Under the pieces are notes generated by a model, which made no database searches, had not been told where the DNA came from, and was given only the letters and a program-made list of their open reading frames with translations. The translations under genes were made by a program, and so were the position numbers. From Candidatus Ferrigenium bremense (lineage in GTDB: Bacteria; Pseudomonadota; Gammaproteobacteria; Burkholderiales; Gallionellaceae), in the NCBI GenBank assembly GCA_019449635.1, contig JAGRPI010000023.1, forward strand, positions 124,001 through 188,000: a stretch of 64,000 nucleotides of DNA. The letters are read 5' to 3'. Shown piece after piece: positions 1-64,000 of this stretch (the first letter of the stretch is position 1; each line of letters opens with the position of its first letter).

Positions 1-364
1 CGTCGCTGCCGGAAAGCGCCTTGAAGGCATCGAACTCTTCCTGGGTTACCAGTCTTTTCTCGCTGTACGGGATGCCGCGCTTGTTCAGCAGGCTGCGCGC
101 CAGGTCGCAGTATTCCGTGCAGTTGTCCGCGACATACAGGGTGACCGGGAAATTCTGCTGCGCACGGCGCGTTTCATAGGGCAGGTCTTCTTCCGGTGTG
201 GGTGCGGCGGGTGCTTTGATGAGCGTTACCTCCAGCGCATCCACCGGAGGCACATCGCCATAGTGCATCTTGCCCTGCGCGTCCACCCAGCGGAACAACT
301 CGCCTGCCTGCATGCCCGTTGGCGCCATCGCCAGGCAACCCAATAACAAAACGATGCGCTTCAT
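1..364 (-). CDS. DUF4124/glutaredoxin-like domain protein (partial, C-terminus outside window)
   Basis: Reading the minus strand from an ATG at 364 gives an open frame of 121 codons that runs off the window edge. It starts with a short hydrophobic signal-like segment (residues 3-20), followed by an FRWVDAQGKMHYGD motif typical of DUF4124 proteins. After a linker comes a glutaredoxin-like stretch with a C-x3-C pair (DNCTEYC) and a helix containing LLNKRGIPY. Proteins of this architecture are probably periplasmic; the substrate is unknown. A strong AAGGAGG Shine-Dalgarno sits 5 bases upstream, inside a perfect 14-bp palindrome (369-382). Confidence 0.75.
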   Translation of the reverse strand, partial: MKRIVLLLGCLAMAPTGMQAGELFRWVDAQGKMHYGDVPPVDALEVTLIKAPAAPTPEEDLPYETRRAQQNFPVTLYVADNCTEYCDLARSLLNKRGIPYSEKRLVTQEEFDAFKALSGSD

Positions 365-368
365 TTTG

Positions 369-382
369 CCTCCTTAAGGAGG
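369..382. promoter_or_regulatory. Palindrome covering the Shine-Dalgarno of the DUF4124 gene
   Basis: A perfect 14-bp palindrome (CCTCCTTAAGGAGG) contains the AAGGAGG ribosome-binding site of the gene starting at 364. In the RNA the anti-SD arm could pair with the SD, although a loop-less palindrome is a weak hairpin. It abuts the left end of the family C repeat at 380. Confidence 0.35.
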
Positions 383-620
383 GTGTCTCTAAAAATTCAG
401 AGTTCGCCCAAATGCAAGGCGCGGGGAACATTTGCGAGCATCCGCTGCGCGGATTGCCTGCTTACCCCACTTCGTAGCGCCGTATATGATGTATATATTA
501 GCAAGAAATTTTCTACGCAACGCAACATAACCAGCGACTTGGCTGTCGCCGTTTGACAGCTTAGTCGAATGGCTAGTAGTTTCATCAGTTGGGATGAAAT
601 CTGGATTTTAGAGATGCCCT
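380..620. repeat. Family C element with a family A repeat nested inside
   Basis: The segment is bounded by near-perfect inverted ends: AGGGTGTCTCTAAAA at the left, and at the right the complement of AGGGCATCTCTAAAA. Its body contains a CAAGGCGC motif shared with the elements at 60510-60655 and 62074-62218. A complete 62-bp family A hairpin lies inside at 527-588, so the element is composite. The right end overlaps the last codons and stop codon of prlC (608-610). The 243-base gap between the flanking genes holds nothing else that I can recognise. Confidence 0.6.
527..588 (+). repeat. Family A 62-bp hairpin repeat, copy 1
   Basis: It begins ATAACCAGCGACTT and ends GTAGTTTCATCAG, with inner stem arms GGCTGTC and GACAGCT around a GTTT-containing loop. 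It is one of nine copies in the window (see findings). Confidence 0.8.
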
Positions 621-2650
621 GAAGTTTCGAGTAGCCCATTATGCCGCAACAATGCGTCGATGCTCGGCTCGCGCCCGCGAAACGACTTGAACGAGTCCAT
701 CGCGCCGCGGCTGCCGCCCATCGCCAGTATCTCGGCGCGGAAGCGCGCACCGACATCCGGGTTCAGCACGCCGTTTTCCTCGAACAGGCTGTACGCATCG
801 GCGGACAGCACCTCCGCCCATTTGTAGCTGTAATAGCCCGCCGCATAGCCGCCGGCAAAGATATGCGAGAAGCTGTGCGGGAAGCGCTGGAACGCGGGCG
901 GGATCAGCACCGCCACTTCGGCGCGCACTTCGTCGAGCAGTTGCAAAATGGATTTCGCGCCGCCCGCCTCGAAGTTGCTGTGCATCAGCATATCGAACAG
1001 CGAAAACTCGATCTGGCGCAGGGTCTGCAGGCCGCTCTGGAAATTCTTCGCGGCGAGCATCTTGTCGAACAGCGCGCGCGGCAGCGGTTCGCCGCTATCG
1101 ACATGGCGCGTCATACCGCGCAGCACGTCCCATTCCCAGCAGAAGTTTTCCATGAACTGGCTGGGCAGTTCCACCGCGTCCCATTCCACGCCGTTGATGC
1201 CGGACACGTCGAGGTCTTCCACTTCGGTGAGCAGGTGATGCAGGCCGTGGCCGAATTCGTGGAACAGGGTGATTACCTCGTCGTGCGTAAACACGGCGGG
1301 CTTGCCGCCGACCGGCGCGGAAAAATTGCAGTTCAGGTAGGCGACCGGCGTCTGGATGCCAGTCGCGAGACGGCGGCGCGTGATCACGTCGTCCATCCAC
1401 GCCCCGCCGCGCTTGCTGTTGCGTGCGTACATATCGAGATAGAACTGGCCGACCAGTTGCCCCTGCGCGTCGCGGATGTCGAAGAAGCGTGCATCGCCGT
1501 GCCACACCGGCGCGCTGGCGGTACTGATCTGCAAGCCATACAGCGTCTCGACCAGCTTGAACATGCCGGGCAGCACCGCGTCTTCCGGGAAATACTGTTT
1601 CACTTCCTGCTCGGAAAATGCGTAGCGTTTTTCGCGCAATTTTTCGCTGGCGTAGCCGATGTCCCATGACTGCAATTCCTGCAAGCCCAGCTTGGCGCGC
1701 GCGAATTCGCGCAATTCCGCCAGATCTTTTTCGGCAAAAGGCCGCGCACGCTGCGCCAGTTCGCGCATGAACCCGGCCACCTGCTGCGGCGAATCCGCCA
1801 TCTTGGTCGCCAGCGACAATTCGCCGAAGTTGGCGAAGCCCAGCAGGCTCGCCTCCTCGCCGCGCAGTTTGACGATCTCATCCATCAGCGCGGTGTTGTC
1901 CCACTCAGCCTTGCCGAATTCGCTGGCGCGCGTGCCAGAGGCGCGATACATCTTTTCGCGCAACGCGCGGTTGTCGGCGAATTGCAGCACCGGCAGATAG
2001 GATGGCGCCTTCAGCGTGAACAGCCAGCCGGTTTTGCCCTTCTCTTCCGCTGCCTCCTGCGCCGCCTGCAGCACGTCTTCCGGCAGGCCGCTAAGGTCGT
2101 TCCTGTTTTCAATGACCAGCGTGTAATCGTTGGTCGCATCGAGCAGGTTGTCGGAAAAACGCGACGACAGCTCCGCCAGGCGTTCCTGGATTTCCAGATA
2201 GCGCGCCTTCTTATCCTCCGGCAACTCCGCGCCGCCGAGACGGAAATCGCGCAGCTCGTTCTCGATGATCTTCTTGCGCGCCGCGCTCAAGCCCTCGAAT
2301 TCTGGGCCGTTGCGCAATGCCTTGAATTTCCCGAACAGCGCAAGGTTCTGGCCGAGCTCGGCGTAATACTGAGTGATCTTCGGCAGCGTCGCATTGTACG
2401 CTTCGCGCAACTCGGGCGAATTCATCACTGCGTTCAAATGCCCGACCGGTCCCCACGCGCGCGACAGCCGTTCGTTGGCATCTTCCATCGGCACGACGAA
2501 GTCCTGCCAGGTGGGCGGCGTCTTCTCCGCCAGCAGGCGCGCGATCAGCGCACGGTTCTCCGCCAGCAACTGATCGATCGCCGGCGCGACGTGTTCGGGT
2601 TTGATCTCCGCAAAGCGCGGCAGACCGGAGAAGTCGAGTAGTGGGTTCAT
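608..2650 (-). CDS. prlC: Oligopeptidase A (M3 family zinc metallopeptidase)
   Basis: This is a cytoplasmic M3 metallo-oligopeptidase that degrades short peptides, including cleaved signal peptides. The 680-residue length is normal for PrlC. The zinc motif HEFGHGLHHLL is intact, preceded by the family-typical FTHDEVITLF. The start MNPLLDFSGLP was chosen over an upstream in-frame Met (2692) because it matches the usual N-terminus, although no good Shine-Dalgarno is visible. The C-terminus departs from the family: after DALLRHNGL the last residues and the stop codon are read from the end of a family C repeat. It stands alone, between the repeat and the Dnd-like operon. Confidence 0.95.
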   Translation of the reverse strand: MNPLLDFSGLPRFAEIKPEHVAPAIDQLLAENRALIARLLAEKTPPTWQDFVVPMEDANERLSRAWGPVGHLNAVMNSPELREAYNATLPKITQYYAELGQNLALFGKFKALRNGPEFEGLSAARKKIIENELRDFRLGGAELPEDKKARYLEIQERLAELSSRFSDNLLDATNDYTLVIENRNDLSGLPEDVLQAAQEAAEEKGKTGWLFTLKAPSYLPVLQFADNRALREKMYRASGTRASEFGKAEWDNTALMDEIVKLRGEEASLLGFANFGELSLATKMADSPQQVAGFMRELAQRARPFAEKDLAELREFARAKLGLQELQSWDIGYASEKLREKRYAFSEQEVKQYFPEDAVLPGMFKLVETLYGLQISTASAPVWHGDARFFDIRDAQGQLVGQFYLDMYARNSKRGGAWMDDVITRRRLATGIQTPVAYLNCNFSAPVGGKPAVFTHDEVITLFHEFGHGLHHLLTEVEDLDVSGINGVEWDAVELPSQFMENFCWEWDVLRGMTRHVDSGEPLPRALFDKMLAAKNFQSGLQTLRQIEFSLFDMLMHSNFEAGGAKSILQLLDEVRAEVAVLIPPAFQRFPHSFSHIFAGGYAAGYYSYKWAEVLSADAYSLFEENGVLNPDVGARFRAEILAMGGSRGAMDSFKSFRGREPSIDALLRHNGLLETSGHL

Positions 2651-2872
2651 GGATGAGCTGGAAATAAATACTGCGGTGGGAAATCTGACCATTACATTTT
2701 ACTACGAAATATTTTGGCAATAACCCGGCTTGTATCGGCCAATGCGCGTCTGTTCAGAATTAAAAACGAAGCAGACGCTAAGGCCTCTGTTTTATTGATT
2801 CGTTCGCTTGCGACTAAGAAAACAATTCGAATTTGGCGACTTTAATTTTTTATCAATGTTAGAGATAAAAGC

Positions 2873-4105
2873 TCACTCTATCGCAGACTGAATTGCTTTT
2901 CTAATTGTTGACCGGCCCGAGCCTGAAGCATTACGGAAGCTATCGGCTGCAAAATCGATTGACCCAGCTGGCTTGAGCTTTTCGGAGAAATAAGCTGCAC
3001 TGATATTGCGCTGATCATATGCATCCCTAGCAAGCGTCCGGAGAATATCAAATAGCGCCTGCACCCCAACCGTTTTTGTGATGAATGATCCTGACGATGC
3101 GTTTTTCCAGAAGACTGCTTCACAAGCGCTCAAGTAGTTCAAAGTCATCGTATAGATCACCGCGTCACTATTCGACAAATACACGTCTCGTAATGGGGAT
3201 TTGTCTTTTCGCGTACTTTCAAGCTCGCTACGCCTTCTGCGTTGACCTTCAAGTAAATTAGTGCTGTCTTTCTTTGGGTTGCTGGTATAGAGGCGCATGA
3301 TACCTTCAACAATCACAGCCGTTGAAACCTTCCAGCGTGCGCCTTCAGCTAACCGCGCAAGCGCCGAATCCTTTTTAGGTGCGATGACAATTCGCCCTTT
3401 AAGCGGTGATTTTTCATCTGTGCCAAGCCTACGTGTAATAAATACGGCCAGCTTATCTGGGCTCCAAAAAGACTCTTCTTCCTCTTCTACGTTGTAACCG
3501 AATAACTCATATGTCAGGCTCTTATCTACCGGTTTTTGCGTTGAGTTGATCGTAGCGAACAAGTAGGCTTGGAATGGCTTCGGTAGATCAAGAAATATTG
3601 AGCAAATTAGATTCATATCGAGCCGCTGTGGTTTCGCGTGCGCAAAAGAAAATAAGCGATGCTGGCCGTCAATAATGGCAGCAAGTTTTGCTCGGGTTGG
3701 GATGCGCAAGGTGCAACAGTCATCGCCCTCCTCAATGGCCCACCTGTTATTTGGTATCCTTTGCCCCGATGCATCCTCTTCGTCCTCATCCTCAATGAGC
3801 CCATCTTCTTTTCTGTAATTCGCTGCCAAGATGATGGAGTTGGGAAAAGCTGAGTCAGCTCGATTGATGTAGTCAGCGATTACCTGAAGCCGCTTAGGCT
3901 GCACCAAGCGCTGAGTTCCATCCAATTCGTAGCACCCTTCTTTCTCAATCAGACTCGCGCTCAAAGCATCACTGAATGCCACTTCTAACAGCAAACGAGC
4001 CGGTAGAATTGCAACGTAGTAGACACCGATAGGTTGTTCTACTCTTAGCGCTTTTACTTCTATAGGGAATTTTATTTCAGAAACCATACTAGAAGGTAAA
4101 GCCAT
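2873..4105 (-). CDS. DGQHR-domain protein, DndB-like
   Basis: This 410-residue protein carries the signature DGQHR at residues 146-150 (AIIDGQHRLFSF), followed by a NSTQKPV-like segment, as in DndB and related DGQHR proteins. In canonical Dnd systems DndB binds DNA, represses the dnd operon and modulates phosphorothioation. Here it is the last gene of the operon rather than the first. The start at 4105 has a GGGAG Shine-Dalgarno at 6-base spacing and overlaps the preceding membrane-protein gene by 17 bases. A second ATG (4087) directly follows that gene's stop. An acidic run (EDEDEED, about residues 106-111) is notable. Exact role in this variant system is inferred. Confidence 0.75.
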   Translation of the reverse strand: MALPSSMVSEIKFPIEVKALRVEQPIGVYYVAILPARLLLEVAFSDALSASLIEKEGCYELDGTQRLVQPKRLQVIADYINRADSAFPNSIILAANYRKEDGLIEDEDEEDASGQRIPNNRWAIEEGDDCCTLRIPTRAKLAAIIDGQHRLFSFAHAKPQRLDMNLICSIFLDLPKPFQAYLFATINSTQKPVDKSLTYELFGYNVEEEEESFWSPDKLAVFITRRLGTDEKSPLKGRIVIAPKKDSALARLAEGARWKVSTAVIVEGIMRLYTSNPKKDSTNLLEGQRRRRSELESTRKDKSPLRDVYLSNSDAVIYTMTLNYLSACEAVFWKNASSGSFITKTVGVQALFDILRTLARDAYDQRNISAAYFSEKLKPAGSIDFAADSFRNASGSGRSTIRKAIQSAIE

Positions 4106-4634
4106 CTAAGTCTCCCGACAAATCGGCATCTTTATTGCCGCCAAGCGGTGCGTCTGGATCAATATCAAGAAAATCTTTTTGTTTAGCATTGGCAATCCAC
4201 CAAATCCACAGCGCAACAATGGATGAGAGAAACCCTAATAGCAACGCAGAACTATTCCCAACTGCGGCTGGAGAAATTGCCAAAGCGATTACCGTCGTAA
4301 GACAAAGAAACAAGATACCAAATGCACGAAGTGACTTTTGATGGCTCTCTGCCCATACCAACTGCAAGCAAGCAGAACCTGCCAAGGCGGGGAAAAACGT
4401 GATGACCGAAGTTCTTAATGCGGATACTGAGCCTTCTTGCGCCGTGGATGGTGAGGCAAAAATTAAATAACTATATAGCTCAATCCAGAATCCGATTCCG
4501 CCGATGACGATTACCGCAACCACAAAATAAATTACGAAGCTCGCATGAGAAAACGGCTCAACTGATCGCTTTTTTAGCTCCCGCCACAACTCAACCCATG
4601 AGCCACCTTGGCGTTTTATATGATCCTCAGTCAC
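4089..4634 (-). CDS. Four-helix membrane protein of the Dnd-like operon
   Basis: I do not recognise the family. The 181-residue protein has a charged N-terminus, then about four hydrophobic helices near residues 33-55, 76-92, 104-122 and 128-147, and a soluble acidic C-terminal tail rich in Asp and Gly. The GTG at 4634 is preferred over an in-frame GTG at 4640 because AAGGAG lies 5 bases upstream of it. It sits 56 bases after the DndE-FtsK gene and overlaps the DGQHR gene. Membrane effectors are common in defence operons, but an effector role here is only an inference. Confidence 0.7.
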   Translation of the reverse strand: MTEDHIKRQGGSWVELWRELKKRSVEPFSHASFVIYFVVAVIVIGGIGFWIELYSYLIFASPSTAQEGSVSALRTSVITFFPALAGSACLQLVWAESHQKSLRAFGILFLCLTTVIALAISPAAVGNSSALLLGFLSSIVALWIWWIANAKQKDFLDIDPDAPLGGNKDADLSGDLDGFTF

Positions 4635-4690
4635 GGGCACTCCTTACTTCTTAAGTTATCTATCATGTACGGCACAGTGCAAAATCGCTG

Positions 4691-6241
4691 TTAATGTGCG
4701 CGTGCTGACCGCTCTCTCAATACAGCTTCAATATCAGCCCTTGTGGCTCTAACTCCATGCACGCGATCTGCTTGCCCACCCGGTTTTGCTTTGACCAACA
4801 TATCACCTGCACCCAGTAGTAATTCAGCACCAGTTTCATCCAGAATGATATTTGATTCGGTACTTTTCTGTACTGTCAGTGCTATCCGTGCGGGTATATT
4901 ACTGCGAATTAATCCAGAAAATGTCTTAGCGTCCGGGCGTTGAGTAGCAAGCACAAGGTGGATACCTGCAGCACGTGCTTTTTGAGCCAACCTAATTATG
5001 TGCCCCTCAATATCTTTGTCCTGCATCACCAAATCAGCGAGCTCCTCTATAAAGACAACTATGTAAGGAAGTATCAAACCTTTTTTTCTGGCCTCATAAA
5101 TATTACTGACGCCGGACGCCATGAAAGTTTGGTATCTTGCTTCCATCTCGACGACAAGTTCAAGAATAAGCTCCCGCGCTGTGTCTACATCAGTAGCAAT
5201 GTCTCCACCATAGAGATAGTTGGAATTCTGATATGTTGAAAATTCAACTTGTTTTGGGTCAATTAGTGCGAGCTTCAGCATGGTTGGAGGGAGTCTTAAA
5301 ATCATTGACAAAATAAGCGAATGCAAACATACGCTCTTGCCGCTACCAGTGGTGCCTCCGACAAGCAAATGTGGGGCTGCTGCCAAATCAAATGAATATG
5401 GATTGCCAAGTACATCAACGCCTGGAAATACTATCAATTTCTCATCATCAAAAGGAGTGGATGCTACCCATTCACGTAGTTTTAAAAATGGAATAGAAAG
5501 CCATGTACTCTGCGGTCGCGGCACATCAAGGTTCACCGTTTTTGCTTCATCACCATGGGTTATGGTCGGTTGAGCACCTTGAAGATTTAAGGAAAGACTT
5601 AAACGCTCTAGGCCACGTCGAAGCTTATCTAGCTGATTAATATCTGAAAGAAAAACCTTGTAACGAGTTACACGAGGTCCATGAGTAAGCACCTTTATTT
5701 CAACCGCCACTCCAATATCAGCTAATGATTTCAATAGCTGTGCCGAATTATCTTGTGGCTTTTCAACCTTTGTATTGATGTCTTCTTTCTTTCCATTACT
5801 TGCAGCTGCCACATCAGGTAGCTCAGCGCGCCGAATGATCAGGGTTTCTAAGAATTTATCGAAATTCCCATCTGATGCTTTCCAGTCTTCCATTAACAAG
5901 GTAGCACCACGATGCCAATGCTTCCTAACAGATGCGCGGAAAGCATCCATCGATTCAAGCCGTTCATTTCCATATATCTTGGCATGAGCAACTATCAACC
6001 CAACCCAAGCCGTTATATCTTCATGAGTAAAGAGTACAGCAGCAGGTATCTCAAGCCCCTTTGCATCAACACCGTCAACTGTTAAGGCTCCAAGAGCTAA
6101 CGATCGACCAATGGCAAGACGTGCAACATTAGCCTTCGTAGACAGCCCCAAACTTGACATCAGCGCAACAGTAATACGGTCAGCTTCCGTACTTGTACGA
6201 TAACGCGAATTCATTATCTGTTGAATGGACAAATCACTCAT
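4691..6241 (-). CDS. DndE-like domain fused to FtsK/SpoIIIE-type DNA translocase motor
   Basis: The 516-residue protein has two parts. Residues about 10-145 begin YRTSTEADRITVALMSSLGL followed by SLALG, resembling DndE (DUF1832), the small DNA-nick-binding component of Dnd systems. Residues about 165-245 resemble the FtsK alpha-beta region (THGPRVTRYKV). The RecA-like motor follows, with Walker A GGTTGSGKS (295-303), LALIDPKQVEF (324-334), VVFIEELADL and the ATQRPDAKTFSG motif. There are no transmembrane helices and no FtsK gamma domain, so this is not a chromosome-segregation FtsK. The start codon overlaps the dndD stop (ATGA), indicating translational coupling. The FtsK call is certain; the DndE call rests on a short motif match. 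Confidence 0.8.
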   Translation of the reverse strand: MSDLSIQQIMNSRYRTSTEADRITVALMSSLGLSTKANVARLAIGRSLALGALTVDGVDAKGLEIPAAVLFTHEDITAWVGLIVAHAKIYGNERLESMDAFRASVRKHWHRGATLLMEDWKASDGNFDKFLETLIIRRAELPDVAAASNGKKEDINTKVEKPQDNSAQLLKSLADIGVAVEIKVLTHGPRVTRYKVFLSDINQLDKLRRGLERLSLSLNLQGAQPTITHGDEAKTVNLDVPRPQSTWLSIPFLKLREWVASTPFDDEKLIVFPGVDVLGNPYSFDLAAAPHLLVGGTTGSGKSVCLHSLILSMILRLPPTMLKLALIDPKQVEFSTYQNSNYLYGGDIATDVDTARELILELVVEMEARYQTFMASGVSNIYEARKKGLILPYIVVFIEELADLVMQDKDIEGHIIRLAQKARAAGIHLVLATQRPDAKTFSGLIRSNIPARIALTVQKSTESNIILDETGAELLLGAGDMLVKAKPGGQADRVHGVRATRADIEAVLRERSARAH

Positions 6242-8310
6242 CTGCGTCCCCTAGCGAAATACTTACCTTCTTTGGCAGTTGTCCTTCCGACACCATCGCC
6301 AACATCAATATGCTCAAGGAGATAAGTCTTGCTAACACTATCTGAAATATCTTTATAGAAATGGAAATCAATTTCCTCATCTTGCGACAGCAGAATCACT
6401 TGGCGACTCTTATTCTCTGTCCAAAATGAAAGAATATTAGCTCGATGTTTGCTATCTAATCGGCCAAGCGGCGTATCAACAACCATTGGAGCCTTTACTC
6501 CTGAGACTTTTGCCAATCCCGCAATCAATGCCGTAGCAAAAATTTGATTTTCACCAGCGGATCTATCAAAAGAAATTTCTTTCCCTGTTTTGCCAAGAAT
6601 TTTAGTGACGCCATCATCGGCAATTTCGATTCTATCAACCTGATCCTTGTGGGCCAGGTTCTTGTAGACAACAGTCATTGCCTTAGCTAAGGCACGAACT
6701 TTTAGCGGGAATAGCGCGGGAATAACCTCATCAATTACCGCACGAACTCTTTCAGACTTATCGATGATCGACCTAACCGGACTTGATCTGTCCAGTTCAT
6801 TTTTTCCTCTCTCATACTCAGCACGCATTTGAGCAACTTGTGATTCAAGAGTAGACATCTTTCGATCATCTATCCGAACATACTCACCCAATTCATCTAG
6901 TTTTAATTGCACTTCCTCTAATTGTTTTTTCAAGGATGAAAGGGTGCCATCTCGATCAATGCCTTCCAATCTAGAAATCTTCCGGCCTAGCTCATCTGTT
7001 CTCTGCTGAAGATTATGCTGCTCATTAAGAAGGTCATGAATTTCCTTCTGGCCAAGATTGATCGTATTCAAAAAACCAAGTGCCTTGCTACGCAATGATT
7101 CATGCAGATAATCATGAACAATCTCTTTGGCACAATCGTTAGGTGGTGGATAAAACAATGTTGCCCAAGCGGATTCCATGCGTTTCTTAATCGCACCCAA
7201 CTGCTCCTCAGAAAGCGCGGGGTTAATGCCAGGCTCAGTTTGAGCCATAAACGCTGACTCAAACTGAGCTTTTCTCGGTTCAAGTGTCCGCTTCTCCGCA
7301 TCCCAATCGAACCATTTAATTTCAGAAACTAGTTGATGACGAAATTCGTCCATTAGCTCTTTAGATACCAAATGAAATGGCAATCTTCCAGACAAAATTT
7401 CTTCCAGTTTTTTATGGCTATCTCTCAGGCTATTCCGAATTTGCTCGCGCTCTTCCACCAACTCCTTAACAGTCGCAATATCACCGCCGCCACCACCTGC
7501 CGATGTTATGCGTTCGACCAGAGACTGCTGTTCCGCGCGCAGCTGATTTTTTTGTGCTTCTTTACTTTTAGTATCTTTCTGAAAGGCATTTAACTGCTCT
7601 TGGCTTCTGGTTAATCCCTCTAACAACCGATCCAAATTATCTTCGTCAACAGACTTAATTTCTCCTCGCTTTAAGCCTTCGAAGCTTTTCAATCTGTCTG
7701 CAAGTGAGCGAAGCAGCACAACGCCCAGTAAACCCTCCAAACCTTGTTTGACCTGCTCGACCCGTGATTGATCGGCCAGCTTTTTAACTTCTTCTCCATC
7801 GAAAAAGAAGAATGGTGCTATATGTGCGGGAACAAATATTTCATCTAACAGATCGGGTAGGTAAAAACCGTTCTTTCCGTCAATTCGTGGGGTATCAGGG
7901 ATATCACGGCTAACGTCTCTTACTACTGTTTCCTCTTCCCCGGTCCAGTTTCCGTTAGTTCTAAAATACCATTTGCGACAAATATCTACCGCTTTTGTTT
8001 TTGTCTTGTTAATGACTACTCGAACCATCATCGTGTCGGAGCCATCACGCTTTGCTTCGCCGTTGAAAGCACGCTCTAAAAAAGTTGGGTAGCCTTTTTT
8101 GTCGTCAGTATTTAATCCGGCGCGTGCCAAATGGATAATGGCATCCTTGCCGTAAAGACAAAGATATAACGCTTCAAGTATGGAGGTCTTGCCAAAGCCG
8201 TTTAGCCCACCGATGAGCACAATGTTTTGCCCATCGCTCGGCTCTGGAAACTCAAAAGATTGATATTTGTAGCTTTTCAAACAAGTTAGTTCTAACTTCG
8301 AAATCCACAT
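6238..8310 (-). CDS. dndD: DndD-like SMC/Rad50-type ATPase
   Basis: The 690-residue protein has the split ABC ATPase layout of DndD: Walker A GGLNGFGKTS at residues 34-43, a long central coiled-coil region with many charged heptads, then the ABC signature SAGEN (584-588) and Walker B MVVDTPLGRLD (609-619). In Dnd systems DndD is the ATPase that supplies energy or DNA remodelling for phosphorothioation. A GGGAGG Shine-Dalgarno precedes the ATG at 8310. It overlaps the next gene by four bases. The final residues (GKYFARGRR) are basic. The family assignment is strong; the modification chemistry is inferred from the neighbourhood. Confidence 0.9.
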   Translation of the reverse strand: MWISKLELTCLKSYKYQSFEFPEPSDGQNIVLIGGLNGFGKTSILEALYLCLYGKDAIIHLARAGLNTDDKKGYPTFLERAFNGEAKRDGSDTMMVRVVINKTKTKAVDICRKWYFRTNGNWTGEEETVVRDVSRDIPDTPRIDGKNGFYLPDLLDEIFVPAHIAPFFFFDGEEVKKLADQSRVEQVKQGLEGLLGVVLLRSLADRLKSFEGLKRGEIKSVDEDNLDRLLEGLTRSQEQLNAFQKDTKSKEAQKNQLRAEQQSLVERITSAGGGGGDIATVKELVEEREQIRNSLRDSHKKLEEILSGRLPFHLVSKELMDEFRHQLVSEIKWFDWDAEKRTLEPRKAQFESAFMAQTEPGINPALSEEQLGAIKKRMESAWATLFYPPPNDCAKEIVHDYLHESLRSKALGFLNTINLGQKEIHDLLNEQHNLQQRTDELGRKISRLEGIDRDGTLSSLKKQLEEVQLKLDELGEYVRIDDRKMSTLESQVAQMRAEYERGKNELDRSSPVRSIIDKSERVRAVIDEVIPALFPLKVRALAKAMTVVYKNLAHKDQVDRIEIADDGVTKILGKTGKEISFDRSAGENQIFATALIAGLAKVSGVKAPMVVDTPLGRLDSKHRANILSFWTENKSRQVILLSQDEEIDFHFYKDISDSVSKTYLLEHIDVGDGVGRTTAKEGKYFARGRR

Positions 8311-8330
8311 ACGCCTCCCTGCGATGATTC

Positions 8331-8546
8331 TTATTCGATTACGCCAAGAATTTCTTCAAACCTTAAATTAATACCATGCGCACGTTCTTGATGCTGCCGC
8401 TCTCGCTGAACCATTACAAGTTCAGTGATAACTTCAACTGGAATATTGTGCTCAGCGCAGACCCCTTCTAGGAGCGTCTGAGCCTCGGCATCTGCCCATA
8501 GTGGAAGGTCGTTTAGATAGTTGTCATCCAAAATATTTTCATCCAT
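8331..8546 (-). CDS. Small acidic Dnd-associated protein
   Basis: This 71-residue protein is acidic at the N-terminus (MDENILDDNYLNDLPLW) and has a predicted helical body with a basic run (QRERQHQERAH). It lies between dndC and dndD. Its ATG (8546) overlaps the end of dndC by 8 bases, so it is probably translationally coupled. A TTG at 8549 is an alternative start. It is too short for canonical DndE, and a better DndE candidate is the N-terminus of the FtsK fusion. I recall small proteins in this position being described only as DNA-modification-system-associated; the function is unknown. Confidence 0.7.
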   Translation of the reverse strand: MDENILDDNYLNDLPLWADAEAQTLLEGVCAEHNIPVEVITELVMVQRERQHQERAHGINLRFEEILGVIE

Positions 8547-9678
8547 CAACCAATCCCTTTTCTTGCTGAAGTTCTGTTGTCCAATGTTGGTATATCAAAT
8601 CAAGCTCTCTCTCTGAGATAAGCGCTTCTCCGAATTCTTCTTGAACCTTAAGTAGTGTTTCAAGGATCATTTTGCGAGCTTGAATTGTGAATGGGCCAGG
8701 AATATGCTTTCCGTTCAAATCAAAAGTTAATCGGCCATTACGTCGATATGCCTGTCGATACTCAGGTTTATTGCGAATGTCTCTCAACATATCGCGGAAA
8801 TCAACCAATGGTTTGTATTGATGCTTACCCGCGTCAATAAACCCCTGCAAGCTTTTATCTTTTTCTACAACGGTACAAGTCCAGCATCCGAAACGGCTAT
8901 TGGGCGTACCGCATCCAGGCGCTTCTTCTTTACTTAAAACTACTGGGCACTCTCCACCTTCCGCGTCTCGATACAACTGAAAAAGATCAGCATGAGTGCC
9001 CCCCCAAGGCGCAGGATACGTTCCCAGAATTTCCCAAACATCATCAGTGGTAAGGTTAACAATTGGCCGATAAATGTAAGCACCAAGTAGCTCTGGATGC
9101 TCGGCTAGATTTGTACCACGAACGTTTCTGTGTCGGCCAATCGATTGTTGACGTGAGCTACTTTCGTCGCGCCGTACCCCGAGCAGCACGATGGCTGCTC
9201 CATATTGGGAAATGTGCTGCTTGATGTAACCACTAGTGGGCTGAATTTTTAATCGGTCAGTACACCACCTCATGGTCATATTTGGACTTGGATATCCCTT
9301 CCCGATTAATAGCACCCAAAAAGATTGATCTATCTCGGGTGTAGTTCTGGCTACTGTAATCGGCAAACCAAGATTTTCAGCGGCTTGTTGAATAATCTTT
9401 GTGACTTTATCGAGATGCGCAATTACCAAAGGGCTTTCTACAAGCGTGTCGTTTGACACAATGTGAACCGGTCTCGTCCTGCGAGATGGAGGAACGGACA
9501 TCAATGCCTCAAAAACCCCATGAGCAACCACGGTGCTATCTTTTCCTCCAGAGAACCCAATAATCCAAGGAAGGTGATGAGTCTCATCTAGATATTCCTG
9601 CCGAATATCTTGCAATGCCTTATCCCAATTCATTAAGGCAGTTTCGGCACTGTTAAATTGAATATTTACGTTTGCCAT
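8539..9678 (-). CDS. dndC: DndC-like PAPS-reductase/ATP-pyrophosphatase family protein
   Basis: The 379-residue protein carries the PP-loop SGGKDST (residues 43-49) of the PAPS-reductase fold. It has five cysteines suited to an iron-sulfur cluster: C139 in RWCTDRLK, C244 in GECPVV, C256, C265 and C268 (GCGTP to GCWTC). In Dnd systems DndC activates the DNA backbone with ATP and transfers sulfur. It is shorter than many DndC proteins, which I recall as about 500 residues. It is the first gene of the operon, with a promoter candidate at 9705-9733. The ATG at 9678 has only a weak Shine-Dalgarno. Confidence 0.9.
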   Translation of the reverse strand: MANVNIQFNSAETALMNWDKALQDIRQEYLDETHHLPWIIGFSGGKDSTVVAHGVFEALMSVPPSRRTRPVHIVSNDTLVESPLVIAHLDKVTKIIQQAAENLGLPITVARTTPEIDQSFWVLLIGKGYPSPNMTMRWCTDRLKIQPTSGYIKQHISQYGAAIVLLGVRRDESSSRQQSIGRHRNVRGTNLAEHPELLGAYIYRPIVNLTTDDVWEILGTYPAPWGGTHADLFQLYRDAEGGECPVVLSKEEAPGCGTPNSRFGCWTCTVVEKDKSLQGFIDAGKHQYKPLVDFRDMLRDIRNKPEYRQAYRRNGRLTFDLNGKHIPGPFTIQARKMILETLLKVQEEFGEALISERELDLIYQHWTTELQQEKGLVDG

Positions 9679-9704
9679 ATGTGTAATTATATTTCTGTCT
9701 GCGC

Positions 9705-9733
9705 CTAATATTTCGAATAACCAAAAGGGTCAA
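9705..9733 (-). promoter_or_regulatory. Sigma-70 promoter candidate of the Dnd-like operon
   Basis: On the minus strand TTGACC (9733-9728) and TATTAG (9710-9705) are separated by 17 bases. This predicts a transcript start near 9698, about 20 bases before the dndC ATG. The match is moderate (five of six and four of six). Confidence 0.45.
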
Positions 9734-9751
9734 GAAGAAGTGGGACATGAA

Positions 9752-10117
9752 TCACTCCCGCACCGGGTCAATCACGCTCACCACGCGCGCGACGATTTCG
9801 CCTGTTGTGGCTTCGTCCAACGTTTCGACGTATTCCGCCGAACCTGCGCGGGTTCTGGCTTCCAGGTCAAACGTGCGCACCTGGTTGCAGACCGCGACGC
9901 CGTTGGTGTCGTGCCCGCTCACCGCAACCGTCAGGCCCATCTCGCGCATGGCCGCGCCGCCACTGGTGATCGGAACCAGCATGGCAACGCCGAGTGCGTT
10001 GATTTCTTTCGGGGTAATGACGACGAAGCGATGCCGGTCTTTCATTTCGCGTCCCGCAACCGGGTTTGGATTCACCCAGTAGACATCGCCCTGCTGCGGG
10101 ACGCGGCGGCGGATCAT
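9752..10117 (-). CDS. MazF/PemK-family mRNA interferase toxin
   Basis: The 121-residue protein has the MazF/PemK fold signatures: an N-terminal QQGDVYWVNPNP strand, HRFVVITPKEIN, LVPITSGG and the QVRTFDLEAR segment. Such toxins cleave mRNA at short sequences. The ATG overlaps the antitoxin stop by four bases, as in typical antitoxin-first pairs. The gene ends 73 bases upstream of dndC on the same strand, so it may mark the edge of the acquired segment. Confidence 0.88.
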   Translation of the reverse strand: MIRRRVPQQGDVYWVNPNPVAGREMKDRHRFVVITPKEINALGVAMLVPITSGGAAMREMGLTVAVSGHDTNGVAVCNQVRTFDLEARTRAGSAEYVETLDEATTGEIVARVVSVIDPVRE

Positions 10118-10380
10118 GCGATCTCGCGCCCTGCCGGTTCACCTTCCCGTGCCCAAGCCGTTTCGGCATTGAGCTTGGCGATCTTTGCGGGGGTGACGCC
10201 CTGCAACAGTTCGGTGAGGGAATAGCGGCGTTTGTTGGCCGCAGGGCGCGCCACCAGAACTCCCTCGGACACGTTCAACTCCAGCTTGCTGCCCACTTCG
10301 ATGTGAAGCATTTGCATCATATTTGCCGGAATGGTGACGACGGCAGCACCGCCTTGTTTGCGCACATTTACGGTTGTCAT
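10114..10380 (-). CDS. MazE/ChpS-like AbrB-type antitoxin
   Basis: This 88-residue protein starts MTTVNVRKQGGAAVVTIPAN, the SpoVT/AbrB swapped-hairpin DNA-binding fold of MazE-type antitoxins, and ends with a toxin-binding tail. The start at 10380 is set by an AGGAGG Shine-Dalgarno 6 bases upstream; the longer frame from 10434 lacks one. It is coupled to the toxin gene. The antitoxin presumably autoregulates the pair, but no clear operator was found. Confidence 0.87.
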   Translation of the reverse strand: MTTVNVRKQGGAAVVTIPANMMQMLHIEVGSKLELNVSEGVLVARPAANKRRYSLTELLQGVTPAKIAKLNAETAWAREGEPAGREIA

Positions 10381-10456
10381 GGCACCCTCCTGTTCATGGT
10401 TGCACTTTGTAGCACTTTTAGATGCGCGGTGCAAGCTCCAATGCTAAACAGCTCCG

Positions 10457-11731
10457 TCATCTCTGATAAACGACCTGTCCATCGAGCAGCGTATAACGCA
10501 CCCGGCCCTGCATCTCGTAGCCGTTGAACGGCGTGTTCTTGCCCTGGCTCTTCAGCGCGGCTGGTTCGACTTTCCAGCTTGCCTTGGGGTCGAAAATGCA
10601 GATGTCCGCGTGTGCGCCCACCGACAGGTGGCCGACCTTCTGCCCCAGCAATTGCGCGGGGTTGATGGTCACGCGGGACAGCGCATCCAGCAGCGGCGCC
10701 TTTTCCTGTTCCGCCCATTTCAGCACCAGCGGCAACAGGAGTTCCAGACCGGTCGCGCCCGCTTCCGCTTCGGCGAACGGCAATTGTTTGGCATCGTCAT
10801 CCACGGGGGAATGGTCGGAGCAGACCGCATCGATCGTGCCGTCCAGCAGCCCGGCGCGCAGCGCCTCCCTGTCGCGCTGGCTGCGCAGCGGCGGAACCAG
10901 GTGGCAATTGGCATCGAAATATCCGATGTCCGTTTCGGTCAGGTGCACATGGTTCATGGAGACATCGCAGGTCACCGCCAGCCCCTGTTGCTTCGCCGCG
11001 CGCACCATCTCGACGCCCGCCGCGCTGGAGATGCGGCAGATATGCAGGATCGCGCCGGTCTCGCGCGCCAGTTGCAGCATGGTCGCCAGCGCGATGGTTT
11101 CGGCGACGACCGGGATGGCCGGCAATCCGAGGCGGGCGGCGACTTCGCCGTCGTGCGCCACGCCGTCCCTGGCGAGGAAGCTGTCCTGCGGGCGCAGCCA
11201 CACGCGGTAGCCGAAGGTCGCCGCATATTGCATGGCGCGCATCAATACCCGCGTGTCGGTCAACGGCGCATCGGCCTGGCTGAATGCCTTGCAGCCCGCT
11301 TCCGCCAGCTCGATCATCTCGGTGAGTTCCGCGCCTTTCAGGCCGTAGGTCAGCGCGCCCGCCGGAAACACGCGGCATTGGTTGAGCGAGCGGGCGCGGT
11401 GCTTGAGCATCTCCACCAGCCCCGGCTCGTCCAGCGGGGGATCGGTGTCGGGGGGGCAGGACAGCGAGGTGACGCCGCCCGCCACCGCTGCCGTCATCTC
11501 GGATTCCAGCGTGGCCTTGTATTCATAGCCCGGTTCGCGCAAACGCGCGGCGACATCCACCAGCCCCGGCATCACGACCAACCCGCCGGCGTCGATCACC
11601 TGCTCCGCCACGAAGCCTTGCGGCGCTTTGCCGATGGCGGCGATGCGCCGCTCGGCGATGAACACATCCTGCTGCGCATCGATATTGTTTTTTGGGTCGA
11701 TCAGGCGGCCGTTTTTTATATGGATGTTCAT
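10457..11731 (-). CDS. pyrX: Dihydroorotase homologue lacking the metal site (PyrC'-type)
   Basis: The 424-residue protein has the class I dihydroorotase fold, but the metal-binding DxHxHxR motif reads DVAARLR (residues 59-65), with both histidines replaced by Ala and Arg. The later metal and active-site region is also altered ([14 protein letters not shown]). In Pseudomonas and relatives such inactive PyrC' subunits are structural partners of aspartate carbamoyltransferase, and a separate pyrC makes dihydroorotate. The start [12 protein letters not shown] overlaps the pyrB stop by four bases, fitting a PyrB-PyrC' complex. A much longer upstream frame is only pyrB read in another phase. Confidence 0.88.
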
Positions 11732-12681
11732 GCCTTTGCCCCCGCCAACATGCTCATCACCGCCATGCGCACCGCGATGCCGAACGTGACCTGCGGCAGG
11801 ATGACCGAATGCGCCCCGTCCGCGACGCTGGAGTCGATCTCGACGCCGCGGTTCATCGGTCCCGGATGCATGACGATGGCGTCTTGTTTCGCCAGCGCGA
11901 GGCGCTCCTGCGTCAGGCCGTAGTATTTGAAATATTCCTGCGCCGAAGGCAGCAGCGCGCCGGTCATGCGCTCGTTCTGCAGGCGCAGCATCATCACCAC
12001 ATCGACATCCTTCAGGCCCTGCGCCATGTCGTGATAGACCTGCACACCGAGATTCTCCACCATCGCCGGCAGCAGCGTCTTGGGGGCGATGACGCGCACT
12101 TCCGGCACGCCGAGCGTGGTCAGCGCGTGGATCTGCGAGCGCGCCACGCGCGAATGCAACACGTCGCCGACGATCGCGACGCGCAGGTTGTGGAATTCCT
12201 TCTTGTAGTGGCGGATGGTGTACATGTCCAGCAGCGCCTGCGTGGGGTGCGCATGGCGGCCGTCGCCGGCGTTGATGACGTGCACATCCGGCGCGACATG
12301 CCGGGCGATGAAATGCGCCGCGCCGCTTTGCGCGTGGCGCACCACGAACATGTCGGCATGCATCGCGCACAGATTGCCCACGGTATCCAGCAGGGTCTCG
12401 CCCTTGCTGGTGGAGGACGAACCGATGTTGAGGTTGACCACATCCGCCGACAGCCGCTTGGCGGCGATCTCGAAGGTGGTGCGGGTGCGCGTGCTGTTTT
12501 CGAAGAACACATTGAACACCGACTTGCCGTGCAGCAGCGGGACTTTCTTGATCTCGCGCCCGTCGGCATCGAGAAAGGTCGCGGCACGGTCGAGAATGTC
12601 GCGCACGATCTTCACCGGCAAGCCCTCGGTGGTCAGCAGGTGCTGGAGTTCGCCGTTCTTATTGAGTTGTGGATTCTTCAT
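11728..12681 (-). CDS. pyrB: Aspartate carbamoyltransferase catalytic subunit
   Basis: This is the second step of pyrimidine biosynthesis, condensing carbamoyl phosphate and aspartate. The 317-residue length and the motif [10 protein letters not shown] (about 59-68, carbamoyl-phosphate binding) and [12 protein letters not shown] are diagnostic. The gene overlaps ruvX upstream and pyrC' downstream by four bases each, so algH-ruvX-pyrB-pyrC' form one operon. No regulatory subunit gene (pyrI) follows, consistent with use of PyrC' as partner. Confidence 0.97.
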
Positions 12682-13136
12682 GCGATCAGTCCCGCTGCGG
12701 GTTCATCAAAATACGCCTGCAAGATCTGCTGCGCGGCATACTGGTCGATCAGGGGCTTTTGCTTCCTGCCATGGACGCCCTGTTCGTTCAAAGCTGCGCT
12801 TGCGGAGAGCGAAGTATAGCGCTCATCGACCAATATCGCCGGTAAATTAAACCGCCCCTTGAGGCGGTTGGCGAAGCGGCGGCATAACGCAGTCAGTTCG
12901 TGCGGCGTGCCATCGTCATTGCTTGGCAGCCCCACCACCAGCGCGCACGGCTGCCATTCGGCGAGCAAGGCCGCGATCCTGGCGAAGCGCGCATCAGTTT
13001 TTTCGTCATCGATGGTGGTCAGCGGATTGGCGCGGCGCAACAGGGTGTTGCCGACCGCGACGCCGATACGTCTGGTGCCAAAATCGAATGCGAGCAGCGT
13101 ACCCTGAACGACAAAAGCCGGCGCGTGTTCAGGCAT
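12678..13136 (-). CDS. ruvX: RuvX/YqgF-family RNase H-fold nuclease
   Basis: The 152-residue protein contains [16 protein letters not shown] (first catalytic Asp), [10 protein letters not shown] and the [10 protein letters not shown] motif, the hallmarks of YqgF, a putative Holliday-junction resolvase also implicated in pre-16S rRNA processing. The start at 13136 overlaps the algH stop by eight bases; the frame upstream of it lies inside algH. The algH-ruvX-pyrB order is conserved in many proteobacteria. Confidence 0.93.
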
Positions 13137-13689
13137 GCCCGGCATTGTCGACCAGTGAGGCATAGTCCACGCCGAGCAGCGCCATCGCCGCAGGCAGGCG
13201 CTCCTCCGGCGGCAGGTCAAACAGGATGTGTTCGGAGGCCGGCACGGTCAGCCAGGCGTTCTCGCCCATCTCATGCTCCAGCTGCCCCTGATCCCAGCCC
13301 GCGTAACCCAGGGTGACGATCAGGTGGCGCGGCCCCTGGCCCTGGCTGACCGCTTCAAGAATATCCCTGGAGGTGGTCAGCGACAGATTGTCGTTGATGC
13401 GCAGCGTGGACTGCCAGTTACCCGGCGTATCATGCAGCACGAAGCCGCGCTCGGTCTGCACCGGCCCGCCGAAACACACCGGCATCTTTTCCAGTTTGGG
13501 CTGATGCAACGGGATATTGATCTGATCGAACATCTCGCCCAGCGTCAGGCTGATCGGGCGGTTCACCACGATGCCCAATGCGCCATTCTCGTTGTGTTCG
13601 CAAATATAAGTCAGCGTGCCGGCAAAAGCTCCCTCCTGCATGGCAGGCATGGCGATCAGGAAATGATGGGTGAGATTGAAATCGGACAT
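13129..13689 (-). CDS. algH: AlgH/YqgE family protein (UPF0301)
   Basis: The 186-residue protein shows the family pattern: [30 protein letters not shown], a GGPVQ motif, and [11 protein letters not shown]. Its biochemical function is not established; it was named for an effect on alginate regulation in Pseudomonas. [15 protein letters not shown] is the family-typical start. The upstream extension to 13797 is repeat sequence (family A copy 2), not coding. Confidence 0.92.
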
Positions 13690-13747
13690 GGCGGCATTGT
13701 AGCCGTCTGCACGGCACCGCACAATTATACATAGCGTCATAAATCTG

Positions 13748-13809
13748 CTGATGAAACTACTAGCCATCTGACTAAGTTGGCAAACTACGCCAACCAAGTC
13801 ATTGGTTAT
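13748..13809 (-). repeat. Family A 62-bp hairpin repeat, copy 2
   Basis: In family orientation it reads ATAACCAATGACTTGG at the start, has inner arms GTTGGC and GCCAAC, and ends GTAGTTTCATCAG. It lies in the algH-gshA divergent gap (13690-14057, 368 bases). Besides copies 2 and 3 this gap contains only a TAGAAT -10-like box at 14023-14028. Confidence 0.8.
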
Positions 13810-13880
13810 GCGCGACTCCGGTGCGGGGTCGGGCGGTGCTCGCGCTCCTCACATACTGCTGTGCATGCTCCGGGTGCTGC

Positions 13881-13930
13881 ACTGACCAGCGACTTAGCTG
13901 GAGTTTTTGCCAGCTTAGTCGAATGGCCAT
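13881..13930 (+). repeat. Family A repeat, copy 3 (3' end missing)
   Basis: It retains CCAGCGACTTAGCTGG, the T-rich loop and CCAGCTTAGTCGAATGGC but lacks the GTAGTTTCATCAG tail. It lies head to head with copy 2, 71 bases away. Confidence 0.65.
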
Positions 13931-14057
13931 GCAACGCCCGGCTTCCCCCACCCCGGAGCCGCTCGCTACGATTTCTGAGGCCATGTATGGCGTCCTTTTA
14001 GCCGCAGTCCGATGCTATCGGCTAGAATGCGCCGGATCGATCAATTTCCAGAGCATT

Positions 14058-15350
14058 ATGGTTCCCCATCTCACTACCGCCCTGACCGGCCCGCTGCTCG
14101 ATCTGGAGCAGCGTTTCCTGCATGCCATGCCGACCATCGAGCATTGGTTCCGCGCGCAATGGCTGGAGCATCCCGTACCGTTCTATGCTTCGGTGGATCT
14201 GCGCAACAGCGGCTTCAAGCTGGCACCGGTGGACACCAACCTGTTTCCGGGCGGCTTCAACAACCTCAATCCGGACTTCTTGCCGCTGTGCGTACAGGCG
14301 ATGCAGAGCGCGGTGGAGAAGATCTGCCCCACAGCGCGCGGGGTATTGCTGATACCGGAAAACCACACGCGCAACATGTTTTACCTGCAAAACGTCGCGC
14401 AGCTGGTCACCATCATCAGGCAAGCCGGGATGCGCGTGCGCGTCGGCAGCCTGCTGCCGGAGATCACTGCGGCCACGCCGATCCAATTACCCAACGGCGC
14501 CACGCTGATACTGGAACCGCTGAAGCGGCGCGGCAGACGCCTCGTGCTGGAAGATCAGGAATCGGGTGCCGGTTTTGATCCGTGCGTAGTGTTGCTCAAT
14601 AACGACTTGTCGGCGGGCGTGCCGGATATCCTGAAGAATCTCGAACAGGAAGTCTACCCGCCGCTGTCCGCCGGCTGGTATATGCGGCGCAAATCGCAGC
14701 ATTTCGCCGCCTACGACCGTGTGGCAGGCGAATTTGCCAAACTGCTCGGTATCGACCCGTGGCTGATCAACCCCTATTTTGCAGTTTGCCACCAGGTCAA
14801 CTTCCAGGAACGCGTCGGCGAAGCATGCCTCGCCGCGCAGGTGGATGGCGTGCTGCAAAAGATGCGCGTGAAATACGCCGAGTATGGCGTGAAGCATGAC
14901 CCGTTCGTCATCGTCAAGGCCGATGCGGGCACCTACGGCATGGGCATCATGACCGTGAAGGATGCCGGCGAGATCACCGGCCTGAACCGCAAACAGCGCA
15001 ACAAGATGGCGGTAGTCAAGGAAGGCATGGAAGTCTCCGATGTGCTGGTGCAGGAGGGGGTGTATACCTTCGAGCACATCAACGAGGCGGTGGCCGAACC
15101 GGTGGTCTACATGGTCGACCATTACGTGGTCGGTGGTTTTTATCGGGTGCATACCGAACGCGGCGTGGACGAAAACCTGAATGCGCCCGGCATGCGCTTC
15201 GAACCGCTGGCTTTCGAGAGCTGCTGCACGCTGCCCAACCCGGATTGCGCGCCGGACGATACGCCCAACCGCTTTTACGCTTACGGCGTGGTGGCACGGC
15301 TGGCGCTGCTCGCCGCATCGCTGGAAATCGAAGCAGCCGAGAACCCCTAG
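14058..15350 (+). CDS. gshA: Glutamate-cysteine ligase (proteobacterial GshA, PF08886 type)
   Basis: This enzyme catalyses the first step of glutathione synthesis. The 430-residue protein belongs to the GshA family found in beta- and gammaproteobacteria and unlike E. coli GshA; recognised segments include SVDLRNSGFKLAPVDTNLFP, the NN(L)NPDFLPL motif, VKADAGTYGMGIMTV and VGGFYRVHTERG. The start is the ATG at 14058, just after the repeat-filled gap. The stop is followed at once by apbE. In many betaproteobacteria gshB follows gshA; here it does not. Confidence 0.93.
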   Translation: MVPHLTTALTGPLLDLEQRFLHAMPTIEHWFRAQWLEHPVPFYASVDLRNSGFKLAPVDTNLFPGGFNNLNPDFLPLCVQAMQSAVEKICPTARGVLLIPENHTRNMFYLQNVAQLVTIIRQAGMRVRVGSLLPEITAATPIQLPNGATLILEPLKRRGRRLVLEDQESGAGFDPCVVLLNNDLSAGVPDILKNLEQEVYPPLSAGWYMRRKSQHFAAYDRVAGEFAKLLGIDPWLINPYFAVCHQVNFQERVGEACLAAQVDGVLQKMRVKYAEYGVKHDPFVIVKADAGTYGMGIMTVKDAGEITGLNRKQRNKMAVVKEGMEVSDVLVQEGVYTFEHINEAVAEPVVYMVDHYVVGGFYRVHTERGVDENLNAPGMRFEPLAFESCCTLPNPDCAPDDTPNRFYAYGVVARLALLAASLEIEAAENP

Positions 15351-16520
15351 ATGGCCGGACTGATTCGCCTCCTTGCGGTTGCTGCCGTCCTGTTGCTTGC
15401 TGCCTGCGAAGGCAAGGAGCCGCTGCATCAGGAACAAGGCTACGTGTTTGGCACGCTGGTGGACGTCACCGTGTATGGCGAGAGCGAACCGCGCGCCAGG
15501 CAGGCGGCGAACGAGGTGTTTCACGAATTTCAGCGGCTGCACGACATGCTGCATGCGTGGCAGCCGAGCGAGCTGAGCGAATTGAACGCCGCATTCGCCA
15601 AGGGCGAGAGCAAAACCGTTTCGGCTGAACTCACCGCGATGCTGCAGGATGCCGCGCAACTTTCGCAGCAATCGCAAGGCTTGTTCAATCCGGCGATCGG
15701 CGGGCTGGTGCAACTGTGGGGATTCCACTCCGACGAGTTCAAGGCGGCGCTGCCGGATGAGAAGCGGGTCGCCGTGTTGGTGCAGGCGAATCCGCAGATG
15801 AGCGACCTGGTTTTTTCTTCCACACCCAACCCCCCTAGCCCCCCTTATCAGGGGGGGACCGACCTCCCCTCCCCTGACAAGGGGAGGCTGGGAGGGGTTA
15901 AGGTAAGCAGCAGCAACAAGGCGGTGCAGCTTGATCTGGGCGGCTATGCCAAAGGTTATGCCCTGGATCGCGCCGCCGAAATATTGCGCAGGCAAGGTAT
16001 CCGCAACGCGCTGATCAACATCGGCGGCAACGTGCTCGCGCTCGGCCAGCATGGCAAGCGCCCGTGGCGCGTCGGCATCCAGCATCCGCGCAAGCCCGGC
16101 GCGCTGGCGACGCTGGAGTTGCGCGACGGCGAGGCCATCGGCACGTCCGGCGACTATCAGCGTTATTTCATGCTGGACGGCACGCGCTATTGCCATCTGA
16201 TCGACCCGCGCAGCGGCCATCCCGCGCAGGGCGTGCAGGCAGCAACCGTCCTGATAAGACCACTAGCCATTCGACTAGGCGAGCAAACAACGCTCGCCAA
16301 GTCGCTGGTTATGACGCACGGGCCGCGCACCGGGGTGTTGTCCGATGCCGTTTCCAAGCCGCTGTTCATCGCCGGAGCGGGCGGCTGGCGCGCCGCAGCG
16401 GCGCAGATGAATCTGTCCGAGGCGATGCTGGTGGATGGACAAGGCAACATCCATCTCACAGCCGGATTGCAGAAACGGCTAGAATTCACCGACAAGGGCA
16501 TACATCCGCAGGTGGAGTGA
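15351..16520 (+). CDS. apbE: FAD:protein FMN transferase lipoprotein with two repeat insertions
   Basis: ApbE covalently attaches FMN to threonine residues of exported or membrane flavoproteins. The protein has a lipoprotein signal with lipobox LLAAC (Cys about residue 20) and core motifs LDLGGYAKGYALD, INIGGNVLALG and CHLIDPRSGHP. Two segments are foreign: about residues 157-184 (PNPPSPPYQGG, then PSPDKGRLGG) encoded by a palindromic repeat at 15818-15903, and about residues 301-321 (PLAIRLGEQTTLAKSLVMT) encoded by family A copy 4. Both keep the frame, so the 389-residue product is longer than usual. Its ATG abuts the gshA stop. Confidence 0.9.
   Translation: MAGLIRLLAVAAVLLLAACEGKEPLHQEQGYVFGTLVDVTVYGESEPRARQAANEVFHEFQRLHDMLHAWQPSELSELNAAFAKGESKTVSAELTAMLQDAAQLSQQSQGLFNPAIGGLVQLWGFHSDEFKAALPDEKRVAVLVQANPQMSDLVFSSTPNPPSPPYQGGTDLPSPDKGRLGGVKVSSSNKAVQLDLGGYAKGYALDRAAEILRRQGIRNALINIGGNVLALGQHGKRPWRVGIQHPRKPGALATLELRDGEAIGTSGDYQRYFMLDGTRYCHLIDPRSGHPAQGVQAATVLIRPLAIRLGEQTTLAKSLVMTHGPRTGVLSDAVSKPLFIAGAGGWRAAAAQMNLSEAMLVDGQGNIHLTAGLQKRLEFTDKGIHPQVE
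15818..15903 (+). repeat. C/G-rich palindromic repeat inserted in frame in apbE
   Basis: Two consecutive stem-loops with arms of the type CCCCCCTTATC / CAGGGGGGG and CTCCCCTCCCC / GGGGAGGCTGGGAGGGG. It translates to PPSPPYQGG and PSPDKGRLGG, a low-complexity insertion absent from the ApbE family consensus. Confidence 0.7.
16251..16312 (-). repeat. Family A 62-bp hairpin repeat, copy 4 (inside apbE)
   Basis: In family orientation the inner arms are GGCGAGC and GCTCGCC (perfect pairing) around GTTGTTT. It is oriented so that the coding strand of apbE reads the stop-free strand of the repeat. Confidence 0.8.
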
Positions 16521-16731
16521 TGGGCAACCCGGAACCGGAACAGGAAATCGTTGAACACAAGGTGTGCCGCGCTGTGGCTATCAATGCGTTGCGCAAAATT
16601 GGCGCAATTGTTGCCGAGGAGCAGCAGGCTGATGAAGAAAAGGCCGTAGCGCAGCGCTGGCTCCTGCGCTACGGCTGGCTGGTTGCGCTGGCATCGTGCT
16701 GGCATGGGCGTATTGGACGGGGGTGATCTAA
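16520..16731 (+). pseudogene. Small single-helix membrane protein gene with a probable frameshift
   Basis: The frame opens at an ATG overlapping the apbE stop and encodes a soluble stretch (EIVEHKVCRAVAINALRKIG), a charged linker, then RYGWLVAL, and ends at 16724-16726 in non-hydrophobic sequence. Shifting one base near 16690 gives IVLAWAYWTGVI, which completes a membrane helix. That frame stops at TAA 16729-16731, exactly abutting the GTG start of the EIIA gene. I infer a single-base deletion in a gene of about 70 codons, or a sequencing error. The function is unknown. Confidence 0.6.
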
Positions 16732-17154
16732 GTGGTTGGAATTCTGCTGGTAGCGCACAACTCGCTGGGCGAGAGCTTGGTGGACTGTGTCAAGCATGTA
16801 CTGGGCGAAGCGCCGCATAACCTCAAGGTGTTGACGGTACTGGCCGGCGACGACCCGCAACTGAAACTGGTGGAAGGGCAAACGCTGATCAAGCGACTGG
16901 ATACCGGTGGCGGCGTGCTGATTCTGGCGGATATATTCGGTGCCACGCCGAGCAACATCGCGCGGCAACTATGCCATGCCGAGGGCGTGATGGGTGTGGC
17001 GGGCGCAAATCTGCCGATGCTGCTGCGTGTGGTGTGCAGCTCCAACAAGACCCTCCCGGAGCTGGCGAAGATCGCCGTCGAGGGCGGCCGTGAATGCATT
17101 GTTTATATAGACTCGGAAGGCTGTAATGCTGCAACAAGATGCGCTGATCGTTAA
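16732..17154 (+). CDS. PTS EIIA component, mannose family
   Basis: The 140-residue protein begins VGILLVAHNSLGESL with the phosphorylatable His at residue 9, and contains LADIFGATPSNIA, the mannose-type EIIA fold. It uses a GTG start directly after the stop of the upstream frame and overlaps ptsH by 29 bases. Betaproteobacteria often carry EIIA-HPr-EI without sugar-transporting EIIB/EIIC subunits, and then the chain is regulatory rather than a transporter. No EIIBC genes are seen here. Confidence 0.9.
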   Translation: MVGILLVAHNSLGESLVDCVKHVLGEAPHNLKVLTVLAGDDPQLKLVEGQTLIKRLDTGGGVLILADIFGATPSNIARQLCHAEGVMGVAGANLPMLLRVVCSSNKTLPELAKIAVEGGRECIVYIDSEGCNAATRCADR

Positions 17155-17395
17155 CAAGCTCGGCCTGCATGCGCGCGCCTCGGCCAAGCTCACGCAACTG
17201 GCTTCCAGCTTCAAATGCGATGTGACGCTGTCGCGCAACCAGCGCCGCGTGAACGCGAAGAGCATCATGGGTGTGATGATGCTGGCCGCCTCCAGGGGCT
17301 CGACCATCAGCATCGAAACCGACGGCGAAGACGAAACCGATGCGATGCAGGCCATCCTGAACCTTGTCAGCGATAAATTCGGGGAAGACGAATGA
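17126..17395 (+). CDS. ptsH: Phosphocarrier protein HPr
   Basis: The 89-residue HPr has the EI-phosphorylated His15 in KLGLHARASAKL and Ser46 in AKSIMGVM, the site phosphorylated by HPr kinase in organisms that have one. It passes phosphate from EI to EIIA. It overlaps both neighbours (29 bases with EIIA, four with ptsI), which indicates a coupled operon. Confidence 0.96.
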   Translation: MLQQDALIVNKLGLHARASAKLTQLASSFKCDVTLSRNQRRVNAKSIMGVMMLAASRGSTISIETDGEDETDAMQAILNLVSDKFGEDE

Positions 17396-19116
17396 GCTTC
17401 ACATTACATGGCATCGCGGTCTCCAGCGGCATCGCCATCGGCCATGCGCACCTGGTCTCGCACACCTCGCTGGAGGTCGCGCACTACATTCTGCCCAAGC
17501 ACTTTATCGACATGGAGATCGCGCGCTTCGATGCCGCGCTGCAGGCCACGCGCAAGGAATTCTCCAGCCTGCGCAGCAATCGCCCGACCCACGCCGCCGC
17601 CGAGTTCGACGCCTTCCTCGAATTGCACCAGATGATCCTGGACGACCCGCTGCTGAGCGTCGCACCGCGCGAGATGATCGCCAACGAACATTGCAATGCC
17701 GAATGGGCGCTCAAGGTACAGACGGAAACCCTGGTTGCGCAGTTCGACGAGTTCGAGGATACCTATCTGCGCGAGCGGCAGACCGACGTGAAGCAGGTCG
17801 CCGAACGGCTGCTCAAGCGGCTTGCCGGCGACCCTGGTCACCAGCCGCCGCCGGCACGCCATGATGTCGAGACGATCCTGGTGGCTCACGACTTGAGCCC
17901 CGCCGACCTGATCCAGTTCAAGCCGCAGCAATATGCCGCCTTTGTCACCGATGCCGGCGGCGCGACCTCGCACACCGCGATCGTTGCGCGCGGCCTGAAC
18001 ACGCCGTGCGTGGTGGGCCTGCACAATGCCCGCGAACTGATCCGCGAAGACGACCTGCTGATCCTGGACGGCGAACAGGGCGTACTGATCGTCAAGCCGG
18101 ACAAGTCGGTCCTTGCCGAATACAAGCTGCGCCAAAGCGCGTGGGAACTGGAACGCAAGAAGCTCAAACGGCTGCGCAGCGCGCGCGCCAGCACCCTGGA
18201 CGGCAGCCTCGTCGAATTGCACGCCAACATCGAGAAGCCGGAAGACATCGCCGAGGTGAAAGAAAATGGCGCGACCGGCATCGGCCTGTTCCGCAGCGAA
18301 TTCCTGTTCCTCAACCGCGATGAGCTGCCGGGTGAAGATGAACAGTTCGAGGCGTACCGCGCCGCCGCCGCGGGCATGGACGGACAGCCTGTCACGATCC
18401 GCACCTTCGACCTCGGCGCGGACAAGCAGCTCAAGGGTGCGGAACGTGTCGCCAGCAACCCCGCGCTGGGACTGCGTGCGATCCGTCTGTGCCTGGCCGA
18501 GCCGATGCTGTTCCGCACCCAGCTGCGCGCGCTGCTGCGCGCCACGCAATACGGCAACATCAAGATCCTGATACCGATGCTGTCCAGCGTGTCCGAGCTG
18601 AACCAGGCACTGCTGCTCATCGAGGCAACCAAATTCAGCCTGGATATCGACGGCATTCCATACAACCGCGAGGTCAAGATCGGCGGCATGATCGAGATTC
18701 CTGCCGCTGCGCTGGCGCTGAATGTGTTCGCCAAAAAGCTGGATTTCCTGTCGATCGGCACAAACGACCTGATCCAGTACACGCTGGCGATCGACCGCAC
18801 CGACGAGGAGGTCGCGCACCTGTACGATCCGCTGCACCCCGCCGTACTGTACCTGCTGTCGCACGTCATCGGCACCGCCAACAAGCTCGGCGTGCCCGTG
18901 TCGGTATGCGGCGAAATGGCCGGCGAACTGGCTTACACACGGCTGCTCCTGGGGCTGGGGCTGCGCCAGTTCTCGATGTTTTCGGCGCAAGTGCCGAGCA
19001 TCAAACAGCGCGTGCTCACCACCAGCCTGCCGGAAATCGCCACACTATCGCAGAAGATCCTGCGCGCCGACGACCCGCTCAAGATCCGCGAGTTGCTGGA
19101 CCGGCTGAACGCCTAG
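17392..19116 (+). CDS. ptsI: PTS enzyme I (phosphoenolpyruvate-protein phosphotransferase)
   Basis: This 574-residue enzyme autophosphorylates with PEP and donates phosphate to HPr. The active-site His is residue 194 (GGATSHTAIVARGL). The PEP-binding barrel shows GIGLFRSEFLF and the SIGTNDLIQYTLAIDR motif. The length is normal for EI. It is the last gene of the gshA-apbE-pts run, followed by a repeat-rich gap. Confidence 0.97.
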   Translation: MSFTLHGIAVSSGIAIGHAHLVSHTSLEVAHYILPKHFIDMEIARFDAALQATRKEFSSLRSNRPTHAAAEFDAFLELHQMILDDPLLSVAPREMIANEHCNAEWALKVQTETLVAQFDEFEDTYLRERQTDVKQVAERLLKRLAGDPGHQPPPARHDVETILVAHDLSPADLIQFKPQQYAAFVTDAGGATSHTAIVARGLNTPCVVGLHNARELIREDDLLILDGEQGVLIVKPDKSVLAEYKLRQSAWELERKKLKRLRSARASTLDGSLVELHANIEKPEDIAEVKENGATGIGLFRSEFLFLNRDELPGEDEQFEAYRAAAAGMDGQPVTIRTFDLGADKQLKGAERVASNPALGLRAIRLCLAEPMLFRTQLRALLRATQYGNIKILIPMLSSVSELNQALLLIEATKFSLDIDGIPYNREVKIGGMIEIPAAALALNVFAKKLDFLSIGTNDLIQYTLAIDRTDEEVAHLYDPLHPAVLYLLSHVIGTANKLGVPVSVCGEMAGELAYTRLLLGLGLRQFSMFSAQVPSIKQRVLTTSLPEIATLSQKILRADDPLKIRELLDRLNA

Positions 19117-19190
19117 AACCCTCAACGCCCCGAACCCTCAACGCCCAGTACCGATTGACAGCAATTCGCAAAACACGGAAACTGCGTACC

Positions 19191-19240
19191 ATAACCAGCG
19201 ACTTAACGAGTGTTGTGTGCTCGTTTAGCCGAATGGCCAT
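19191..19240 (+). repeat. Family A repeat, copy 5 (3' end missing)
   Basis: Starts ATAACCAGCGACTT, with inner arms AACGAGT and GCTCGTT (one G-U pair), and stops at GAATGGCCAT where copy 6 begins. The tandem pair lies 3' of ptsI. The 326-base gap 19117-19442 holds copies 5 and 6, the SAM-II candidate and a hairpin. Confidence 0.7.
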
Positions 19241-19300
19241 GACCAATGACTTGGCGAACGTCGTTTGCTCGCCCAGTCAGATGGCCAGTAGTTCTATCAG
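19239..19300 (+). repeat. Family A 62-bp hairpin repeat, copy 6
   Basis: Full-length copy fused to copy 5. Inner arms GGCGAAC and GCTCGCC have one mismatch; the tail is GTAGTTCTATCAG. Confidence 0.75.
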
Positions 19301-19310
19301 CAGTTTCACC

Positions 19311-19366
19311 AGTGCCGATTTGACATCAGCTTGCGGGGCACTTAAAACATACCAGCTAAAGCGAGG
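19311..19366 (+). promoter_or_regulatory. SAM-II (SAM-alpha) riboswitch candidate upstream of metX
   Basis: P1 is formed by AGTGCC (19311-19316) and GGCACT (19337-19342). The loop carries GATTTGA and GCTTGC, and the 3' strand carries TTAAA and GCTAAAG (19355-19361). These are, in order, the conserved blocks of the SAM-II pseudoknot as I remember it. It lies directly upstream of metX, the expected target, which is repressed when S-adenosylmethionine is abundant. A covariance-model search would confirm it. Confidence 0.75.
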
Positions 19367-19368
19367 CG

Positions 19369-19399
19369 ACCCGCTCCGTTTTAGCCGAGCGGGTTTTGT
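19369..19399 (+). terminator. Hairpin with T-rich tail in the metX leader
   Basis: Perfect 8-bp arms ACCCGCTC (19369-19376) and GAGCGGGT (19387-19394) are followed by TTTGTTTTT. It lies between the SAM-II candidate and metX, so it could be an attenuator governed by the riboswitch. Confidence 0.6.
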
Positions 19400-19442
19400 T
19401 TTTCCGCTTTAGCAAAAGAGGGTTTTATTTAAGGTACTCATT

Positions 19443-20582
19443 TTGAACGCATCAAACAGCATCGGCATCGTCAGCGCGAAACGTGCGCAATTCGACACTC
19501 CGCTGGTTTTCCGCAGCGGCGCGGTGCTGCCGCGCTATGAGCTGGTGTACGAAACCTACGGCAAGCTGAATGCCGACAAGTCCAACGCGATCCTGATCTG
19601 CCATGCGCTGTCCGGGCATCACCATGTGGCGGGCTATTATGCGGACGAACCCGGGAACATCGGCTGGTGGGATAACATGGTGGGACCCGGCAAGCCGATC
19701 AACACCGACAAGTTCTTCGTGATCGGCCTGAACAACCTCGGCGGATGCCACGGCTCGACCGGCCCTTCCTCGATCGACCCGGCAACCGGGCAGCCCTACG
19801 GCGCGAATTTCCCGGTCATCACGGTGGAAGACTGGGTGGCATCGCAGGCGCGCCTCGCCGACCTGCTCGGCATCCGGCAATTCGCGGCGGTGATCGGCGG
19901 CAGCCTCGGAGGGATGCAGGCGCTGCAATGGTCGCTGACCTTCCCCGAGCGGGTGCGCCATGTGCTGGCGATCGCCGCCGCACCGCACCTAACCGCGCAG
20001 AACATCGCATTCAACGATGTGGCGCGCAGCGCGATACTGAGCGACCCGGATTTTCACGGCGGCAATTTCTACCGGCACAACGTGGTGCCGACGCGCGGCC
20101 TGAGGCTGGCGCGCATGCTGGGGCACATCACCTATCTGTCCGACGACGTGATGGCGGACAAGTTCGGGCGCGAGCTGCGCGACGGTAAATTCAATTACAG
20201 CTATAACATCGAGTTCGAGATCGAGTCCTACCTGCGCTACCAGGGCGACAAATTCGCGGCCTATTTCGACGCCAACACCTACCTGCTGATGACCAAGGCA
20301 CTGGATTATTTCGACCCGGCGCATGATTTCGGCGGCGACCTCAACCAGGCGTTCGCATCCGCCAAGGCGGATTTCCTGGTGATCTCGTTCACCACCGACT
20401 GGCGTTTTTCGCCCGCGCGCGCGCGCGAGATCGTGCGCCCCCTGCTGCACAACCGGCGCAGCGTCAGCTATGCGGAGATCACCTCGACGCACGGCCACGA
20501 TTCCTTCCTGATGGAAAACCCGCACTACTTCGACGTGGTGCGCGCCTATCTGGACAATGTCGCAAGGGAGGCGTCAGCATGA
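19443..20582 (+). CDS. metX: Homoserine O-acyltransferase (MetX)
   Basis: MetX acylates homoserine as the first committed step of methionine synthesis. The 379-residue alpha/beta hydrolase has the nucleophile elbow [13 protein letters not shown] (Ser about residue 154), the N-terminal [12 protein letters not shown] and the C-terminal catalytic His in [10 protein letters not shown]. The start is TTG at 19443 with AAGG upstream; no ATG would preserve the conserved N-terminus. It overlaps metW by four bases. Acetyl versus succinyl specificity cannot be told from motif reading; betaproteobacterial MetX proteins are often succinyltransferases. Confidence 0.95.
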
Positions 20583-21193
20583 CGCAAGACGATATCGCCC
20601 GGCTCGCCGCCGAACGCCCGGACTTTGCCGCAATCGCCGCATGGATACCCAAGGGCGCATCGGTGCTCGACCTCGGCTGCGGCGACGGCAGCCTGTTGCG
20701 CTACCTCAAGGAGACCCGCGCGGTGCGCGGCTACGGCGTGGAGATCAACGACCTCGACATCGTGTCGTGCATCGCCAACGGCGTGAACGTGATCCAGAAC
20801 GACCTGGAATCCGGCCTGTCCGACTTCGAGGACGGCTCTTTCGACTTCGTGATCCTGTCGCAGACGCTGCAGGCCACGCGCCACACCGAGGCGCTGATCC
20901 GGGAAATGCTGCGCGTCGGGCGCGAAGGCATCGTCAGCTTCCCCAACTTCGGTTACTGGCGCAACCGCTTCAGAGTGCTGCTCGGCAATATGCCGGTTTC
21001 CAGCGATCTGCCCTACCAGTGGTATGACACGCCGAACGTGCATCTGTGCACACTGCATGACTTCGAGAGTTTTTGCCGTGACAAACGCGTAACGGTGCTG
21101 GGACGCCGCGTGATGACCGGCGAAAGAGAAGCAGGTTTGCTGCCGAACCTGCTGGGCAGCACGGCGGTGTACCGGTTTCGGCGTGGGATATGA
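20579..21193 (+). CDS. metW: Methionine biosynthesis protein MetW (methyltransferase fold)
   Basis: This 204-residue class I methyltransferase-fold protein has the SAM-binding motif [15 protein letters not shown]. MetW is genetically coupled to MetX in proteobacteria and is needed for full homoserine acyltransferase activity; its own catalytic activity is unclear. The start overlaps the metX stop (ATGA), so the SAM-II candidate should control both. Confidence 0.94.
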
Positions 21194-21217
21194 CGGCAAG
21201 CTATTCTCTTTTGTCAT

Positions 21218-21272
21218 TGATGGAACAACTAGCCATTCGATTAAGCCCGCAAGCGGGCAAATCTCTGGTTAT
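21218..21272 (-). repeat. Family A repeat, copy 7 (shortened loop)
   Basis: The hairpin is shorter by seven bases but perfectly paired. Inner arms are GCCCGC and GCGGGC, and the outer GACT/AGTC pair seen in other copies is here GATT/AATC, a compensatory change. It lies 3' of metW. Confidence 0.75.
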
Positions 21273-21345
21273 CCGGCGTAGGCCGGATAACCGGTTTTTG
21301 TTTATGCCTGGACACCGGCCTGCGCCGGTGTGACGCCCCCCTCAC

Positions 21346-22599
21346 ATGACCGTCTGGCAGCAGCTCTTCACCCGCCGCATGCTGATCTGCGTGTTCACCG
21401 GCTTTGCTTCCGGCCTGCCGCTGTACCTGCTGCTCAACCTGGTTCCGGCCTGGCTGCGCACCGAACATATCGATCTCAAGGTGATCGGCGCATTCGCGCT
21501 GATCCAGTTCCCCTACACCTGGAAGTTCCTCTGGTCGCCGCTGCTGGACCGTTATGTCGTGCCGGCGTTGGGGCGGCGGCGCGGCTGGATGCTGCTGACC
21601 CAGGTCGCGCTGCTGGTGGTGATTGCTTCGCTGGGCGGCTTCTCGCCGCAAAACGATCTGGGCGTCATCGTGCTGCTCGCCACGCTGCTGGCTTTCCTCA
21701 GCGCCACGCAAGACATCGTGCTGGATGCCTATCGCCGCGAGTTGCTGCTGGACAACGAACTCGGCCTGGGCAACGCGGTGCATGTCAACGCCTACCGCAT
21801 CGCCGGTCTGATACCCGGCTCGCTGTCGCTGATCCTCGCCGACCATCTGCCGTGGGACACGGTATTCCTGATCACCGCGCTGTTCATGCTGCCCGGCATC
21901 GCGATGACGCTGCTGGTCAGGGAGCCGGTCGCGGTCAATGTGCCCAAGACGTTGCGCGCCGCAGTGATCGAGCCGTTCCGCGAATTCATCGGTCGACAAG
22001 GCTGGCAAGGCGCGCTGCTGATCCTGGCCTTCCTGTTCTTCTACAAGCTCGGCGACAGCCTGTGCACCGCGCTGGCGACGCCGTTCTATCTCGACATGGG
22101 TTTCAGCAAATCGCAGATCGGCCTGATCGCAAAGAATGCCGGACTGTGGCCGGCGGTGATCGGCGCGCTGCTCGGCGGCATCTGGATGCTCAAGCTCGGC
22201 ATCAACCGCGCGCTGTGGCTGTTCGGCGTGGTGCAAGTGGTGTCGATCTTCGGTTTTTACTGGCTGGCAGTCCAAGGCGCCCATGCGGAAATCACCGCGC
22301 TGCACCTCACCCAGCTGGCGTTCGTGATCGGCCTGGAAGCATTCGGCGTCGGCCTGGGCACGGCGGCCTTCGTCGCCTATATCGCGCACACCACCCACCC
22401 CGCCTACACCGCCACCCAGTTCGCGCTGTTCACCAGCCTCGCCGCCGTGCCGCGCACCTTCATCAATGCCACGGCGGGCTGGCTGGTGGAACAGATGGGC
22501 TGGAGCGGCTTCTTCCTGCTGTGCGCGGTATTGGCGATACCGGGGATGCTGTTGCTGCTCAAGGTCGCGCCATGGCAGGATACCGCTCCACGCGGTTAA
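21346..22599 (+). CDS. ampG: AmpG-like muropeptide MFS transporter
   Basis: The 417-residue protein has about twelve hydrophobic helices and AmpG-family features: GFASGLPLYLLLNLVPAWLR near the N-terminus, FPYTWKFLWSPLLDRY, and LSATQDIVLDAYRRELL. AmpG imports anhydromuropeptides for cell-wall recycling at the inner membrane. It is a single gene flanked by repeats (family A upstream, family B downstream). Confidence 0.9.
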   Translation: MTVWQQLFTRRMLICVFTGFASGLPLYLLLNLVPAWLRTEHIDLKVIGAFALIQFPYTWKFLWSPLLDRYVVPALGRRRGWMLLTQVALLVVIASLGGFSPQNDLGVIVLLATLLAFLSATQDIVLDAYRRELLLDNELGLGNAVHVNAYRIAGLIPGSLSLILADHLPWDTVFLITALFMLPGIAMTLLVREPVAVNVPKTLRAAVIEPFREFIGRQGWQGALLILAFLFFYKLGDSLCTALATPFYLDMGFSKSQIGLIAKNAGLWPAVIGALLGGIWMLKLGINRALWLFGVVQVVSIFGFYWLAVQGAHAEITALHLTQLAFVIGLEAFGVGLGTAAFVAYIAHTTHPAYTATQFALFTSLAAVPRTFINATAGWLVEQMGWSGFFLLCAVLAIPGMLLLLKVAPWQDTAPRG

Positions 22600-22660
22600 T
22601 GAGAATCAACCGCCCATTAGAACGAAGTGGATAACCGATAAATCTGGAAAACGCAATCCA

Positions 22661-22793
22661 GCCACGGATGAACACGGATAGACACAGATGAATAATGGGT
22701 TGCATCAGCCTTTTCCCTGTACTGTTTGGATGAAATACCAACCCCTCGCAATGCGATGTTTTATCCGTGTTCATCCGTGTCAATCTGTGGCTA
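22661..22793. repeat. Family B element, copy 1
   Basis: The terminal inverted arms are built of imperfect 10-11 base units (CACGGAT plus 3-4 bases; complement ATCCGTG) on either side of a unique centre. It ends just before the Shine-Dalgarno of the next gene. Confidence 0.75.
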
Positions 22794-22808
22794 AACGAGG
22801 TTTTTAGG

Positions 22809-23603
22809 ATGAAGCGTTTCCTGATGTGCGAGCCGCGGTTTTATGAGGTGTGCTACGTGATCAATCCCTGGATGGAAGGCAACCTGGGAAAGGTGGACAA
22901 GGCGCTGGCGCAGCGGCAATGGGATAACCTGCATGGCATCGCGGCGAGGCTGGCATCGGTCAGCCTGATCGAGCCCGTTGCCGGACTGCCGGACATGGTA
23001 TTCACCGCCAATGCCGGACTCGTCCACAAGAGCGATGTCATCGTCTCGTCGTTCCGCCACACCGAAAGGCAGCCTGAAGCGCGGCACTTCGAGAGATTCT
23101 TTGCTGCGCAGGGTTACCGCGTGCAGCGCCTTCGGCAAGACACGATATTCGAAGGCGCGGGAGACGCGCTGTTCGATTCGCATGACAGGCTATGGATCGG
23201 CTCGGGAATCAGGAGCGATCTGCAGGCACTGGACGAGATCGTCGAAGCGCTCGGTATCGAAGCCTGCGGGCTCGAGCTCGTCGATCCGCACTGGTATCAC
23301 CTCGACACGGCGTTCTGTCCATTGCCGGAAGGCCTGGCCATCGCCTACGCGAAGGCGTTTTCAAAGAAGAGCGTGGATACCCTTGAGCGCACCTTCGGTG
23401 AAGACATCGTCTGGGTCTCGGAATCGGATGCAGAGAATTTCGCCTGCAATGCCATCTCCATCGACCGAAACGTCATCATGCACCGTGCATCGGCAGAGCT
23501 GAAGCTCGCCCTCAAGCAGCGCGGCCTCGAAGTCATCGAAACGGACGTCTCCGAATTTCTCAAGGCCGGCGGCGCGTGCAAGTGCCTGACGCTGGAGATC
23601 TGA
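22809..23603 (+). CDS. Amidinotransferase/dimethylargininase-family hydrolase
   Basis: The 264-residue protein belongs to the guanidine-group-modifying fold (arginine deiminase, DDAH, arginine dihydrolase). Seen are the GLPDMVFTANAGL motif, a catalytic-His region DPHWYHLDTAFCPLP, the FACNAI substrate loop and the C-terminal nucleophile Cys in GGACKCLTLEI. The substrate may be arginine or a methylarginine. The ATG at 22809 has GAGG upstream; the longer frame from 22767 is repeat B. It is convergent with argA, which would suit a role in arginine turnover, though that is inference. Confidence 0.8.
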   Translation: MKRFLMCEPRFYEVCYVINPWMEGNLGKVDKALAQRQWDNLHGIAARLASVSLIEPVAGLPDMVFTANAGLVHKSDVIVSSFRHTERQPEARHFERFFAAQGYRVQRLRQDTIFEGAGDALFDSHDRLWIGSGIRSDLQALDEIVEALGIEACGLELVDPHWYHLDTAFCPLPEGLAIAYAKAFSKKSVDTLERTFGEDIVWVSESDAENFACNAISIDRNVIMHRASAELKLALKQRGLEVIETDVSEFLKAGGACKCLTLEI

Positions 23604-23616
23604 ACCTTAAAACCTC

Positions 23617-23747
23617 AGCCACAGATTGACACGGATAACCACGGATAAGATCGCATTACCTGGGGCTGGCATCTCACCTCAATGGTACGAGGGGAAGTTG
23701 ATGCAACCCATTGTTCATCTGTGTCAATCCGTGTTCATCCGTGGCTC
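23617..23747. repeat. Family B element, copy 2
   Basis: The arms of CACGGAT-type units are in inverted orientation (CCACAGATTGACACGGAT at the left, ATCCGTGTTCATCCGTGG at the right) with a unique centre. It lies between two convergent genes. Confidence 0.75.
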
Positions 23748-23767
23748 AATTGCGTTTTTCAGCAAGC

Positions 23768-23853
23768 GTAGGATGGGTTGAGCAACGCGATACCCATCGC
23801 GGACGACGATTAAATGTTGGGTATCGCTACGCTCCACCCAACCTACAACGGCA
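23768..23853. repeat. Palindromic repeat (GTAGGATGGGTT type)
   Basis: Inverted ends GTAGGATGGGTTGAG and CTCCACCCAACCTAC enclose GATACCCATCGCG and GGGTATCGC. The type is common in many proteobacterial genomes. It occupies the 3' gap between the amidinotransferase and argA genes. Confidence 0.65.
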
Positions 23854-23859
23854 TCCGCA

Positions 23860-25182
23860 TCAAATCTTCCGCACAAACACCTTCGATTTCCGCTGCCAGT
23901 TGTACAGCGACTTCTTCTGCGCGGGCAGCGCGGCGACATCGGCCTCGCTGAAGCCGCGCTCGATGAACCAGTGCGCGGTGCGCGTGGTGAGCACGAACAG
24001 TTTTTTCAGCCCCTGCGTCTTGGCGAGGCCGGTCATGTGGTCGAGGATGACCTGGCCGTAGCCGCGGTCGCGGCATTGCGCGTCCACCGCAAGGCAGGCC
24101 AGTTCGGCGGCGGCCTCGTCGGGGAACGGGTAGAGCGCGGCGCAGCCGACGATGCGGTGGTCGTGTTCCAGCACCACGAAGCGCGCGATCTCGCGCTCCA
24201 GCAATTCGCGGTTGCGCCGCACCAGAATGCCTTCGGCTTCCAGCGGGCGAAGCAAATGCAGGATGCCGCCGACATCCTCGATGGTGGCGGCGCGCAGGGT
24301 GTTGAGCGTGCTTTCCACCACCATCGTGCCGATGCCATCGTCGCTGAACAGCTCCTGCAACACCGCGCCGTCGGTGTGGCGGCTGATCAGGTGGGTGCGC
24401 GCCACGCCGGCCTCGCAGGCGCGAATCGCGCAGGGCAGATACAGGCTCACGTCGTCCGGCAGCTTGCGCTTGCCGGACAACACCGCCTGCGCCCCGGCAA
24501 TCGTGAGCTCCTTGAGCAGCTTGCCCTTCTTGTCCTGCACGCCGTCGGTATCCATCAGGAACACCAGCTTGTCGGCATCCAGCGCGATGGCGGTGGCGGT
24601 CGCGATGTCTTCCAGCGTGACGTTGAACACCTCGCCGGTGGGCGAATAGCCGAGCGGCGAGAGCAGCACCACCTCGCCGAAATCCATGCGGTCGTTGAGC
24701 GCCGCAATGTCCACCTTGCGCACGCTGCCGGTATGCATCAGGTCGACGCCGTTGATGATGCCGATGGGCTGCGCGGTGATGAAGTTGCCGCCCGCCACGC
24801 GGATGTCGGCGTTGGCCATCGGCGAATTCGCCAGCCCCATCGACAGCAGCGCCTCGATCTCCACGCGCACCCGGCCGACCGCTTCCTTCACGCATTGCAT
24901 GCTATCCGCATCGGTCATGCGGATACCTTGGTGATACGTGTCGCCGAGATTGTTTTTCGCCAGATGTTGTTCGATCTGCGGGCGCGCGCCATGCACCAGA
25001 ACCAGCCGGATGCCGAGCGCGGCGAGCAGGTTGAAATCGTGCGTCAGCTCGACGAACTTGCCGTCGGAGACCACCTCGCCGCCGAACGCGATGACGAAGG
25101 TCTTGCCGCGGAAAGCGTTGATGTAGGGCGCGACGGAGCGAAACCAGGCAACGAAATCGGCGGAGGTAGTGGTGATCGGCAT
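23860..25182 (-). CDS. argA: Amino-acid N-acetyltransferase (N-acetylglutamate synthase)
   Basis: The 440-residue protein combines an N-terminal amino-acid-kinase-like domain (FVIAFGGEVV, LVLVHGARPQIE) with a C-terminal GNAT domain (ACLAVDAQCRDRGYGQVIL, GLKKLFVLTTRTAHWFIERGF). This is the classical ArgA that starts arginine synthesis and is usually feedback-inhibited by arginine. It starts at MPITTTSADFVAWFR. It is a monocistronic gene with repeat copy 8 upstream. Confidence 0.96.
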   Translation of the reverse strand: MPITTTSADFVAWFRSVAPYINAFRGKTFVIAFGGEVVSDGKFVELTHDFNLLAALGIRLVLVHGARPQIEQHLAKNNLGDTYHQGIRMTDADSMQCVKEAVGRVRVEIEALLSMGLANSPMANADIRVAGGNFITAQPIGIINGVDLMHTGSVRKVDIAALNDRMDFGEVVLLSPLGYSPTGEVFNVTLEDIATATAIALDADKLVFLMDTDGVQDKKGKLLKELTIAGAQAVLSGKRKLPDDVSLYLPCAIRACEAGVARTHLISRHTDGAVLQELFSDDGIGTMVVESTLNTLRAATIEDVGGILHLLRPLEAEGILVRRNRELLEREIARFVVLEHDHRIVGCAALYPFPDEAAAELACLAVDAQCRDRGYGQVILDHMTGLAKTQGLKKLFVLTTRTAHWFIERGFSEADVAALPAQKKSLYNWQRKSKVFVRKI

Positions 25183-25237
25183 TTAGGACTCCCTAGTGCA
25201 ATGCGCGCATCATGCCGCGCTATTCCTCATCTAGCAA

Positions 25238-25299
25238 CTGATGGAACTACTAGCCATCTGACTAACCCAGCAAACAACGCTGGGCAAGTCATTGGTTAT
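25238..25299 (-). repeat. Family A 62-bp hairpin repeat, copy 8
   Basis: Inner arms CCCAGC and GCTGGG pair perfectly around GTTGTTT. The repeat overlaps the last codons and the stop codon of the tautomerase gene (stop 25289-25291). Confidence 0.8.
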
Positions 25300-25465
25300 G
25301 TCTGGCGATCGCCCGGTTTTCGTCGGGCAGTTCGTCGAAAGAAATGTAAGTGTATGACTTCGGCTTGAGCGCGATGCGCTCCAGCGTATCGGTGATCTCG
25401 GCGGCGATCCCGGCCTTCTGTTCGCGGGTCAGCGTTCCCGCGATGCTGATATTGACATAGGGCAT
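25289..25465 (-). CDS. 4-oxalocrotonate tautomerase-family protein
   Basis: This 58-residue protein begins MPYVNISIAGTLTREQKAGI, with the catalytic N-terminal proline, and continues ITDTLERIALKPKSYTYISF, the 4-OT fold. Such proteins tautomerise small enols; the substrate here is unknown. The last three codons (HNQ) and the stop lie in family A copy 8, so the C-terminus appears to have been rewritten by the repeat. The gene is below most length cut-offs. GGAG (25469-25472) is the only Shine-Dalgarno match and lies close to the ATG. Confidence 0.8.
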   Translation of the reverse strand: MPYVNISIAGTLTREQKAGIAAEITDTLERIALKPKSYTYISFDELPDENRAIARHNQ

Positions 25466-25526
25466 GATTTCTCCTATTTCAAGTTCAGGGTTTTGTGTTT
25501 CCCCACTTACTACTTCCCACTATCGA

Positions 25527-26258
25527 CTACCTAAAATCTCCCCACAGCGTTTGCAACGCGGCCAGCCCGGCCACTGCCGCGGTCTCGGTGCGCAGCACGC
25601 GCGCTCCCAGTCGTATTGGGCTAAAGCCACACCGCAACGCGCTGTCGCTCTCCGCCTGGGTAAAACCGCCCTCTGCACCGATCAGCAACACGACCTCGCC
25701 CTGCGGCTTCTCCCGGCCATGCAGCGAGGCCGCGCCCTGCGGCAGCAGCATGAGTTTTGTGGCCGGCAGCTCTTTCGTCTGTTGCAGCCACGCCATGATG
25801 TCCAGCGGCGCGTGTATCTCCGGCAACCTGTTGCGCCCGCACTGCTCGCAGGCGGAGATGGCGACCTGCCGCCAGTGCTCGAGGCGCTTAGCGGCTCGTT
25901 CGGCGGACAGCCTCGCGACGCTGCGTTCGGTGTCGAGCGGCTGGATCTCCGCGACGCCCAGTTCGGTGGCTTTCTGGATCACCCAATCCATCTTCTCGCT
26001 GCTCGACAGCGCTTGCGCCAGCATGACCGGCAACGGCGATTCGCGGTCGGCGTTGACGGCGGTGATCTCGCCGACAACCACGCGCTTGCCGCCGAGTTCG
26101 GCAATGACGCCGTGACATTCATTGCCGAGCCCATCGAAGATTTCCACGCGGTTTCCCTCGCGCAGGCGCAATACGCGCGCGGCATGGTGCGCCGCATCCG
26201 GCGGCAAATCGAACGAGCCGCCGAACGGCAGCGGTGGGGGACAGTAGAAGCGCGGCAT
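25527..26258 (-). CDS. rsmE: 16S rRNA (uracil1498-N3)-methyltransferase
   Basis: The 243-residue SPOUT methyltransferase has the RsmE motifs HHAARVLRLREG (N-terminal PUA-like domain), QKATELGVAEIQPL, QCGRNRLPEIHAP, LLIGAEGGFTQAE and the knot motif LGARVLRTETAA. It methylates U1498 of 16S rRNA. It is a single gene with the tautomerase downstream on the same strand. Confidence 0.95.
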   Translation of the reverse strand: MPRFYCPPPLPFGGSFDLPPDAAHHAARVLRLREGNRVEIFDGLGNECHGVIAELGGKRVVVGEITAVNADRESPLPVMLAQALSSSEKMDWVIQKATELGVAEIQPLDTERSVARLSAERAAKRLEHWRQVAISACEQCGRNRLPEIHAPLDIMAWLQQTKELPATKLMLLPQGAASLHGREKPQGEVVLLIGAEGGFTQAESDSALRCGFSPIRLGARVLRTETAAVAGLAALQTLWGDFR

Positions 26259-26330
26259 GATGAAGGTAGGAAGTCAAAAAGTTCGGCGTGATAATATAAC
26301 GCCCCCAAGAGATGTTGTCAGGGATATAAA

Positions 26331-26888
26331 ATGGTCAGTCTGCAACCTCCACTATGCGATTTCGGCTGGAAAGCCCGCGATTTCGACCTTCAAGGCGTGG
26401 ATGGCCGGCGCTACAACCTCGCCAGGGCGCGCGGCACGAACGGCCTGCTGGTGATGTTCATCTGCAACCATTGCCCCTATGTGAAATCCATCCGCGACCG
26501 CATCGTGCGCGACACGCGCGAGCTGCAACAGCACGGTATCAACAGCATCGCCATCATGTCCAACGATCCCGCCGAATACGCGGAAGACTCGTTCGATAAC
26601 ATGCGGCTGGTGGCGCAACAATACGGCTACCCTTTCCCCTATGTGTGGGACGAGACCCAGCAGGTCGCGAAGGATTACGGCGCGGTATGCACGCCGGATT
26701 TCTTCGGCTTCAACGCCGATCTGGAACTGCAATACCGCGGCCGGCTGGACGCATCGCGCAAGGAAGCGGCTGCCGATGCGCCGCGTGACCTGTTCGATGC
26801 GATGCTGCAAATTGCTAAAACCGGACAGGGGCCGCGCGAGCAGATCGCCAGCATGGGCTGTTCCATTAAATGGAAAGGTGAAGCATGA
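26331..26888 (+). CDS. Thioredoxin-fold peroxiredoxin-like protein (AhpC/TSA type)
   Basis: The 185-residue protein shows the thioredoxin-like strand-helix motif LVMFICNHCPYVKSI, with a CNHC pair in the active-site position, then DPAEYAEDSFDNM and GAVCTPDFFGFN with the cis-Pro region. The family is common in bacteria with unestablished substrates, probably thiol-disulfide redox. The ATG at 26331 was chosen; AGGG lies 9-12 bases upstream. The next gene starts 22 bases downstream. Confidence 0.85.
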   Translation: MVSLQPPLCDFGWKARDFDLQGVDGRRYNLARARGTNGLLVMFICNHCPYVKSIRDRIVRDTRELQQHGINSIAIMSNDPAEYAEDSFDNMRLVAQQYGYPFPYVWDETQQVAKDYGAVCTPDFFGFNADLELQYRGRLDASRKEAAADAPRDLFDAMLQIAKTGQGPREQIASMGCSIKWKGEA

Positions 26889-26910
26889 GCGGCAAATGGA
26901 AGGAAGCAGC

Positions 26911-27726
26911 ATGACACGCACCGCCGCACGCGGCATGAGCGCGACGCTCAAGGCGGTGGTCGCCGCAGTCAAGCTGGTCGCGGCGGAGGAGATCATGCCA
27001 CGCTATCTCAAGGTGGCGCATCAGCGCAAAAGCGACGGCAGCGTATGTACCGAGGCGGATACCGCCGCGCAGACCGCCCTGACCAAAAAGTTGCAAGCCA
27101 TCCTCAACGTGCCGGTGCTGGGCGAGGAAATGCCTGACGCGGAACAACATGCGATATGGCAATCCGGCAACGAAGACCTGTGGTGCATCGACCCGATCGA
27201 CGGGACTTCCAATTTCGTGCGCGGCCTGCCCTATTTTGCGGTGTCCGTTGCGCTGTTACGCAAAGGCAAGAGCCAACTGGGCGTGGTGTACGACCCGGTG
27301 GCGGACGAAATGTTTGCCGCCGAATCGGGTAAGGGCGCATTCCTGAACGGCGAAATGCTGGTGAAGCGCGAAGCAGCGGGCTCGTTGCAGCAGGCCCTGG
27401 CAAATGTCGACCTGAAGCGCCTGGGCGCCAGGCTGGTCACGCAACTGGCATCCCATCCGCCCTATTCTTCGCAGCGCAACTTCGGCGCAAGCGCGCTCGA
27501 CTGGTGCTACACCGCTGCCGGGCGCTATGACGTGTATTTGCATGGTGGGCAGAAACTCTGGGATTACGCCGCCGGCTTGCTGGTCTTGCTGGAAGCGGGC
27601 GGCCATGCCTGCTGCGTCGAAAGCGACGATTTCGCCCAGGGCGATGTCTGGCAGCGCTCGGTGATTGCGGCCAGCGACAAACAGCTGTTCGACGAATGGA
27701 AGAACTGGATACGCGCACAGCGATGA
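26911..27726 (+). CDS. Inositol monophosphatase-family phosphatase
   Basis: The 271-residue protein has the metal-binding motifs of the IMPase/FBPase superfamily: GEEMPD, DLWCIDPIDGTSNFVRG (DPIDGT) and KLWDYAAGLLVLLEAGG. Substrates in the family include inositol phosphate, histidinol phosphate and 3'(2'),5'-bisphosphonucleotides, and this member cannot be assigned. The start at 26911 has AAGGAAG 4-10 bases upstream; an in-frame ATG at 26896 is possible. It is probably co-transcribed with the peroxiredoxin-like gene. Confidence 0.87.
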   Translation: MTRTAARGMSATLKAVVAAVKLVAAEEIMPRYLKVAHQRKSDGSVCTEADTAAQTALTKKLQAILNVPVLGEEMPDAEQHAIWQSGNEDLWCIDPIDGTSNFVRGLPYFAVSVALLRKGKSQLGVVYDPVADEMFAAESGKGAFLNGEMLVKREAAGSLQQALANVDLKRLGARLVTQLASHPPYSSQRNFGASALDWCYTAAGRYDVYLHGGQKLWDYAAGLLVLLEAGGHACCVESDDFAQGDVWQRSVIAASDKQLFDEWKNWIRAQR

Positions 27727-27741
27727 ACATGAACCGCAATC

Positions 27742-27852
27742 AGCCACGGATAGGCACGGATAGAAGATTCGTTCGGCAAAACCGGGTTGACGGGTGCCTG
27801 AGGCGATTCGTTGACTCGATTATCCGTGAACATCCGTGTCTATCCGTGGCTG
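27742..27852. repeat. Family B element, copy 3
   Basis: Left arm CCACGGATAGGCACGGAT, right arm ATCCGTGTCTATCCGTGG with an extra ATCCGTGA unit, and a unique centre. It fills the gap before trkA. Confidence 0.75.
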
Positions 27853-27880
27853 AATTATTTTTTCAGGGGTGGCGCAGAGC

Positions 27881-29254
27881 ATGAAAATACTGATACTCGG
27901 AGCAGGACAGGTCGGCTCTACGGTGGCGGAAAGCCTGGTGAGCGAGGCGAACGACATCACCGTCGTGGATTCCGATGGCGAAAAACTGCGCCAACTGCAG
28001 GACCGGCTGGACTTGCGCACCCTGACCGGCAACGCGGCTCATCCATCGATCCTCGAGCAGGCGGGCATCGCCGACACCGACATGCTGCTGGCCGTCACGC
28101 AAAGCGATGAAGTCAATCTGGTGGCCTGCAAGCTGGCGGCCAGCCTTTACAACACGCCGACGCGCATTGCCCGGATCAGAGCCACCGATTACCTGGAGCG
28201 CCAGGAGGTGTTCAGCATAGATAATTTCTGCGTGGATTTCTCGATCTGCCCGGAACAGATCCTCACCGAATACATCGTCAAGTTGATCGAATTTCCCGAG
28301 GCGCTGCAAGTGCTGGAATTCGCCGGCGGCAAGGCGTCGCTGGTCGCGGTGCGCGCCTTCGAGGGCGGACCGCTGGTGGGCAAGCCGCTGAACTTCCTGC
28401 GCAGCCACATGCCGCAGGTCGAAACCCGCGTCGCAGCGATCTTCCGCAAGGACCGTCCGCTTATTCCGGAAGGCAGCACCGTGATCGAGGATGGCGACGA
28501 AATCTTCTTCATCGCCGCGACCAACAACATCCGCAGCGTGCTCAACGAGATGCGCCGCATGGACAAACCCAGCAAGCGCGTGATGATCGTCGGCGGCGGC
28601 AATATCGGTCGCCGCCTGGCGATGGCGCTGGAACACGACTACCAGGTCAAGCTGATCGAACACAACAAGAAGTCGTGCGAGAAGCTGGCCGGCGAACTGA
28701 AAAAAACGCTGGTGCTCAATGGCGACGGCACGGACGAGAAGCTGATGCAGCAGGAGCATGTCGCCGAGGTCGATGTGTTCTGCGCGCTGACCAATGACGA
28801 CGAGAACAACATCATGTCCGCGCTGCTCGCCAAGCAGGGCGGCGCGCGCAAGGTGATCGCGCTGATCAACCGCAGCGCCTATGTCGGCCTGCTGCAGGGC
28901 GGCAAGATCGACATCGTGCTGTCCCCGGCGCATGTCACCATCGGTTCGCTGCTCGCCTATGTGCGCCAGGGCGACGTGGCGGTGGTGCACTCGCTGCGGC
29001 GCGGCGCGGCGGAAGCGCTGGAACTGGTGGCGCACGGCGACCGCCAGTCTTCCAAGGTGGTCGGCCGGCGCATCGACGAGATCGACCTGCCCAAGGGCGC
29101 AACCATCGGCGCGATCGTGCGCGGCGATGAGGTCATCATGGGGCATCACGACACGCTGATCGAGGCGGAGGACCATGTCATCGTGTTCGTCATCGACAAG
29201 CGGATGGTGAAAAAGGTCGAGAAACTGTTTCAGGTCAGCATCGGGTTCTTCTGA
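27881..29254 (+). CDS. trkA: Trk potassium uptake system NAD-binding protein TrkA
   Basis: This 457-residue cytoplasmic regulator has two RCK units, each with a Rossmann NAD motif: MKILILGAGQVGSTVA at the N-terminus and RVMIVGGGNIGRRLA about residue 230. A TrkA_C domain follows each. It gates the TrkH potassium channel in the membrane. The ATG at 27881 is preferred over an in-frame GTG (27869), since MKILILGAG is the family start. The stop overlaps the trkH ATG by one base. Confidence 0.96.
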   Translation: MKILILGAGQVGSTVAESLVSEANDITVVDSDGEKLRQLQDRLDLRTLTGNAAHPSILEQAGIADTDMLLAVTQSDEVNLVACKLAASLYNTPTRIARIRATDYLERQEVFSIDNFCVDFSICPEQILTEYIVKLIEFPEALQVLEFAGGKASLVAVRAFEGGPLVGKPLNFLRSHMPQVETRVAAIFRKDRPLIPEGSTVIEDGDEIFFIAATNNIRSVLNEMRRMDKPSKRVMIVGGGNIGRRLAMALEHDYQVKLIEHNKKSCEKLAGELKKTLVLNGDGTDEKLMQQEHVAEVDVFCALTNDDENNIMSALLAKQGGARKVIALINRSAYVGLLQGGKIDIVLSPAHVTIGSLLAYVRQGDVAVVHSLRRGAAEALELVAHGDRQSSKVVGRRIDEIDLPKGATIGAIVRGDEVIMGHHDTLIEAEDHVIVFVIDKRMVKKVEKLFQVSIGFF

Positions 29255-30714
29255 TGGGGCGCGCACTGACCGTTTTTCACGCGCTGGGCCTGATGCTGGT
29301 GATGTTCAGCGCGGCTTACCTCATGCCGGTCGCCGCCGCGCTGATCTACGCCGACTACACCATGCTGCTGGACTTCCTGCTGGCGATGGTGTGGACCGCG
29401 ACCGCCGGGGTATTGATGTGGATGCTGACGCGCCGCCACAAGGGCGAGCTATCGATCCGCCACGGCTACCTGCTGGTGGTCGCGATGTGGACGGCGATGC
29501 CGGCCTTCGCCACGATCCCGCTGCTGTTGATGCTCCCCGGGCTGTCGTTCACCGATGCCTATTTCGAGACCATATCCGGCATGACCACCACCGGCGCGAC
29601 CGTGCTGACCGGACTGGACACCCTGCCACCGGCGATCAACGTGTGGCGGCATGAACTGAACTGGCTCGGCGGGCTGGGCATCATCGTGCTGGCGGTGGCG
29701 GTGCTGCCGCTGCTCGGCATCGGCGGACGCCAGCTGTTCAAGGCGGAGACGCCGGGGCCGATGAAGGAATCCGCGCTGACACCGCGCATCGCCGACACGG
29801 CGCGCAACCTGTGGGCGGTGTATGTTGCGATCACGCTGGCCTGCATCGGCGCATTGAAGTGGGCGGGCATGGATTGGCTGGATGCAATCTGCCATGCTTT
29901 TGCGGCATTGTCGCTGGGCGGATTCTCCACGCACGATGCCAGCATCGGCTATTTCAATTCGCCGCTGATCGAGTTCGTGCTGATCGTATTCATGTTGATT
30001 GCGGCAATCAATTTCGCCTCGCATTTTCTGGCGTGGCGCGGCAAGAGCCTGCGTGTCTATCTGCACGATGCGGAGGCGGTGGCGACGGTTATCCTGATTT
30101 TGGGCAGCTGCATCGGTATAGGGGTGTTCCTGTGGTGGCAGAATGTTTATCCGGATTTCTGGACAGCGTTGCGCCATGCCAGTTTCAATCTGGTGTCGAT
30201 GGCGACGGATTGCGGCTTCGCCAGCGTGGACTTCAACCAGTGGCCGATCTTCGCGCCGCTGTGGATGTTGTTCCTGAGCTGTATCGCGGTGAGTTCCGGC
30301 TCCACCGGCGGCGGCATAAAGATGATCCGTACGCTGGTGCTGTTCAAGCAGGCCGGGCGCGAGTTTGTCAAATTGCTGCATCCCGCAGCGGTCAACCCGA
30401 TGAAGATCGGCGGGCATGTCGTGCCCAACAACATCGTGTTCGCGGTGCTGGGTTTCATCTTCCTGTATTTTATGAGCGTGGCAACGCTGACCTTTGTGTT
30501 GCTGATCAGCGGGCTGGATTTTATCTCCGCATTCTCCGCGATCATTGCCTGCATCAATAATGCTGGCCCGGGTTTGAGCCAGGTCGGCCCGGCAGGCAAC
30601 TATGCGGGGCTGACCAATTTCCAGACCTGGGTATGCGCCTTTGCCATGCTGATCGGGCGCCTGGAGATCTTCACCGTGCTGATCCTGTTTACCCCGGCTT
30701 TCTGGCGGCGGTAA
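29254..30714 (+). CDS. trkH: Trk potassium uptake channel subunit TrkH
   Basis: This 486-residue polytopic membrane protein has the four pore-like selectivity loops of the TrkH/KtrB family, including SGMTTTGATVL, SLGGFSTHDAS, ATDCGFASVDF and CINNAGPGL. It forms the potassium channel partner of TrkA. The gene overlaps trkA by one base, so the two are an operon. Confidence 0.96.
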   Translation: MGRALTVFHALGLMLVMFSAAYLMPVAAALIYADYTMLLDFLLAMVWTATAGVLMWMLTRRHKGELSIRHGYLLVVAMWTAMPAFATIPLLLMLPGLSFTDAYFETISGMTTTGATVLTGLDTLPPAINVWRHELNWLGGLGIIVLAVAVLPLLGIGGRQLFKAETPGPMKESALTPRIADTARNLWAVYVAITLACIGALKWAGMDWLDAICHAFAALSLGGFSTHDASIGYFNSPLIEFVLIVFMLIAAINFASHFLAWRGKSLRVYLHDAEAVATVILILGSCIGIGVFLWWQNVYPDFWTALRHASFNLVSMATDCGFASVDFNQWPIFAPLWMLFLSCIAVSSGSTGGGIKMIRTLVLFKQAGREFVKLLHPAAVNPMKIGGHVVPNNIVFAVLGFIFLYFMSVATLTFVLLISGLDFISAFSAIIACINNAGPGLSQVGPAGNYAGLTNFQTWVCAFAMLIGRLEIFTVLILFTPAFWRR

Positions 30715-30834
30715 TTGCGCCCCGCTTGAGCCCGAACAGATTGAGGTTTACCCCTTAATTCTGCGGTTGGGCCGAATGGCTGCCAAGTTAGCATTGGAGC
30801 CGCAAGCCGCTCGAAAAAACCGGGCAGGCATCTG

Positions 30835-31275
30835 ATGTCGGACAGGGAGGTAAGATTGGTCGAGGATCTGCCATTGTCGGGGAAAAAAGTATTGCTGATC
30901 GACGACAGCAACACCATCCGGCGCAGCGGCGAGATTTTCCTGTCGCAGGCGGGATGCCAGGTCGTATTGTCCGAGGACGGCTTTGACGGTCTGTCCAAGG
31001 TAGTCGAACATCAACCCGATCTGATCTTTGTGGATGTGATCATGCCGCGCCTCGATGGCTATCAGACCTGCGTCCTGATCAAGAACCACCCCCGCTACAG
31101 AAATATCCCGATAGTCATGCTGACCAGCAAAGATTCCCTATTCGACCGCGCACGCGCCAAGCTGGCCGGCTCGAAGCAATACCTGATCAAGCCCTTCACC
31201 AAAAAAAGCCTGGTGGAGGCCGTCATTGCCCATGCGTGCCAACCAAAGGAACAGATCAATGGCAATCAAGATTGA
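30835..31275 (+). CDS. pilG: Twitching-motility response regulator (PilG-like)
   Basis: This stand-alone receiver of about 146 residues has VLLIDDSNTIRRS, the phospho-acceptor Asp in IFVDVIMPRLDG, MLTSKD and the KPFTKKSL Lys motif. PilG relays signals of the Pil-Chp chemosensory pathway to type IV pilus extension. An in-frame TTG at 30856 has a better Shine-Dalgarno (GGGAGG) than the ATG at 30835, so the protein may be seven residues shorter. First gene of the pil cluster. Confidence 0.87.
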   Translation: MSDREVRLVEDLPLSGKKVLLIDDSNTIRRSGEIFLSQAGCQVVLSEDGFDGLSKVVEHQPDLIFVDVIMPRLDGYQTCVLIKNHPRYRNIPIVMLTSKDSLFDRARAKLAGSKQYLIKPFTKKSLVEAVIAHACQPKEQINGNQD

Positions 31276-31337
31276 CGGGATTGCCAGCCGGCGGCCTGCA
31301 TGGCAAATGCCCGCGCATCCGGATCGCCAGAGGCTCC

Positions 31338-31880
31338 ATGTCCAAACGGCTTAATCTGCGCGAATTCCAGCAGGACCTGATCGACCGCATGCAGGCCAAA
31401 AGCCGCGCTGGAGATCAGATATCCACGATGGGCGTGCAAATAGCGGAACAAAACTGGCTGGTCGATATGCATGATATCAGCGGGATATTGCCGCTGCCGC
31501 CACTGACTGCGGCTCCGCTCACCAAGCCGTGGTTCCTTGGCGTGATCAGCGTGCGCGGTGTGCTGTACGGCGTGACCGACATGGCCGCCTATCAGCAAAT
31601 GGGCAAGGCCACTTCGACTGGCTCAGGACGGGCCACTTCGACTGGCTCAGGACAGGCATCGGGAGCGGCTGCCAACCGCGTCCTGCTGGTTGCAGAGCGC
31701 CACGCGGTCAATGCGGCATTGCTGGTGGATCGCGCGCTGGGTTTGCGCAACGCCCGCTTATGGGCACAAAGCGAGGTTGATGGGCAGATCCGCTATTACG
31801 ACGAACAGGGAAATCCCTGGTACAAACTGGATATGGCTGGCTTGCTTGGGCGGCCGGATTTTTTGCAGATCAGCGCCTGA
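31338..31880 (+). CDS. pilI: CheW-like adaptor (PilI-like) with a repeat insertion
   Basis: The 180-residue protein has the CheW-fold pattern (NWLVDMHDISGILPLPPLT, LGVISVRGVLYGVTDM, VDRALGLRN). PilI couples the receptor PilJ to the ChpA kinase. Residues of the type KATSTGSGRATSTGSGQAS (about 91-109) are encoded by two tandem copies of a CTTCGACTGGCTCAGGAC repeat (31605-31655) and look inserted at a loop. The start at 31338 was chosen because the upstream frame overlaps pilG and lacks family similarity. Confidence 0.85.
   Translation: MSKRLNLREFQQDLIDRMQAKSRAGDQISTMGVQIAEQNWLVDMHDISGILPLPPLTAAPLTKPWFLGVISVRGVLYGVTDMAAYQQMGKATSTGSGRATSTGSGQASGAAANRVLLVAERHAVNAALLVDRALGLRNARLWAQSEVDGQIRYYDEQGNPWYKLDMAGLLGRPDFLQISA
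31605..31655 (+). repeat. Tandem CTTCGACTGGCTCAGGAC repeat inside pilI
   Basis: Two copies of a dispersed repeat of the TTCGACTGGCTCAGGACAG type read in frame as ATSTGSG. A related sequence lies in nirB (50908-50966). Confidence 0.75.
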
Positions 31881-31901
31881 CAACCAGTGTGAGGGAAACA
31901 T

Positions 31902-33935
31902 ATGGCATTCAAACTGGCGTTACCAGAATTCAAGCTGCCCGGTAAAAAAACCGCCGGGGCGAATCAGGAAAGCGGAGGCGCAGCACGCCCTGCCGCGCCG
32001 GTTTCTGGACGCCCTTCGGTTTCCCGGAAAATAAGATGGCTGAGCGGTTCGCTGGTGCTGTTCTTCGCCGTCGCGGCCGCGGCGGCTTACGTCAACAGCC
32101 GTGAGGCGGGCTACATCGCGCGCTACCTGACGCAATCCGGCAAACTGCTGATGCTGTCCCAGCGCCTGGCCAAGGATGCGCAATTGAGCGCGCTGGGAGA
32201 CGCTTCGGCGTTTCAGGCGCTGACCCAGAGCAAGGAAAATTTTGCCGGCATCCTGCATTTGCTGGACAAGGGGGATGGCAGTTTGCCGGCTACCGGCGGC
32301 GCGGCCCGCGAAGTGCTGAATGAATTGATGGTGAGCGCAAACCGGACGCTGGCGGATGCGCAGGCGCTGGAAGAAGGCCGTCTCGGCCTGGTGACATTGG
32401 GCGCTACCGTGGCCGGGATCGAAGCCACGAGCACCGAGTTCCGCAACCTGACCCAAGGGCTGATCGGATCTGCCGGCAACACGAAAAAGGAACACACTGT
32501 CCGCTTTGCCCTGTCCGTGGAACGGATCGCCAAAGATGCCGCATGGGCATTGGCGGCCGATGTCTCCCTGGAACAACTGGCTGCACTGGGTAGCGAGACC
32601 GCCGCCGCCGAAGAAAGCCTGGCCGTGATGCCGGCGGCGGACCCGACGACCCAGCGGCTGGTGGCCCTGTTCGAGCCATACCGCAACAATATCAGGATAC
32701 TGGGCGCACAATCTGCCGGGCTGGTGAAGGCGAAAAGCGCCGCCAAATCGATCTCGGGCAACATCGACCTGGTGTTGGCGAAAAGCCAGCAGCTGATCGA
32801 CGCGTACCAATCGGGCCTGGTCGTGCGCATTTCCGGCGCGGTTGCGGTAGCGGCCGGAATGCTGGTGTTATTGCAACTGCTGGTCCTGGCAAAAGTCTAT
32901 CTGAACGATTCGCGCCAGCGCGCCGAGGAAGCGGAAGATTCCAACCGGCGCAACCAGGATGCCATCCAGCGCCTGATGGGCGAATTGAGCGAACTGGCGG
33001 AAGGTGATTTGACGGTGCGCGCCACGGTGTCGGAGGGTGTCACCGGCGCGATCGCCGACGCGGTGAATTACACCACCGAAGAATTGCGCAAACTGGTGGC
33101 GCGCATCATGGTTGCAGCCGACCAGATGGGACACGCGACGCGGCAGGCCGAGCAGATCTCCCGGGGACTGCTGGATGCGGCGCAAAAACAGGCGGGAGAA
33201 ATCAGGAAAGCCGGAGAGTCGGTGCAATCGATGGCCGGATCGATCCGGGAAGTGAACAGCAGCGCCACCAAGGCGACCGGGGTCGGGCAACGCACCCTGG
33301 CGGCAACCGAGCTGGGCAGCCAGGCGGTGCGCAATACCATCGCCGGCATGGACGGCATCCGCGAACAGATCCAGGAAACCTCCAAACGCATCAAACGCCT
33401 AGGCGAAAGCTCGCAGGAGATCGGCGAGATCGTGGACCTGATCTCCGACATCACCGAGCTGACCAACGTGCTGGCATTGAATGCGGCGATCCAGGCTGTC
33501 TCTGCCGGCGAGGCGGGGCGCGGTTTTTCGGTGGTGGCGGAGGAAGTGCAACGCCTCGCGGAACGTTCCGCAGAGGCGACCAAACAGATCGGCGCGCTGG
33601 TAAAGACCATCCAGGGCGACACCCAGGATGCCATCGCGGCGATGGAAAAGAGCACCTTGGGCGTGGTGGAAGGCGCGAAACTGTCCGACGTGGCCGGGCA
33701 GTCGCTGAAGGAGATCGAACAGGTATCCAGGGAACTGGCCTCGCTGATCGACGGCATCTCGATGTCCACCCAGGTGCAGACCGACATGGCCGGCAAGGTG
33801 GCACATGCGATGCGCAACATCCTGCAGATCACCCAGCAGGCCACCGACGGCACCCGGTTGACGGCCAATTCGGTCGCGCAACTCACCGACCTGTCCGCCG
33901 ACCTGAAGGGCTCGGTAGCGGGCTTCAAGTTGTAG
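31902..33935 (+). CDS. pilJ: Type IV pilus methyl-accepting chemotaxis protein (PilJ-like)
   Basis: This 677-residue receptor has membrane helices near residues 43-63 and 310-332, an intervening periplasmic region, a HAMP-like segment, and the cytoplasmic signalling hairpin with VLALNAAIQAVSAGEAGRGF and VVAEEVQRLAERS. PilJ senses surface or prey signals and controls ChpA. It lies between pilI and chpA, as in Pseudomonas, on the same strand. Confidence 0.92.
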   Translation: MAFKLALPEFKLPGKKTAGANQESGGAARPAAPVSGRPSVSRKIRWLSGSLVLFFAVAAAAAYVNSREAGYIARYLTQSGKLLMLSQRLAKDAQLSALGDASAFQALTQSKENFAGILHLLDKGDGSLPATGGAAREVLNELMVSANRTLADAQALEEGRLGLVTLGATVAGIEATSTEFRNLTQGLIGSAGNTKKEHTVRFALSVERIAKDAAWALAADVSLEQLAALGSETAAAEESLAVMPAADPTTQRLVALFEPYRNNIRILGAQSAGLVKAKSAAKSISGNIDLVLAKSQQLIDAYQSGLVVRISGAVAVAAGMLVLLQLLVLAKVYLNDSRQRAEEAEDSNRRNQDAIQRLMGELSELAEGDLTVRATVSEGVTGAIADAVNYTTEELRKLVARIMVAADQMGHATRQAEQISRGLLDAAQKQAGEIRKAGESVQSMAGSIREVNSSATKATGVGQRTLAATELGSQAVRNTIAGMDGIREQIQETSKRIKRLGESSQEIGEIVDLISDITELTNVLALNAAIQAVSAGEAGRGFSVVAEEVQRLAERSAEATKQIGALVKTIQGDTQDAIAAMEKSTLGVVEGAKLSDVAGQSLKEIEQVSRELASLIDGISMSTQVQTDMAGKVAHAMRNILQITQQATDGTRLTANSVAQLTDLSADLKGSVAGFKL

Positions 33936-33954
33936 TCCCGGACCAGACTTGCTT

Positions 33955-36900
33955 ATGGCGGGCACCAAAAAATCCGATCACGCCACACCGGCCGACCCGA
34001 GACCCGGCCTGCATAACGCGCTGGCCGGGATCGGCGCGCAACTGGAGCAATACCTGGTCGCGCCCGGCAGCAACGCGGCCGCCCTGGACGCGGCAAGCAA
34101 CGAACTGCGCCGTCTGCTCGATACCCTGAAAACCGCCCATCTGCATGGTGTGGCCGCATTCTGCACCGAACTGGAAACCGTTCTGTCCGAGCTGTCATCC
34201 CAGCCGGACATGTTCTCCGAACTGCATCGCGATGTCCTGCGGCAGACCCTCCTCGGCCTGACGCGCTATTTCGACGCGCTGGCCAACGGCGCGGATGACG
34301 CCGCGCTGCGCCTGTTCCCCGAATACCAGGCACTGCAACAGTTGCGCGGCCTGGAAATATCGTTCGAACTGGACCTGTTCCATCCCGACCTGGATGTGCA
34401 GTTGCCGCAGCAGGTATTGAACGTGGCCCCGGAAGGCGATGCCCCGCATCGGCTGAAGGCGTTGCGCAACCAATACCAGCAGGGGCTGTTGCATTGGCTG
34501 CGGCAGGATGATGTGCCTGCCGCATTGCAGACTATGCAGCAGGCCTCGAACGGTCTGTTGCACTGCGTGCCGCGGGACAGCAGCCGAGCGTTCTGGTGGG
34601 TCGCCTGCGGGTTGCTCGAATGCCTGCGGCTGGACCGGATGGATGCGAAACCGGACCTCAACCGCTTGCTGGGGCGCATAGACCAACAGATGCGTGCGAC
34701 GGCAGAAGGTCAAGCCGGGGAGGCGCGGCCGCTGCTGAACGAGATGCTTTACCTGATCGGGCACGGTCACGCCGCGAGCGATCTGCTGGAAGAGATCCGG
34801 CAGATCTATATGCTGGATTTTTACCTGCCCGGGCTTGCCGCAATGCCGCCCGACGAAGCGGCGCGGATCCTCGAGGCAATGCACGATCAACTGAAGGCCG
34901 CCGAAGAAAGCTGGGAACGGTGCGCGCAGGGGAACCAGGCGGCATGCGAAAAATTCATCGGGCATGCCGGGCAACTCGCAGCGCAGGGCAAGAGACTCGG
35001 CCGCAATGCCCTACAGTACCTGACCGGGCAGATACATGCGCTGTCGAAATTAGCGAACGTGCCCGACCATGCGCAGCTGGCCGCCTTGGACATGGCGATG
35101 GCGTTGCTGCTGCTGGGCAGAGGCATCCGGCACTACGGCAGCCTGAGCAGCAATTTCCTGAAAGAAGCGCGCATCCTGTCCGGGCGCATCGAGGCGGCGG
35201 CGCAGCGGCAACCCGAGGACACGCAACGGCTGGCCGAACTGGTTCGCCTGCATTGCCAGCTGGAACGGGGCGACGCGGAGCTCCACCTGTTCAATGAAAT
35301 GCTGGCGAACCTCCATTATCTCGAGCAGGAGCTCAGCGCCTTTTTCAGCGACCCGGCCAAGCGCAACGAGTTGGGCGAACTGCTGCGCCTGTCCGGCCAG
35401 ATACAGGGCGGCCTGCACATCGCATCCCTGGAACAGGCGGCAAAGTTGCTGGCGGCCATTCAGGGCAGCATCCGCCGTTTCGCACAGGGCGACGAGGTAC
35501 CGGAAGAAGCGGAAAGCCTTGCCCTGTCGGATGCGCTGAAGGCGCTGGAAAATTATCTGCGGCATCTGGCTGACCGCCAGTCAGACGACGCCTCCACATT
35601 GCAGGCGGCATTGAACGGAATAGCGGGACTGCGGCAAGTTCCCGCAGCGGCGGACGTCCCGGCCGAACCATCCCGCGCACCGGCCGAAATGCCGCGCCCT
35701 ACAAGCGAAGACCAGGAATTGCTCGATGTCTTCCTGGAAGAGGCGCAGGAAGTGCTGCATACCCTGCGCAACAATCTGGAAGCTTGCCGGCTGCGCTCCG
35801 GGCGCGAACCCCTGGTGACCATCAGGCGCGGTTTTCATACCCTCAAGGGCAGCGGGCGCATGGTCGGCCTGGCCGAGCTGGGCGAAGCCGCATGGAACGT
35901 CGAACGCGCGCTGAACAAGTGGCTGCAAGACAACAAGCCGGCCACCCCGGAACTGCTGGGCTTCATCGCCGAGGCGGAACAGAGATTCACCGGCTGGGTG
36001 GAGGCGCTCAACAGCCAGGGCGGGGTGAGCATCGATGCGGCCGGCCTGGTCGCAGCCGCCCAGCTGATCGAGAACGGCGTCGAGCCGGAGCAGTCGATTG
36101 AAGAGCCTGCCAGGCGCGCGCCGACGCAAGAGAAAGAGACCGCCCCTCCCTCCCTGCCTGAAGAAGTCGCGCAGGAAGAAGTTGCGGCGGTTCATGCACC
36201 CGCACCGCTCGCTGCGCCCGTGCCTGCGGCGAGAGCGGCCGGAGTTGCCGTCGCTGCGGAAAGACCGCGGGGCCGCGATGACATAGACGCGCAACTGCTG
36301 CCGGTATTCCTGGAGGAGGCGGACGATCTGCTCCCGCAGATCGGCGCGCGGCTGCGCGCATGGCGCGAGCAACCGGACGACGAGCTGCAGCCGCAACTGC
36401 TGAACCGGCAGCTGCACACCTTCAAGGGCAGTGCGCGCATCGCGGGTGCGGTGCGCATCGGCGGCATCGCGCACGAGATGGAGGCACTCATATTGTCCGC
36501 CGCCCCGGCGGATACGCGGACGGAATTCTGGGAAGCTCTGGAGAGCGATCTCGACCGCATAGACGGCCTGCTTGAGGAGTTGCGCAGCGGCACGGCCGAT
36601 GCGGAACAACGCGCGACCGAACCTGCGGGTGTCGAGCGCGGCAAGGAACTGCACGCGACGGAAGGCGGCACGGAGCGCGCCATGCTGCGCGTGCGCGCCG
36701 ACGTGTTGGATCAACTGGTCAACGAGGCCGGCGAGATCAGCATGGCACGCTCGCGCATGGAAACCGAGATGCGCGCCTTCAAGGAAGGGCTGCAGGAATT
36801 GACCGGCAGCGTGGCGAGCCTGCGCAAACATTTGCGCGAGCTGGAGATGCAGGCGGAAAGCCGGATGCAGGCGCGCGCCTCACTGAACAGGGACAGCGCG

Positions 36901-38472
36901 GAACAGTTCGACCCGCTCGAATTCGACCGCTTCACCCGTTTGCAGGAATTGACGCGCTTCCTGAACGAGAGCGTGCATGACGTGCAGACCGTGCAGCAGG
37001 CGCTGCTGAAGAACTTCGACGGCGCGACCGGCGCGCTGGCGGCGCAGGCGCGCCTGAACCGCGAGATGCAGCAGAACCTGATGAACGTGCGCATGGTGCC
37101 GTTCGCCAGCATAGCCGAGCGGCTGTATAACGCCGTGCGGCAGACGGCGAAAGAACTGAACAAGCGCGCCAACCTCGAGCTGCTGGGCACGGAACTGGAG
37201 CTGGACCGCAGCGTGCTGGAAAAAATGACCGCGCCCTTCGAACACCTGCTGCGCAATGCGCTGGTGCACGGGCTCGAAAGCGAAGCGCTGCGCGTGCAGG
37301 GCGGCAAGAACCCCATCGGCGAGATCCGCCTGGGCCTGCGCCACGAGGGCAACGAGGTGGTGTTCGAGTTCAGCGATGACGGCGCGGGACTGGATCTTGC
37401 CGCACTGCGCGACAAGGCCATCGCCAAAGGCCTGCTCAAGCCGGACGAAGCGGTTGGCGACGACCGGCTGGCACAACTGATCTTCACGTCAGGCATCTCC
37501 ACCGCGGCCGAAGTGACGGAAATGGCGGGGCGCGGCATCGGCATGGACGTGGTGCACAGCGAGGTCGCCGCGCTGGGCGGACGCATCGAGGTGAGCTCGA
37601 AGAAGGGTCTGGGAACGCGCTTCACCATCCACCTGCCGCTCACGCTGGCGGTCACGCACGTGCTGATGGTGCGCGCCGGCAATGCGACCTATGCGATCCC
37701 GTCCAACATGGTGGAACAGGTGCGCCAGGTGAAGGTGGGGGAACTGGAGCAGAGCTACCGCGACCGCCACATCGATTGGCAGGGCCACCGCTACCCGTTC
37801 CACTACCTGCAGTATCTGCTGGGCGACAGCGGGCGCGCGCCGGAAGAGTTGCGGCACAACCCGCTATTGCTGCTGCGCAGCGGCGATCAGCGCATCGCCC
37901 TGCATGTCGACGGCTTGCTGGGAAACCAAGAAGCGATGGTGAAGAACATCGGTCCGCAACTGGCGCGGTTGCCGTTCATCTCCGGCGCGACCGTGCAGGG
38001 CAATGGGGTGGTGGCGCTGATCCTGAACCCGGTGCAACTGGCGCAGCGCGTTGTCGCAGAGACGCCCCGGGCCGCCGAGGCCGTGCCGGAAAAGTCGCGC
38101 ACCCAACCGCTGGTGATGGTGGTGGACGACTCGCTGACCGTGCGCAAGGTCACCACCCGGCTGCTGACGCGCGCCGGCTACGAGGTCGCCACCGCCAAGG
38201 ACGGCGTGGATGCACTGGAGCAGCTCGGCGAGACCCTGCCGGACGTGATGCTGCTGGACATCGAGATGCCGCGCATGGACGGCTTCGAGCTGACCAGGCA
38301 CCTGCGCCGCGACGCCAGGATGCAACACCTGCCCATCATCATGATCACGTCGCGCGCGGCGGACAAGCACCGCGACCACGCGATGCAGTTGGGCGCGAAC
38401 GCCTACCTCGGCAAACCCTACCAGGAAGACACGCTGCTGCAACAGATCGCCGGATTCATCTCCGCACCGTAG
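33955..38472 (+). CDS. chpA: Hybrid chemosensory histidine kinase ChpA/PilL
   Basis: The 1505-residue protein has a long helical N-terminal region of FimL-like type (to about 550). Two clear Hpt domains follow, with phospho-His in FHTLKGSGRMVG (about 625) and HTFKGSARIAG (about 820). Next are a dimerisation and HATPase module (N-box LLRNALVHGLE, about 1097; GRGIGMDVV), a CheW-like domain (about 1230-1370) and a C-terminal receiver with Asp in MLLDIEMPRMDG. Pseudomonas ChpA has more Hpt-type domains, so this form is shorter. ATG 33955 is preferred over TTG 33949. Confidence 0.92.
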   Translation: MAGTKKSDHATPADPRPGLHNALAGIGAQLEQYLVAPGSNAAALDAASNELRRLLDTLKTAHLHGVAAFCTELETVLSELSSQPDMFSELHRDVLRQTLLGLTRYFDALANGADDAALRLFPEYQALQQLRGLEISFELDLFHPDLDVQLPQQVLNVAPEGDAPHRLKALRNQYQQGLLHWLRQDDVPAALQTMQQASNGLLHCVPRDSSRAFWWVACGLLECLRLDRMDAKPDLNRLLGRIDQQMRATAEGQAGEARPLLNEMLYLIGHGHAASDLLEEIRQIYMLDFYLPGLAAMPPDEAARILEAMHDQLKAAEESWERCAQGNQAACEKFIGHAGQLAAQGKRLGRNALQYLTGQIHALSKLANVPDHAQLAALDMAMALLLLGRGIRHYGSLSSNFLKEARILSGRIEAAAQRQPEDTQRLAELVRLHCQLERGDAELHLFNEMLANLHYLEQELSAFFSDPAKRNELGELLRLSGQIQGGLHIASLEQAAKLLAAIQGSIRRFAQGDEVPEEAESLALSDALKALENYLRHLADRQSDDASTLQAALNGIAGLRQVPAAADVPAEPSRAPAEMPRPTSEDQELLDVFLEEAQEVLHTLRNNLEACRLRSGREPLVTIRRGFHTLKGSGRMVGLAELGEAAWNVERALNKWLQDNKPATPELLGFIAEAEQRFTGWVEALNSQGGVSIDAAGLVAAAQLIENGVEPEQSIEEPARRAPTQEKETAPPSLPEEVAQEEVAAVHAPAPLAAPVPAARAAGVAVAAERPRGRDDIDAQLLPVFLEEADDLLPQIGARLRAWREQPDDELQPQLLNRQLHTFKGSARIAGAVRIGGIAHEMEALILSAAPADTRTEFWEALESDLDRIDGLLEELRSGTADAEQRATEPAGVERGKELHATEGGTERAMLRVRADVLDQLVNEAGEISMARSRMETEMRAFKEGLQELTGSVASLRKHLRELEMQAESRMQARASLNRDSAEQFDPLEFDRFTRLQELTRFLNESVHDVQTVQQALLKNFDGATGALAAQARLNREMQQNLMNVRMVPFASIAERLYNAVRQTAKELNKRANLELLGTELELDRSVLEKMTAPFEHLLRNALVHGLESEALRVQGGKNPIGEIRLGLRHEGNEVVFEFSDDGAGLDLAALRDKAIAKGLLKPDEAVGDDRLAQLIFTSGISTAAEVTEMAGRGIGMDVVHSEVAALGGRIEVSSKKGLGTRFTIHLPLTLAVTHVLMVRAGNATYAIPSNMVEQVRQVKVGELEQSYRDRHIDWQGHRYPFHYLQYLLGDSGRAPEELRHNPLLLLRSGDQRIALHVDGLLGNQEAMVKNIGPQLARLPFISGATVQGNGVVALILNPVQLAQRVVAETPRAAEAVPEKSRTQPLVMVVDDSLTVRKVTTRLLTRAGYEVATAKDGVDALEQLGETLPDVMLLDIEMPRMDGFELTRHLRRDARMQHLPIIMITSRAADKHRDHAMQLGANAYLGKPYQEDTLLQQIAGFISAP

Positions 38473-38544
38473 GCAGGCTAGATGATTTTCAGTTTCGCTT
38501 TATGTTTTTGCATTTCCTGTTTCCTGTTCGCCGGGATTTATGAT

Positions 38545-38586
38545 GGTGCGGGTAGCTGGTTTCATGGGGGCACCCTAACCCGCACC
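38545..38586. other. 9-bp perfect inverted repeat downstream of chpA
   Basis: Arms GGTGCGGGT (38545-38553) and ACCCGCACC (38578-38586) flank a 24-base loop in the 263-base gap between chpA and yhcC. There is no T-tract, so it is not a standard intrinsic terminator. A short open frame over it (38482-38718) has no protein-like features. Confidence 0.4.
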
Positions 38587-38735
38587 TGTTGGATGGTCAA
38601 TATGCCGAAATGCCTGGATATCCGTTTGGCCACCGGTTTTTGGCGCATTGCGCGCGGCCGGGCCGGACGCAATAACCATGCGTCCGTTCCGGTTGAACAA
38701 GCGGGTGGGAAATGCTAGTCTTCCCGCCATAGATT

Positions 38736-39821
38736 ATGGCACTTTCCGATTACATCCTCACCTTCGGCCAACACCTGCTTGAGCAGCACGGCCAACGGAT
38801 CCACAAGATAGCCCTCGACGCCGGTTTCACCTGCCCCAACCGGGACGGCGCAAAGGGTATCGGCGGCTGCACGTTCTGCAACAACAGCTCGTTCAGCCCC
38901 AACGGGCCCGAACAGAAGACACTGGAAACGCAGCTGGACAGCGGGCGGCGCGCCATCACGAAACGCACCGGGGCGAAGAAGTACCTCGCCTATTTCCAGG
39001 CCTACACCAACACCTATGCGGACGTGGCGGAGCTGGATGCCATGTATCGCGAGGCCATGACCCAGCACGACATCGTCGGCCTTTCGGTCGGCACGCGGCC
39101 GGATTGCGTGTCCGGCGAGGTGCTCGACCTGCTCGACGGTTACCGTGCGGAAGGCCGCATCGTGTGGCTGGAGCTCGGCCTGCAATCGGCCTTCGACGAG
39201 ACGCTGCGGCGCGTCAACCGCGGCCACGGCCTGGCGGAATACCGGGAAGTGGCCGTGGAAGCGCGGCGGCGCGGCATCCCCCTGTGCACCCACCTGATCC
39301 TCGGCCTGCCCGGAGAGGACGAGTCGCACTACCACGCCAGCCTCGACACGGTGCTGGACATCGGCGTGGACGGGCTCAAGCTGCACCCGCTGCATGTGGT
39401 GAAGCACACCGTGCTGGCCAACCAGTGGCGGCGCGGCGAATACCAGCCGCTGACGCGCGAGGAATATATCCGCCACGCCTGCGACCTGATCGAGCGCACG
39501 CCGGAGCATATCGTGTACCACCGCGTGACCGGCACCGCCGCAAAGGACATCCTGCTGGCGCCGGAGTGGTGCTCGCAGAAATGGAACATACTCAACGGCA
39601 TCGAGCTGGAACTGGCGCGGCGCGGCCATCGCCAGGGATGCCTGGCCGGGACGCCCCGGGCCCAAGGGGTTGCCGAAAGAACACCCGCAGCGGCACCGCA
39701 GCGTCCCGAATCCACCGTGTCCGCCTACCCCATGATCCCGGTGATCCGTGCGTCCTGTCCTGCATCCGCCGCGCCGGTTCTTGCAGAAGATATCAAGGAG
39801 AAGATACTCAATGCAGCCTGA
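38736..39821 (+). CDS. yhcC: Radical SAM protein of the YhcC family (TIGR01212)
   Basis: This 361-residue radical SAM enzyme has the cluster-binding motif CPNRDGAKGIGGCTFC. It also has the GIVGLSVGTRPDC-like, LGLQSAFDETL and HLILGLPGEDE segments of YhcC. Its reaction is not established. It overlaps ubiU by 11 bases, which links it to the O2-independent ubiquinone pathway genes; the link is suggestive only. Confidence 0.9.
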   Translation: MALSDYILTFGQHLLEQHGQRIHKIALDAGFTCPNRDGAKGIGGCTFCNNSSFSPNGPEQKTLETQLDSGRRAITKRTGAKKYLAYFQAYTNTYADVAELDAMYREAMTQHDIVGLSVGTRPDCVSGEVLDLLDGYRAEGRIVWLELGLQSAFDETLRRVNRGHGLAEYREVAVEARRRGIPLCTHLILGLPGEDESHYHASLDTVLDIGVDGLKLHPLHVVKHTVLANQWRRGEYQPLTREEYIRHACDLIERTPEHIVYHRVTGTAAKDILLAPEWCSQKWNILNGIELELARRGHRQGCLAGTPRAQGVAERTPAAAPQRPESTVSAYPMIPVIRASCPASAAPVLAEDIKEKILNAA

Positions 39822-40821
39822 CAAGATCGAACTGGTGTGCCCGGCGGGCAGCCTGCCGGCGCTGAAGACGGCGATAGACAACGGCGCCGACTGCGTCTAC
39901 ATGGGTTTCCGCGACGACACCAACGCGCGCAACTTCACCGGCCTCAACTTCAGTTTCGACAACGCGAAGGAAGGCGTGCGTTACGCGCATGCGAAGGGCA
40001 GGAAGGTGCTGCTGGCGCTGAACACCTACCCGCAGGCTGACGGCTGGCAGCGCTGGACATCGGCCATCGACAACGCCGCCGAACTGGGCCTGGATGCGGT
40101 GATCCTCGCCGATCCCGGGCTGATGCAGTATGCCGCGAAGACCCATCCCGATCTGCGTCTGCATCTTTCGGTGCAAGGCTCGGCGACCAATCATGAGGCG
40201 ATCAATTTCTACCACGAGATGTTCGGCATCCAGCGCGCCGTGGTGCCGCGCGTGCTGGCGCTGGCGCAGGTCGAGCAGTTGATGGCCGGCACCCAGGTGG
40301 AGATCGAGCTGTTCGGTTTCGGCGGCCTGTGCGTGATGGTGGAAGGGCGCTGCGCGCTGTCCTCCTATGCCACCGGCGACTCCCCGAACACGCGCGGCGT
40401 ATGCTCGCCGCCCAAGGCGGTGCGCTGGCAGGACACGCCCAAGGGGCTGGAATCGCGCCTCAACGGCATCCTCATCGACCGCTACGATGCCGGCGAGAAC
40501 GCAGGTTATCCGACCCTGTGCAAGGGACGCTTCGATGTGGAGGGCGAGACCTACTATGCCATCGAGGAGCCCACCAGCCTCAACACCATGGAGCTGTTGC
40601 CGGAACTGATACGCATGGGCATCGCCGCGATCAAGATCGAGGGGCGCCAGCGCAGTCCCGCCTATGTCGAGCAAGTCACCAAGGTATGGCGCCAGGCCAT
40701 CGACAACTGCCTGCGCGATACCGGGAACTTTGCCGTCAAGCCGTCATGGACGGCGGAACTCGGCAAGGTCTCGGAAGGTCAGCAGCATACGCTTGGCGCC
40801 TACTATCGCCCCTGGAAATAA
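39811..40821 (+). CDS. ubiU: O2-independent ubiquinone hydroxylase subunit UbiU (peptidase U32 family)
   Basis: The 336-residue U32-family protein begins IELVCPAGSLPALKTAIDNG. It has the U32 signature region (FGFGGLCVMVEGRCALSSY) with four cysteines (GLCVMVEGRC, RGVCSP, TLCKG) that suit the [4Fe-4S] cluster known in UbiU. UbiU and UbiV form the complex that hydroxylates ubiquinone precursors without oxygen. The start overlaps the end of yhcC; ubiV follows after three bases. Confidence 0.94.
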   Translation: MQPDKIELVCPAGSLPALKTAIDNGADCVYMGFRDDTNARNFTGLNFSFDNAKEGVRYAHAKGRKVLLALNTYPQADGWQRWTSAIDNAAELGLDAVILADPGLMQYAAKTHPDLRLHLSVQGSATNHEAINFYHEMFGIQRAVVPRVLALAQVEQLMAGTQVEIELFGFGGLCVMVEGRCALSSYATGDSPNTRGVCSPPKAVRWQDTPKGLESRLNGILIDRYDAGENAGYPTLCKGRFDVEGETYYAIEEPTSLNTMELLPELIRMGIAAIKIEGRQRSPAYVEQVTKVWRQAIDNCLRDTGNFAVKPSWTAELGKVSEGQQHTLGAYYRPWK

Positions 40822-40824
40822 ATC

Positions 40825-41727
40825 ATGAAACTGGCTCTGGGCCCCGTCCTCTACTACTGGGATCGCGACACCATGCTCTGGTTCTACGAGGAGATGGCCG
40901 ACGCGCCGGTGGACATCATCTACCTCGGCGAAACGGTCTGTTCGCGCCGCCATCTGCTGCGCCTGCAGGACTACCTGGACATAGCGGAACGCCTTGCCGC
41001 CGCCGGCAAGGAAGTGGTGATCTCGACGCAGACCCTGATCGAATCCGAAAGCGATGTCAAAACGTTGCACAGGATCGCCGACAACGAGAATTTCAAGGTG
41101 GAAGCCAACGACATGGGGGCGGTGCGGCTCTTGGCGAACAAGGTGCCGTTCGTGGCGGGTGCGTTCCTGAACGTCTACAACCCGCAGACCCTCGACCTGC
41201 TCGCCGGGCTGGGCGCGACACGCTGGGTGATGCCGGTGGAAATGTCGCGCGAGGCACTGGTCTCGATCAACGGCAATCGCCAGACAAGCCCGAAAACCGA
41301 GGTGTTCGCCTACGGTCGCCTGCCGCTGGCCTTTTCGGCGCGTTGCTTCACGGCGCGCCACCATAACCTGCAAAAAGACGACTGCCAGTTCAAATGCCTG
41401 GATTACGAGGATGGCCTTGCCCTGAAGACCCGCGAGGGACAGCCCTTCCTGAACCTGAACGGCATCCAGACCCAGTCGGCGCTGGTGCACAACCTGATCG
41501 GCGAGCTGGATACCCTGCAGGACGCAGGAGTCGACGTGGTGCGGGTCAGTCCCCAGGGACACCATACCGGCGAGATACTGCACCTGTTCCGGGAATGCAT
41601 GGAGCAGCGCCTGGCGCCCGCGCAGGCCTTGGCGCAGATCGAAGGCCTGATGCCGGCAGCGTCCTGCAACGGCTATTGGTACGGCAAACCCGGCCTCGAA
41701 TTCATCCGCAGCAACCCGTTAACATGA
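40825..41727 (+). CDS. ubiV: O2-independent ubiquinone hydroxylase subunit UbiV (peptidase U32 family)
   Basis: The 300-residue protein begins MKLALGPVLYYWDRDTMLWFY and contains IYLGETVCSRRHLLR, a SARCFTARHHNLQKDDCQFKC stretch (three cysteines including C-x3-C-like spacing) and a C-terminal NGYWYGKPG. This matches UbiV, which also binds a [4Fe-4S] cluster and pairs with UbiU. It is translationally close to ubiU. Confidence 0.93.
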   Translation: MKLALGPVLYYWDRDTMLWFYEEMADAPVDIIYLGETVCSRRHLLRLQDYLDIAERLAAAGKEVVISTQTLIESESDVKTLHRIADNENFKVEANDMGAVRLLANKVPFVAGAFLNVYNPQTLDLLAGLGATRWVMPVEMSREALVSINGNRQTSPKTEVFAYGRLPLAFSARCFTARHHNLQKDDCQFKCLDYEDGLALKTREGQPFLNLNGIQTQSALVHNLIGELDTLQDAGVDVVRVSPQGHHTGEILHLFRECMEQRLAPAQALAQIEGLMPAASCNGYWYGKPGLEFIRSNPLT

Positions 41728-41749
41728 ACTCGCGCAGCGATTCGTTTGC

Positions 41750-41790
41750 CCCCTCGCCTGTAGGCGGGAGAGGGTTGGGGAGAGGGAAAC
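41750..41790. repeat. Short CCCCTCGCC/GGGAGAGGG palindromic repeat
   Basis: CCCCCTCGCCTGTAGGCGGG followed by AGAGGGTTGGGGAGAGGG is a dispersed-type palindrome in the 138-base gap between ubiV and ubiT. Related repeats are common in proteobacterial genomes. Confidence 0.55.
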
Positions 41791-41865
41791 GGGCATGTCA
41801 GGTTTTATTATCAGGGGCGGCATATTTGCCATGCCCGTGAGCCGCCATCGAACGAGGTGAACAGC

Positions 41866-42330
41866 ATGAGACTTTTTTTGATCCCGCAGCCTGTCGCCAC
41901 CCTGGTTTCAATGCTGCCCCGCTATCCGCACTCGCTGATCTTCACGCGGGCCATCAATCTTGCGCTGGGCGACCAGTTGCGCGATGAAATCTGGCAACCG
42001 CTGCACGGCAAGCAGGTCTGTATCCGCGTCAAGGATGCCGGCCTGACCTTTCACTTCACCGTCGGCACGCATGGCCTGGTCGCCCAGCAGGCGGTCCGCC
42101 AGCCCGACCTGGCGATCAGCGCCAGCGCGCAGGATTTCTTCCTGCTGGCGCTGCGCAAGGAAGACCCGGACACGTTGTTCTTCAGCCGCCGCCTGTTAAT
42201 GGAAGGCGATACCGAACTGGGTCTGCTGGTGAAAAACACGCTGGATGCGATGGAATTACCGCCGCTGGATCTGCGCGCCCTGCTGCCGGCACGGCTGCTC
42301 GGCAAGCTGCGCGCGCGCCTGCAGGCATAA
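41866..42330 (+). CDS. ubiT: O2-independent ubiquinone accessory factor UbiT (SCP2 domain)
   Basis: The 154-residue SCP2-fold protein has the lipid-binding core (VCIRVKDAGLTFHF, DLAISASAQDFFLLALRKEDPDTLFFSRRL). UbiT is thought to bind isoprenoid intermediates and works with UbiU and UbiV. The ATG at 41866 has GAGG nearby; an in-frame GTG at 41857 is less likely. It follows ubiV on the same strand and is convergent with the next gene. Confidence 0.92.
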   Translation: MRLFLIPQPVATLVSMLPRYPHSLIFTRAINLALGDQLRDEIWQPLHGKQVCIRVKDAGLTFHFTVGTHGLVAQQAVRQPDLAISASAQDFFLLALRKEDPDTLFFSRRLLMEGDTELGLLVKNTLDAMELPPLDLRALLPARLLGKLRARLQA

Positions 42331-42342
42331 TTCAAAACAGCT

Positions 42343-42903
42343 TCAACTCTCTAAATAATCCACCAGGATACCGCTGGTCAGGCGCAGGCGCTGGCTGAGC
42401 AGCTGCGCTATCTTGAGCAGCAATTTTGCCGAAAGCGCGGGTTTGTCGCGCATGATCTGCATGAAGTTTTCCTGTGTCAGGACAGCCAGGGTGGACGGCG
42501 CAACGACCACTGCCGTGGCGGAGCGCGGCTCGCCGTCTACGATGGTCATCTCGCCCAGGCTGCGGCCGGGGAATATCGTGGTGACGATCTTGTCCACGCG
42601 CCGATTGTCTTCCTTGTGGATCTCGAGCTTGCCTTCCAGCACGACGCACATGAAATCCCCCCGGTCGCCTTCGCGGAACAGGACTGCGCCGGGAGCGGCG
42701 CGATAGACCTGGATGTAGTTCGACAAGGTCTCGATCTGCGACCATTCGAGATCCTTGAACATTTGCGCGTTCTCGAGCAGGGCCGCGATCCGGTCCGAAG
42801 ACGCCGCGTCTGACTGGGGATGCTGGCGGCGTTCCGGGAATTGCTTGCCGGACTCCAGAAGCTCGAGTGACGCCAGGGATGATTTTCCAGTGTTCAGTGC
42901 CAT
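42343..42903 (-). CDS. Cyclic-nucleotide-binding domain protein without DNA-binding domain
   Basis: The 186-residue protein contains a complete cNMP-binding fold (residues about 45-160: GAVLFREGDRGDFMCVVLEG, GRSLGEMTIVDGEPRSATAVV) followed by a helix (LLLKIAQLLSQRLRLTSGILVDYL). It lacks a helix-turn-helix, so it is not a Crp-type regulator. The phosphate-binding motif here reads SLGEMTIVDGEPRSATA, close to functional binding cassettes. It lies 63 bases downstream of apbC on the same strand. Its role is unknown. Confidence 0.82.
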   Translation of the reverse strand: MALNTGKSSLASLELLESGKQFPERRQHPQSDAASSDRIAALLENAQMFKDLEWSQIETLSNYIQVYRAAPGAVLFREGDRGDFMCVVLEGKLEIHKEDNRRVDKIVTTIFPGRSLGEMTIVDGEPRSATAVVVAPSTLAVLTQENFMQIMRDKPALSAKLLLKIAQLLSQRLRLTSGILVDYLES

Positions 42904-42966
42904 GATGTCCGGGGCGGGTAGCGTAAAGGGCGGCCTGTGTACGGTTCACCGCCCGCGATCTGCCTG

Positions 42967-44058
42967 TCAGGTATTTTGCACCACCACCTTCGGGAATACC
43001 GCGCTGCGATCCTGCGCCATTTGCGCGACCTTGATGGCGATGCGGCGCGCGATCTGCTTGTACACCTTCGCGACCTGGCCGTCGGGATCGGCCACCACCG
43101 TCGGCTTGCCGGAATCGGTCTGTTCGCGGATGCGGATGTCCAGCGGCAGGCTGCCGAGGAGTTCGGTATTGTAATCGGCGCACATCTTTTCGCCGCCGCC
43201 CGATCCGAAAATGTGTTCCTCATGCCCGCACTTGGAGCAGATGTGGGTGCTCATGTTCTCCACGATGCCGACGATCTTGACACCGACCTTCTCGAACATC
43301 TTGAGTCCCTTGCGCGCATCCATCAGTGCGATGTCCTGCGGAGTGGTCACGATCACCGCACCGGTGACCGGCACTTGCTGCGCCAGGGAAAGCTGGATGT
43401 CGCCGGTACCGGGCGGCAGGTCGACGACCAGATAGTCCAGGTCATCCCAGCGCGTCTGGCGCAGCAATTGATTCAGTGCCTGCACGACCATCGGGCCGCG
43501 CCAGATCATCGGCGTATCGTCGCTGCCGATGAGGAAGCCGATGGACATCGCCTGCAAGCCATGATTGGTCATCGGCTCCATGAAATTTTCGACGTCTGTG
43601 TCAGGCTGGCCGGAAATACCCAGCATGGTCGGTTGCGAAGGCCCGTAGATATCGGCATCCAGCATGCCGACGCGCGCGCCTTCGGCGGCCAGAGCCAATG
43701 CGATATTCACCGCGGTGGTGGACTTGCCCACCCCGCCCTTGCCGCTCGCCACCGCGATGATGTTCTTCACGCCGTCCACCAGTTTCGCGCCGTGCTGCAC
43801 CGCGTGCTGCACCACTTTGCTGGTCACGTTGACGCTGACGCTGCTGCCAGGCAATGCCGCCTTGAGGTGCGCCTCGACCATGGCGCGGATCTCGCCCCAC
43901 ACGCTCCTGGCGGGATAGCCGAGCACGATATCCAGCGACACGTCGTTGTCGCTGATCTTGATGTTCTTCACGGATTTGCCGCTGACGAAATCCTTCCTGG
44001 TGTTCGGGTCGATCAGATTCTTCAATGCGCCTTGTACGTCGGCTTCGCTAAAACTCAT
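42967..44058 (-). CDS. apbC: Iron-sulfur cluster carrier protein ApbC/Mrp
   Basis: The 363-residue P-loop NTPase has an N-terminal MIP18-like domain, the deviant Walker A VASGKGGVGKSTTAVNIALA, and DADIYGPSQPTMLG. Its C-terminal C-x2-C (HICSKCGHEEHIFG) holds the bridging Fe-S cluster. ApbC delivers clusters to apoproteins. The second ATG (44058) is preferred because AGGAG lies 6 bases upstream of it, against 3 for the first. Confidence 0.95.
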   Translation of the reverse strand: MSFSEADVQGALKNLIDPNTRKDFVSGKSVKNIKISDNDVSLDIVLGYPARSVWGEIRAMVEAHLKAALPGSSVSVNVTSKVVQHAVQHGAKLVDGVKNIIAVASGKGGVGKSTTAVNIALALAAEGARVGMLDADIYGPSQPTMLGISGQPDTDVENFMEPMTNHGLQAMSIGFLIGSDDTPMIWRGPMVVQALNQLLRQTRWDDLDYLVVDLPPGTGDIQLSLAQQVPVTGAVIVTTPQDIALMDARKGLKMFEKVGVKIVGIVENMSTHICSKCGHEEHIFGSGGGEKMCADYNTELLGSLPLDIRIREQTDSGKPTVVADPDGQVAKVYKQIARRIAIKVAQMAQDRSAVFPKVVVQNT

Positions 44059-44118
44059 CATCCACTCCTGAAAATCGTTTGAAAACTAAAAACCGGTAAT
44101 CTGCCCTGCTATTCTAAC

Positions 44119-44529
44119 TCAATGGCTGCAGCCGCCGCCCCCGCAGCCGCCCTTCTTGGGTTCGGGCGCGCTGCCCGGCTCGCGGCTGCCCCCGGCAGCG
44201 GCCAGCTCCTCAAGGTATTCCTGCCACAATTCGGCCTGATGCCGGCCCAGGTTATAAAGATACTCCCAGGTATAAAGGCCGGAGTCGTGCCCATCATCGA
44301 ATACGATCTTCATCGCATAACTGCCGACCGGAAGGACTTCGAGTACTCCCACGTTCTTCTTGCCCAATTGCAATACCCCCTGGCCATGGCCATGCCCCCT
44401 CACCTCGGCCGACGGCGAATACACCCGCAAGAACTCGTAGGGCAGTTGATGGCAGACACCATCATCAAACGTGATCTCGAGCAAGCGGGATTGCTGATGT
44501 AATTTAATTTCCGTAGGGTGTCCTGACAT
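44119..44529 (-). CDS. DUF971 domain protein
   Basis: The 136-residue protein has the DUF971 pattern: PTEIKLHQQSRLLEITFDDG, LPYEFLRVYSPSAEVRGHG, VLEVLPVGSYAMKIVFDDGHDSG and YTWEYLYNLG, ending in a Gly-Cys-rich tail (CGGGGCSH). DUF971 resembles the N-terminal domain of gamma-butyrobetaine hydroxylase and is frequent near ubiquinone and Fe-S genes. The Cys/His tail may bind metal. Function unknown. It is 60 bases upstream of apbC on the same strand. Confidence 0.85.
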   Translation of the reverse strand: MSGHPTEIKLHQQSRLLEITFDDGVCHQLPYEFLRVYSPSAEVRGHGHGQGVLQLGKKNVGVLEVLPVGSYAMKIVFDDGHDSGLYTWEYLYNLGRHQAELWQEYLEELAAAGGSREPGSAPEPKKGGCGGGGCSH

Positions 44530-44892
44530 GATTCCAGATTTGCTCCTAATTTAATGCGGCACATTCGCCGCTGCTAATGAAAATGCGTCTTCTAACAGGT
44601 ACCGATCAACCTGAAAGCGCAGTTTTTTGCGGCGGGGGAAAGATTTCAGTTGCGGTGTAACTGCGGCCGCTCAAACAGCCGGGCAAAAAACACAGATGGA
44701 CACTATACGGAACTCACGCGGGTGCATCAAGACCGGGTTCCCGTACTCCGAAAAGTGTCATATCGGCAATTAATCCGGCAAATTCCGGCCAACAGTTCCT
44801 ATGTCCGGATAACTGCACTCGCGTTTAAGTTCGGCGGATAGGGCGTGCGGTGTTAGAATCGCGCTCCAAAATTTCCCCCTGTCGGGTTTTAC
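44530..44892. other. 363-base gap before the ABC-F gene; promoter-like box only
   Basis: This divergent gap lies between the DUF971 and ABC-F genes. A TAGAAT box at 44854-44859, some 34 bases before the ABC-F start, resembles a -10 element (a similar one precedes gshA at 14023-14028), but no convincing -35 is seen. The open frame at 44650-44841 lacks protein-like composition. Confidence 0.3.
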
Positions 44893-46491
44893 ATGCTTTC
44901 CACCGCCAACATCACCATGCAATTCGGCGCCAAGCCATTGTTCGAAAACGTTTCCGTGAAATTCGGCGACGGCAACCGCTATGGGCTGATCGGCGCGAAC
45001 GGCTGCGGCAAATCCACCTTCATGAAGATCCTCGGTGGCGACCTGGAGCCGTCTTCCGGCAACGTGATGCTGGATCGGGACGAGCGGCTCGGCAAGCTGC
45101 GCCAGGACCAGTTCGCCTACGAGGATATGCGCGTGCTGGACGTGGTGATGATGGGACATGCCGAAATGTGGGAGGCGATGTCGGAGCGCGATACGATCTA
45201 CGCCAACCCGGACGCCTCGGAAGAAGATTATATGCGCGCCGCCGACCTGGAGGCGGAATTCGCCGAATACGACGGCTACACCGCCGAGCCGCGCGCCGGG
45301 GAATTGCTGCTCGGCGTGGGCATCCCGATCGAGCTGCACAACGGGAACATGAGTGCGGTTGCACCGGGATTCAAGCTGCGCGTGCTGCTGGCGCAGGCGC
45401 TGTTCTCCAACCCGGACATCCTGCTGCTCGATGAGCCGACCAACAACCTCGACATCAACACCATCCGCTGGCTCGAAGACATCCTGAATGCGCGCAACTC
45501 GACGATGGTCATCATCTCGCATGACCGCCACTTCCTGAACAGCGTGTGCACCCACATGGCCGACCTCGACTACGGCAAGATCACCACTTACCCCGGCACT
45601 TATGACGAGTACATGCTGGCTGCCACGCAGGCGCGCGAACAGCAGTCTGCGGACAATGCTAAAGCAAAAGAAAAGGTCGCCGAGCTGAAGGCCTTCGTGG
45701 CGCGCTTCTCGGCGAACGCTTCCAAGGCACGCCAAGCCACCTCTCGCGCGCGCCAGATCGACAAGATCAAGATCGAGGACATCAAGCCGTCCAGCCGCCA
45801 GTATCCGTTCATCCGCTTCGAATACGACGAGCGCGACAAGCTGCACCGCGTCGCGGTAGAGGTGCAGCATGTGGCGAAGGGCTTCGACCGGATGCTGTTC
45901 TCCAATGTGAACTTCCGCATCGATGCGGGCGAAAAGGTCGCCATCATCGGGCCGAACGGCATCGGCAAGACCACGCTGCTGCGCTGCCTGGCCGGAGACC
46001 TCGCACCGGACACCGGCACCATCAAGTGGACGGACAAGGCCAAACTCGGCTACTACGCGCAGGATCACGCGCACGAATTCGCCGAGGACAAGACCCTGAC
46101 CGACTGGATGACCTATTGGCGCGGCCCGCATGACGACGACCAGGTGGTGCGCGGCACTTTGGGTCGTCTGCTGTTCTCCGGCGACGAAGTGAAGAAGAAT
46201 GTGAAAGTGCTGTCCGGCGGCGAGAAGGGGCGCATGCTGTTCGGCAAACTGATGCTGCAAAAACCGAACGTGCTGCTGATGGACGAGCCGACCAACCACA
46301 TGGACATGGAGTCCATCGAGTCGCTCAACACCGCGCTGCTGGAATACAAGGGCACGCTGCTATTCGTCAGCCACGACCGCGAATTCGTCTCGTCGCTGGC
46401 GACGCGCATCATCGAGATTTCCGCCAAGGGCGTGACCGACTATCATGGCACTTATGAAGAATACCTGCGCGACCAGGGGATGGCACTTTAA
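44893..46491 (+). CDS. ABC-F family ATPase (YbiT-like)
   Basis: The 532-residue protein has two ABC domains: Walker [10 protein letters not shown] and GPNGIGKTT, Walker B motifs followed by DEPTNNLD and DEPTNHMD, and an inter-domain linker. There are no membrane helices. ABC-F proteins act on ribosomes in translation or antibiotic protection. The overall pattern is closest to the YbiT subgroup. The first-domain signature reads [10 protein letters not shown] rather than a canonical SGGQ, a visible departure, while the second has LSGGEKGR. Confidence 0.9.
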
Positions 46492-46499
46492 ATACCCAA

Positions 46500-46562
46500 C
46501 CGTTCACCCTGAGGTATCGAAGGGTGAAATAACCAGCAGTTCGATACCTCACCGCGAACGGT
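46500..46562. repeat. Family D palindromic repeat (GGTATCGAA type)
   Basis: Inverted arms with CCGTTC at the left end and GAACGG at the right, and AGGTATCGAA against TTCGATACCT inside. The centre ATAACCAG matches the first bases of family A. Related arms flank family A copy 9 inside the RluA-family gene. Confidence 0.7.
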
Positions 46563-46605
46563 TTGTGAAGTTGAAATAACTCCAGCGAATCGACAAGGAG
46601 CCGAG

Positions 46606-47472
46606 ATGACCGAGCACCGCTACACCCTGACGCTCTCCTGCCCCGACCGGGTCGGCATCGTCGCGGCGGTGAGCAGCTTTGTCGCGCAGCATGGCGGCTT
46701 CATCGTCGAGGCCAGCTACCATACCGACCAGGAAACGCAGCGCTTTTTCATGCGCCAGGAGATCCGCGCCGATTCGCTGCCGTTCGATGCGGCGGGATTG
46801 CGCACCCGCTTCGCCCCAGTGGCGGAACAATTCCGGATGAGCTGGCAGGTCAGCGATTCCGCCGTGAAGAAGCGCGTCGTGGTGCTGGTCAGCAAGCAGG
46901 ATCACTGTCTCAACGACCTGCTGCACCGCTGGCGCAGCGGCGAGCTGGAAGTGGAGATCCCCTGCGTGATCTCCAACCACGAAGACCTGCGCGGCTTCGT
47001 CGAATGGCACGGCATCCCGTTTCACCACATCCCCATGCAAGACAAATCCGGGCAGGACAAGACTGCAGCCTTTGCGGAGATCGCGCGGCGGTTCGATGCA
47101 TCGCGCGGCGACGTGATGGTGCTGGCGCGCTTCATGCAGATCGTGCCGCCGGAGCTATGCGCGCGTTATGCCGGGCGCATCATCAACATCCATCACAGCT
47201 TCCTGCCTTCCTTCGCGGGCGCCAAACCCTACCACCAGGCCTACCATCGCGGTGTGAAACTGATCGGCGCGACCTGCCATTACGCGACCGCCGAGCTGGA
47301 CGCCGGCCCGATCATCGAGCAGGACACGGTGCGCGTGGATCACGGCGACACCGTGGACGATCTGGTGCGCTACGGGCGCGACATCGAGAAGACCGTGCTC
47401 GCACGCGGCCTGCGCTATCACGTGGAAGATCGCGTGCTGGTGTGCGGCAACAAGACGATCGTGTTTCGCTAG
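46606..47472 (+). CDS. purU: Formyltetrahydrofolate deformylase
   Basis: The 288-residue PurU has an N-terminal ACT domain (TLSCPDRVGIVAAVSSFVAQHG) and a C-terminal formyltransferase-fold domain with INIHHSFLPSFAGAKPYHQA and ATAELDAGPIIEQD. It hydrolyses 10-formyl-THF to formate and THF. The start is the ATG at 46606. A family D repeat separates it from the ABC-F gene. Confidence 0.95.
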   Translation: MTEHRYTLTLSCPDRVGIVAAVSSFVAQHGGFIVEASYHTDQETQRFFMRQEIRADSLPFDAAGLRTRFAPVAEQFRMSWQVSDSAVKKRVVVLVSKQDHCLNDLLHRWRSGELEVEIPCVISNHEDLRGFVEWHGIPFHHIPMQDKSGQDKTAAFAEIARRFDASRGDVMVLARFMQIVPPELCARYAGRIINIHHSFLPSFAGAKPYHQAYHRGVKLIGATCHYATAELDAGPIIEQDTVRVDHGDTVDDLVRYGRDIEKTVLARGLRYHVEDRVLVCGNKTIVFR

Positions 47473-47495
47473 GCGACCAGCCGCGTTAGCCCGGC

Positions 47496-47963
47496 CTACC
47501 GGCTTGCGGGAGAAATGAGCCGCCTGCGCAGCACCACCATGTGCGAACGGTCGAAGCCCAGCTCGCGGTAGAAGCCCACGGCGGCCTTGTTGTCCCGGTC
47601 TGCCAGCAGGGTGACGCGTGCCATCCCCTCCATCCCTGCCCAGGCGAGAACCTGCTCGACCAGCCGCCGCCCCAGTCCCTTGCCCCGATATCCGTCACGG
47701 ACTATCACGTCTTCCAGCACCGCCACGCGGCAACCTTCCGCCGTGCTGACGGTGATCAGCAGGTTCGCCATGCCCGCCACCCTGCCCTGGTCGCGCAACA
47801 CGAAGAGCCTGCCCAGCGCCGGGTTATCCAGAATCAGGCGCAGGCCGCACAACTGTTTTTCGCGATCCGGACGGAAATCGCTTTCCAGCGTGAATAGTTC
47901 GGCGAGCAGCTCGGCCAGTTGCTCGAGGTCGCCAGGCTCCGCCGGCGTAATTTCAATTTCCAT
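47496..47963 (-). CDS. GNAT-family N-acetyltransferase
   Basis: The 155-residue protein has the GNAT acetyl-CoA site (VLEDVIVRDGYRGKGLGRRLVEQVL) and C-terminal VGFYRELGFDRS. The substrate is unknown. The start at 47963 was chosen; a GTG at 47969 right after the nirC stop is an alternative. It follows nirC on the same strand, so it may belong to the nir operon. Confidence 0.87.
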   Translation of the reverse strand: MEIEITPAEPGDLEQLAELLAELFTLESDFRPDREKQLCGLRLILDNPALGRLFVLRDQGRVAGMANLLITVSTAEGCRVAVLEDVIVRDGYRGKGLGRRLVEQVLAWAGMEGMARVTLLADRDNKAAVGFYRELGFDRSHMVVLRRRLISPASR

Positions 47964-47969
47964 CGACAC

Positions 47970-48779
47970 TCAGCTTTCCGCCTCAGCCAGCAACACTTCG
48001 CCCCTTGCGCCTGACGCGGACGGACCCGAAGCGAACCAGTAGGCGGCAGCCATGAACAGGGCGCCGCTGATCGTGTTGCCCAATGTCACCCACAACAGGT
48101 TGTGCCCCATGCCCGCCAGGCTGACGGAATCAGGATGTTCGGCCAGCAGCGCGATGCTGAAGATCGTCATGTTGGCAATACAGTGTTCATAGCCGCTGGC
48201 GATGAACGCGAACAGGCACCAGAAAATCAGGCCCAGCTTCGCCGCGTCGCTGGTCGTGCGGCTCGCCATCCAGAGCGCCAGGCATACCAGCCAGTTGCAT
48301 AATATCCCGCGCGCGACCAGTTCGACGGCGGGCGCGTTCATCTTGGCGCCGGCTGCCTTGAACAGCAGCGGAGCGCCGTCGGAGAGCAGCACGCCGCCGC
48401 CGCCCGCAACGAAGATCAGCGCCAGCAGGACTGCCCCCGCCAGGTTGCCGATCCAGCCTGCCGCCCAGACCCTGCCGAGGTCCGCAAGCCCGGCTTTGCG
48501 GCACAGCCAGCCGAGCGGCATGATCATGGTATGCCCCGTGTAGAGCTCCGAGCCGGCGAAGACCACCAGCGTGAGGGCGATGCCGAAGGATGCGCCCATG
48601 ATGAGTTTCTGCCAGGCCGGATCAACCTTGGCGCCTACGCTGAAGATCAGGATGATGCCCAAGCCGACATAGGCGCCCGCCATCATGGCGGCAACGAAAA
48701 ATGCCGGCAGGGAAGCGCGTACGGCTGCGGCCTTGCCTTCCGCTGCCACGGCGAATTTCCGGATCGTATCGAGATACAT
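47970..48779 (-). CDS. nirC: Formate/nitrite transporter family protein (NirC-like)
   Basis: The 269-residue protein has six hydrophobic helices and FNT-family features: FFVAAMMAGAYVGLG, FAGSELYTGHTMIMP, GILCNWLVCLALWM and GYEHCIANM. Its place downstream of nirBD suggests nitrite import. The start MYLDTIRKFA at 48779 has a GGAGG Shine-Dalgarno; the longer frame was rejected for that reason. Confidence 0.93.
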   Translation of the reverse strand: MYLDTIRKFAVAAEGKAAAVRASLPAFFVAAMMAGAYVGLGIILIFSVGAKVDPAWQKLIMGASFGIALTLVVFAGSELYTGHTMIMPLGWLCRKAGLADLGRVWAAGWIGNLAGAVLLALIFVAGGGGVLLSDGAPLLFKAAGAKMNAPAVELVARGILCNWLVCLALWMASRTTSDAAKLGLIFWCLFAFIASGYEHCIANMTIFSIALLAEHPDSVSLAGMGHNLLWVTLGNTISGALFMAAAYWFASGPSASGARGEVLLAEAES

Positions 48780-48822
48780 GACCAACCTCCTTTGCAAACG
48801 ATTTGCTCTTCGATTTCAAACA

Positions 48823-49134
48823 TCAGGAAAGGTTGAGATATACCTCGCCCTTGTCCACGCGCGCCCGATAACGGTGCGTGCATCCATGGTCAGGCTCGAC
48901 GGCCTCCCCGCTGTCGAGTTGCACCGTCCAGCCGTGCAGCGGACAGGTCACCTTGCGGTCGAACACGATGCCCTGCGATAACGGCCCGCCTTTGTGCGGG
49001 CATTGGTCGCGCAACGCAAAGACCTCGTCCGAGCCATTGCGGAACACCGCGATATCGCCCTTTCCGGTTTGCACCACCCGGGAACCCAGCCTGGGAATCT
49101 CTTCAAGCGGGCACACCCTTATCCATTCACTCAT
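48823..49134 (-). CDS. nirD: Nitrite reductase small subunit NirD (Rieske type)
   Basis: The 103-residue protein has the Rieske pattern C-x-H (QCPHKGGPLS) and C-x2-H (TCPLHGWTVQL). It is the small subunit of NAD(P)H-dependent assimilatory nitrite reductase. The second Met (49134) is preferred because AGGAG lies 6 bases upstream of it, while the first ATG directly abuts the SD. It starts 15 bases after the nirB stop. Confidence 0.94.
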   Translation of the reverse strand: MSEWIRVCPLEEIPRLGSRVVQTGKGDIAVFRNGSDEVFALRDQCPHKGGPLSQGIVFDRKVTCPLHGWTVQLDSGEAVEPDHGCTHRYRARVDKGEVYLNLS

Positions 49135-49149
49135 GCTCATCTCCTGTTG

Positions 49150-51651
49150 TTACGATTGCAGCCTGATCGGGATGAACTCGCGCGCTTCCACGCCGCGCAC
49201 GCGCTCCTGCCAGGGGTCTTTCTCGTCGCGCAGCGCATCCCTGAGCCGCTCATAAAGAGCCTTGCGCCCCGCGGCATCTTCCACGATGCGCGCTTTCACG
49301 TAGTCCATGCCGACGCGCTGCACCCAGTGCACGGTGCGGTCGAGGTAACGCGCCTCCTCGCGGTAGAGCTGGATGAAGGCGCTGGCATATTCCATCACTT
49401 CCTCCGCGCTCTTCACCTTGACGAGGAACAGCGACACCTCCGCCTTGATGCCGCCATTGCCGGCGACGTAGATTTCCCAGCCCGAATCGACACCGACGAT
49501 ACCGACATCCTTGATGGTGGCCTCGGCACAGTTGCGCGGACAGCCGGACACGGCGAGCTTGACCTTGTGCGGCGCCCACATGCGGTCGAGCGCCTTCTCC
49601 AGGGCGATGCCCAGGCTGGTCGAATCCTGCACGCCGAAACGGCACCACTCCGAGCCGACACAGGTCTTGACCGTGCGGATCGACTTGCCGTAGGCGAAGC
49701 CGGAGGGCATGTCGAGATCGGCCCAGACCTTCGGCAAGTCTTCCTTCTTCACGCCGAGCAGATCGATGCGCTGGCCGCCGGTGACCTTCACCGCCGGCAC
49801 GGCATACTTCTCCGCCACTTCGGCGATGCGCTTCAGTTGCGCGGGGGTCGTCACCCCGCCGTAGATGCGCGGCATGACCGAATAAGTGCCGTCCTTCTGG
49901 ATATTGGCGTGGGCGCGCTCATTGATGAAGCGCGACTGCGGATCATCTTTGTAGTCATGCGGCCAGGCGCACAACAGATAGTAATTGAGCGCCGGGCGGC
50001 AGGAAGCGCAGCCGTTCACGTTGCGCCACTCGAAGAAACCCATAGCCTCGGGGATCGATTTCAGCTTGTGATCGATGATCGCCTTGCGTATTTCCTCGTG
50101 GGTATAGTCGGTGCAGCCGCACAGCGGTTTTCTGCTGACATCCGCGGGCTGGTAGGCGCCGCCTATGGTGGAGGCGAGGATCTGCTCCACGAGGCCGGTG
50201 CATGAACCGCAGGAAGCGGACGCCTTGGTGTGCTTGCGCACATCATTCAGCGTGAACAGGCCTTTCTCCTTGATCGCCTTGACGATGGTGCCCTTGCATA
50301 CGCCGTTGCAGCCGCATACCTCCATGTCGTCCGGCATGGAGGCCGCATTGTTCTGGCCCTGGTGCCCGCTGCTGCCGAGTTGACTCTGCCCAAACAGCAG
50401 GCGGCCACGCAACTCGCGGATGTTCTGCCCGTCGCGCAACAACTGGAAATACCATGAGCCGTCTGCGGTATCGCCGTACAGCACGCTGCCGACTATCCTG
50501 TCGTCCCTGACCACCAGCTTCTTGTAGACTCCGCCGGCCGGATCGCTCAACACGATTTCCTCGGCGCCCGCGCCGCCCGTGAAATCGCCACAGGAGAACA
50601 GGTCGATGCCGGTGACCTTGAGCTTGGTCGAAGTCACCGAGCCGGTATAGCGGCTGATGCCGAACTGCGCCAGGTGGTTGGCGCACACCTTCGCCTGTTC
50701 GAACAGCGGCGCCACCAGCCCGTAGGCGATGCCGCGGTGCGACACGCATTCGCCCACCGCGTAGATGCGCGGATCATAGGTCTGCATGGTGTCGTTCACC
50801 GCCACGCCGCGGTCGCAATGCAGTCCTGCGGCTTCGGCCAGTCCGGTGTCGGGGCGGATGCCCACCGCCATCACCACCAGATCGGCGGGCAGCGTTTCGC
50901 CATCCCCTTCGACTCCGCCACGCGGAGCCTGTCCTGAGTTTGTCGAAGGACTCAGGGCAGGCTTTAACCTGATCGCGCAGACCCGCCCCGACTCACCGGC
51001 GATCAGTTCGGCAGTCTGTCTTTCCAGCAGGAACTTGAGCCCCCTGGCCTCCAGCGACTTTTGCAGCAGGCCGGCGGCGGTGCGGTCGAGCTGGCGTTCC
51101 ATCAGCCACGGCATCAGGTGCACCACGGTCACGTCCATGCCGCGCAGCCTGAGGCCGTTCGCCGCCTCGAGCCCGAGCAGCCCGCCGCCGATCACCACCG
51201 CGTGGCGATAATGCGACGCGGCTTCTATCATCTCATCGGTGTCCCTGATGTCGCGGTAGGCAATCACGCCGGGCAGATCCCTGCCCGGCACCGGCAGCAT
51301 GACCGGATTGGATCCGGTAGACAGCAGCAGCCGATCGTAGCTTGTTTCGGTGCCGTCGGCCGCGATCACCTTGCGCCGCACGCGGTCGATCTGCACCACC
51401 TTGCTGTTCAGATGCAGGGTGATGCCGTTTTGCGCGTACCAGTCGACATCGTTCAGCATGATGTCCCTGATCGTCATTTCACCGGCGAGTACCGGCGACA
51501 GCAGGATGCGGTTGTAATTGCCATACGGCTCGGCGCCGAACACGGAGATGTCGTACATATCCGGGGCGAGCTTGAGCAGTTCTTCCAGCGTGCGCATCCC
51601 GGCCATGCCATTGCCGATGACTACCAGTCTTGTCTTGTGTGTATCTTTCAT
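49150..51651 (-). CDS. nirB: NAD(P)H nitrite reductase large subunit NirB with a short repeat insertion
   Basis: The 833-residue protein has an N-terminal FAD/NAD-binding region (VVIGNGMAGMRTLEELL, VVIGGGLLGLEAANGLRLRG), two BFD-like [2Fe-2S] segments (CGCNGVCKGTIVKAI; ASCGSCTGLVEQI), and the siroheme/[4Fe-4S] region (CVGSEWCRFG, SGCPRNCAEATIKDVGIVG). It reduces nitrite to ammonia. Near residues 228-248 a stretch SPSTNSGQAPRGGVEGDGE is encoded by a palindromic repeat (50908-50966) between the normal AIRLK and LPADLVVMAVG segments. It is the first gene of nirBDC, preceded by a sigma-54 promoter candidate. Confidence 0.95.
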   Translation of the reverse strand: MKDTHKTRLVVIGNGMAGMRTLEELLKLAPDMYDISVFGAEPYGNYNRILLSPVLAGEMTIRDIMLNDVDWYAQNGITLHLNSKVVQIDRVRRKVIAADGTETSYDRLLLSTGSNPVMLPVPGRDLPGVIAYRDIRDTDEMIEAASHYRHAVVIGGGLLGLEAANGLRLRGMDVTVVHLMPWLMERQLDRTAAGLLQKSLEARGLKFLLERQTAELIAGESGRVCAIRLKPALSPSTNSGQAPRGGVEGDGETLPADLVVMAVGIRPDTGLAEAAGLHCDRGVAVNDTMQTYDPRIYAVGECVSHRGIAYGLVAPLFEQAKVCANHLAQFGISRYTGSVTSTKLKVTGIDLFSCGDFTGGAGAEEIVLSDPAGGVYKKLVVRDDRIVGSVLYGDTADGSWYFQLLRDGQNIRELRGRLLFGQSQLGSSGHQGQNNAASMPDDMEVCGCNGVCKGTIVKAIKEKGLFTLNDVRKHTKASASCGSCTGLVEQILASTIGGAYQPADVSRKPLCGCTDYTHEEIRKAIIDHKLKSIPEAMGFFEWRNVNGCASCRPALNYYLLCAWPHDYKDDPQSRFINERAHANIQKDGTYSVMPRIYGGVTTPAQLKRIAEVAEKYAVPAVKVTGGQRIDLLGVKKEDLPKVWADLDMPSGFAYGKSIRTVKTCVGSEWCRFGVQDSTSLGIALEKALDRMWAPHKVKLAVSGCPRNCAEATIKDVGIVGVDSGWEIYVAGNGGIKAEVSLFLVKVKSAEEVMEYASAFIQLYREEARYLDRTVHWVQRVGMDYVKARIVEDAAGRKALYERLRDALRDEKDPWQERVRGVEAREFIPIRLQS
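50908..50966 (-). repeat. Palindromic repeat inserted in frame in nirB
   Basis: It contains CTTCGACTCCGCCACGCGGA followed by GCCTGTCCTGAGTTTGTCGA, an inverted pair (TTCGAC with GTCGAA, and CCTGTCCTGAG with CTCAGGGCAGG). It is read as SPSTNSGQAPRGGVEG in NirB. Confidence 0.75.
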
Positions 51652-51709
51652 GCCGTCCTTTCAGTAAAGAAGCGCCGTTCTGTTCTTGATCCGTCGCCGC
51701 TACTAACAC

Positions 51710-51725
51710 AGCAATAGTCATGCCA
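51710..51725 (-). promoter_or_regulatory. Sigma-54 promoter candidate for nirBDC
   Basis: Minus strand: TGGCATG (51725-51719), four bases, TTGCT (51714-51710). The invariant GG and GC are at standard spacing. It predicts a start near 51698, about 47 bases before the nirB ATG. This fits nitrogen-limitation control through NtrC-type activators. Confidence 0.65.
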
Positions 51726-51864
51726 AACAGCCCGGTGGCCATTCATGCTGCGTTCCAGGCAGTTGACAGCGGCTACCGCAATCCTTCGCCGATACAATTT
51801 CGTGCACAGGCGCTGCGCTGTGCATGCAATCAGTGCAACAGGCGTTGGCGCGCCCAGCCAGGCT

Positions 51865-51894
51865 CAAATAAAAAGGGCACCTTGCGGTGCCCTT
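51865..51894 (-). terminator. Rho-independent terminator of the porin-glnK-amt operon
   Basis: Perfect 9-bp arms AAGGGCACC and GGTGCCCTT (51873-51881, 51886-51894) with a four-base loop. On the minus strand it is followed by a T-rich run (TTTTATTT), 45 bases downstream of the amt stop. Confidence 0.85.
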
Positions 51895-51939
51895 GAAAAG
51901 GAGCCGGGAGGCTCCGGGAGGAGATTGAATCAGGAAAGA

Positions 51940-53430
51940 CTACAGGTTGTAAGCGCGTTCGCCGTGGCTGGTGGTATCCAGCCCTTCGCGCTCCGCTTCT
52001 TCCGCCACACGCAGGCCGATGGTCAGGTCGACGATCTTGTAGCAGATGAATGCCACTACGCCGGACCAGATGACCGTAGTCAGCACGGCCTGTGCCTGTA
52101 TCCAGACTTGCGCGCCGATCTCGGTATCGATGATCTTGTTGTTGACGTAGTCGACGATACCGGTGCCGCCCATGCTCCAGGTGTTGAACACGCCGGTGAG
52201 CAATGCCCCCAGGATGCCGCCGACACCATGCACGCCGAACACATCCAGCGCATCATCCATGCCCAGCAGTTTCTTCAGCCCGGTTACGCCCCAGAAGCAG
52301 GCCACGCCGGCCAGCGCGCCGATGGCGAGCCCGCCGCCCACGCCGACCCAGCCGCAGGCGGGCGTGATGGCAACCAGTCCGGCCACCGCGCCCGATACCG
52401 CACCCAGCACGGATGGCTTGCCCTTCAACAGCCATTCGGCCAGCGTCCAGGTCAGTGCGGCGGCGGCAGTGGCATCCAGCGTGTTGATGAAAGCCAGCGT
52501 GGCCGTGCCGCCGGCTTCCAGGGCCGAGCCTGCGTTGAAGCCGAACCAGCCCACCCACAACAGCGCGCCGCCGATCATGGTCATGACGAGGTTGTGCGGC
52601 GCCATGGCTTCCTTGCCGTAGCCGATACGTTTGCCAACCAGAAATGCCCCGACCAGACCCGCAACAGCCGCGTTGATATGCACCACGGTGCCGCCGGCAA
52701 AGTCCAGCGCACCTTTCTGGAACAGCCATCCCGCGGCAGCCGTTGCGGTGTCAGCCGCGGCCTGGTCGGTGTAGGCGTCCGGCCCCATCCAGAACCACAC
52801 CATGTGCGCGATTGGCAGGTAGGCGAAGGTGAACCACAGCGCGGAGAACAGCAGCACGGCGGCGAACTTCATGCGCTCGGCGAAAGCGCCCACGATCAGC
52901 GCCACGGTGATGGCGGCGAAGGTCGCCTGAAAGGCGACGAAGGCGAACTCGGGGATCACCACGCCTTTGCTGAAGGTGGCCGCGTTGGCGACGCTGCCGG
53001 TGGCCGGGTCGAAGATCCCCTTCAGGAACAGCCGGTCGAATCCACCGATGAACGCATTGCCTTGCGTGAACGCTAGCGAGTAGCCGTAGATCGCCCAGAG
53101 CACGATGATCATGGCGAAGATGGCGAACACCTGCATCAGGATGGACAGCATGTTCTTGCTGCGCACCAGGCCGCCATAGAACAGCGCGAGGCCGGGGATG
53201 GACATCATGATGACCAGCAGGGTGGACGTCAGCATCCAGGACGTGTCGCCCTTGTCGGGGGCGGGCGCGGCAACAGGTGCGGCTGCCGCTTCGGCGGGTT
53301 TGGCTGCATCGGCAACGGCCGGAGCTGTGGCTGCGGCAGCCGTCGGCTTGGCTGCCTCTTCGGCAAATGCCGGTGCGGTCAGTCCGCACAACATCGCCAG
53401 CAGCATAAAAAGCGTCAAGAGTTTTTGCAT
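51940..53430 (-). CDS. amtB: Ammonium transporter
   Basis: The 496-residue Amt/Rh protein has an N-terminal signal-like helix, an Ala-Pro-rich linker (about 23-60), then eleven membrane helices. Amt motifs seen are FYGGLVRSKNMLSILMQ, GDAL-like loop DFAGGTVVHINAAVAGL, FGFNAGSALEAGG and FGVHGVGGILGALLTGVF (conserved His residues). It imports ammonium and is regulated by GlnK binding. It follows glnK by 11 bases. Confidence 0.96.
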   Translation of the reverse strand: MQKLLTLFMLLAMLCGLTAPAFAEEAAKPTAAAATAPAVADAAKPAEAAAAPVAAPAPDKGDTSWMLTSTLLVIMMSIPGLALFYGGLVRSKNMLSILMQVFAIFAMIIVLWAIYGYSLAFTQGNAFIGGFDRLFLKGIFDPATGSVANAATFSKGVVIPEFAFVAFQATFAAITVALIVGAFAERMKFAAVLLFSALWFTFAYLPIAHMVWFWMGPDAYTDQAAADTATAAAGWLFQKGALDFAGGTVVHINAAVAGLVGAFLVGKRIGYGKEAMAPHNLVMTMIGGALLWVGWFGFNAGSALEAGGTATLAFINTLDATAAAALTWTLAEWLLKGKPSVLGAVSGAVAGLVAITPACGWVGVGGGLAIGALAGVACFWGVTGLKKLLGMDDALDVFGVHGVGGILGALLTGVFNTWSMGGTGIVDYVNNKIIDTEIGAQVWIQAQAVLTTVIWSGVVAFICYKIVDLTIGLRVAEEAEREGLDTTSHGERAYNL

Positions 53431-53441
53431 GGCATGGCTCC

Positions 53442-53789
<348 letters not shown>

Positions 53790-53826
53790 CTAATTAGGGA
53801 CGAGACTCATCCCGCCCTGGTTTTGA

Positions 53827-54660
53827 TTAAAACGAATGGGCCACGGACAACACGGCGGTGCCCTTGCCCCAGTCGCCGCCAAATGCGGGATAGGTATAGA
53901 ACGGAGTGGCATTGGTGTCGGTGTAGGCCAGGCCGACCACGTAACCGCCGAAGTCCCTGGACACGCTCAGTTTGTAATCGGTGTAGGTCGGCGTATTGGC
54001 AAAGGCCGCAGCCGCAGTACCCCGGTAGGTCTGCTTGCCGACATGCGCGCCGAAAGTGATGCCGGTGTCGGCCACGGGAACGCTGGCGTTGATTTCAAGG
54101 TAGTTGGTTCCAGATGCGCCAGGAACCGTCAGGAACTGGCCCAGGCCGTAGGAATACTTGGCGGTGAGCCACTTGTAGCCGATCGCGCCGTAGATCTCAT
54201 CGGTGTCGGCCTTGGCGAAACCGGCGGCAGCGGTATAGCTGCCCAGGTAGTTGTAACGGATGAAGCCGATATCGTAGGTGAAGTCTTCGGCAAAGCTGTT
54301 GCGGAAACCGAAGTAAGTGTCCAGTTCCATGGTGACGCTGCCGGTCGCCACCGCGCCGCTGTCGGCGATCCAGCTCACATTGGAACCCCATACCCCCGCA
54401 TACAGGCCGCTGGAATGCATGTAGTCGATGCCGCCCTGCACCGCCGGGTTGGTGGAGGTTTGCGAGATACCGCGGAAAATATAGTCGGTAGTGAGACCGA
54501 CATTCGCGGTAAACATGTGCGGAGACGCCGGCGCATCAGCCGCCATCGCCGCGCCGGGTGCCGCCAATACGGCCAACATCAGAGAGCTCAACATTTTGTT
54601 CTTGGCCTTGCCGAAACTCACTTCATTCGTTTTAACGAAACTCATTCCATTCGTTTTCAT
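53827..54660 (-). CDS. TorF-family outer-membrane porin-like protein
   Basis: The 277-residue protein carries a signal peptide ending GAAMAAD and then alternating beta strands with the family start FTANVGLTTDYIFRGISQT and a terminal Phe (SVAHSF), as in the TIGR02001/TorF group. It may let nitrogen compounds cross the outer membrane. ATG 54660 has AAAGGA 6 bases upstream. The n-region is long (about 23 residues) because of a 24-base tandem duplication (KTNGMSFV then KTNEVSFG). It is upstream of glnK and shares the sigma-54 promoter candidate. Confidence 0.88.
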   Translation of the reverse strand: MKTNGMSFVKTNEVSFGKAKNKMLSSLMLAVLAAPGAAMAADAPASPHMFTANVGLTTDYIFRGISQTSTNPAVQGGIDYMHSSGLYAGVWGSNVSWIADSGAVATGSVTMELDTYFGFRNSFAEDFTYDIGFIRYNYLGSYTAAAGFAKADTDEIYGAIGYKWLTAKYSYGLGQFLTVPGASGTNYLEINASVPVADTGITFGAHVGKQTYRGTAAAAFANTPTYTDYKLSVSRDFGGYVVGLAYTDTNATPFYTYPAFGGDWGKGTAVLSVAHSF

Positions 54661-54713
54661 CACGATTCCTTTCTTGAGTTAGACGGGATAACAATATCCG
54701 CACAGTTCTTCTC

Positions 54714-54729
54714 AGCAGGATGCGTGCCA
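54714..54729 (-). promoter_or_regulatory. Sigma-54 promoter candidate for porin-glnK-amt
   Basis: Minus strand: TGGCACG (54729-54723), four bases (CATC), CTGCT (54718-54714). The -24 half is a perfect match; the -12 half has C for the first T. It predicts a start near 54702. Weaker NtrC-like half sites (GCGCACC/GGCGCGC) lie near 54793-54813. Confidence 0.7.
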
Positions 54730-54901
54730 CAAATATTTACTTTTATAAAACAAAAGATTGAACAGTTGGCGCAACTGCCGCAAAAAATCCGCGCACCAAT
54801 TTCAGGCGCGCCGATGGCCTTGCGCACCATTTGAATACAACATCCAGGCTGGGTGAATTTTGCTACACTGGCCGGCATCGCCAATCATCAGGAGTGACGC
54901 C

Positions 54902-55150
54902 ATGCCGAACACAAAAATCTTTGACGATCTGTCCGCTAAAGTCAGCGAGCTGCTGAAAAACAGCCCGGCCAGGGACATCGAGAAAAACATCCGCGCGCTG
55001 CTCATGCAAGGCTTCGCCAAGCTCGACCTGGTGACGCGCGAAGAATTCGACGTGCAGGCGGAAGTGTTGGCGCGCGCGCGCCAGCAGCTCACCGCGCTGG
55101 AGGCACGCGTCGCGGAACTGGAAGCGCAGCGCAACAAGGCCGCTAAGTAA
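54902..55150 (+). CDS. ubiK: Ubiquinone biosynthesis accessory factor UbiK
   Basis: The 82-residue protein has the BMFP/YqiC pattern: an amphipathic N-terminal helix (FDDLSAKVSELLKNSPARDIEKN) and a C-terminal coiled coil (LTALEARVAELEAQ). UbiK interacts with the lipid-binding UbiJ in the ubiquinone complex. ATG 54902 has AGGAG upstream. It is three bases before comM, a conserved pairing. Confidence 0.92.
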   Translation: MPNTKIFDDLSAKVSELLKNSPARDIEKNIRALLMQGFAKLDLVTREEFDVQAEVLARARQQLTALEARVAELEAQRNKAAK

Positions 55151-55153
55151 TTT

Positions 55154-56644
55154 ATGGGCCTCGCGGTTCTGTATAGCCGCGCGTTATCCGGCATGGAGGC
55201 GGCGCTGGTCACCGTCGAAGTGCACCTGGCCAACGGCCTGCCCAGCTTCACTATCGTCGGTTTGCCGGAAACCGAAGTCAAGGAAAGCAAGGACCGCGTG
55301 CGCGCCGCGCTGCAGAACTGCCAATTCGATTTTCCGGCGCGCCGCATCACCGTCAACCTCGCTCCCGCCGATCTGCCCAAGGAAAGCGGACGTTTCGATT
55401 TACCCATCGCACTCGGCATCCTCGCCGCGACCGGGCAGATTCCCTCCGACAGCCTGAATGATTATGAATTTGCCGGAGAACTCGCGCTGACCGGCGAACT
55501 GCGCCCGATACGCGGTGCATTGGCGATGACTTACCGCGCCTCAAACAGCGGGCGTGCTTTCATCCTGCCGCAGGCCAATGCTGCCGAAGCCGCGCTGGTG
55601 GAAGAGGCGACCGTGTATCCGGCGCAGTCGCTGCTGCAAGTCGCCGCGCATCTCGCCGGACGCGAAGCCCTCATGCCGTATGCCGGCCAGCCGCAGAGGA
55701 TCGCGCCGCATTACCCGGACATGCGCGAGGTGAAAGGGCAGGCGCAAGCCAAGCGCGCGCTCGAGATCGCCGCCGCCGGCGGGCACAGCGTGCTGATGGT
55801 CGGCCCGCCGGGCACCGGCAAGTCCATGCTGGCGGCGCGTTTCCCCGGCATCCTGCCGCAGATGTCCGAAGAAGAAGCGTTGCAGAGCGCAGCGCTGCAA
55901 TCGCTGGATGGCAGCTTCGATGTGGCGAAGTGGAAGACGCGCCCGTACCGCGCGCCGCACCACACCGCATCGGGCGTGGCACTGGTCGGAGGCGGCGGCA
56001 ACCCGCGCCCCGGCGAAATCTCGATGGCATTGCACGGCGTGCTGTTTCTCGATGAGCTGCCGGAGTTCGAGCGCAGCGTGCTGGAAGTGTTGCGCGAACC
56101 GCTGGAATCCGGGCGCATCACCATCTCGCGCGCCGCACGGCGCGCCGATTTTCCCGCGCAGTTCCAGCTCATCGCGGCGATGAACCCCTGCCCGTGCGGC
56201 TATCTCGGCCACTACAACGGCAAATGCCGCTGCACGCCCGGTCAGGTTGCGCGCTACCGCAGCAAGATTTCCGGCCCGCTGCTGGACCGCATCGACATCC
56301 AGATCGAAGTACCTGCCGTGGCGCAGGAATATTTGCTCAACAAGGCGGACGGCGAGGCCAGTGCCGATTTGCAGGCGCGCGTGGAAATCGCGCGGCAACG
56401 CCAGCTCGCGCGCCAGGACAAGGCCAACGCGCAGCTTTCGGTGAGCGAGATCGACGCGCTATGCGCGCCGGATGCGCAAGGCGCCGCGTTGCTGCAACAG
56501 GCGATCAGCCGCCTCAACCTCTCCGCACGCGCCTATCACCGCGTGCTCAAGGTCGCACGCAGCATTGCCGATCTGGAAGGATTAGAAGGCATTGAAACAA
56601 AACATGTCGCCGAGGCGGTGCAATACCGGCGGCTGAATATCTAG
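55154..56644 (+). CDS. comM: YifB/ComM-family Mg-chelatase-like ATPase
   Basis: The 496-residue protein has an N-terminal Lon-like domain (VHLANGLPSFTIVGLPETEV), then a AAA+ core with Walker A GPPGTGKSMLA, Walker B LFLDELPEF and a zinc-binding CPCGYLGHYNGKCRC. ComM is a hexameric helicase that promotes branch migration in natural transformation. It is close to ubiK on the same strand; the next gene is convergent. Confidence 0.95.
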   Translation: MGLAVLYSRALSGMEAALVTVEVHLANGLPSFTIVGLPETEVKESKDRVRAALQNCQFDFPARRITVNLAPADLPKESGRFDLPIALGILAATGQIPSDSLNDYEFAGELALTGELRPIRGALAMTYRASNSGRAFILPQANAAEAALVEEATVYPAQSLLQVAAHLAGREALMPYAGQPQRIAPHYPDMREVKGQAQAKRALEIAAAGGHSVLMVGPPGTGKSMLAARFPGILPQMSEEEALQSAALQSLDGSFDVAKWKTRPYRAPHHTASGVALVGGGGNPRPGEISMALHGVLFLDELPEFERSVLEVLREPLESGRITISRAARRADFPAQFQLIAAMNPCPCGYLGHYNGKCRCTPGQVARYRSKISGPLLDRIDIQIEVPAVAQEYLLNKADGEASADLQARVEIARQRQLARQDKANAQLSVSEIDALCAPDAQGAALLQQAISRLNLSARAYHRVLKVARSIADLEGLEGIETKHVAEAVQYRRLNI

Positions 56645-57442
56645 CTAGAACGGCGGCTCGCTTGCCAGGCTCAGCAGTTCCGCATTGAGCGGATGGGCAA
56701 AGCTCAGCGCGCTGGCGTGCAACAGTAATCGTTCCACTCTGCCGCCCGCTTCTCCCCCGTACAACGCATCGCCCAGAATCGGATGCCCGATGGCCGCCAT
56801 GTGTACCCGCAACTGGTGGGTGCGGCCAGTGACCGGCTCCAGCTCCACGCGGGTAGTGCACGCATCCCGCTCACCCTTCGATACCTCAGGGCGAACGGAG
56901 GATGGTGCAAAACTATGATGCCGTTCGTGCTGATAACCAGCGACTTGGCTGGCGTCTTTTGACAGCCTAGCCGAATGGCTAGAAGTTTCATCAGGTATCG
57001 AAGCATGAACGGCTTCACCATATCCTAGCACCCGATAGCGCGTGAGCGAGTGCTTGCCGCTTGCGACATCCACCTTCTGTTTCGGGCGGTTCGGCCAGTC
57101 GGCGACCAGCGGCAGGTCGATCTCGCCAGCCGACCGCTCCAGCCTGCCTGACACCACCGCCACGTAGCGTTTTTGCACTTCGCGCTCGCGGAACAGATGC
57201 GACAGGCGGCGCTGCATCTCCGCGCCGCGCGCGAACAGCAGCAGGCCGGAGGTCGCCATGTCCAGGCGGTGCACGACCAGCGCATCGGGAAATTCGGCCT
57301 GCACACGGCTCGCGAGGCAGTCCTGCTTGTCCGCACCGCGCCCCGGCACGGCAAGCAACCCGGCGGGCTTGTTCGCCACAAGCAGGGATTCGTCGCGGTA
57401 GATGAGGTCGAGTCCGGACAACGGGAAGTGAGGATGTTTCAA
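56645..57442 (-). CDS. RluA-family pseudouridine synthase with an internal repeat insertion
   Basis: The protein has the RluA-type catalytic motif HRLDMATSGLLL, RYVAVVSGRL and the C-terminal GRTHQLRVHMAAIGHPILGD. Between LTRYRVLGYGE and TRVELEPVTGRTHQLR lies about 50 residues encoded by repeats (family D arms with family A copy 9 in the middle, 56866-57022). This insertion is absent from the family, so the fold or activity may be changed. The start is uncertain: the frame is open into family B copy 4, with no in-frame ATG nearby. TTG 57442 is my choice. Confidence 0.8.
   Translation of the reverse strand: MKHPHFPLSGLDLIYRDESLLVANKPAGLLAVPGRGADKQDCLASRVQAEFPDALVVHRLDMATSGLLLFARGAEMQRRLSHLFREREVQKRYVAVVSGRLERSAGEIDLPLVADWPNRPKQKVDVASGKHSLTRYRVLGYGEAVHASIPDETSSHSARLSKDASQVAGYQHERHHSFAPSSVRPEVSKGERDACTTRVELEPVTGRTHQLRVHMAAIGHPILGDALYGGEAGGRVERLLLHASALSFAHPLNAELLSLASEPPF
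56866..57022. repeat. Composite repeat (family D arms around family A copy 9) inside a coding gene
   Basis: Left arm CACCCTTCGATACCTCAGG, right arm GGTATCGAAGCATGAACGG with complementary cores (CGATACC/GGTATCG). A full 62-bp family A copy (56933-56994, inner arms GGCTGGC and GACAGCC) lies between. All 157 bases are read through in frame in the minus-strand gene. Confidence 0.75.
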
Positions 57443-57458
57443 TCTATGAAGGCAATCT

Positions 57459-57586
57459 AGCCACGGATGAACACGGATTGCCACGAATGAACAAAGCCAA
57501 TGGAAAATTTCCAATCCATCAGATGGCTCCGCACAAAGAAATATAGCCCACAATAATCCGTGGCAATCCGTGTTCATCCGTGGCTA
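57459..57586. repeat. Family B element, copy 4
   Basis: Left arm CCACGGATGAACACGGAT plus a third unit, right arm ATCCGTGTTCATCCGTGG preceded by ATCCGTGGCA, with a unique centre. It occupies the upstream region of the RluA-family gene, so the start codon choice is affected. Confidence 0.75.
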
Positions 57587-57601
57587 ATGGAAGTTTTTTG
57601 A

Positions 57602-57817
57602 TCAATCGGTCTCGGGTGTCCCAGAGCTGTTATCGTTTTTTTCCGGCGGCAACTCCGGCTCATTGCCGCTCCACCCTCCGGCTGGGCGGTTCTTGCTCTG
57701 GTCCGCCCAGACGAAACGGCCAAACAGCACGCAGCCTTTCATGCCCGGATTGCAGGGCAGATCGTTGACGTGCGCGCATTTGCCGTCGTGTTCGTGCGGA
57801 CATCCCCAAGAGCTCAT
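57602..57817 (-). CDS. Small cysteine-rich hypothetical protein
   Basis: The 71-residue protein contains four cysteines in CPHEHDGKCAHVNDLPCNPG and MKGCVLFGRFVW, possibly a metal-binding knuckle, followed by a Pro/Gly-rich acidic tail. I do not recognise the family. The ATG at 57817 has GGGAAATGAA upstream with weak SD. Between family B copy 4 and the phosphoesterase gene, same strand as both. Confidence 0.55.
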   Translation of the reverse strand: MSSWGCPHEHDGKCAHVNDLPCNPGMKGCVLFGRFVWADQSKNRPAGGWSGNEPELPPEKNDNSSGTPETD

Positions 57818-57879
57818 GGGCTTTTCATTTCCCGGTTAAATTCAATTCCGTTACCTTGTGCGCTCAACTTTAGCATACT

Positions 57880-58713
57880 CTATTTTCGCTTATGTTTCTT
57901 GCCCGATACGCGCCAAACACCGGTGATCGGCTTTTCCTGCGCGCTCTCGCCCAGATGGGGCAACCCATACATACCGGAGATGGTGCGCAGCAGCGTGTAA
58001 TGGTTGATGCGCTGCGCCGACTTGCCGGGCTTGACCATCGCGCCGACGAGGATCGTGGCGATGCGATTACTCTCCGAACCGTTGTCCTCATCCCATGTCA
58101 CGATCAGCAGGCTGTTGTGCGTCATCGCCCATTGCGCATAGGCCTCGATGTTCCGCGCCAGCCACGCATCGCCCTGCGCGATGCTGCCGTCATGCATGTC
58201 GTTGCGCTGGTCGGGCATCACCAATGCCACGATGGGCAACTGCGTAAAGTCCTGCGGGAACGCGCTGAACGGCTGGTTGAACGCTGCCAGCTCTTTCCAG
58301 TTCGCTGCCGGATTGTGTTTGCGCCGGTACGGGCCATAGACGCAGCCCTCATAGCCCGCCTCCGGCATGGACTCCGAGTAGCTGATGAAGTTCAGCCCTT
58401 TTGCGATCAGGGCACTGGCGAGATTCTCTCCGCTCAATTCCAGCGGGCATGCATTGCTGCCGATGCCGCGCGTGGCGCCGGAAAACAGCGCGAGATAGTT
58501 CGGCTGGCTGGGATGCGTGACACCGCGGGAGTCGGTGAACAACACGCCGCGCCGGGCGAGAGCATTGAGGTAGGGCGCGTCGCGGTTGCCGATGATCTGC
58601 GAGAACGACTTGTTCTCTTCCACCACGATGACGATATGATCGGGGCGCGGCAATGCATCGGCGGCCAGCGCGTTCTGCGCCAGCAACATCAAGGCGACAA
58701 GGATGAAACGCAT
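57880..58713 (-). CDS. Secreted phosphoesterase (phospholipase C/acid phosphatase-like)
   Basis: The 277-residue protein has a signal peptide (LVALMLLAQNALAAD) and the alkaline-phosphatase-like phosphoesterase motifs: HIVIVVEENKSFSQIIG, HPSQPNYLALFSG, PDQRNDMHDG, SLLIVTWDEDNGSESNRI and HYTLLRTISGMYGLP. Substrates of the PF04185 family include phospholipids and phosphate monoesters. It overlaps the yjdM gene by one base. The terminus is basic (GKKHKRK). Confidence 0.87.
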   Translation of the reverse strand: MRFILVALMLLAQNALAADALPRPDHIVIVVEENKSFSQIIGNRDAPYLNALARRGVLFTDSRGVTHPSQPNYLALFSGATRGIGSNACPLELSGENLASALIAKGLNFISYSESMPEAGYEGCVYGPYRRKHNPAANWKELAAFNQPFSAFPQDFTQLPIVALVMPDQRNDMHDGSIAQGDAWLARNIEAYAQWAMTHNSLLIVTWDEDNGSESNRIATILVGAMVKPGKSAQRINHYTLLRTISGMYGLPHLGESAQEKPITGVWRVSGKKHKRK

Positions 58714-59054
58714 CAGGCTTTCTTCACGAACTCGGTCTTCAGCTGCATCGCGCCGATGCCGTCGATCTTGCAGTCGATGTCATGGTCGCCATCCACCAGA
58801 CGGATGTTCTTCACCTTGGTACCCACCTTGACCACCGAGGACGAACCCTTGACCTTGAGGTCCTTGATCACCGTGACCGAGTCGCCATCGACCAGCACGT
58901 TGCCGAACGCATCCTTGTACACACGCTGCTGCTCGCCGCTCTCGGCGGGCGCCTCCTTGGGCCACTCGTATCCGCACTCGGGGCAGACATAGTTGTTCCC
59001 GTCCTCGTAGGTGAATACCGAATCGCATTTCGGACATTTTGGTAAAGCGCTCAT
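58713..59054 (-). CDS. yjdM: Zinc-ribbon alkylphosphonate-utilisation-family protein (YjdM/PhnA type)
   Basis: The 113-residue protein begins [21 protein letters not shown] with the C-x2-C...C-x2-C zinc ribbon (VCPECGYEW). The C-terminal domain has [23 protein letters not shown] and [13 protein letters not shown]. Despite the PhnA name, no role in phosphonate use is established. It overlaps the phosphoesterase gene by one base. Confidence 0.92.
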
Positions 59055-59107
59055 GGTGTCTCCGATGATTGAAGGTATTTTAAATCGGGAAGTAAATAAT
59101 AGCCTGG

Positions 59108-59413
59108 CTAATGGTAGTCGTCTTCGCGTTGATGACGCACCGCTGTGATCGTCACGGTCTTATTGCTTTCGATCTCGAACAGAACGACATAGCCTGCCGA
59201 ACCGAAAGGGATCAGCAACTCCCGCAGAAAAGAGTTGTGCCCCTCATCATCCGCTTTGCGGCAGGAGAAGGGGAAAACTTCGAGAAGCTCGATGGCTTTG
59301 TAAATGGCGATTTCAGCGCGTGCAGCTACGGCGATGTCCTGCTCCAGCAGAAAATCAAACAAGCGCAACAAATCATCTTCGGCTTCCAGAGTGAAGCGGA
59401 TGCGATAACTCAT
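59108..59413 (-). CDS. RelE/ParE-family toxin
   Basis: The 101-residue protein has the ParE-type pattern: [55 protein letters not shown] and a C-terminal [11 protein letters not shown]. ParE toxins act on DNA gyrase and RelE toxins on mRNA at ribosomes; the subtype is not certain. It overlaps the antitoxin gene by four bases (antitoxin first). Confidence 0.86.
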
Positions 59414-59685
59414 TTTGCGGATTGTTTGTTACTTGCCTTCTTTAATTTGGCACTGAGCTTACTCAGCACCTTTTTGGCCGAGACATATTTCCCGCTCTCT
59501 TTAGCCGCATCGCGCGAAGCCAATCCGCGCGCGATGAATTCCTGCTGCGCCCGGCGCAACACCACGTTGCGGCGCACCGATTCCTCGACAAACGCGGAAA
59601 GTGTCTCGCCCGGGCGCAAAATCTCCTCGGCGGCCTGCCGAAGTTCGGGTTCGACGCGCAGCGCGGGCATGGTGGCGGTTTTCAT
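59410..59685 (-). CDS. Antitoxin partner of the RelE/ParE-family toxin
   Basis: The 91-residue protein begins MKTATMPALRVEPELRQAAEE, a ribbon-helix-helix-like N-terminus, with a helical Lys-rich tail ([20 protein letters not shown]). Start 59685 is preferred over 59697 because GAGG lies 6 bases upstream of it. It is coupled to the toxin gene by a four-base overlap. No clear operator was seen. Confidence 0.82.
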   Translation of the reverse strand: MKTATMPALRVEPELRQAAEEILRPGETLSAFVEESVRRNVVLRRAQQEFIARGLASRDAAKESGKYVSAKKVLSKLSAKLKKASNKQSAK

Positions 59686-59756
59686 GGGATACCTCATGCA
59701 TTACAAATGTGATGCACATCATCGCCGATGTGTGCGGGAGATGCAAGGGCGGGGTT

Positions 59757-59842
59757 TGTAGGGCGGAATAGCGCAGCGTATTCCGCCGGATGTTTGCATG
59801 CGGCGCACTGCCCGTTGGTTAGTGCGCCCTACGCGGGCTAAT
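59757..59842. repeat. Palindromic repeat (GTAGGGCGGAATAG type)
   Basis: Inverted pieces GTAGGGCG and CGCCCTAC at the ends and GGAATA/TATTCC inside. It is similar to repeats reported in many proteobacteria and lies between the two toxin-antitoxin pairs. Confidence 0.65.
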
Positions 59843-59862
59843 TTGCCGCATAAGCTGGATCA

Positions 59863-60162
59863 TCACGCAGCAATCCGTTCCAACGGGTGAATGTTTTTCA
59901 ACACGTCGGCCATAGCATCCTTCGCCATCTCGGTATCGTATTTGGCTTGAAGTCGCAGCCACCAGCCGTCCGATAGGCCGAAGAAGCGGCACAACCTAAG
60001 GTCTGTGTCGGCGGTGATGCCGCGCTTGCCTGAGACGATGTCGCCGATGCGCTGCGGCGGCACGCCGATTTCCTTGGCGAGACGATATTTGGTTATCCCC
60101 AGGGGTTTGAGGAATTCTTCCTCCAGCATTTCGCCGGGCGATACAGGTGCAATTTCACGCAT
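59863..60162 (-). CDS. higA: HigA-type antitoxin (XRE helix-turn-helix)
   Basis: The 99-residue protein starts MREIAPVSPGEMLEEEFLKP and has the HTH segment ITKYRLAKEIGVPPQRIGDIVSGKRGITADTDL, typical of HigA addiction-module antitoxins. The start at 60162 is set by family alignment and the AAGGAAG upstream; the longer frame overlaps higB. It follows higB after 13 bases, toxin first, as in other HigBA pairs. Confidence 0.9.
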   Translation of the reverse strand: MREIAPVSPGEMLEEEFLKPLGITKYRLAKEIGVPPQRIGDIVSGKRGITADTDLRLCRFFGLSDGWWLRLQAKYDTEMAKDAMADVLKNIHPLERIAA

Positions 60163-60175
60163 GATGTCTTCCTTT

Positions 60176-60454
60176 TCAATGGTAGTCCACGATCTCCACG
60201 TCAAGCGCGTCACCGTTCTTGAAACGAAAACACACCCGCCATTGATCGTTGATGCGAACGCTCCACTGTCCGGCACGGTCGCCTTTCAAGGCCTCCAGCC
60301 GATTCCCCGGCGGGATGCGCATGTCTTCGAGGGTCAGCGCCAGGTCGAGCTGTTCCAGTTTGCGCAACGCGGCCCGCTCAAAATTCACGAAGCGGGCGAC
60401 GCGCTTGCCGTTGAACAGCGCCTCGGTGTCGAGGCATTGGAACGTTTTGATCAT
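60176..60454 (-). CDS. higB: HigB-type toxin (RelE superfamily)
   Basis: The 92-residue protein begins MIKTFQCLDTEALFNGKRV and ends WRVCFRFKNGDALDVEIVDYH, the HigB pattern; HigB cleaves mRNA on translating ribosomes. The ATG at 60454 coincides with the transcript start predicted from the promoter (TTGACA/TAATAT), so the message may be leaderless. A GTG at 60460 is an alternative start. Confidence 0.9.
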   Translation of the reverse strand: MIKTFQCLDTEALFNGKRVARFVNFERAALRKLEQLDLALTLEDMRIPPGNRLEALKGDRAGQWSVRINDQWRVCFRFKNGDALDVEIVDYH

Positions 60455-60459
60455 GCGCA

Positions 60460-60489
60460 CATATTAACGCGCTTCGTTAATATGTCAAG
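60460..60489 (-). promoter_or_regulatory. higBA promoter overlapped by a perfect 10-bp palindromic operator
   Basis: Arms CATATTAACG (60460-60469) and CGTTAATATG (60475-60484) are perfect inverted repeats with a 5-base spacer. On the minus strand TTGACA (60487-60482) and TAATAT (60466-60461) are a good sigma-70 pair at about 16-base spacing, and the palindrome overlaps both. HigA binding there would repress the operon. Confidence 0.75.
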
Positions 60490-60509
60490 CCCGCGCGGGA
60501 ATGGGCTTA

Positions 60510-60655
60510 ACAGGGTGTTGAAAACGTAGCGAGCGATGGCAGAACAAGGCGCGAAGGGGCGAAAAAGCGGAATTTACACACAGTAAATGAGCATTTTGAG
60601 TTCCTGAGCAACGCAGTTATGACGAGCGCAGTAGTTTTGAATACACTGTTAGAGC
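60510..60655. repeat. Family C element, copy 2
   Basis: Inverted ends AACAGGGTGTTGAAAAC and the complement GTTTTGAATACACTGTT match at about 13 of 17 positions. The body has GCAGAACAAGGCGCGAAGG and AGTAAATGAGC. Its right end reaches the ubiE stop codon (60649-60651). Confidence 0.6.
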
Positions 60656-61380
60656 TTATACCCCCGATGCACCGCCACCACGCCGCCAGTCAGGTTGAAG
60701 TATTCGACACGCTCCAGTCCGGCCTCTTCCATCATCTTCTTCAGCTCTTCCTGTCCGGGATGCATGCGGATGGATTCGGCGAGGTAGCGGTAGCTGTCGG
60801 CGTCGTTGGCGACGAGCTCGCCGATCTTCGGCAGCAGTTTGAAGGAATAGGCGTCGTAGGCCGGCTCCAGCGGCTTCCATATCTTGGAGAATTCCAGCAC
60901 GATGACGCGCCCACCCGGCTTGATCACGCGGCGCATCTCGCGCAGCGCGGCATCCTTGTGCGTGACGTTGCGCAGGCCGAAGGCGATGTTGGCGCAGTCG
61001 AAGTAATCGTCGGGGAACGGCAGATGCTCGGCGTCGCATTGTGCGGTCGGCGTGGCGATGCCCTCGTCGAGCAGGCGGTCGCGGCCGACGCGCAGCATGG
61101 CGTTGTTGATGTCGGTGAGCACCACCTGGCCGCTCGCGCCGACCTTCTTCAGGAACAGCCGCGACAGGTCCGCCGACCCGCCCGCCACGTCGAGCACGCG
61201 CTGCCCCTCTCGCACGCCGCTCACGCCGACCGCGAAGCGCTTCCAGATACGGTGCAGCCCGACCGACATCAGGTCGTTCATCATGTCGTATTTGCTGGCG
61301 ACCGAGTCGAACACGCCCGCGACGCGCTTGGCCTTCTCTTCCTCGGCGACTGTTTCAAAACCAAAGTGGGTATCGGCCAT
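60649..61380 (-). CDS. ubiE: Demethylmenaquinone/2-methoxy-6-polyprenyl-1,4-benzoquinol C-methyltransferase
   Basis: This 243-residue class I methyltransferase has [24 protein letters not shown], the SAM motif [12 protein letters not shown], and [19 protein letters not shown] plus the C-terminal [15 protein letters not shown]. UbiE methylates the quinone ring in ubiquinone synthesis (and demethylmenaquinone if present). AAGGAG 7 bases before ATG 61380. The stop codon overlaps the end of family C copy 2. Confidence 0.97.
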
Positions 61381-61415
61381 GTCTATGCTCCTTGATGATT
61401 CTGAAAAAACCAGTC

Positions 61416-61543
61416 AGCCACGGATAGACACGGATTAACACCGATGAAACCCATGGTTGCTGAAATATAACTTTCCTTCCGGATTGCTCGTCTCACTGGC
61501 ACCCCTGCCGATCATGCGTGAATATCCGTATTAATCCGTGGCT
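61416..61543. repeat. Family B element, copy 5
   Basis: Left arm CCACGGATAGACACGGAT, right arm ATCCGTATTAATCCGTGG, with a unique centre. It fills the gap between hldE and ubiE on the minus strand. Confidence 0.75.
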
Positions 61544-61586
61544 GAATTGCGTTTTGGCTATTGAGTCCTGATAAGCCGATTGCTGC

Positions 61587-62072
61587 TCACAGCGAACGAA
61601 TCTTGTTCAGCAGCGCGGTGGTGGAGCGCTCGTGCAGGAACGGGATGCTGTGCACCTTGCCGCCCCAGCCCTGCACCTCGCGCGCGCCGACGATATCTTC
61701 GATCCGCCAGTCGCCGCCCTTCACCAGCACGCCGGGGCGGCAGGCGAGGATCAGGTTCAGCGGCGTGTCTTCGTCGAACTCCGCCACCAGACTGACCGAT
61801 TCCAGCGCCGCCAGCACCGCCATGCGGTCAGGCAACGGGTTGACCGGCCTGTCGCCACTCTTGCCGAGGCGTTTCACCGAGGCGTCGCTGTTCACGCCGA
61901 CGATCAACGCTGCGCCCAGCGCGCGCGCCTGCGCGAGATAGGTCACATGGCCGCGGTGCAGCACGTCGAAACAGCCGTTGGTGAACACCACCGGATGCGG
62001 CAGCAACGCAGCGCGTTCGGCAAAGTGCTCCGGTTTGCACAGCTTGTGTTCGAAGATGGGTGCTGTGAACAT
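61587..62072 (-). CDS. rfaE2: D-glycero-beta-D-manno-heptose 1-phosphate adenylyltransferase
   Basis: The 161-residue nucleotidyltransferase has [19 protein letters not shown] (HxGH motif), [11 protein letters not shown] and a ERSTT-type C-terminal motif ([13 protein letters not shown]). It is the stand-alone adenylyltransferase half of HldE and makes ADP-heptose for lipopolysaccharide. The start abuts the family C copy 3, whose GAGG may serve as Shine-Dalgarno. Confidence 0.93.
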
Positions 62073-62073
62073 C

Positions 62074-62218
62074 TATGGCACCTCGAAGAACCGTAGCGAG
62101 CAGATTGAGTGCAAGGCGCACGGAACGGAGCAACGAGACATATCGAATAGATAGGCGAGGAAGCGAGTACCGCGCAACGCCGCAATCAAACTGCGCAGTA
62201 GGTTTTTCGAGGTGCCCA
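62074..62218. repeat. Family C element, copy 3
   Basis: Perfect 11-bp inverted ends GGCACCTCGAA and TTCGAGGTGCC. The body includes TGAGTGCAAGGCGCACGGAA and GCGCAACGCCGCAATC. It fills the whole space between the dolP-like stop (62220) and the rfaE2 start (62072). Confidence 0.7.
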
Positions 62219-62219
62219 T

Positions 62220-62786
62220 CTAGTCGAGGTACTCGAACAGCTTCACCACACGCTGCACGCCGCCGGTGGTGCTGGCAACTTCGGTGGCGGCATCAGCTTC
62301 AGCGCGCTTGACGATGCCCATCAGGAATACCGCGCCGTTTTCCGTGACCACTTTGACGTGTTCGGCATTGAAGCGCTTGTCCTGCATGAAGCGCAGCTTC
62401 ACATCCGAGGTGATCAGACTGTCGCTGCTGCGCGAGGTCAGCGAACTGGGGCTGGAAATGACCAGCTCGTTGCTCACGTTGCGCACGTTCTCGATGCCGG
62501 AAACGAGCCTGCCGATTTCCGTTTTCATCGCATCGCTCTGCACCTCACCGGTAACCAGCACAATGCGGTTGAAGCTGGTGACATTGACATGCACGTCCTT
62601 TTTGAACTGCTTGCCGATGCGGTCGGACGCCTTGGTCTCGATCGCCTCGTCTTCGACATACGCACCCGTAGTGCGGCGATCCTGCACCATCATCACGCCG
62701 GTTCCCACGCCGACGGCGGCCACCGGGAAACAGCCTTGCAGCGATCCGGACACGAGCACGAGCAACAGCAGGGAAACAATACGCAT
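62220..62786 (-). CDS. BON-domain outer-membrane lipoprotein (DolP/YraP-like)
   Basis: The 188-residue protein has a lipoprotein signal ending LQGC, then two BON domains (DRIGKQFKKDVHVNVTSFNRIVLV and TENGAVFLMGIVKRAEADAATE, with a GIENVRNV motif). DolP helps outer-membrane integrity in E. coli. The ATG at 62786 is 7 bases after AGGAG, better than 62792. It lies just after diaA, matching the E. coli order lpoA-yraN-diaA-dolP. Confidence 0.9.
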   Translation of the reverse strand: MRIVSLLLLVLVSGSLQGCFPVAAVGVGTGVMMVQDRRTTGAYVEDEAIETKASDRIGKQFKKDVHVNVTSFNRIVLVTGEVQSDAMKTEIGRLVSGIENVRNVSNELVISSPSSLTSRSSDSLITSDVKLRFMQDKRFNAEHVKVVTENGAVFLMGIVKRAEADAATEVASTTGGVQRVVKLFEYLD

Positions 62787-62788
62787 CG

Positions 62789-63781
<993 letters not shown>

Positions 63782-63785
<4 letters not shown>

Positions 63786-64000
63786 GGTTTTACGGCGGAC
63801 TGGTCGGGAGGCACCTGTGGCGCGTGAGCACGTGCGCTGCGGGTCTGCGCCTGCCCCTGCGTAAACATTGCCGGAACCGCCATGCGCTGGAAATTGCGGC
63901 CATCGAGTTCTATATGCCCGCTCACCCCGTCCAGCGGCAAAGCGGTGTCTACTTTTCCGGCAAGCAGCAATTGGATCAGGCGGAACGCATCTATGCCCAG
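63782..64000 (-). CDS. lpoA: LpoA-like penicillin-binding protein activator (partial)
   Basis: Only the last 72 codons are in the window. They include LGIDAFRLIQLLLAGKVD and the terminal DGRNFQRMAVPAMFTQGQ, which match the C-terminus of LpoA, the outer-membrane lipoprotein that activates PBP1A. Synteny (yraN, diaA, dolP) supports the call. The N-terminus is outside. Confidence 0.85.

Follow-up and report, generated by a model that had tools for sequence, protein, structure and literature searches.

We identified, in the 64-kb window (the whole stretch of DNA that was analysed), a six-gene cassette that is a variant of a known system for placing sulfur in the DNA backbone, the enzyme core of which has been recognised before. 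Its last two genes, encoding a four-transmembrane (four-TM) protein and a DGQHR1 protein, form, as judged by sequence comparison, a two-gene module of their own. Taken as a whole, the locus is, in our view, about as likely as not to be a complete cassette for phosphorothioate (PT) modification in which DndE is fused to a motor, together with a separately mobile two-gene output module.

Gene content of the cassette

The cassette consists of six intact, closely packed ORFs on the minus strand, running from 9678 to 2873 (ORF coordinates in the window; Table 1), in the order dndC, small protein, dndD, DndE-FtsK fusion, four-TM protein and DGQHR protein, as the first-pass annotation had described it. 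The small protein ORF overlaps dndC by 11 nt and is separated from dndD by a 20-nt gap, dndD and the fusion gene overlap by 4 nt, a 50-nt gap follows before the membrane protein gene, and the latter overlaps the DGQHR protein gene by 17 nt.

Table 1. Positions of the cassette genes and neighbouring features in the window
Feature	Position	Strand	Basis
dndC, PP-loop sulfurtransferase, 379 aa	8539..9678	-	TIGR03183, motifs
Small protein, 72 aa	8331..8549	-	PF20306
dndD, ABC-type ATPase, 690 aa, no CxxC or CxC hook	6238..8310	-	TIGR03185
Fusion of DndE (roughly residues 13-121) with the alpha and motor domains of FtsK, 516 aa	4691..6241	-	
Four-TM membrane protein, 183 aa, first gene of the module	4089..4640	-	hydropathy
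DGQHR1 protein, 410 aa, second gene of the module	2873..4105	-	TIGR04172
opdA/prlC-type oligopeptidase, host gene, edge of the insertion site	608..2692	-	name from sequence reading
mazEF pair between the cassette and pyrC	9752..10434	-	MazF NF052489, MazE PF04014

The HMM check proposed with that annotation was run against NCBIfam and placed both core enzymes in Dnd families: DndC matched TIGR03183 with 371.8 bits (cut-off 290.4) and DndD matched TIGR03185 with 279 bits (cut-off 245.85), so that the cassette core can be regarded, on sequence grounds, as a genuine Dnd-type module with DndC, DndD and (upheld through its relatives, see below) DndE parts. The SGGKDS loop of DndC and its cysteines 139, 244, 256, 265 and 268 are invariant in all 43 aligned DndCs. 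DndD carries a Walker A motif at 35, SAGENQ at 584 and VVDTP at 610; its only cysteines are at 10, 51, 111 and 393, and it lacks the CxC-type hook that the ABC ATPase of the CxC/PbeABCD system possesses. In PADLOC, however, DndD preferred the ‘PbeC’ model (969 bits vs 332 for the best DndD model), which counts against our best explanation of the locus. Compared with the Dnd/Dpt system (DndABCDE), the cassette shares DndC, DndD and a DndE domain with their defining motifs, but it contains neither dndA nor dndB, its DndC is split in two and its DndE sits on an FtsK motor. Elsewhere in the same genome an IscS over cut-off (745 bits) and three TusA matches were found; since the cassette holds no dndA, sulfur probably comes from the genome's IscS, the cysteine desulfurase from which DndC would take it.

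The search for restriction partners gave no nuclease family in the cassette (Pfam, NCBIfam, PADLOC) and no DndH (TIGR03237) match in its own genome, that search having had no positive control. Twelve fusion-type genomes were also searched for DndH: 11 gave nothing, and L059, the positive control, gave a match at E 6e-177, though under the curated cut-off. TIGR04095, used as marker of the nuclease-helicase partner of CxC/PbeABCD systems, had no match over cut-off in the window's own genome, only two weak ones (28 and 27 bits) of the sort that 13 of 14 control genomes also gave.

The small protein corresponds to the C-terminal tail of DndC

Long DndCs end in a tail of 73-130 residues that is missing from the DndC of the window. 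The small protein matches PF20306 (43.2 bits, cut-off 27.2; E 4e-11 in Pfam) and, weakly, the C-terminal end of TIGR03183, of NF005316 and of two PADLOC DndC models. Its profile aligned with that of 25 DndC tails at an hhalign probability of 97.3 (E 1.7e-11; 0 of 200 shuffles), and a small ORF directly follows DndC in 16 of the 17 cases in which DndC is tailless. The small acidic protein is thus not an unrelated extra component: its similarities identify it as the split-off C-terminal domain of DndC. The NCBI annotation calls it ‘DNA modification system-associated small protein’. This assignment goes beyond the literature examined, but it may stand in the 2020 ABC-ATPase classification, which we take to be the source of PF20306. 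If it holds, a supposed extra protein becomes part of the sulfurtransferase, and the prediction follows that DndC works only together with the small protein. The PbeB-type small proteins (four distinct sequences) were considered as further kin of the DndC tail and rejected, with hhalign E-values of 0.047 against the tails and 0.44 against the small protein.

DndE domains joined to two kinds of motor

The FtsK motor fused to DndE was confirmed in Pfam (FtsK_SpoIIIE 155.2 bits, cut-off 24, E 2e-45; FtsK_alpha E 3e-5), and no effector domain was found in the protein by the same search. Its DndE domain stays under the Pfam cut-off (18.3 vs 25 bits, E 0.003) and is upheld by its homologues, 22 of 23 of which match Pfam DndE at E ≤ 0.1 (best E 1.5e-23), and by the match of its profile to a solved DndE (PDB 7x4e, E 5.7e-7). 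Used alone as a query, the domain did not find the canonical DndE of L015 or the Pbe-type DndE of L014, a result that again speaks against our best explanation. The motor of the window includes an FtsK alpha domain and is similar to the cellular FtsK of the host (E 2e-56); other fusions in the compared loci have HerA-like motors, to which it gave no match. From these comparisons, related DndE domains thus appear to be joined to motors of two unlike kinds, the FtsK type in the window and the HerA type in other loci. This goes beyond the literature examined and poses the question of what motor-driven movement adds to PT marking.

The gene order and the fusion, which had been set apart from canonical cassettes, are not new in kind, since a DndE-HerA/FtsK fusion next to a DndD-related ATPase has already been described (PMC10853773, clade 3). 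The window agrees with that subset in that a single polypeptide, encoded next to a DndD-type ATPase, contains both DndE and a motor of the HerA/FtsK class; it may differ in its FtsK-type motor, other fusions compared here being HerA-like. The same six-gene order was found with an FtsK-type motor in L018, L019, L021 and L056, and with a HerA-type motor in L053, L023, L027, L030 and L035 (the small ORF was found by HMM in L053 and is cryptic in the other four). A TusA gene adjoins the fusion gene in 5 of 12 FtsK-type loci (L012, L013, L033, L040 and L044). At E ≤ 1e-60, a threshold that would miss HerA-type fusions, the fusion occurs in 1 of 369 genomes of the class, namely the window's own.

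The four-TM and DGQHR1 genes form a module

The four-TM ORF abuts DGQHR1 in 52 of 54 loci, and every one of its 59 matches among 12,177 ORFs adjoins a DGQHR1 (7 of the 59 are seeds of the search model); no four-TM match was present in the 25 loci with only remote DGQHR proteins. The pair was found beside canonical, CxC/Pbe-type, FtsK-fusion and HerA-fusion Dnd systems. The earlier view of these two genes as parts of the cassette needs correction: as a module of their own they also occur next to canonical dndBCDE and CxC/Pbe-type systems. On the DGQHR1 tree, system labels must change 25 times, the minimum being 4; yet the labels are clustered (34.9 changes on average after shuffling, and in none of 200 shuffles as few), indicating that exchange of the module has been frequent but not free. 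dndC is present in 47 of the 54 module genomes. Neither DndC nor DndD was found in the genomes of four module loci (L020, L025, L047 and L061), so that the module may not depend strictly on PT. A separate DndB lies beside the module in at least 12 of the 54 loci (L024, L026, L031, L032, L034, L037, L043, L045, L046, L051, L058 and L071; the copies in L051 and L058 are cut at the locus end). The pairing goes beyond the literature examined, has been little noticed and may be an output arm of Dnd systems.

The DGQHR1 protein had been interpreted as a displaced DndB, but it is a full-length member of a separate family (TIGR04172, 480.1 bits vs a cut-off of 450). No DndB model (the family number of which we take to be TIGR03233) was among its NCBIfam matches at E ≤ 0.1, and in PADLOC it matches DpdB only. 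DndB comes first in the canonical operon, whereas DGQHR1 is last in that of the window. A match to PF14072 ‘DndB’ over cut-off (38.5 bits) indicates kinship with DndB at the superfamily level. TIGR04172 appeared in print in 2011 as a satellite family of phosphorothioation systems; the portion of that paper's text considered here does not mention the four-TM partner (PMC3226654). The predicted structure of DGQHR1 (pLDDT 88.8) has a probably ParB-like fold: its nine best PDB matches in Foldseek are all ParB, Noc or PadC, at weak scores (best E 7.4e-3, none ≤ 0.001; TM-scores by query 0.18-0.25), and its sequence profile had no PDB match at E ≤ 1.

The DGQxR motif and, probably, the ParB-like fold are shared with SspE, the PT-sensing effector of Ssp systems, in which the DGQQR motif is essential for GTP hydrolysis and PT-DNA stimulates hydrolysis (PMC13251355). 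By analogy, DGQHR1 might work like SspE, with the difference that SspE carries its own nickase, whereas DGQHR1, paired with a membrane protein, has no nuclease domain detectable by HMM.

Four hydrophobic segments were seen by hydropathy in 52 of the 59 four-TM homologues. Lysine and arginine make up 18.6% of the N-terminus and 17.5% of loop 2, compared with 6.1% of loop 1, 5.5% of loop 3 and 8.0% of the C-terminus, a charge pattern that places the N-terminus inside. The C-terminal tail is acidic, with K+R only slightly above the outer loops, so that the prediction of an inside C-terminus follows from the even number of helices. The AlphaFold model has a pLDDT of 86.9. Searches of Pfam, PADLOC and PHROGs at E ≤ 0.1 placed the protein in no family (one NCBIfam match was at chance level), and comparison with the PDB gave nothing convincing (best E 0.48 by sequence profile, 0.91 by fold), so that assigning it an effector role is guesswork. 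Individual members gave scattered Pfam matches, the best at E 7.4e-6 and no single family recurring in more than 8 of the 54; these were discarded as generic membrane matches.

Proposed function and alternatives

Most likely, the locus carries out PT modification and also encodes a ParB-like switch to which a membrane effector or tether is coupled. DndC and its detached tail protein, together with DndD and DndE, would place sulfur in the DNA backbone, the small protein bridging DndC and DndD; DndE would read the site and the fused FtsK motor would move the complex along the DNA. DGQHR1 may then act as a ParB-like nucleotide switch that reads modified versus unmodified or incoming DNA, with the coupled four-TM protein serving as membrane effector or as membrane tether of the response; this output step, like the sulfur flow, the bridge and the role of the motor, is inferred. 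It is conceivable, though less likely than not, that the module is an uncharacterised, self-contained, PT-dependent defence arm, in which the switch reads PT and opens or drives a membrane effector, and which is traded among all the Dnd architectures seen, sometimes moves alone, and here replaces DndFGH and works with a motorised DndE. Among 3416 taxa with a nuclease in their Dnd neighbourhoods, only 806 were counted as having DndFGH (PMC10853773). Dnd systems without DndFGH are numerous and there is dispute over their output; the constant membrane partner of DGQHR1 offers a concrete two-gene candidate.

Its kinship with DndB through PF14072, the report that DndB regulates Dnd (PMC4507180) and the position of the module directly behind the modification genes on the same strand would also suit a membrane-tethered regulator, a DndB-like brake bounding modification levels rather than an effector; with a separate DndB co-occurring in the loci listed above and a membrane partner that would be odd for a transcription regulator, we regard this as unlikely. 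The module could instead be a localiser, anchoring the Dnd-motor machine to the inner membrane, where entering DNA is inspected or modified in a Kiwa-like manner. The inside N-terminus of the four-TM protein agrees with this, and FtsK-type motors work on DNA in motion, but the module also accompanies canonical Dnd systems whose DndE has no motor. In PADLOC, which presumably includes Kiwa models, no KwaA or KwaB family was among the matches at E ≤ 0.1, and the pair as a whole gave nothing but the DpdB match of DGQHR1. Kiwa consists of a membrane-embedded KwaA tetramer and a DNA-binding, non-cleaving KwaB (PMC12904381); the likeness lies in an inner-membrane protein paired with a cytosolic partner acting on DNA (as DGQHR1 presumably does), the difference in sequence and in the occurrence of our pair with Dnd systems, and we hold a localiser to be improbable.

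That restriction is the work of the FtsK motor itself, which would translocate and tangle unmodified DNA with the module as an accessory, appears very unlikely to us: defence proteins have been described as capturing HerA/FtsK motors (PMC10853773), and neither a nuclease family in the cassette nor DndH in its genome was found, but the retained DndE domain argues for site scanning with DndD, and the fusion has no detected effector domain. Just as doubtful is the view that the cassette was imported and is now decaying or silent, serving no function in this host; for it one could cite the low GC of the cassette, the finding of a DndD relative (E ≤ 1e-30) in only 5 of 76 same-genus genomes, the window's own included, and the decay of a related locus (L050); all six ORFs of the window are intact and the motif residues of DndC and DndD are kept.

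Insertion site

As claimed before, the cassette has a higher AT content than the genes on either side (GC 0.447 vs 0.615 in opdA and 0.659 in pyrC). Of 8 same-genus regions, 4 have nothing at the junction between pyrC and opdA and 3 have restriction-modification-type genes there; the junction is a defence-type insertion site, and transfer of the cassette is probable, as had been proposed. The opdA flank is present in all 41 genomes searched, the window's own included. No marks of site-specific insertion were seen (the longest exact direct repeat between two compared cassette ends is 7 nt), and the window contains no tRNA. Counts of promoter-like (7 vs 11.3 expected) and terminator-like sites (9 vs 8.0) were uninformative. 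A phage origin was rejected, with no four-TM match in 50,697 phage records and no PHROG match for three proteins. Among viral contigs, one remote DGQHR locus and seven relatives of the FtsK motor were noted, the matches of the latter ending short of the DndE domain.

The description of the cassette as lying between housekeeping genes is accurate for the opdA side; on the dndC side a mazEF pair comes first, and only then pyrC. MazF (NF052489, 202 bits) and MazE (PF04014, 28 bits) were considered as part of the cassette and set aside: their GC of 0.608 is host-like and a mazE piece lies next to pyrC in L118, and the pair is probably resident, outside the cassette.

Composition of the cassette and a separately encoded DndC domain

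All six genes proposed for the operon are real and lie tightly packed on the minus strand of the window, and the HMM search of each protein advised by the first-pass annotation named five of the six products. DndC matched TIGR03183 (371.8 bits), the small protein (SP) the PF20306 family, DndD TIGR03185 (279 bits, over the cut-off) and the DGQHR protein (DGQHR1) TIGR04172 (480 bits), and the window's FtsK-motor protein gave a weak N-terminal DndE match; the 183-aa membrane protein with four transmembrane segments (4TM) was placed in no family by these searches. The PP-loop and cysteines ascribed to DndC held up (the PP-loop is kept, and five cysteines are invariant in all 43 aligned DndCs), as did the ABC signature of DndD, kept in the signature-like form SAGENQ together with Walker A and a VVDTP motif. 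For DndD, the best PADLOC model carries a non-Dnd label, PbeC, after the CxC/Pbe system (969 bits vs 332 bits for the DndD model). Because motif inspection found neither a CxxC nor a CxC hook in it, and because of its TIGR03185 score, the ABC ATPase of the window is kept as a predicted DndD despite the PbeC label.

In the alignment of 43 DndCs, 17 stop at the end of the window's protein (0-8 extra residues) and 26 run on for 73-130 residues (tailed). Sixteen of the 17 tailless DndCs are followed by a gap of 176-235 nt before dndD, with a small ORF ending in the gap: 12 were found with the SP profile (65-207 codons as mechanically called, the longest surely over-extended) and four are cryptic ORFs of 66-67 codons, matching both SP (E 9e-7) and the DndC tails (E 3e-7). 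For the seventeenth (plasmid locus L042), the NCBI annotation of the same plasmid places the small-protein gene elsewhere in the locus. In the 24 of 26 tailed cases measured (all except L085 and L089), the spacing to dndD is at most 104 nt and no SP match is present. When the profiles of 12 distinct SPs (trimmed to 72 residues) and 25 distinct tails (trimmed to 85) were compared, the match had a probability of 97.3, an E-value of 1.7e-11 and a score of 57.2; 200 column shuffles scored 17.9 at most. Since tailless DndCs come with a small ORF and the SP and tail profiles match, we conclude that the PF20306 protein here is the DndC C-terminal domain, separately encoded. PbeB-like small proteins were also considered as relatives of SP and the tails, and gave no match in the profile comparison.

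DndE domains on two kinds of motor

By homology, the N-terminal domain of the fusion protein is a DndE domain: Pfam DndE was detected in 22 of 23 fusion homologues at E <= 0.1 (best 1.5e-23), and a profile of fusion N-termini (20 sequences, one from the decayed locus L050) matched the solved DndE 7x4e at E 5.7e-7; its sole other match, ApaG (E 0.003), was taken as chance. A free-standing 142-aa DndE from Mesorhizobium (L042; L016 and L042 are one plasmid) matches the fusion's DndE domain at E 2.3e-14.

Searches with the window motor hit the motor domains in 11 relatives (E 2e-86 or better) and also the cellular FtsK of the host (E 2e-56). They gave no match at E <= 10 to ten other fusions, whose motors we call HerA-like. 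The window's DndE domain matches six of these ten at E 1.1e-10 or better; four (L055, L059, L060, L064) are too diverged for it, and their motors are matched by that of L053 at E 1.3e-10 or better. Related DndE domains are thus carried on two unlike motors, FtsK-type and HerA-like, at the same operon position. Fusion of DndE to HerA/FtsK motors beside DndD-related ATPases was described in 2024 (PMC10853773). Among plasmid records, 957 match the fusion protein, seven of them over at least 80% of its length; among the matches listed, four show the fusion gene adjoining an annotated dndD (two are R. phaseoli strains). Five loci (L012, L013, L033, L040, L044) have a TusA-type sulfur carrier gene directly 3' of the DndE-FtsK gene, and the 4TM-DGQHR1 gene pair (module) on the opposite strand.

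The 4TM-DGQHR1 module and the systems beside it

Searching 84,980 species genomes with DGQHR1 yielded 330 pattern stretches together with 232 relatives. The analysis covers the best 80 relatives (79 loci): 54 loci (L018-L071) were classed as true DGQHR1, and 25 (L072-L096) were set apart as remote DGQHR proteins. Among these best 80 of 232, a 4TM ORF abuts DGQHR1 in 52 of the 54 loci, at spacings from a 101 nt overlap (over-extended starts) to a 17 nt gap. A match is lacking at L054, which lies close to a contig edge, and at L070, where the ORF upstream resembles a diverged 4TM protein missed by the profile. At E <= 1e-3 the 4TM profile had 59 matches among 12,177 locus ORFs (seven profile seeds and one plasmid counted twice included), and all 59 adjoin DGQHR1; it had none in the 25 remote-DGQHR loci. 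Plasmid records matched DGQHR1 in 38 cases (17 over at least 80%), and all but one (L011) of the seven plasmid regions examined from the fusion and DGQHR1 searches carry the pair. The fusion and the family names were already known. The identity of SP with the DndC tail and the constant pairing of DGQHR1 with a four-TM protein were not found in print, in a literature search whose coverage excludes a 2020 paper, the presumed origin of PF20306.

By flank genes, 59 DGQHR1 rows comprise 17 canonical (dndBCDE-type), 13 CxC/Pbe or phosphorothioate (PT)-restriction, 11 FtsK fusion, 11 HerA fusion and 7 with none; the labels are author-assigned, with a manually compiled HerA list, and more than one system is present at some loci. 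The decayed locus L050 was assigned from what remains of its DndE, and L054 was excluded because of its length. On the DGQHR1 tree, in which the placement of three long-branch rows is unsure, these labels need 25 changes (least possible 4), below the mean of 34.9 for shuffled labels and reached in 0 of 200 shuffles; the labels are thus clustered, yet the module is tied to no single architecture. A dndC gene was located close to the module at 36 of the 54 loci; for 11 of the remaining 18 it was present in another part of the genome. Of the seven left, three have a partial DndD that scores below cut-off, and genome searches found neither DndC nor DndD for L020 (a MAG), L025, L047 and L061.

Predicted structures and proposed mechanism

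Hydropathy gave four segments in 52 of 59 4TM homologues. Over 37 rows, K+R is high before TM1 (18.6%) and in loop 2 (17.5%) vs 6.1% in loop 1 and 5.5% in loop 3, which points to a probable inside location of the N-terminus; for the C-terminal tail, which is acidic (8.0% K+R, 17.0% D+E), the inside location follows from the helix count. The AlphaFold model of 4TM (37 rows) is confident (pLDDT 86.9, pTM 0.79) and had no PDB match (best E 0.91). For the DGQHR1 model (29 rows, pLDDT 88.8) the nine best PDB matches are ParB, Noc and PadC, all weak (best E 7.4e-3, probability 0.99; none reaching E <= 0.001), and SspE is matched at E 1.0. Searching the PDB with the DGQHR1 sequence profile gave no match at E <= 1. 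In SspE, GTP hydrolysis is reported to require the DGQQR motif, to which the DGQHR motif of DGQHR1 is related, and to be raised about threefold by PT-DNA (PMC13251355); a 2015 paper pointed out the likeness between DGQHR and DGQQR domains (PMC4619093). From the ParB-like matches, the function in SspE and this likeness, we infer that DGQHR1 may be a PT-reading switch.

The window cassette is very probably a PT-modification system. IscS would supply sulfur (IscS and three TusA matches lie elsewhere in the own genome), which would pass through DndC with SP to DNA; DndE may read the site together with DndD, the fused motor may drive movement, DGQHR1 could act as a nucleotide switch and 4TM as effector or tether. 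An effector role for the module is a tentative reading, the remaining probability being shared by roles as regulator, localiser or accessory. DndH, of the known restriction module DndFGH, was not found in the own genome in a search that had no responding control. Of 12 fusion-type genomes searched, 11 likewise had no match; the twelfth (L059), included as positive control, gave E 6e-177, below the curated cut-off. In the own genome, TIGR04095, used as a marker for the nuclease-helicase partner of CxC/Pbe systems, gave only two weak matches, of a kind also seen in 13 of 14 control genomes.

The pyrC-opdA insertion site

A DndD relative at E <= 1e-30 occurs in only five of 76 same-genus genomes, the own included. 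Eight same-genus regions were picked from well-matching genomes among 41 (two from one genome, G403): four have an empty pyrC-opdA junction (L111, L114, L115, L116), and three carry 5.7-6.6 kb there (L112, L113, L117). Because these three hold restriction-modification genes, the cassette sits in a junction that takes up such genes.

Features at the insertion site and in homologous loci
Locus	Position	Feature
Window	9752-10434	mazEF toxin-antitoxin pair, host-like composition, between cassette and pyrC
L112		junction: cytosine methylase, HATPase protein
L112	7593-8291	HhH-GPD (endonuclease III-like) protein; the one copy HMM-tested
L113		junction: methylase, MvaI/BcnI endonuclease, Vsr
L113	2195-2887	HhH-GPD protein
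L117		junction: ResIII helicase, Eco29kI endonuclease
L117	1327-1773	HhH-GPD protein, short copy
L013 (Rhizobium phaseoli)	4279-5193	annotated HNH endonuclease upstream of dndC; possible restriction partner of the FtsK-type cassette
L025	5695-13606	4TM-DGQHR1 pair alone; the long ORFs flanking it resemble a transposase/resolvase of Tn3 type and an IS-like transposase
L030 (Mangrovicoccus)	2670-4754	dndD apparently split into two ORFs
L050	9181-9987	in-frame chimera of DndE N-terminus and 4TM protein adjoining partial DndD; probably a deletion scar in a decayed cassette

The three HhH-GPD proteins are very similar and sit in differently filled sites beside different restriction-modification genes; the window's cassette has none. 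The junction of the eighth region, L118, contains 1.2 kb, with a fragment of mazE where the window has mazEF.
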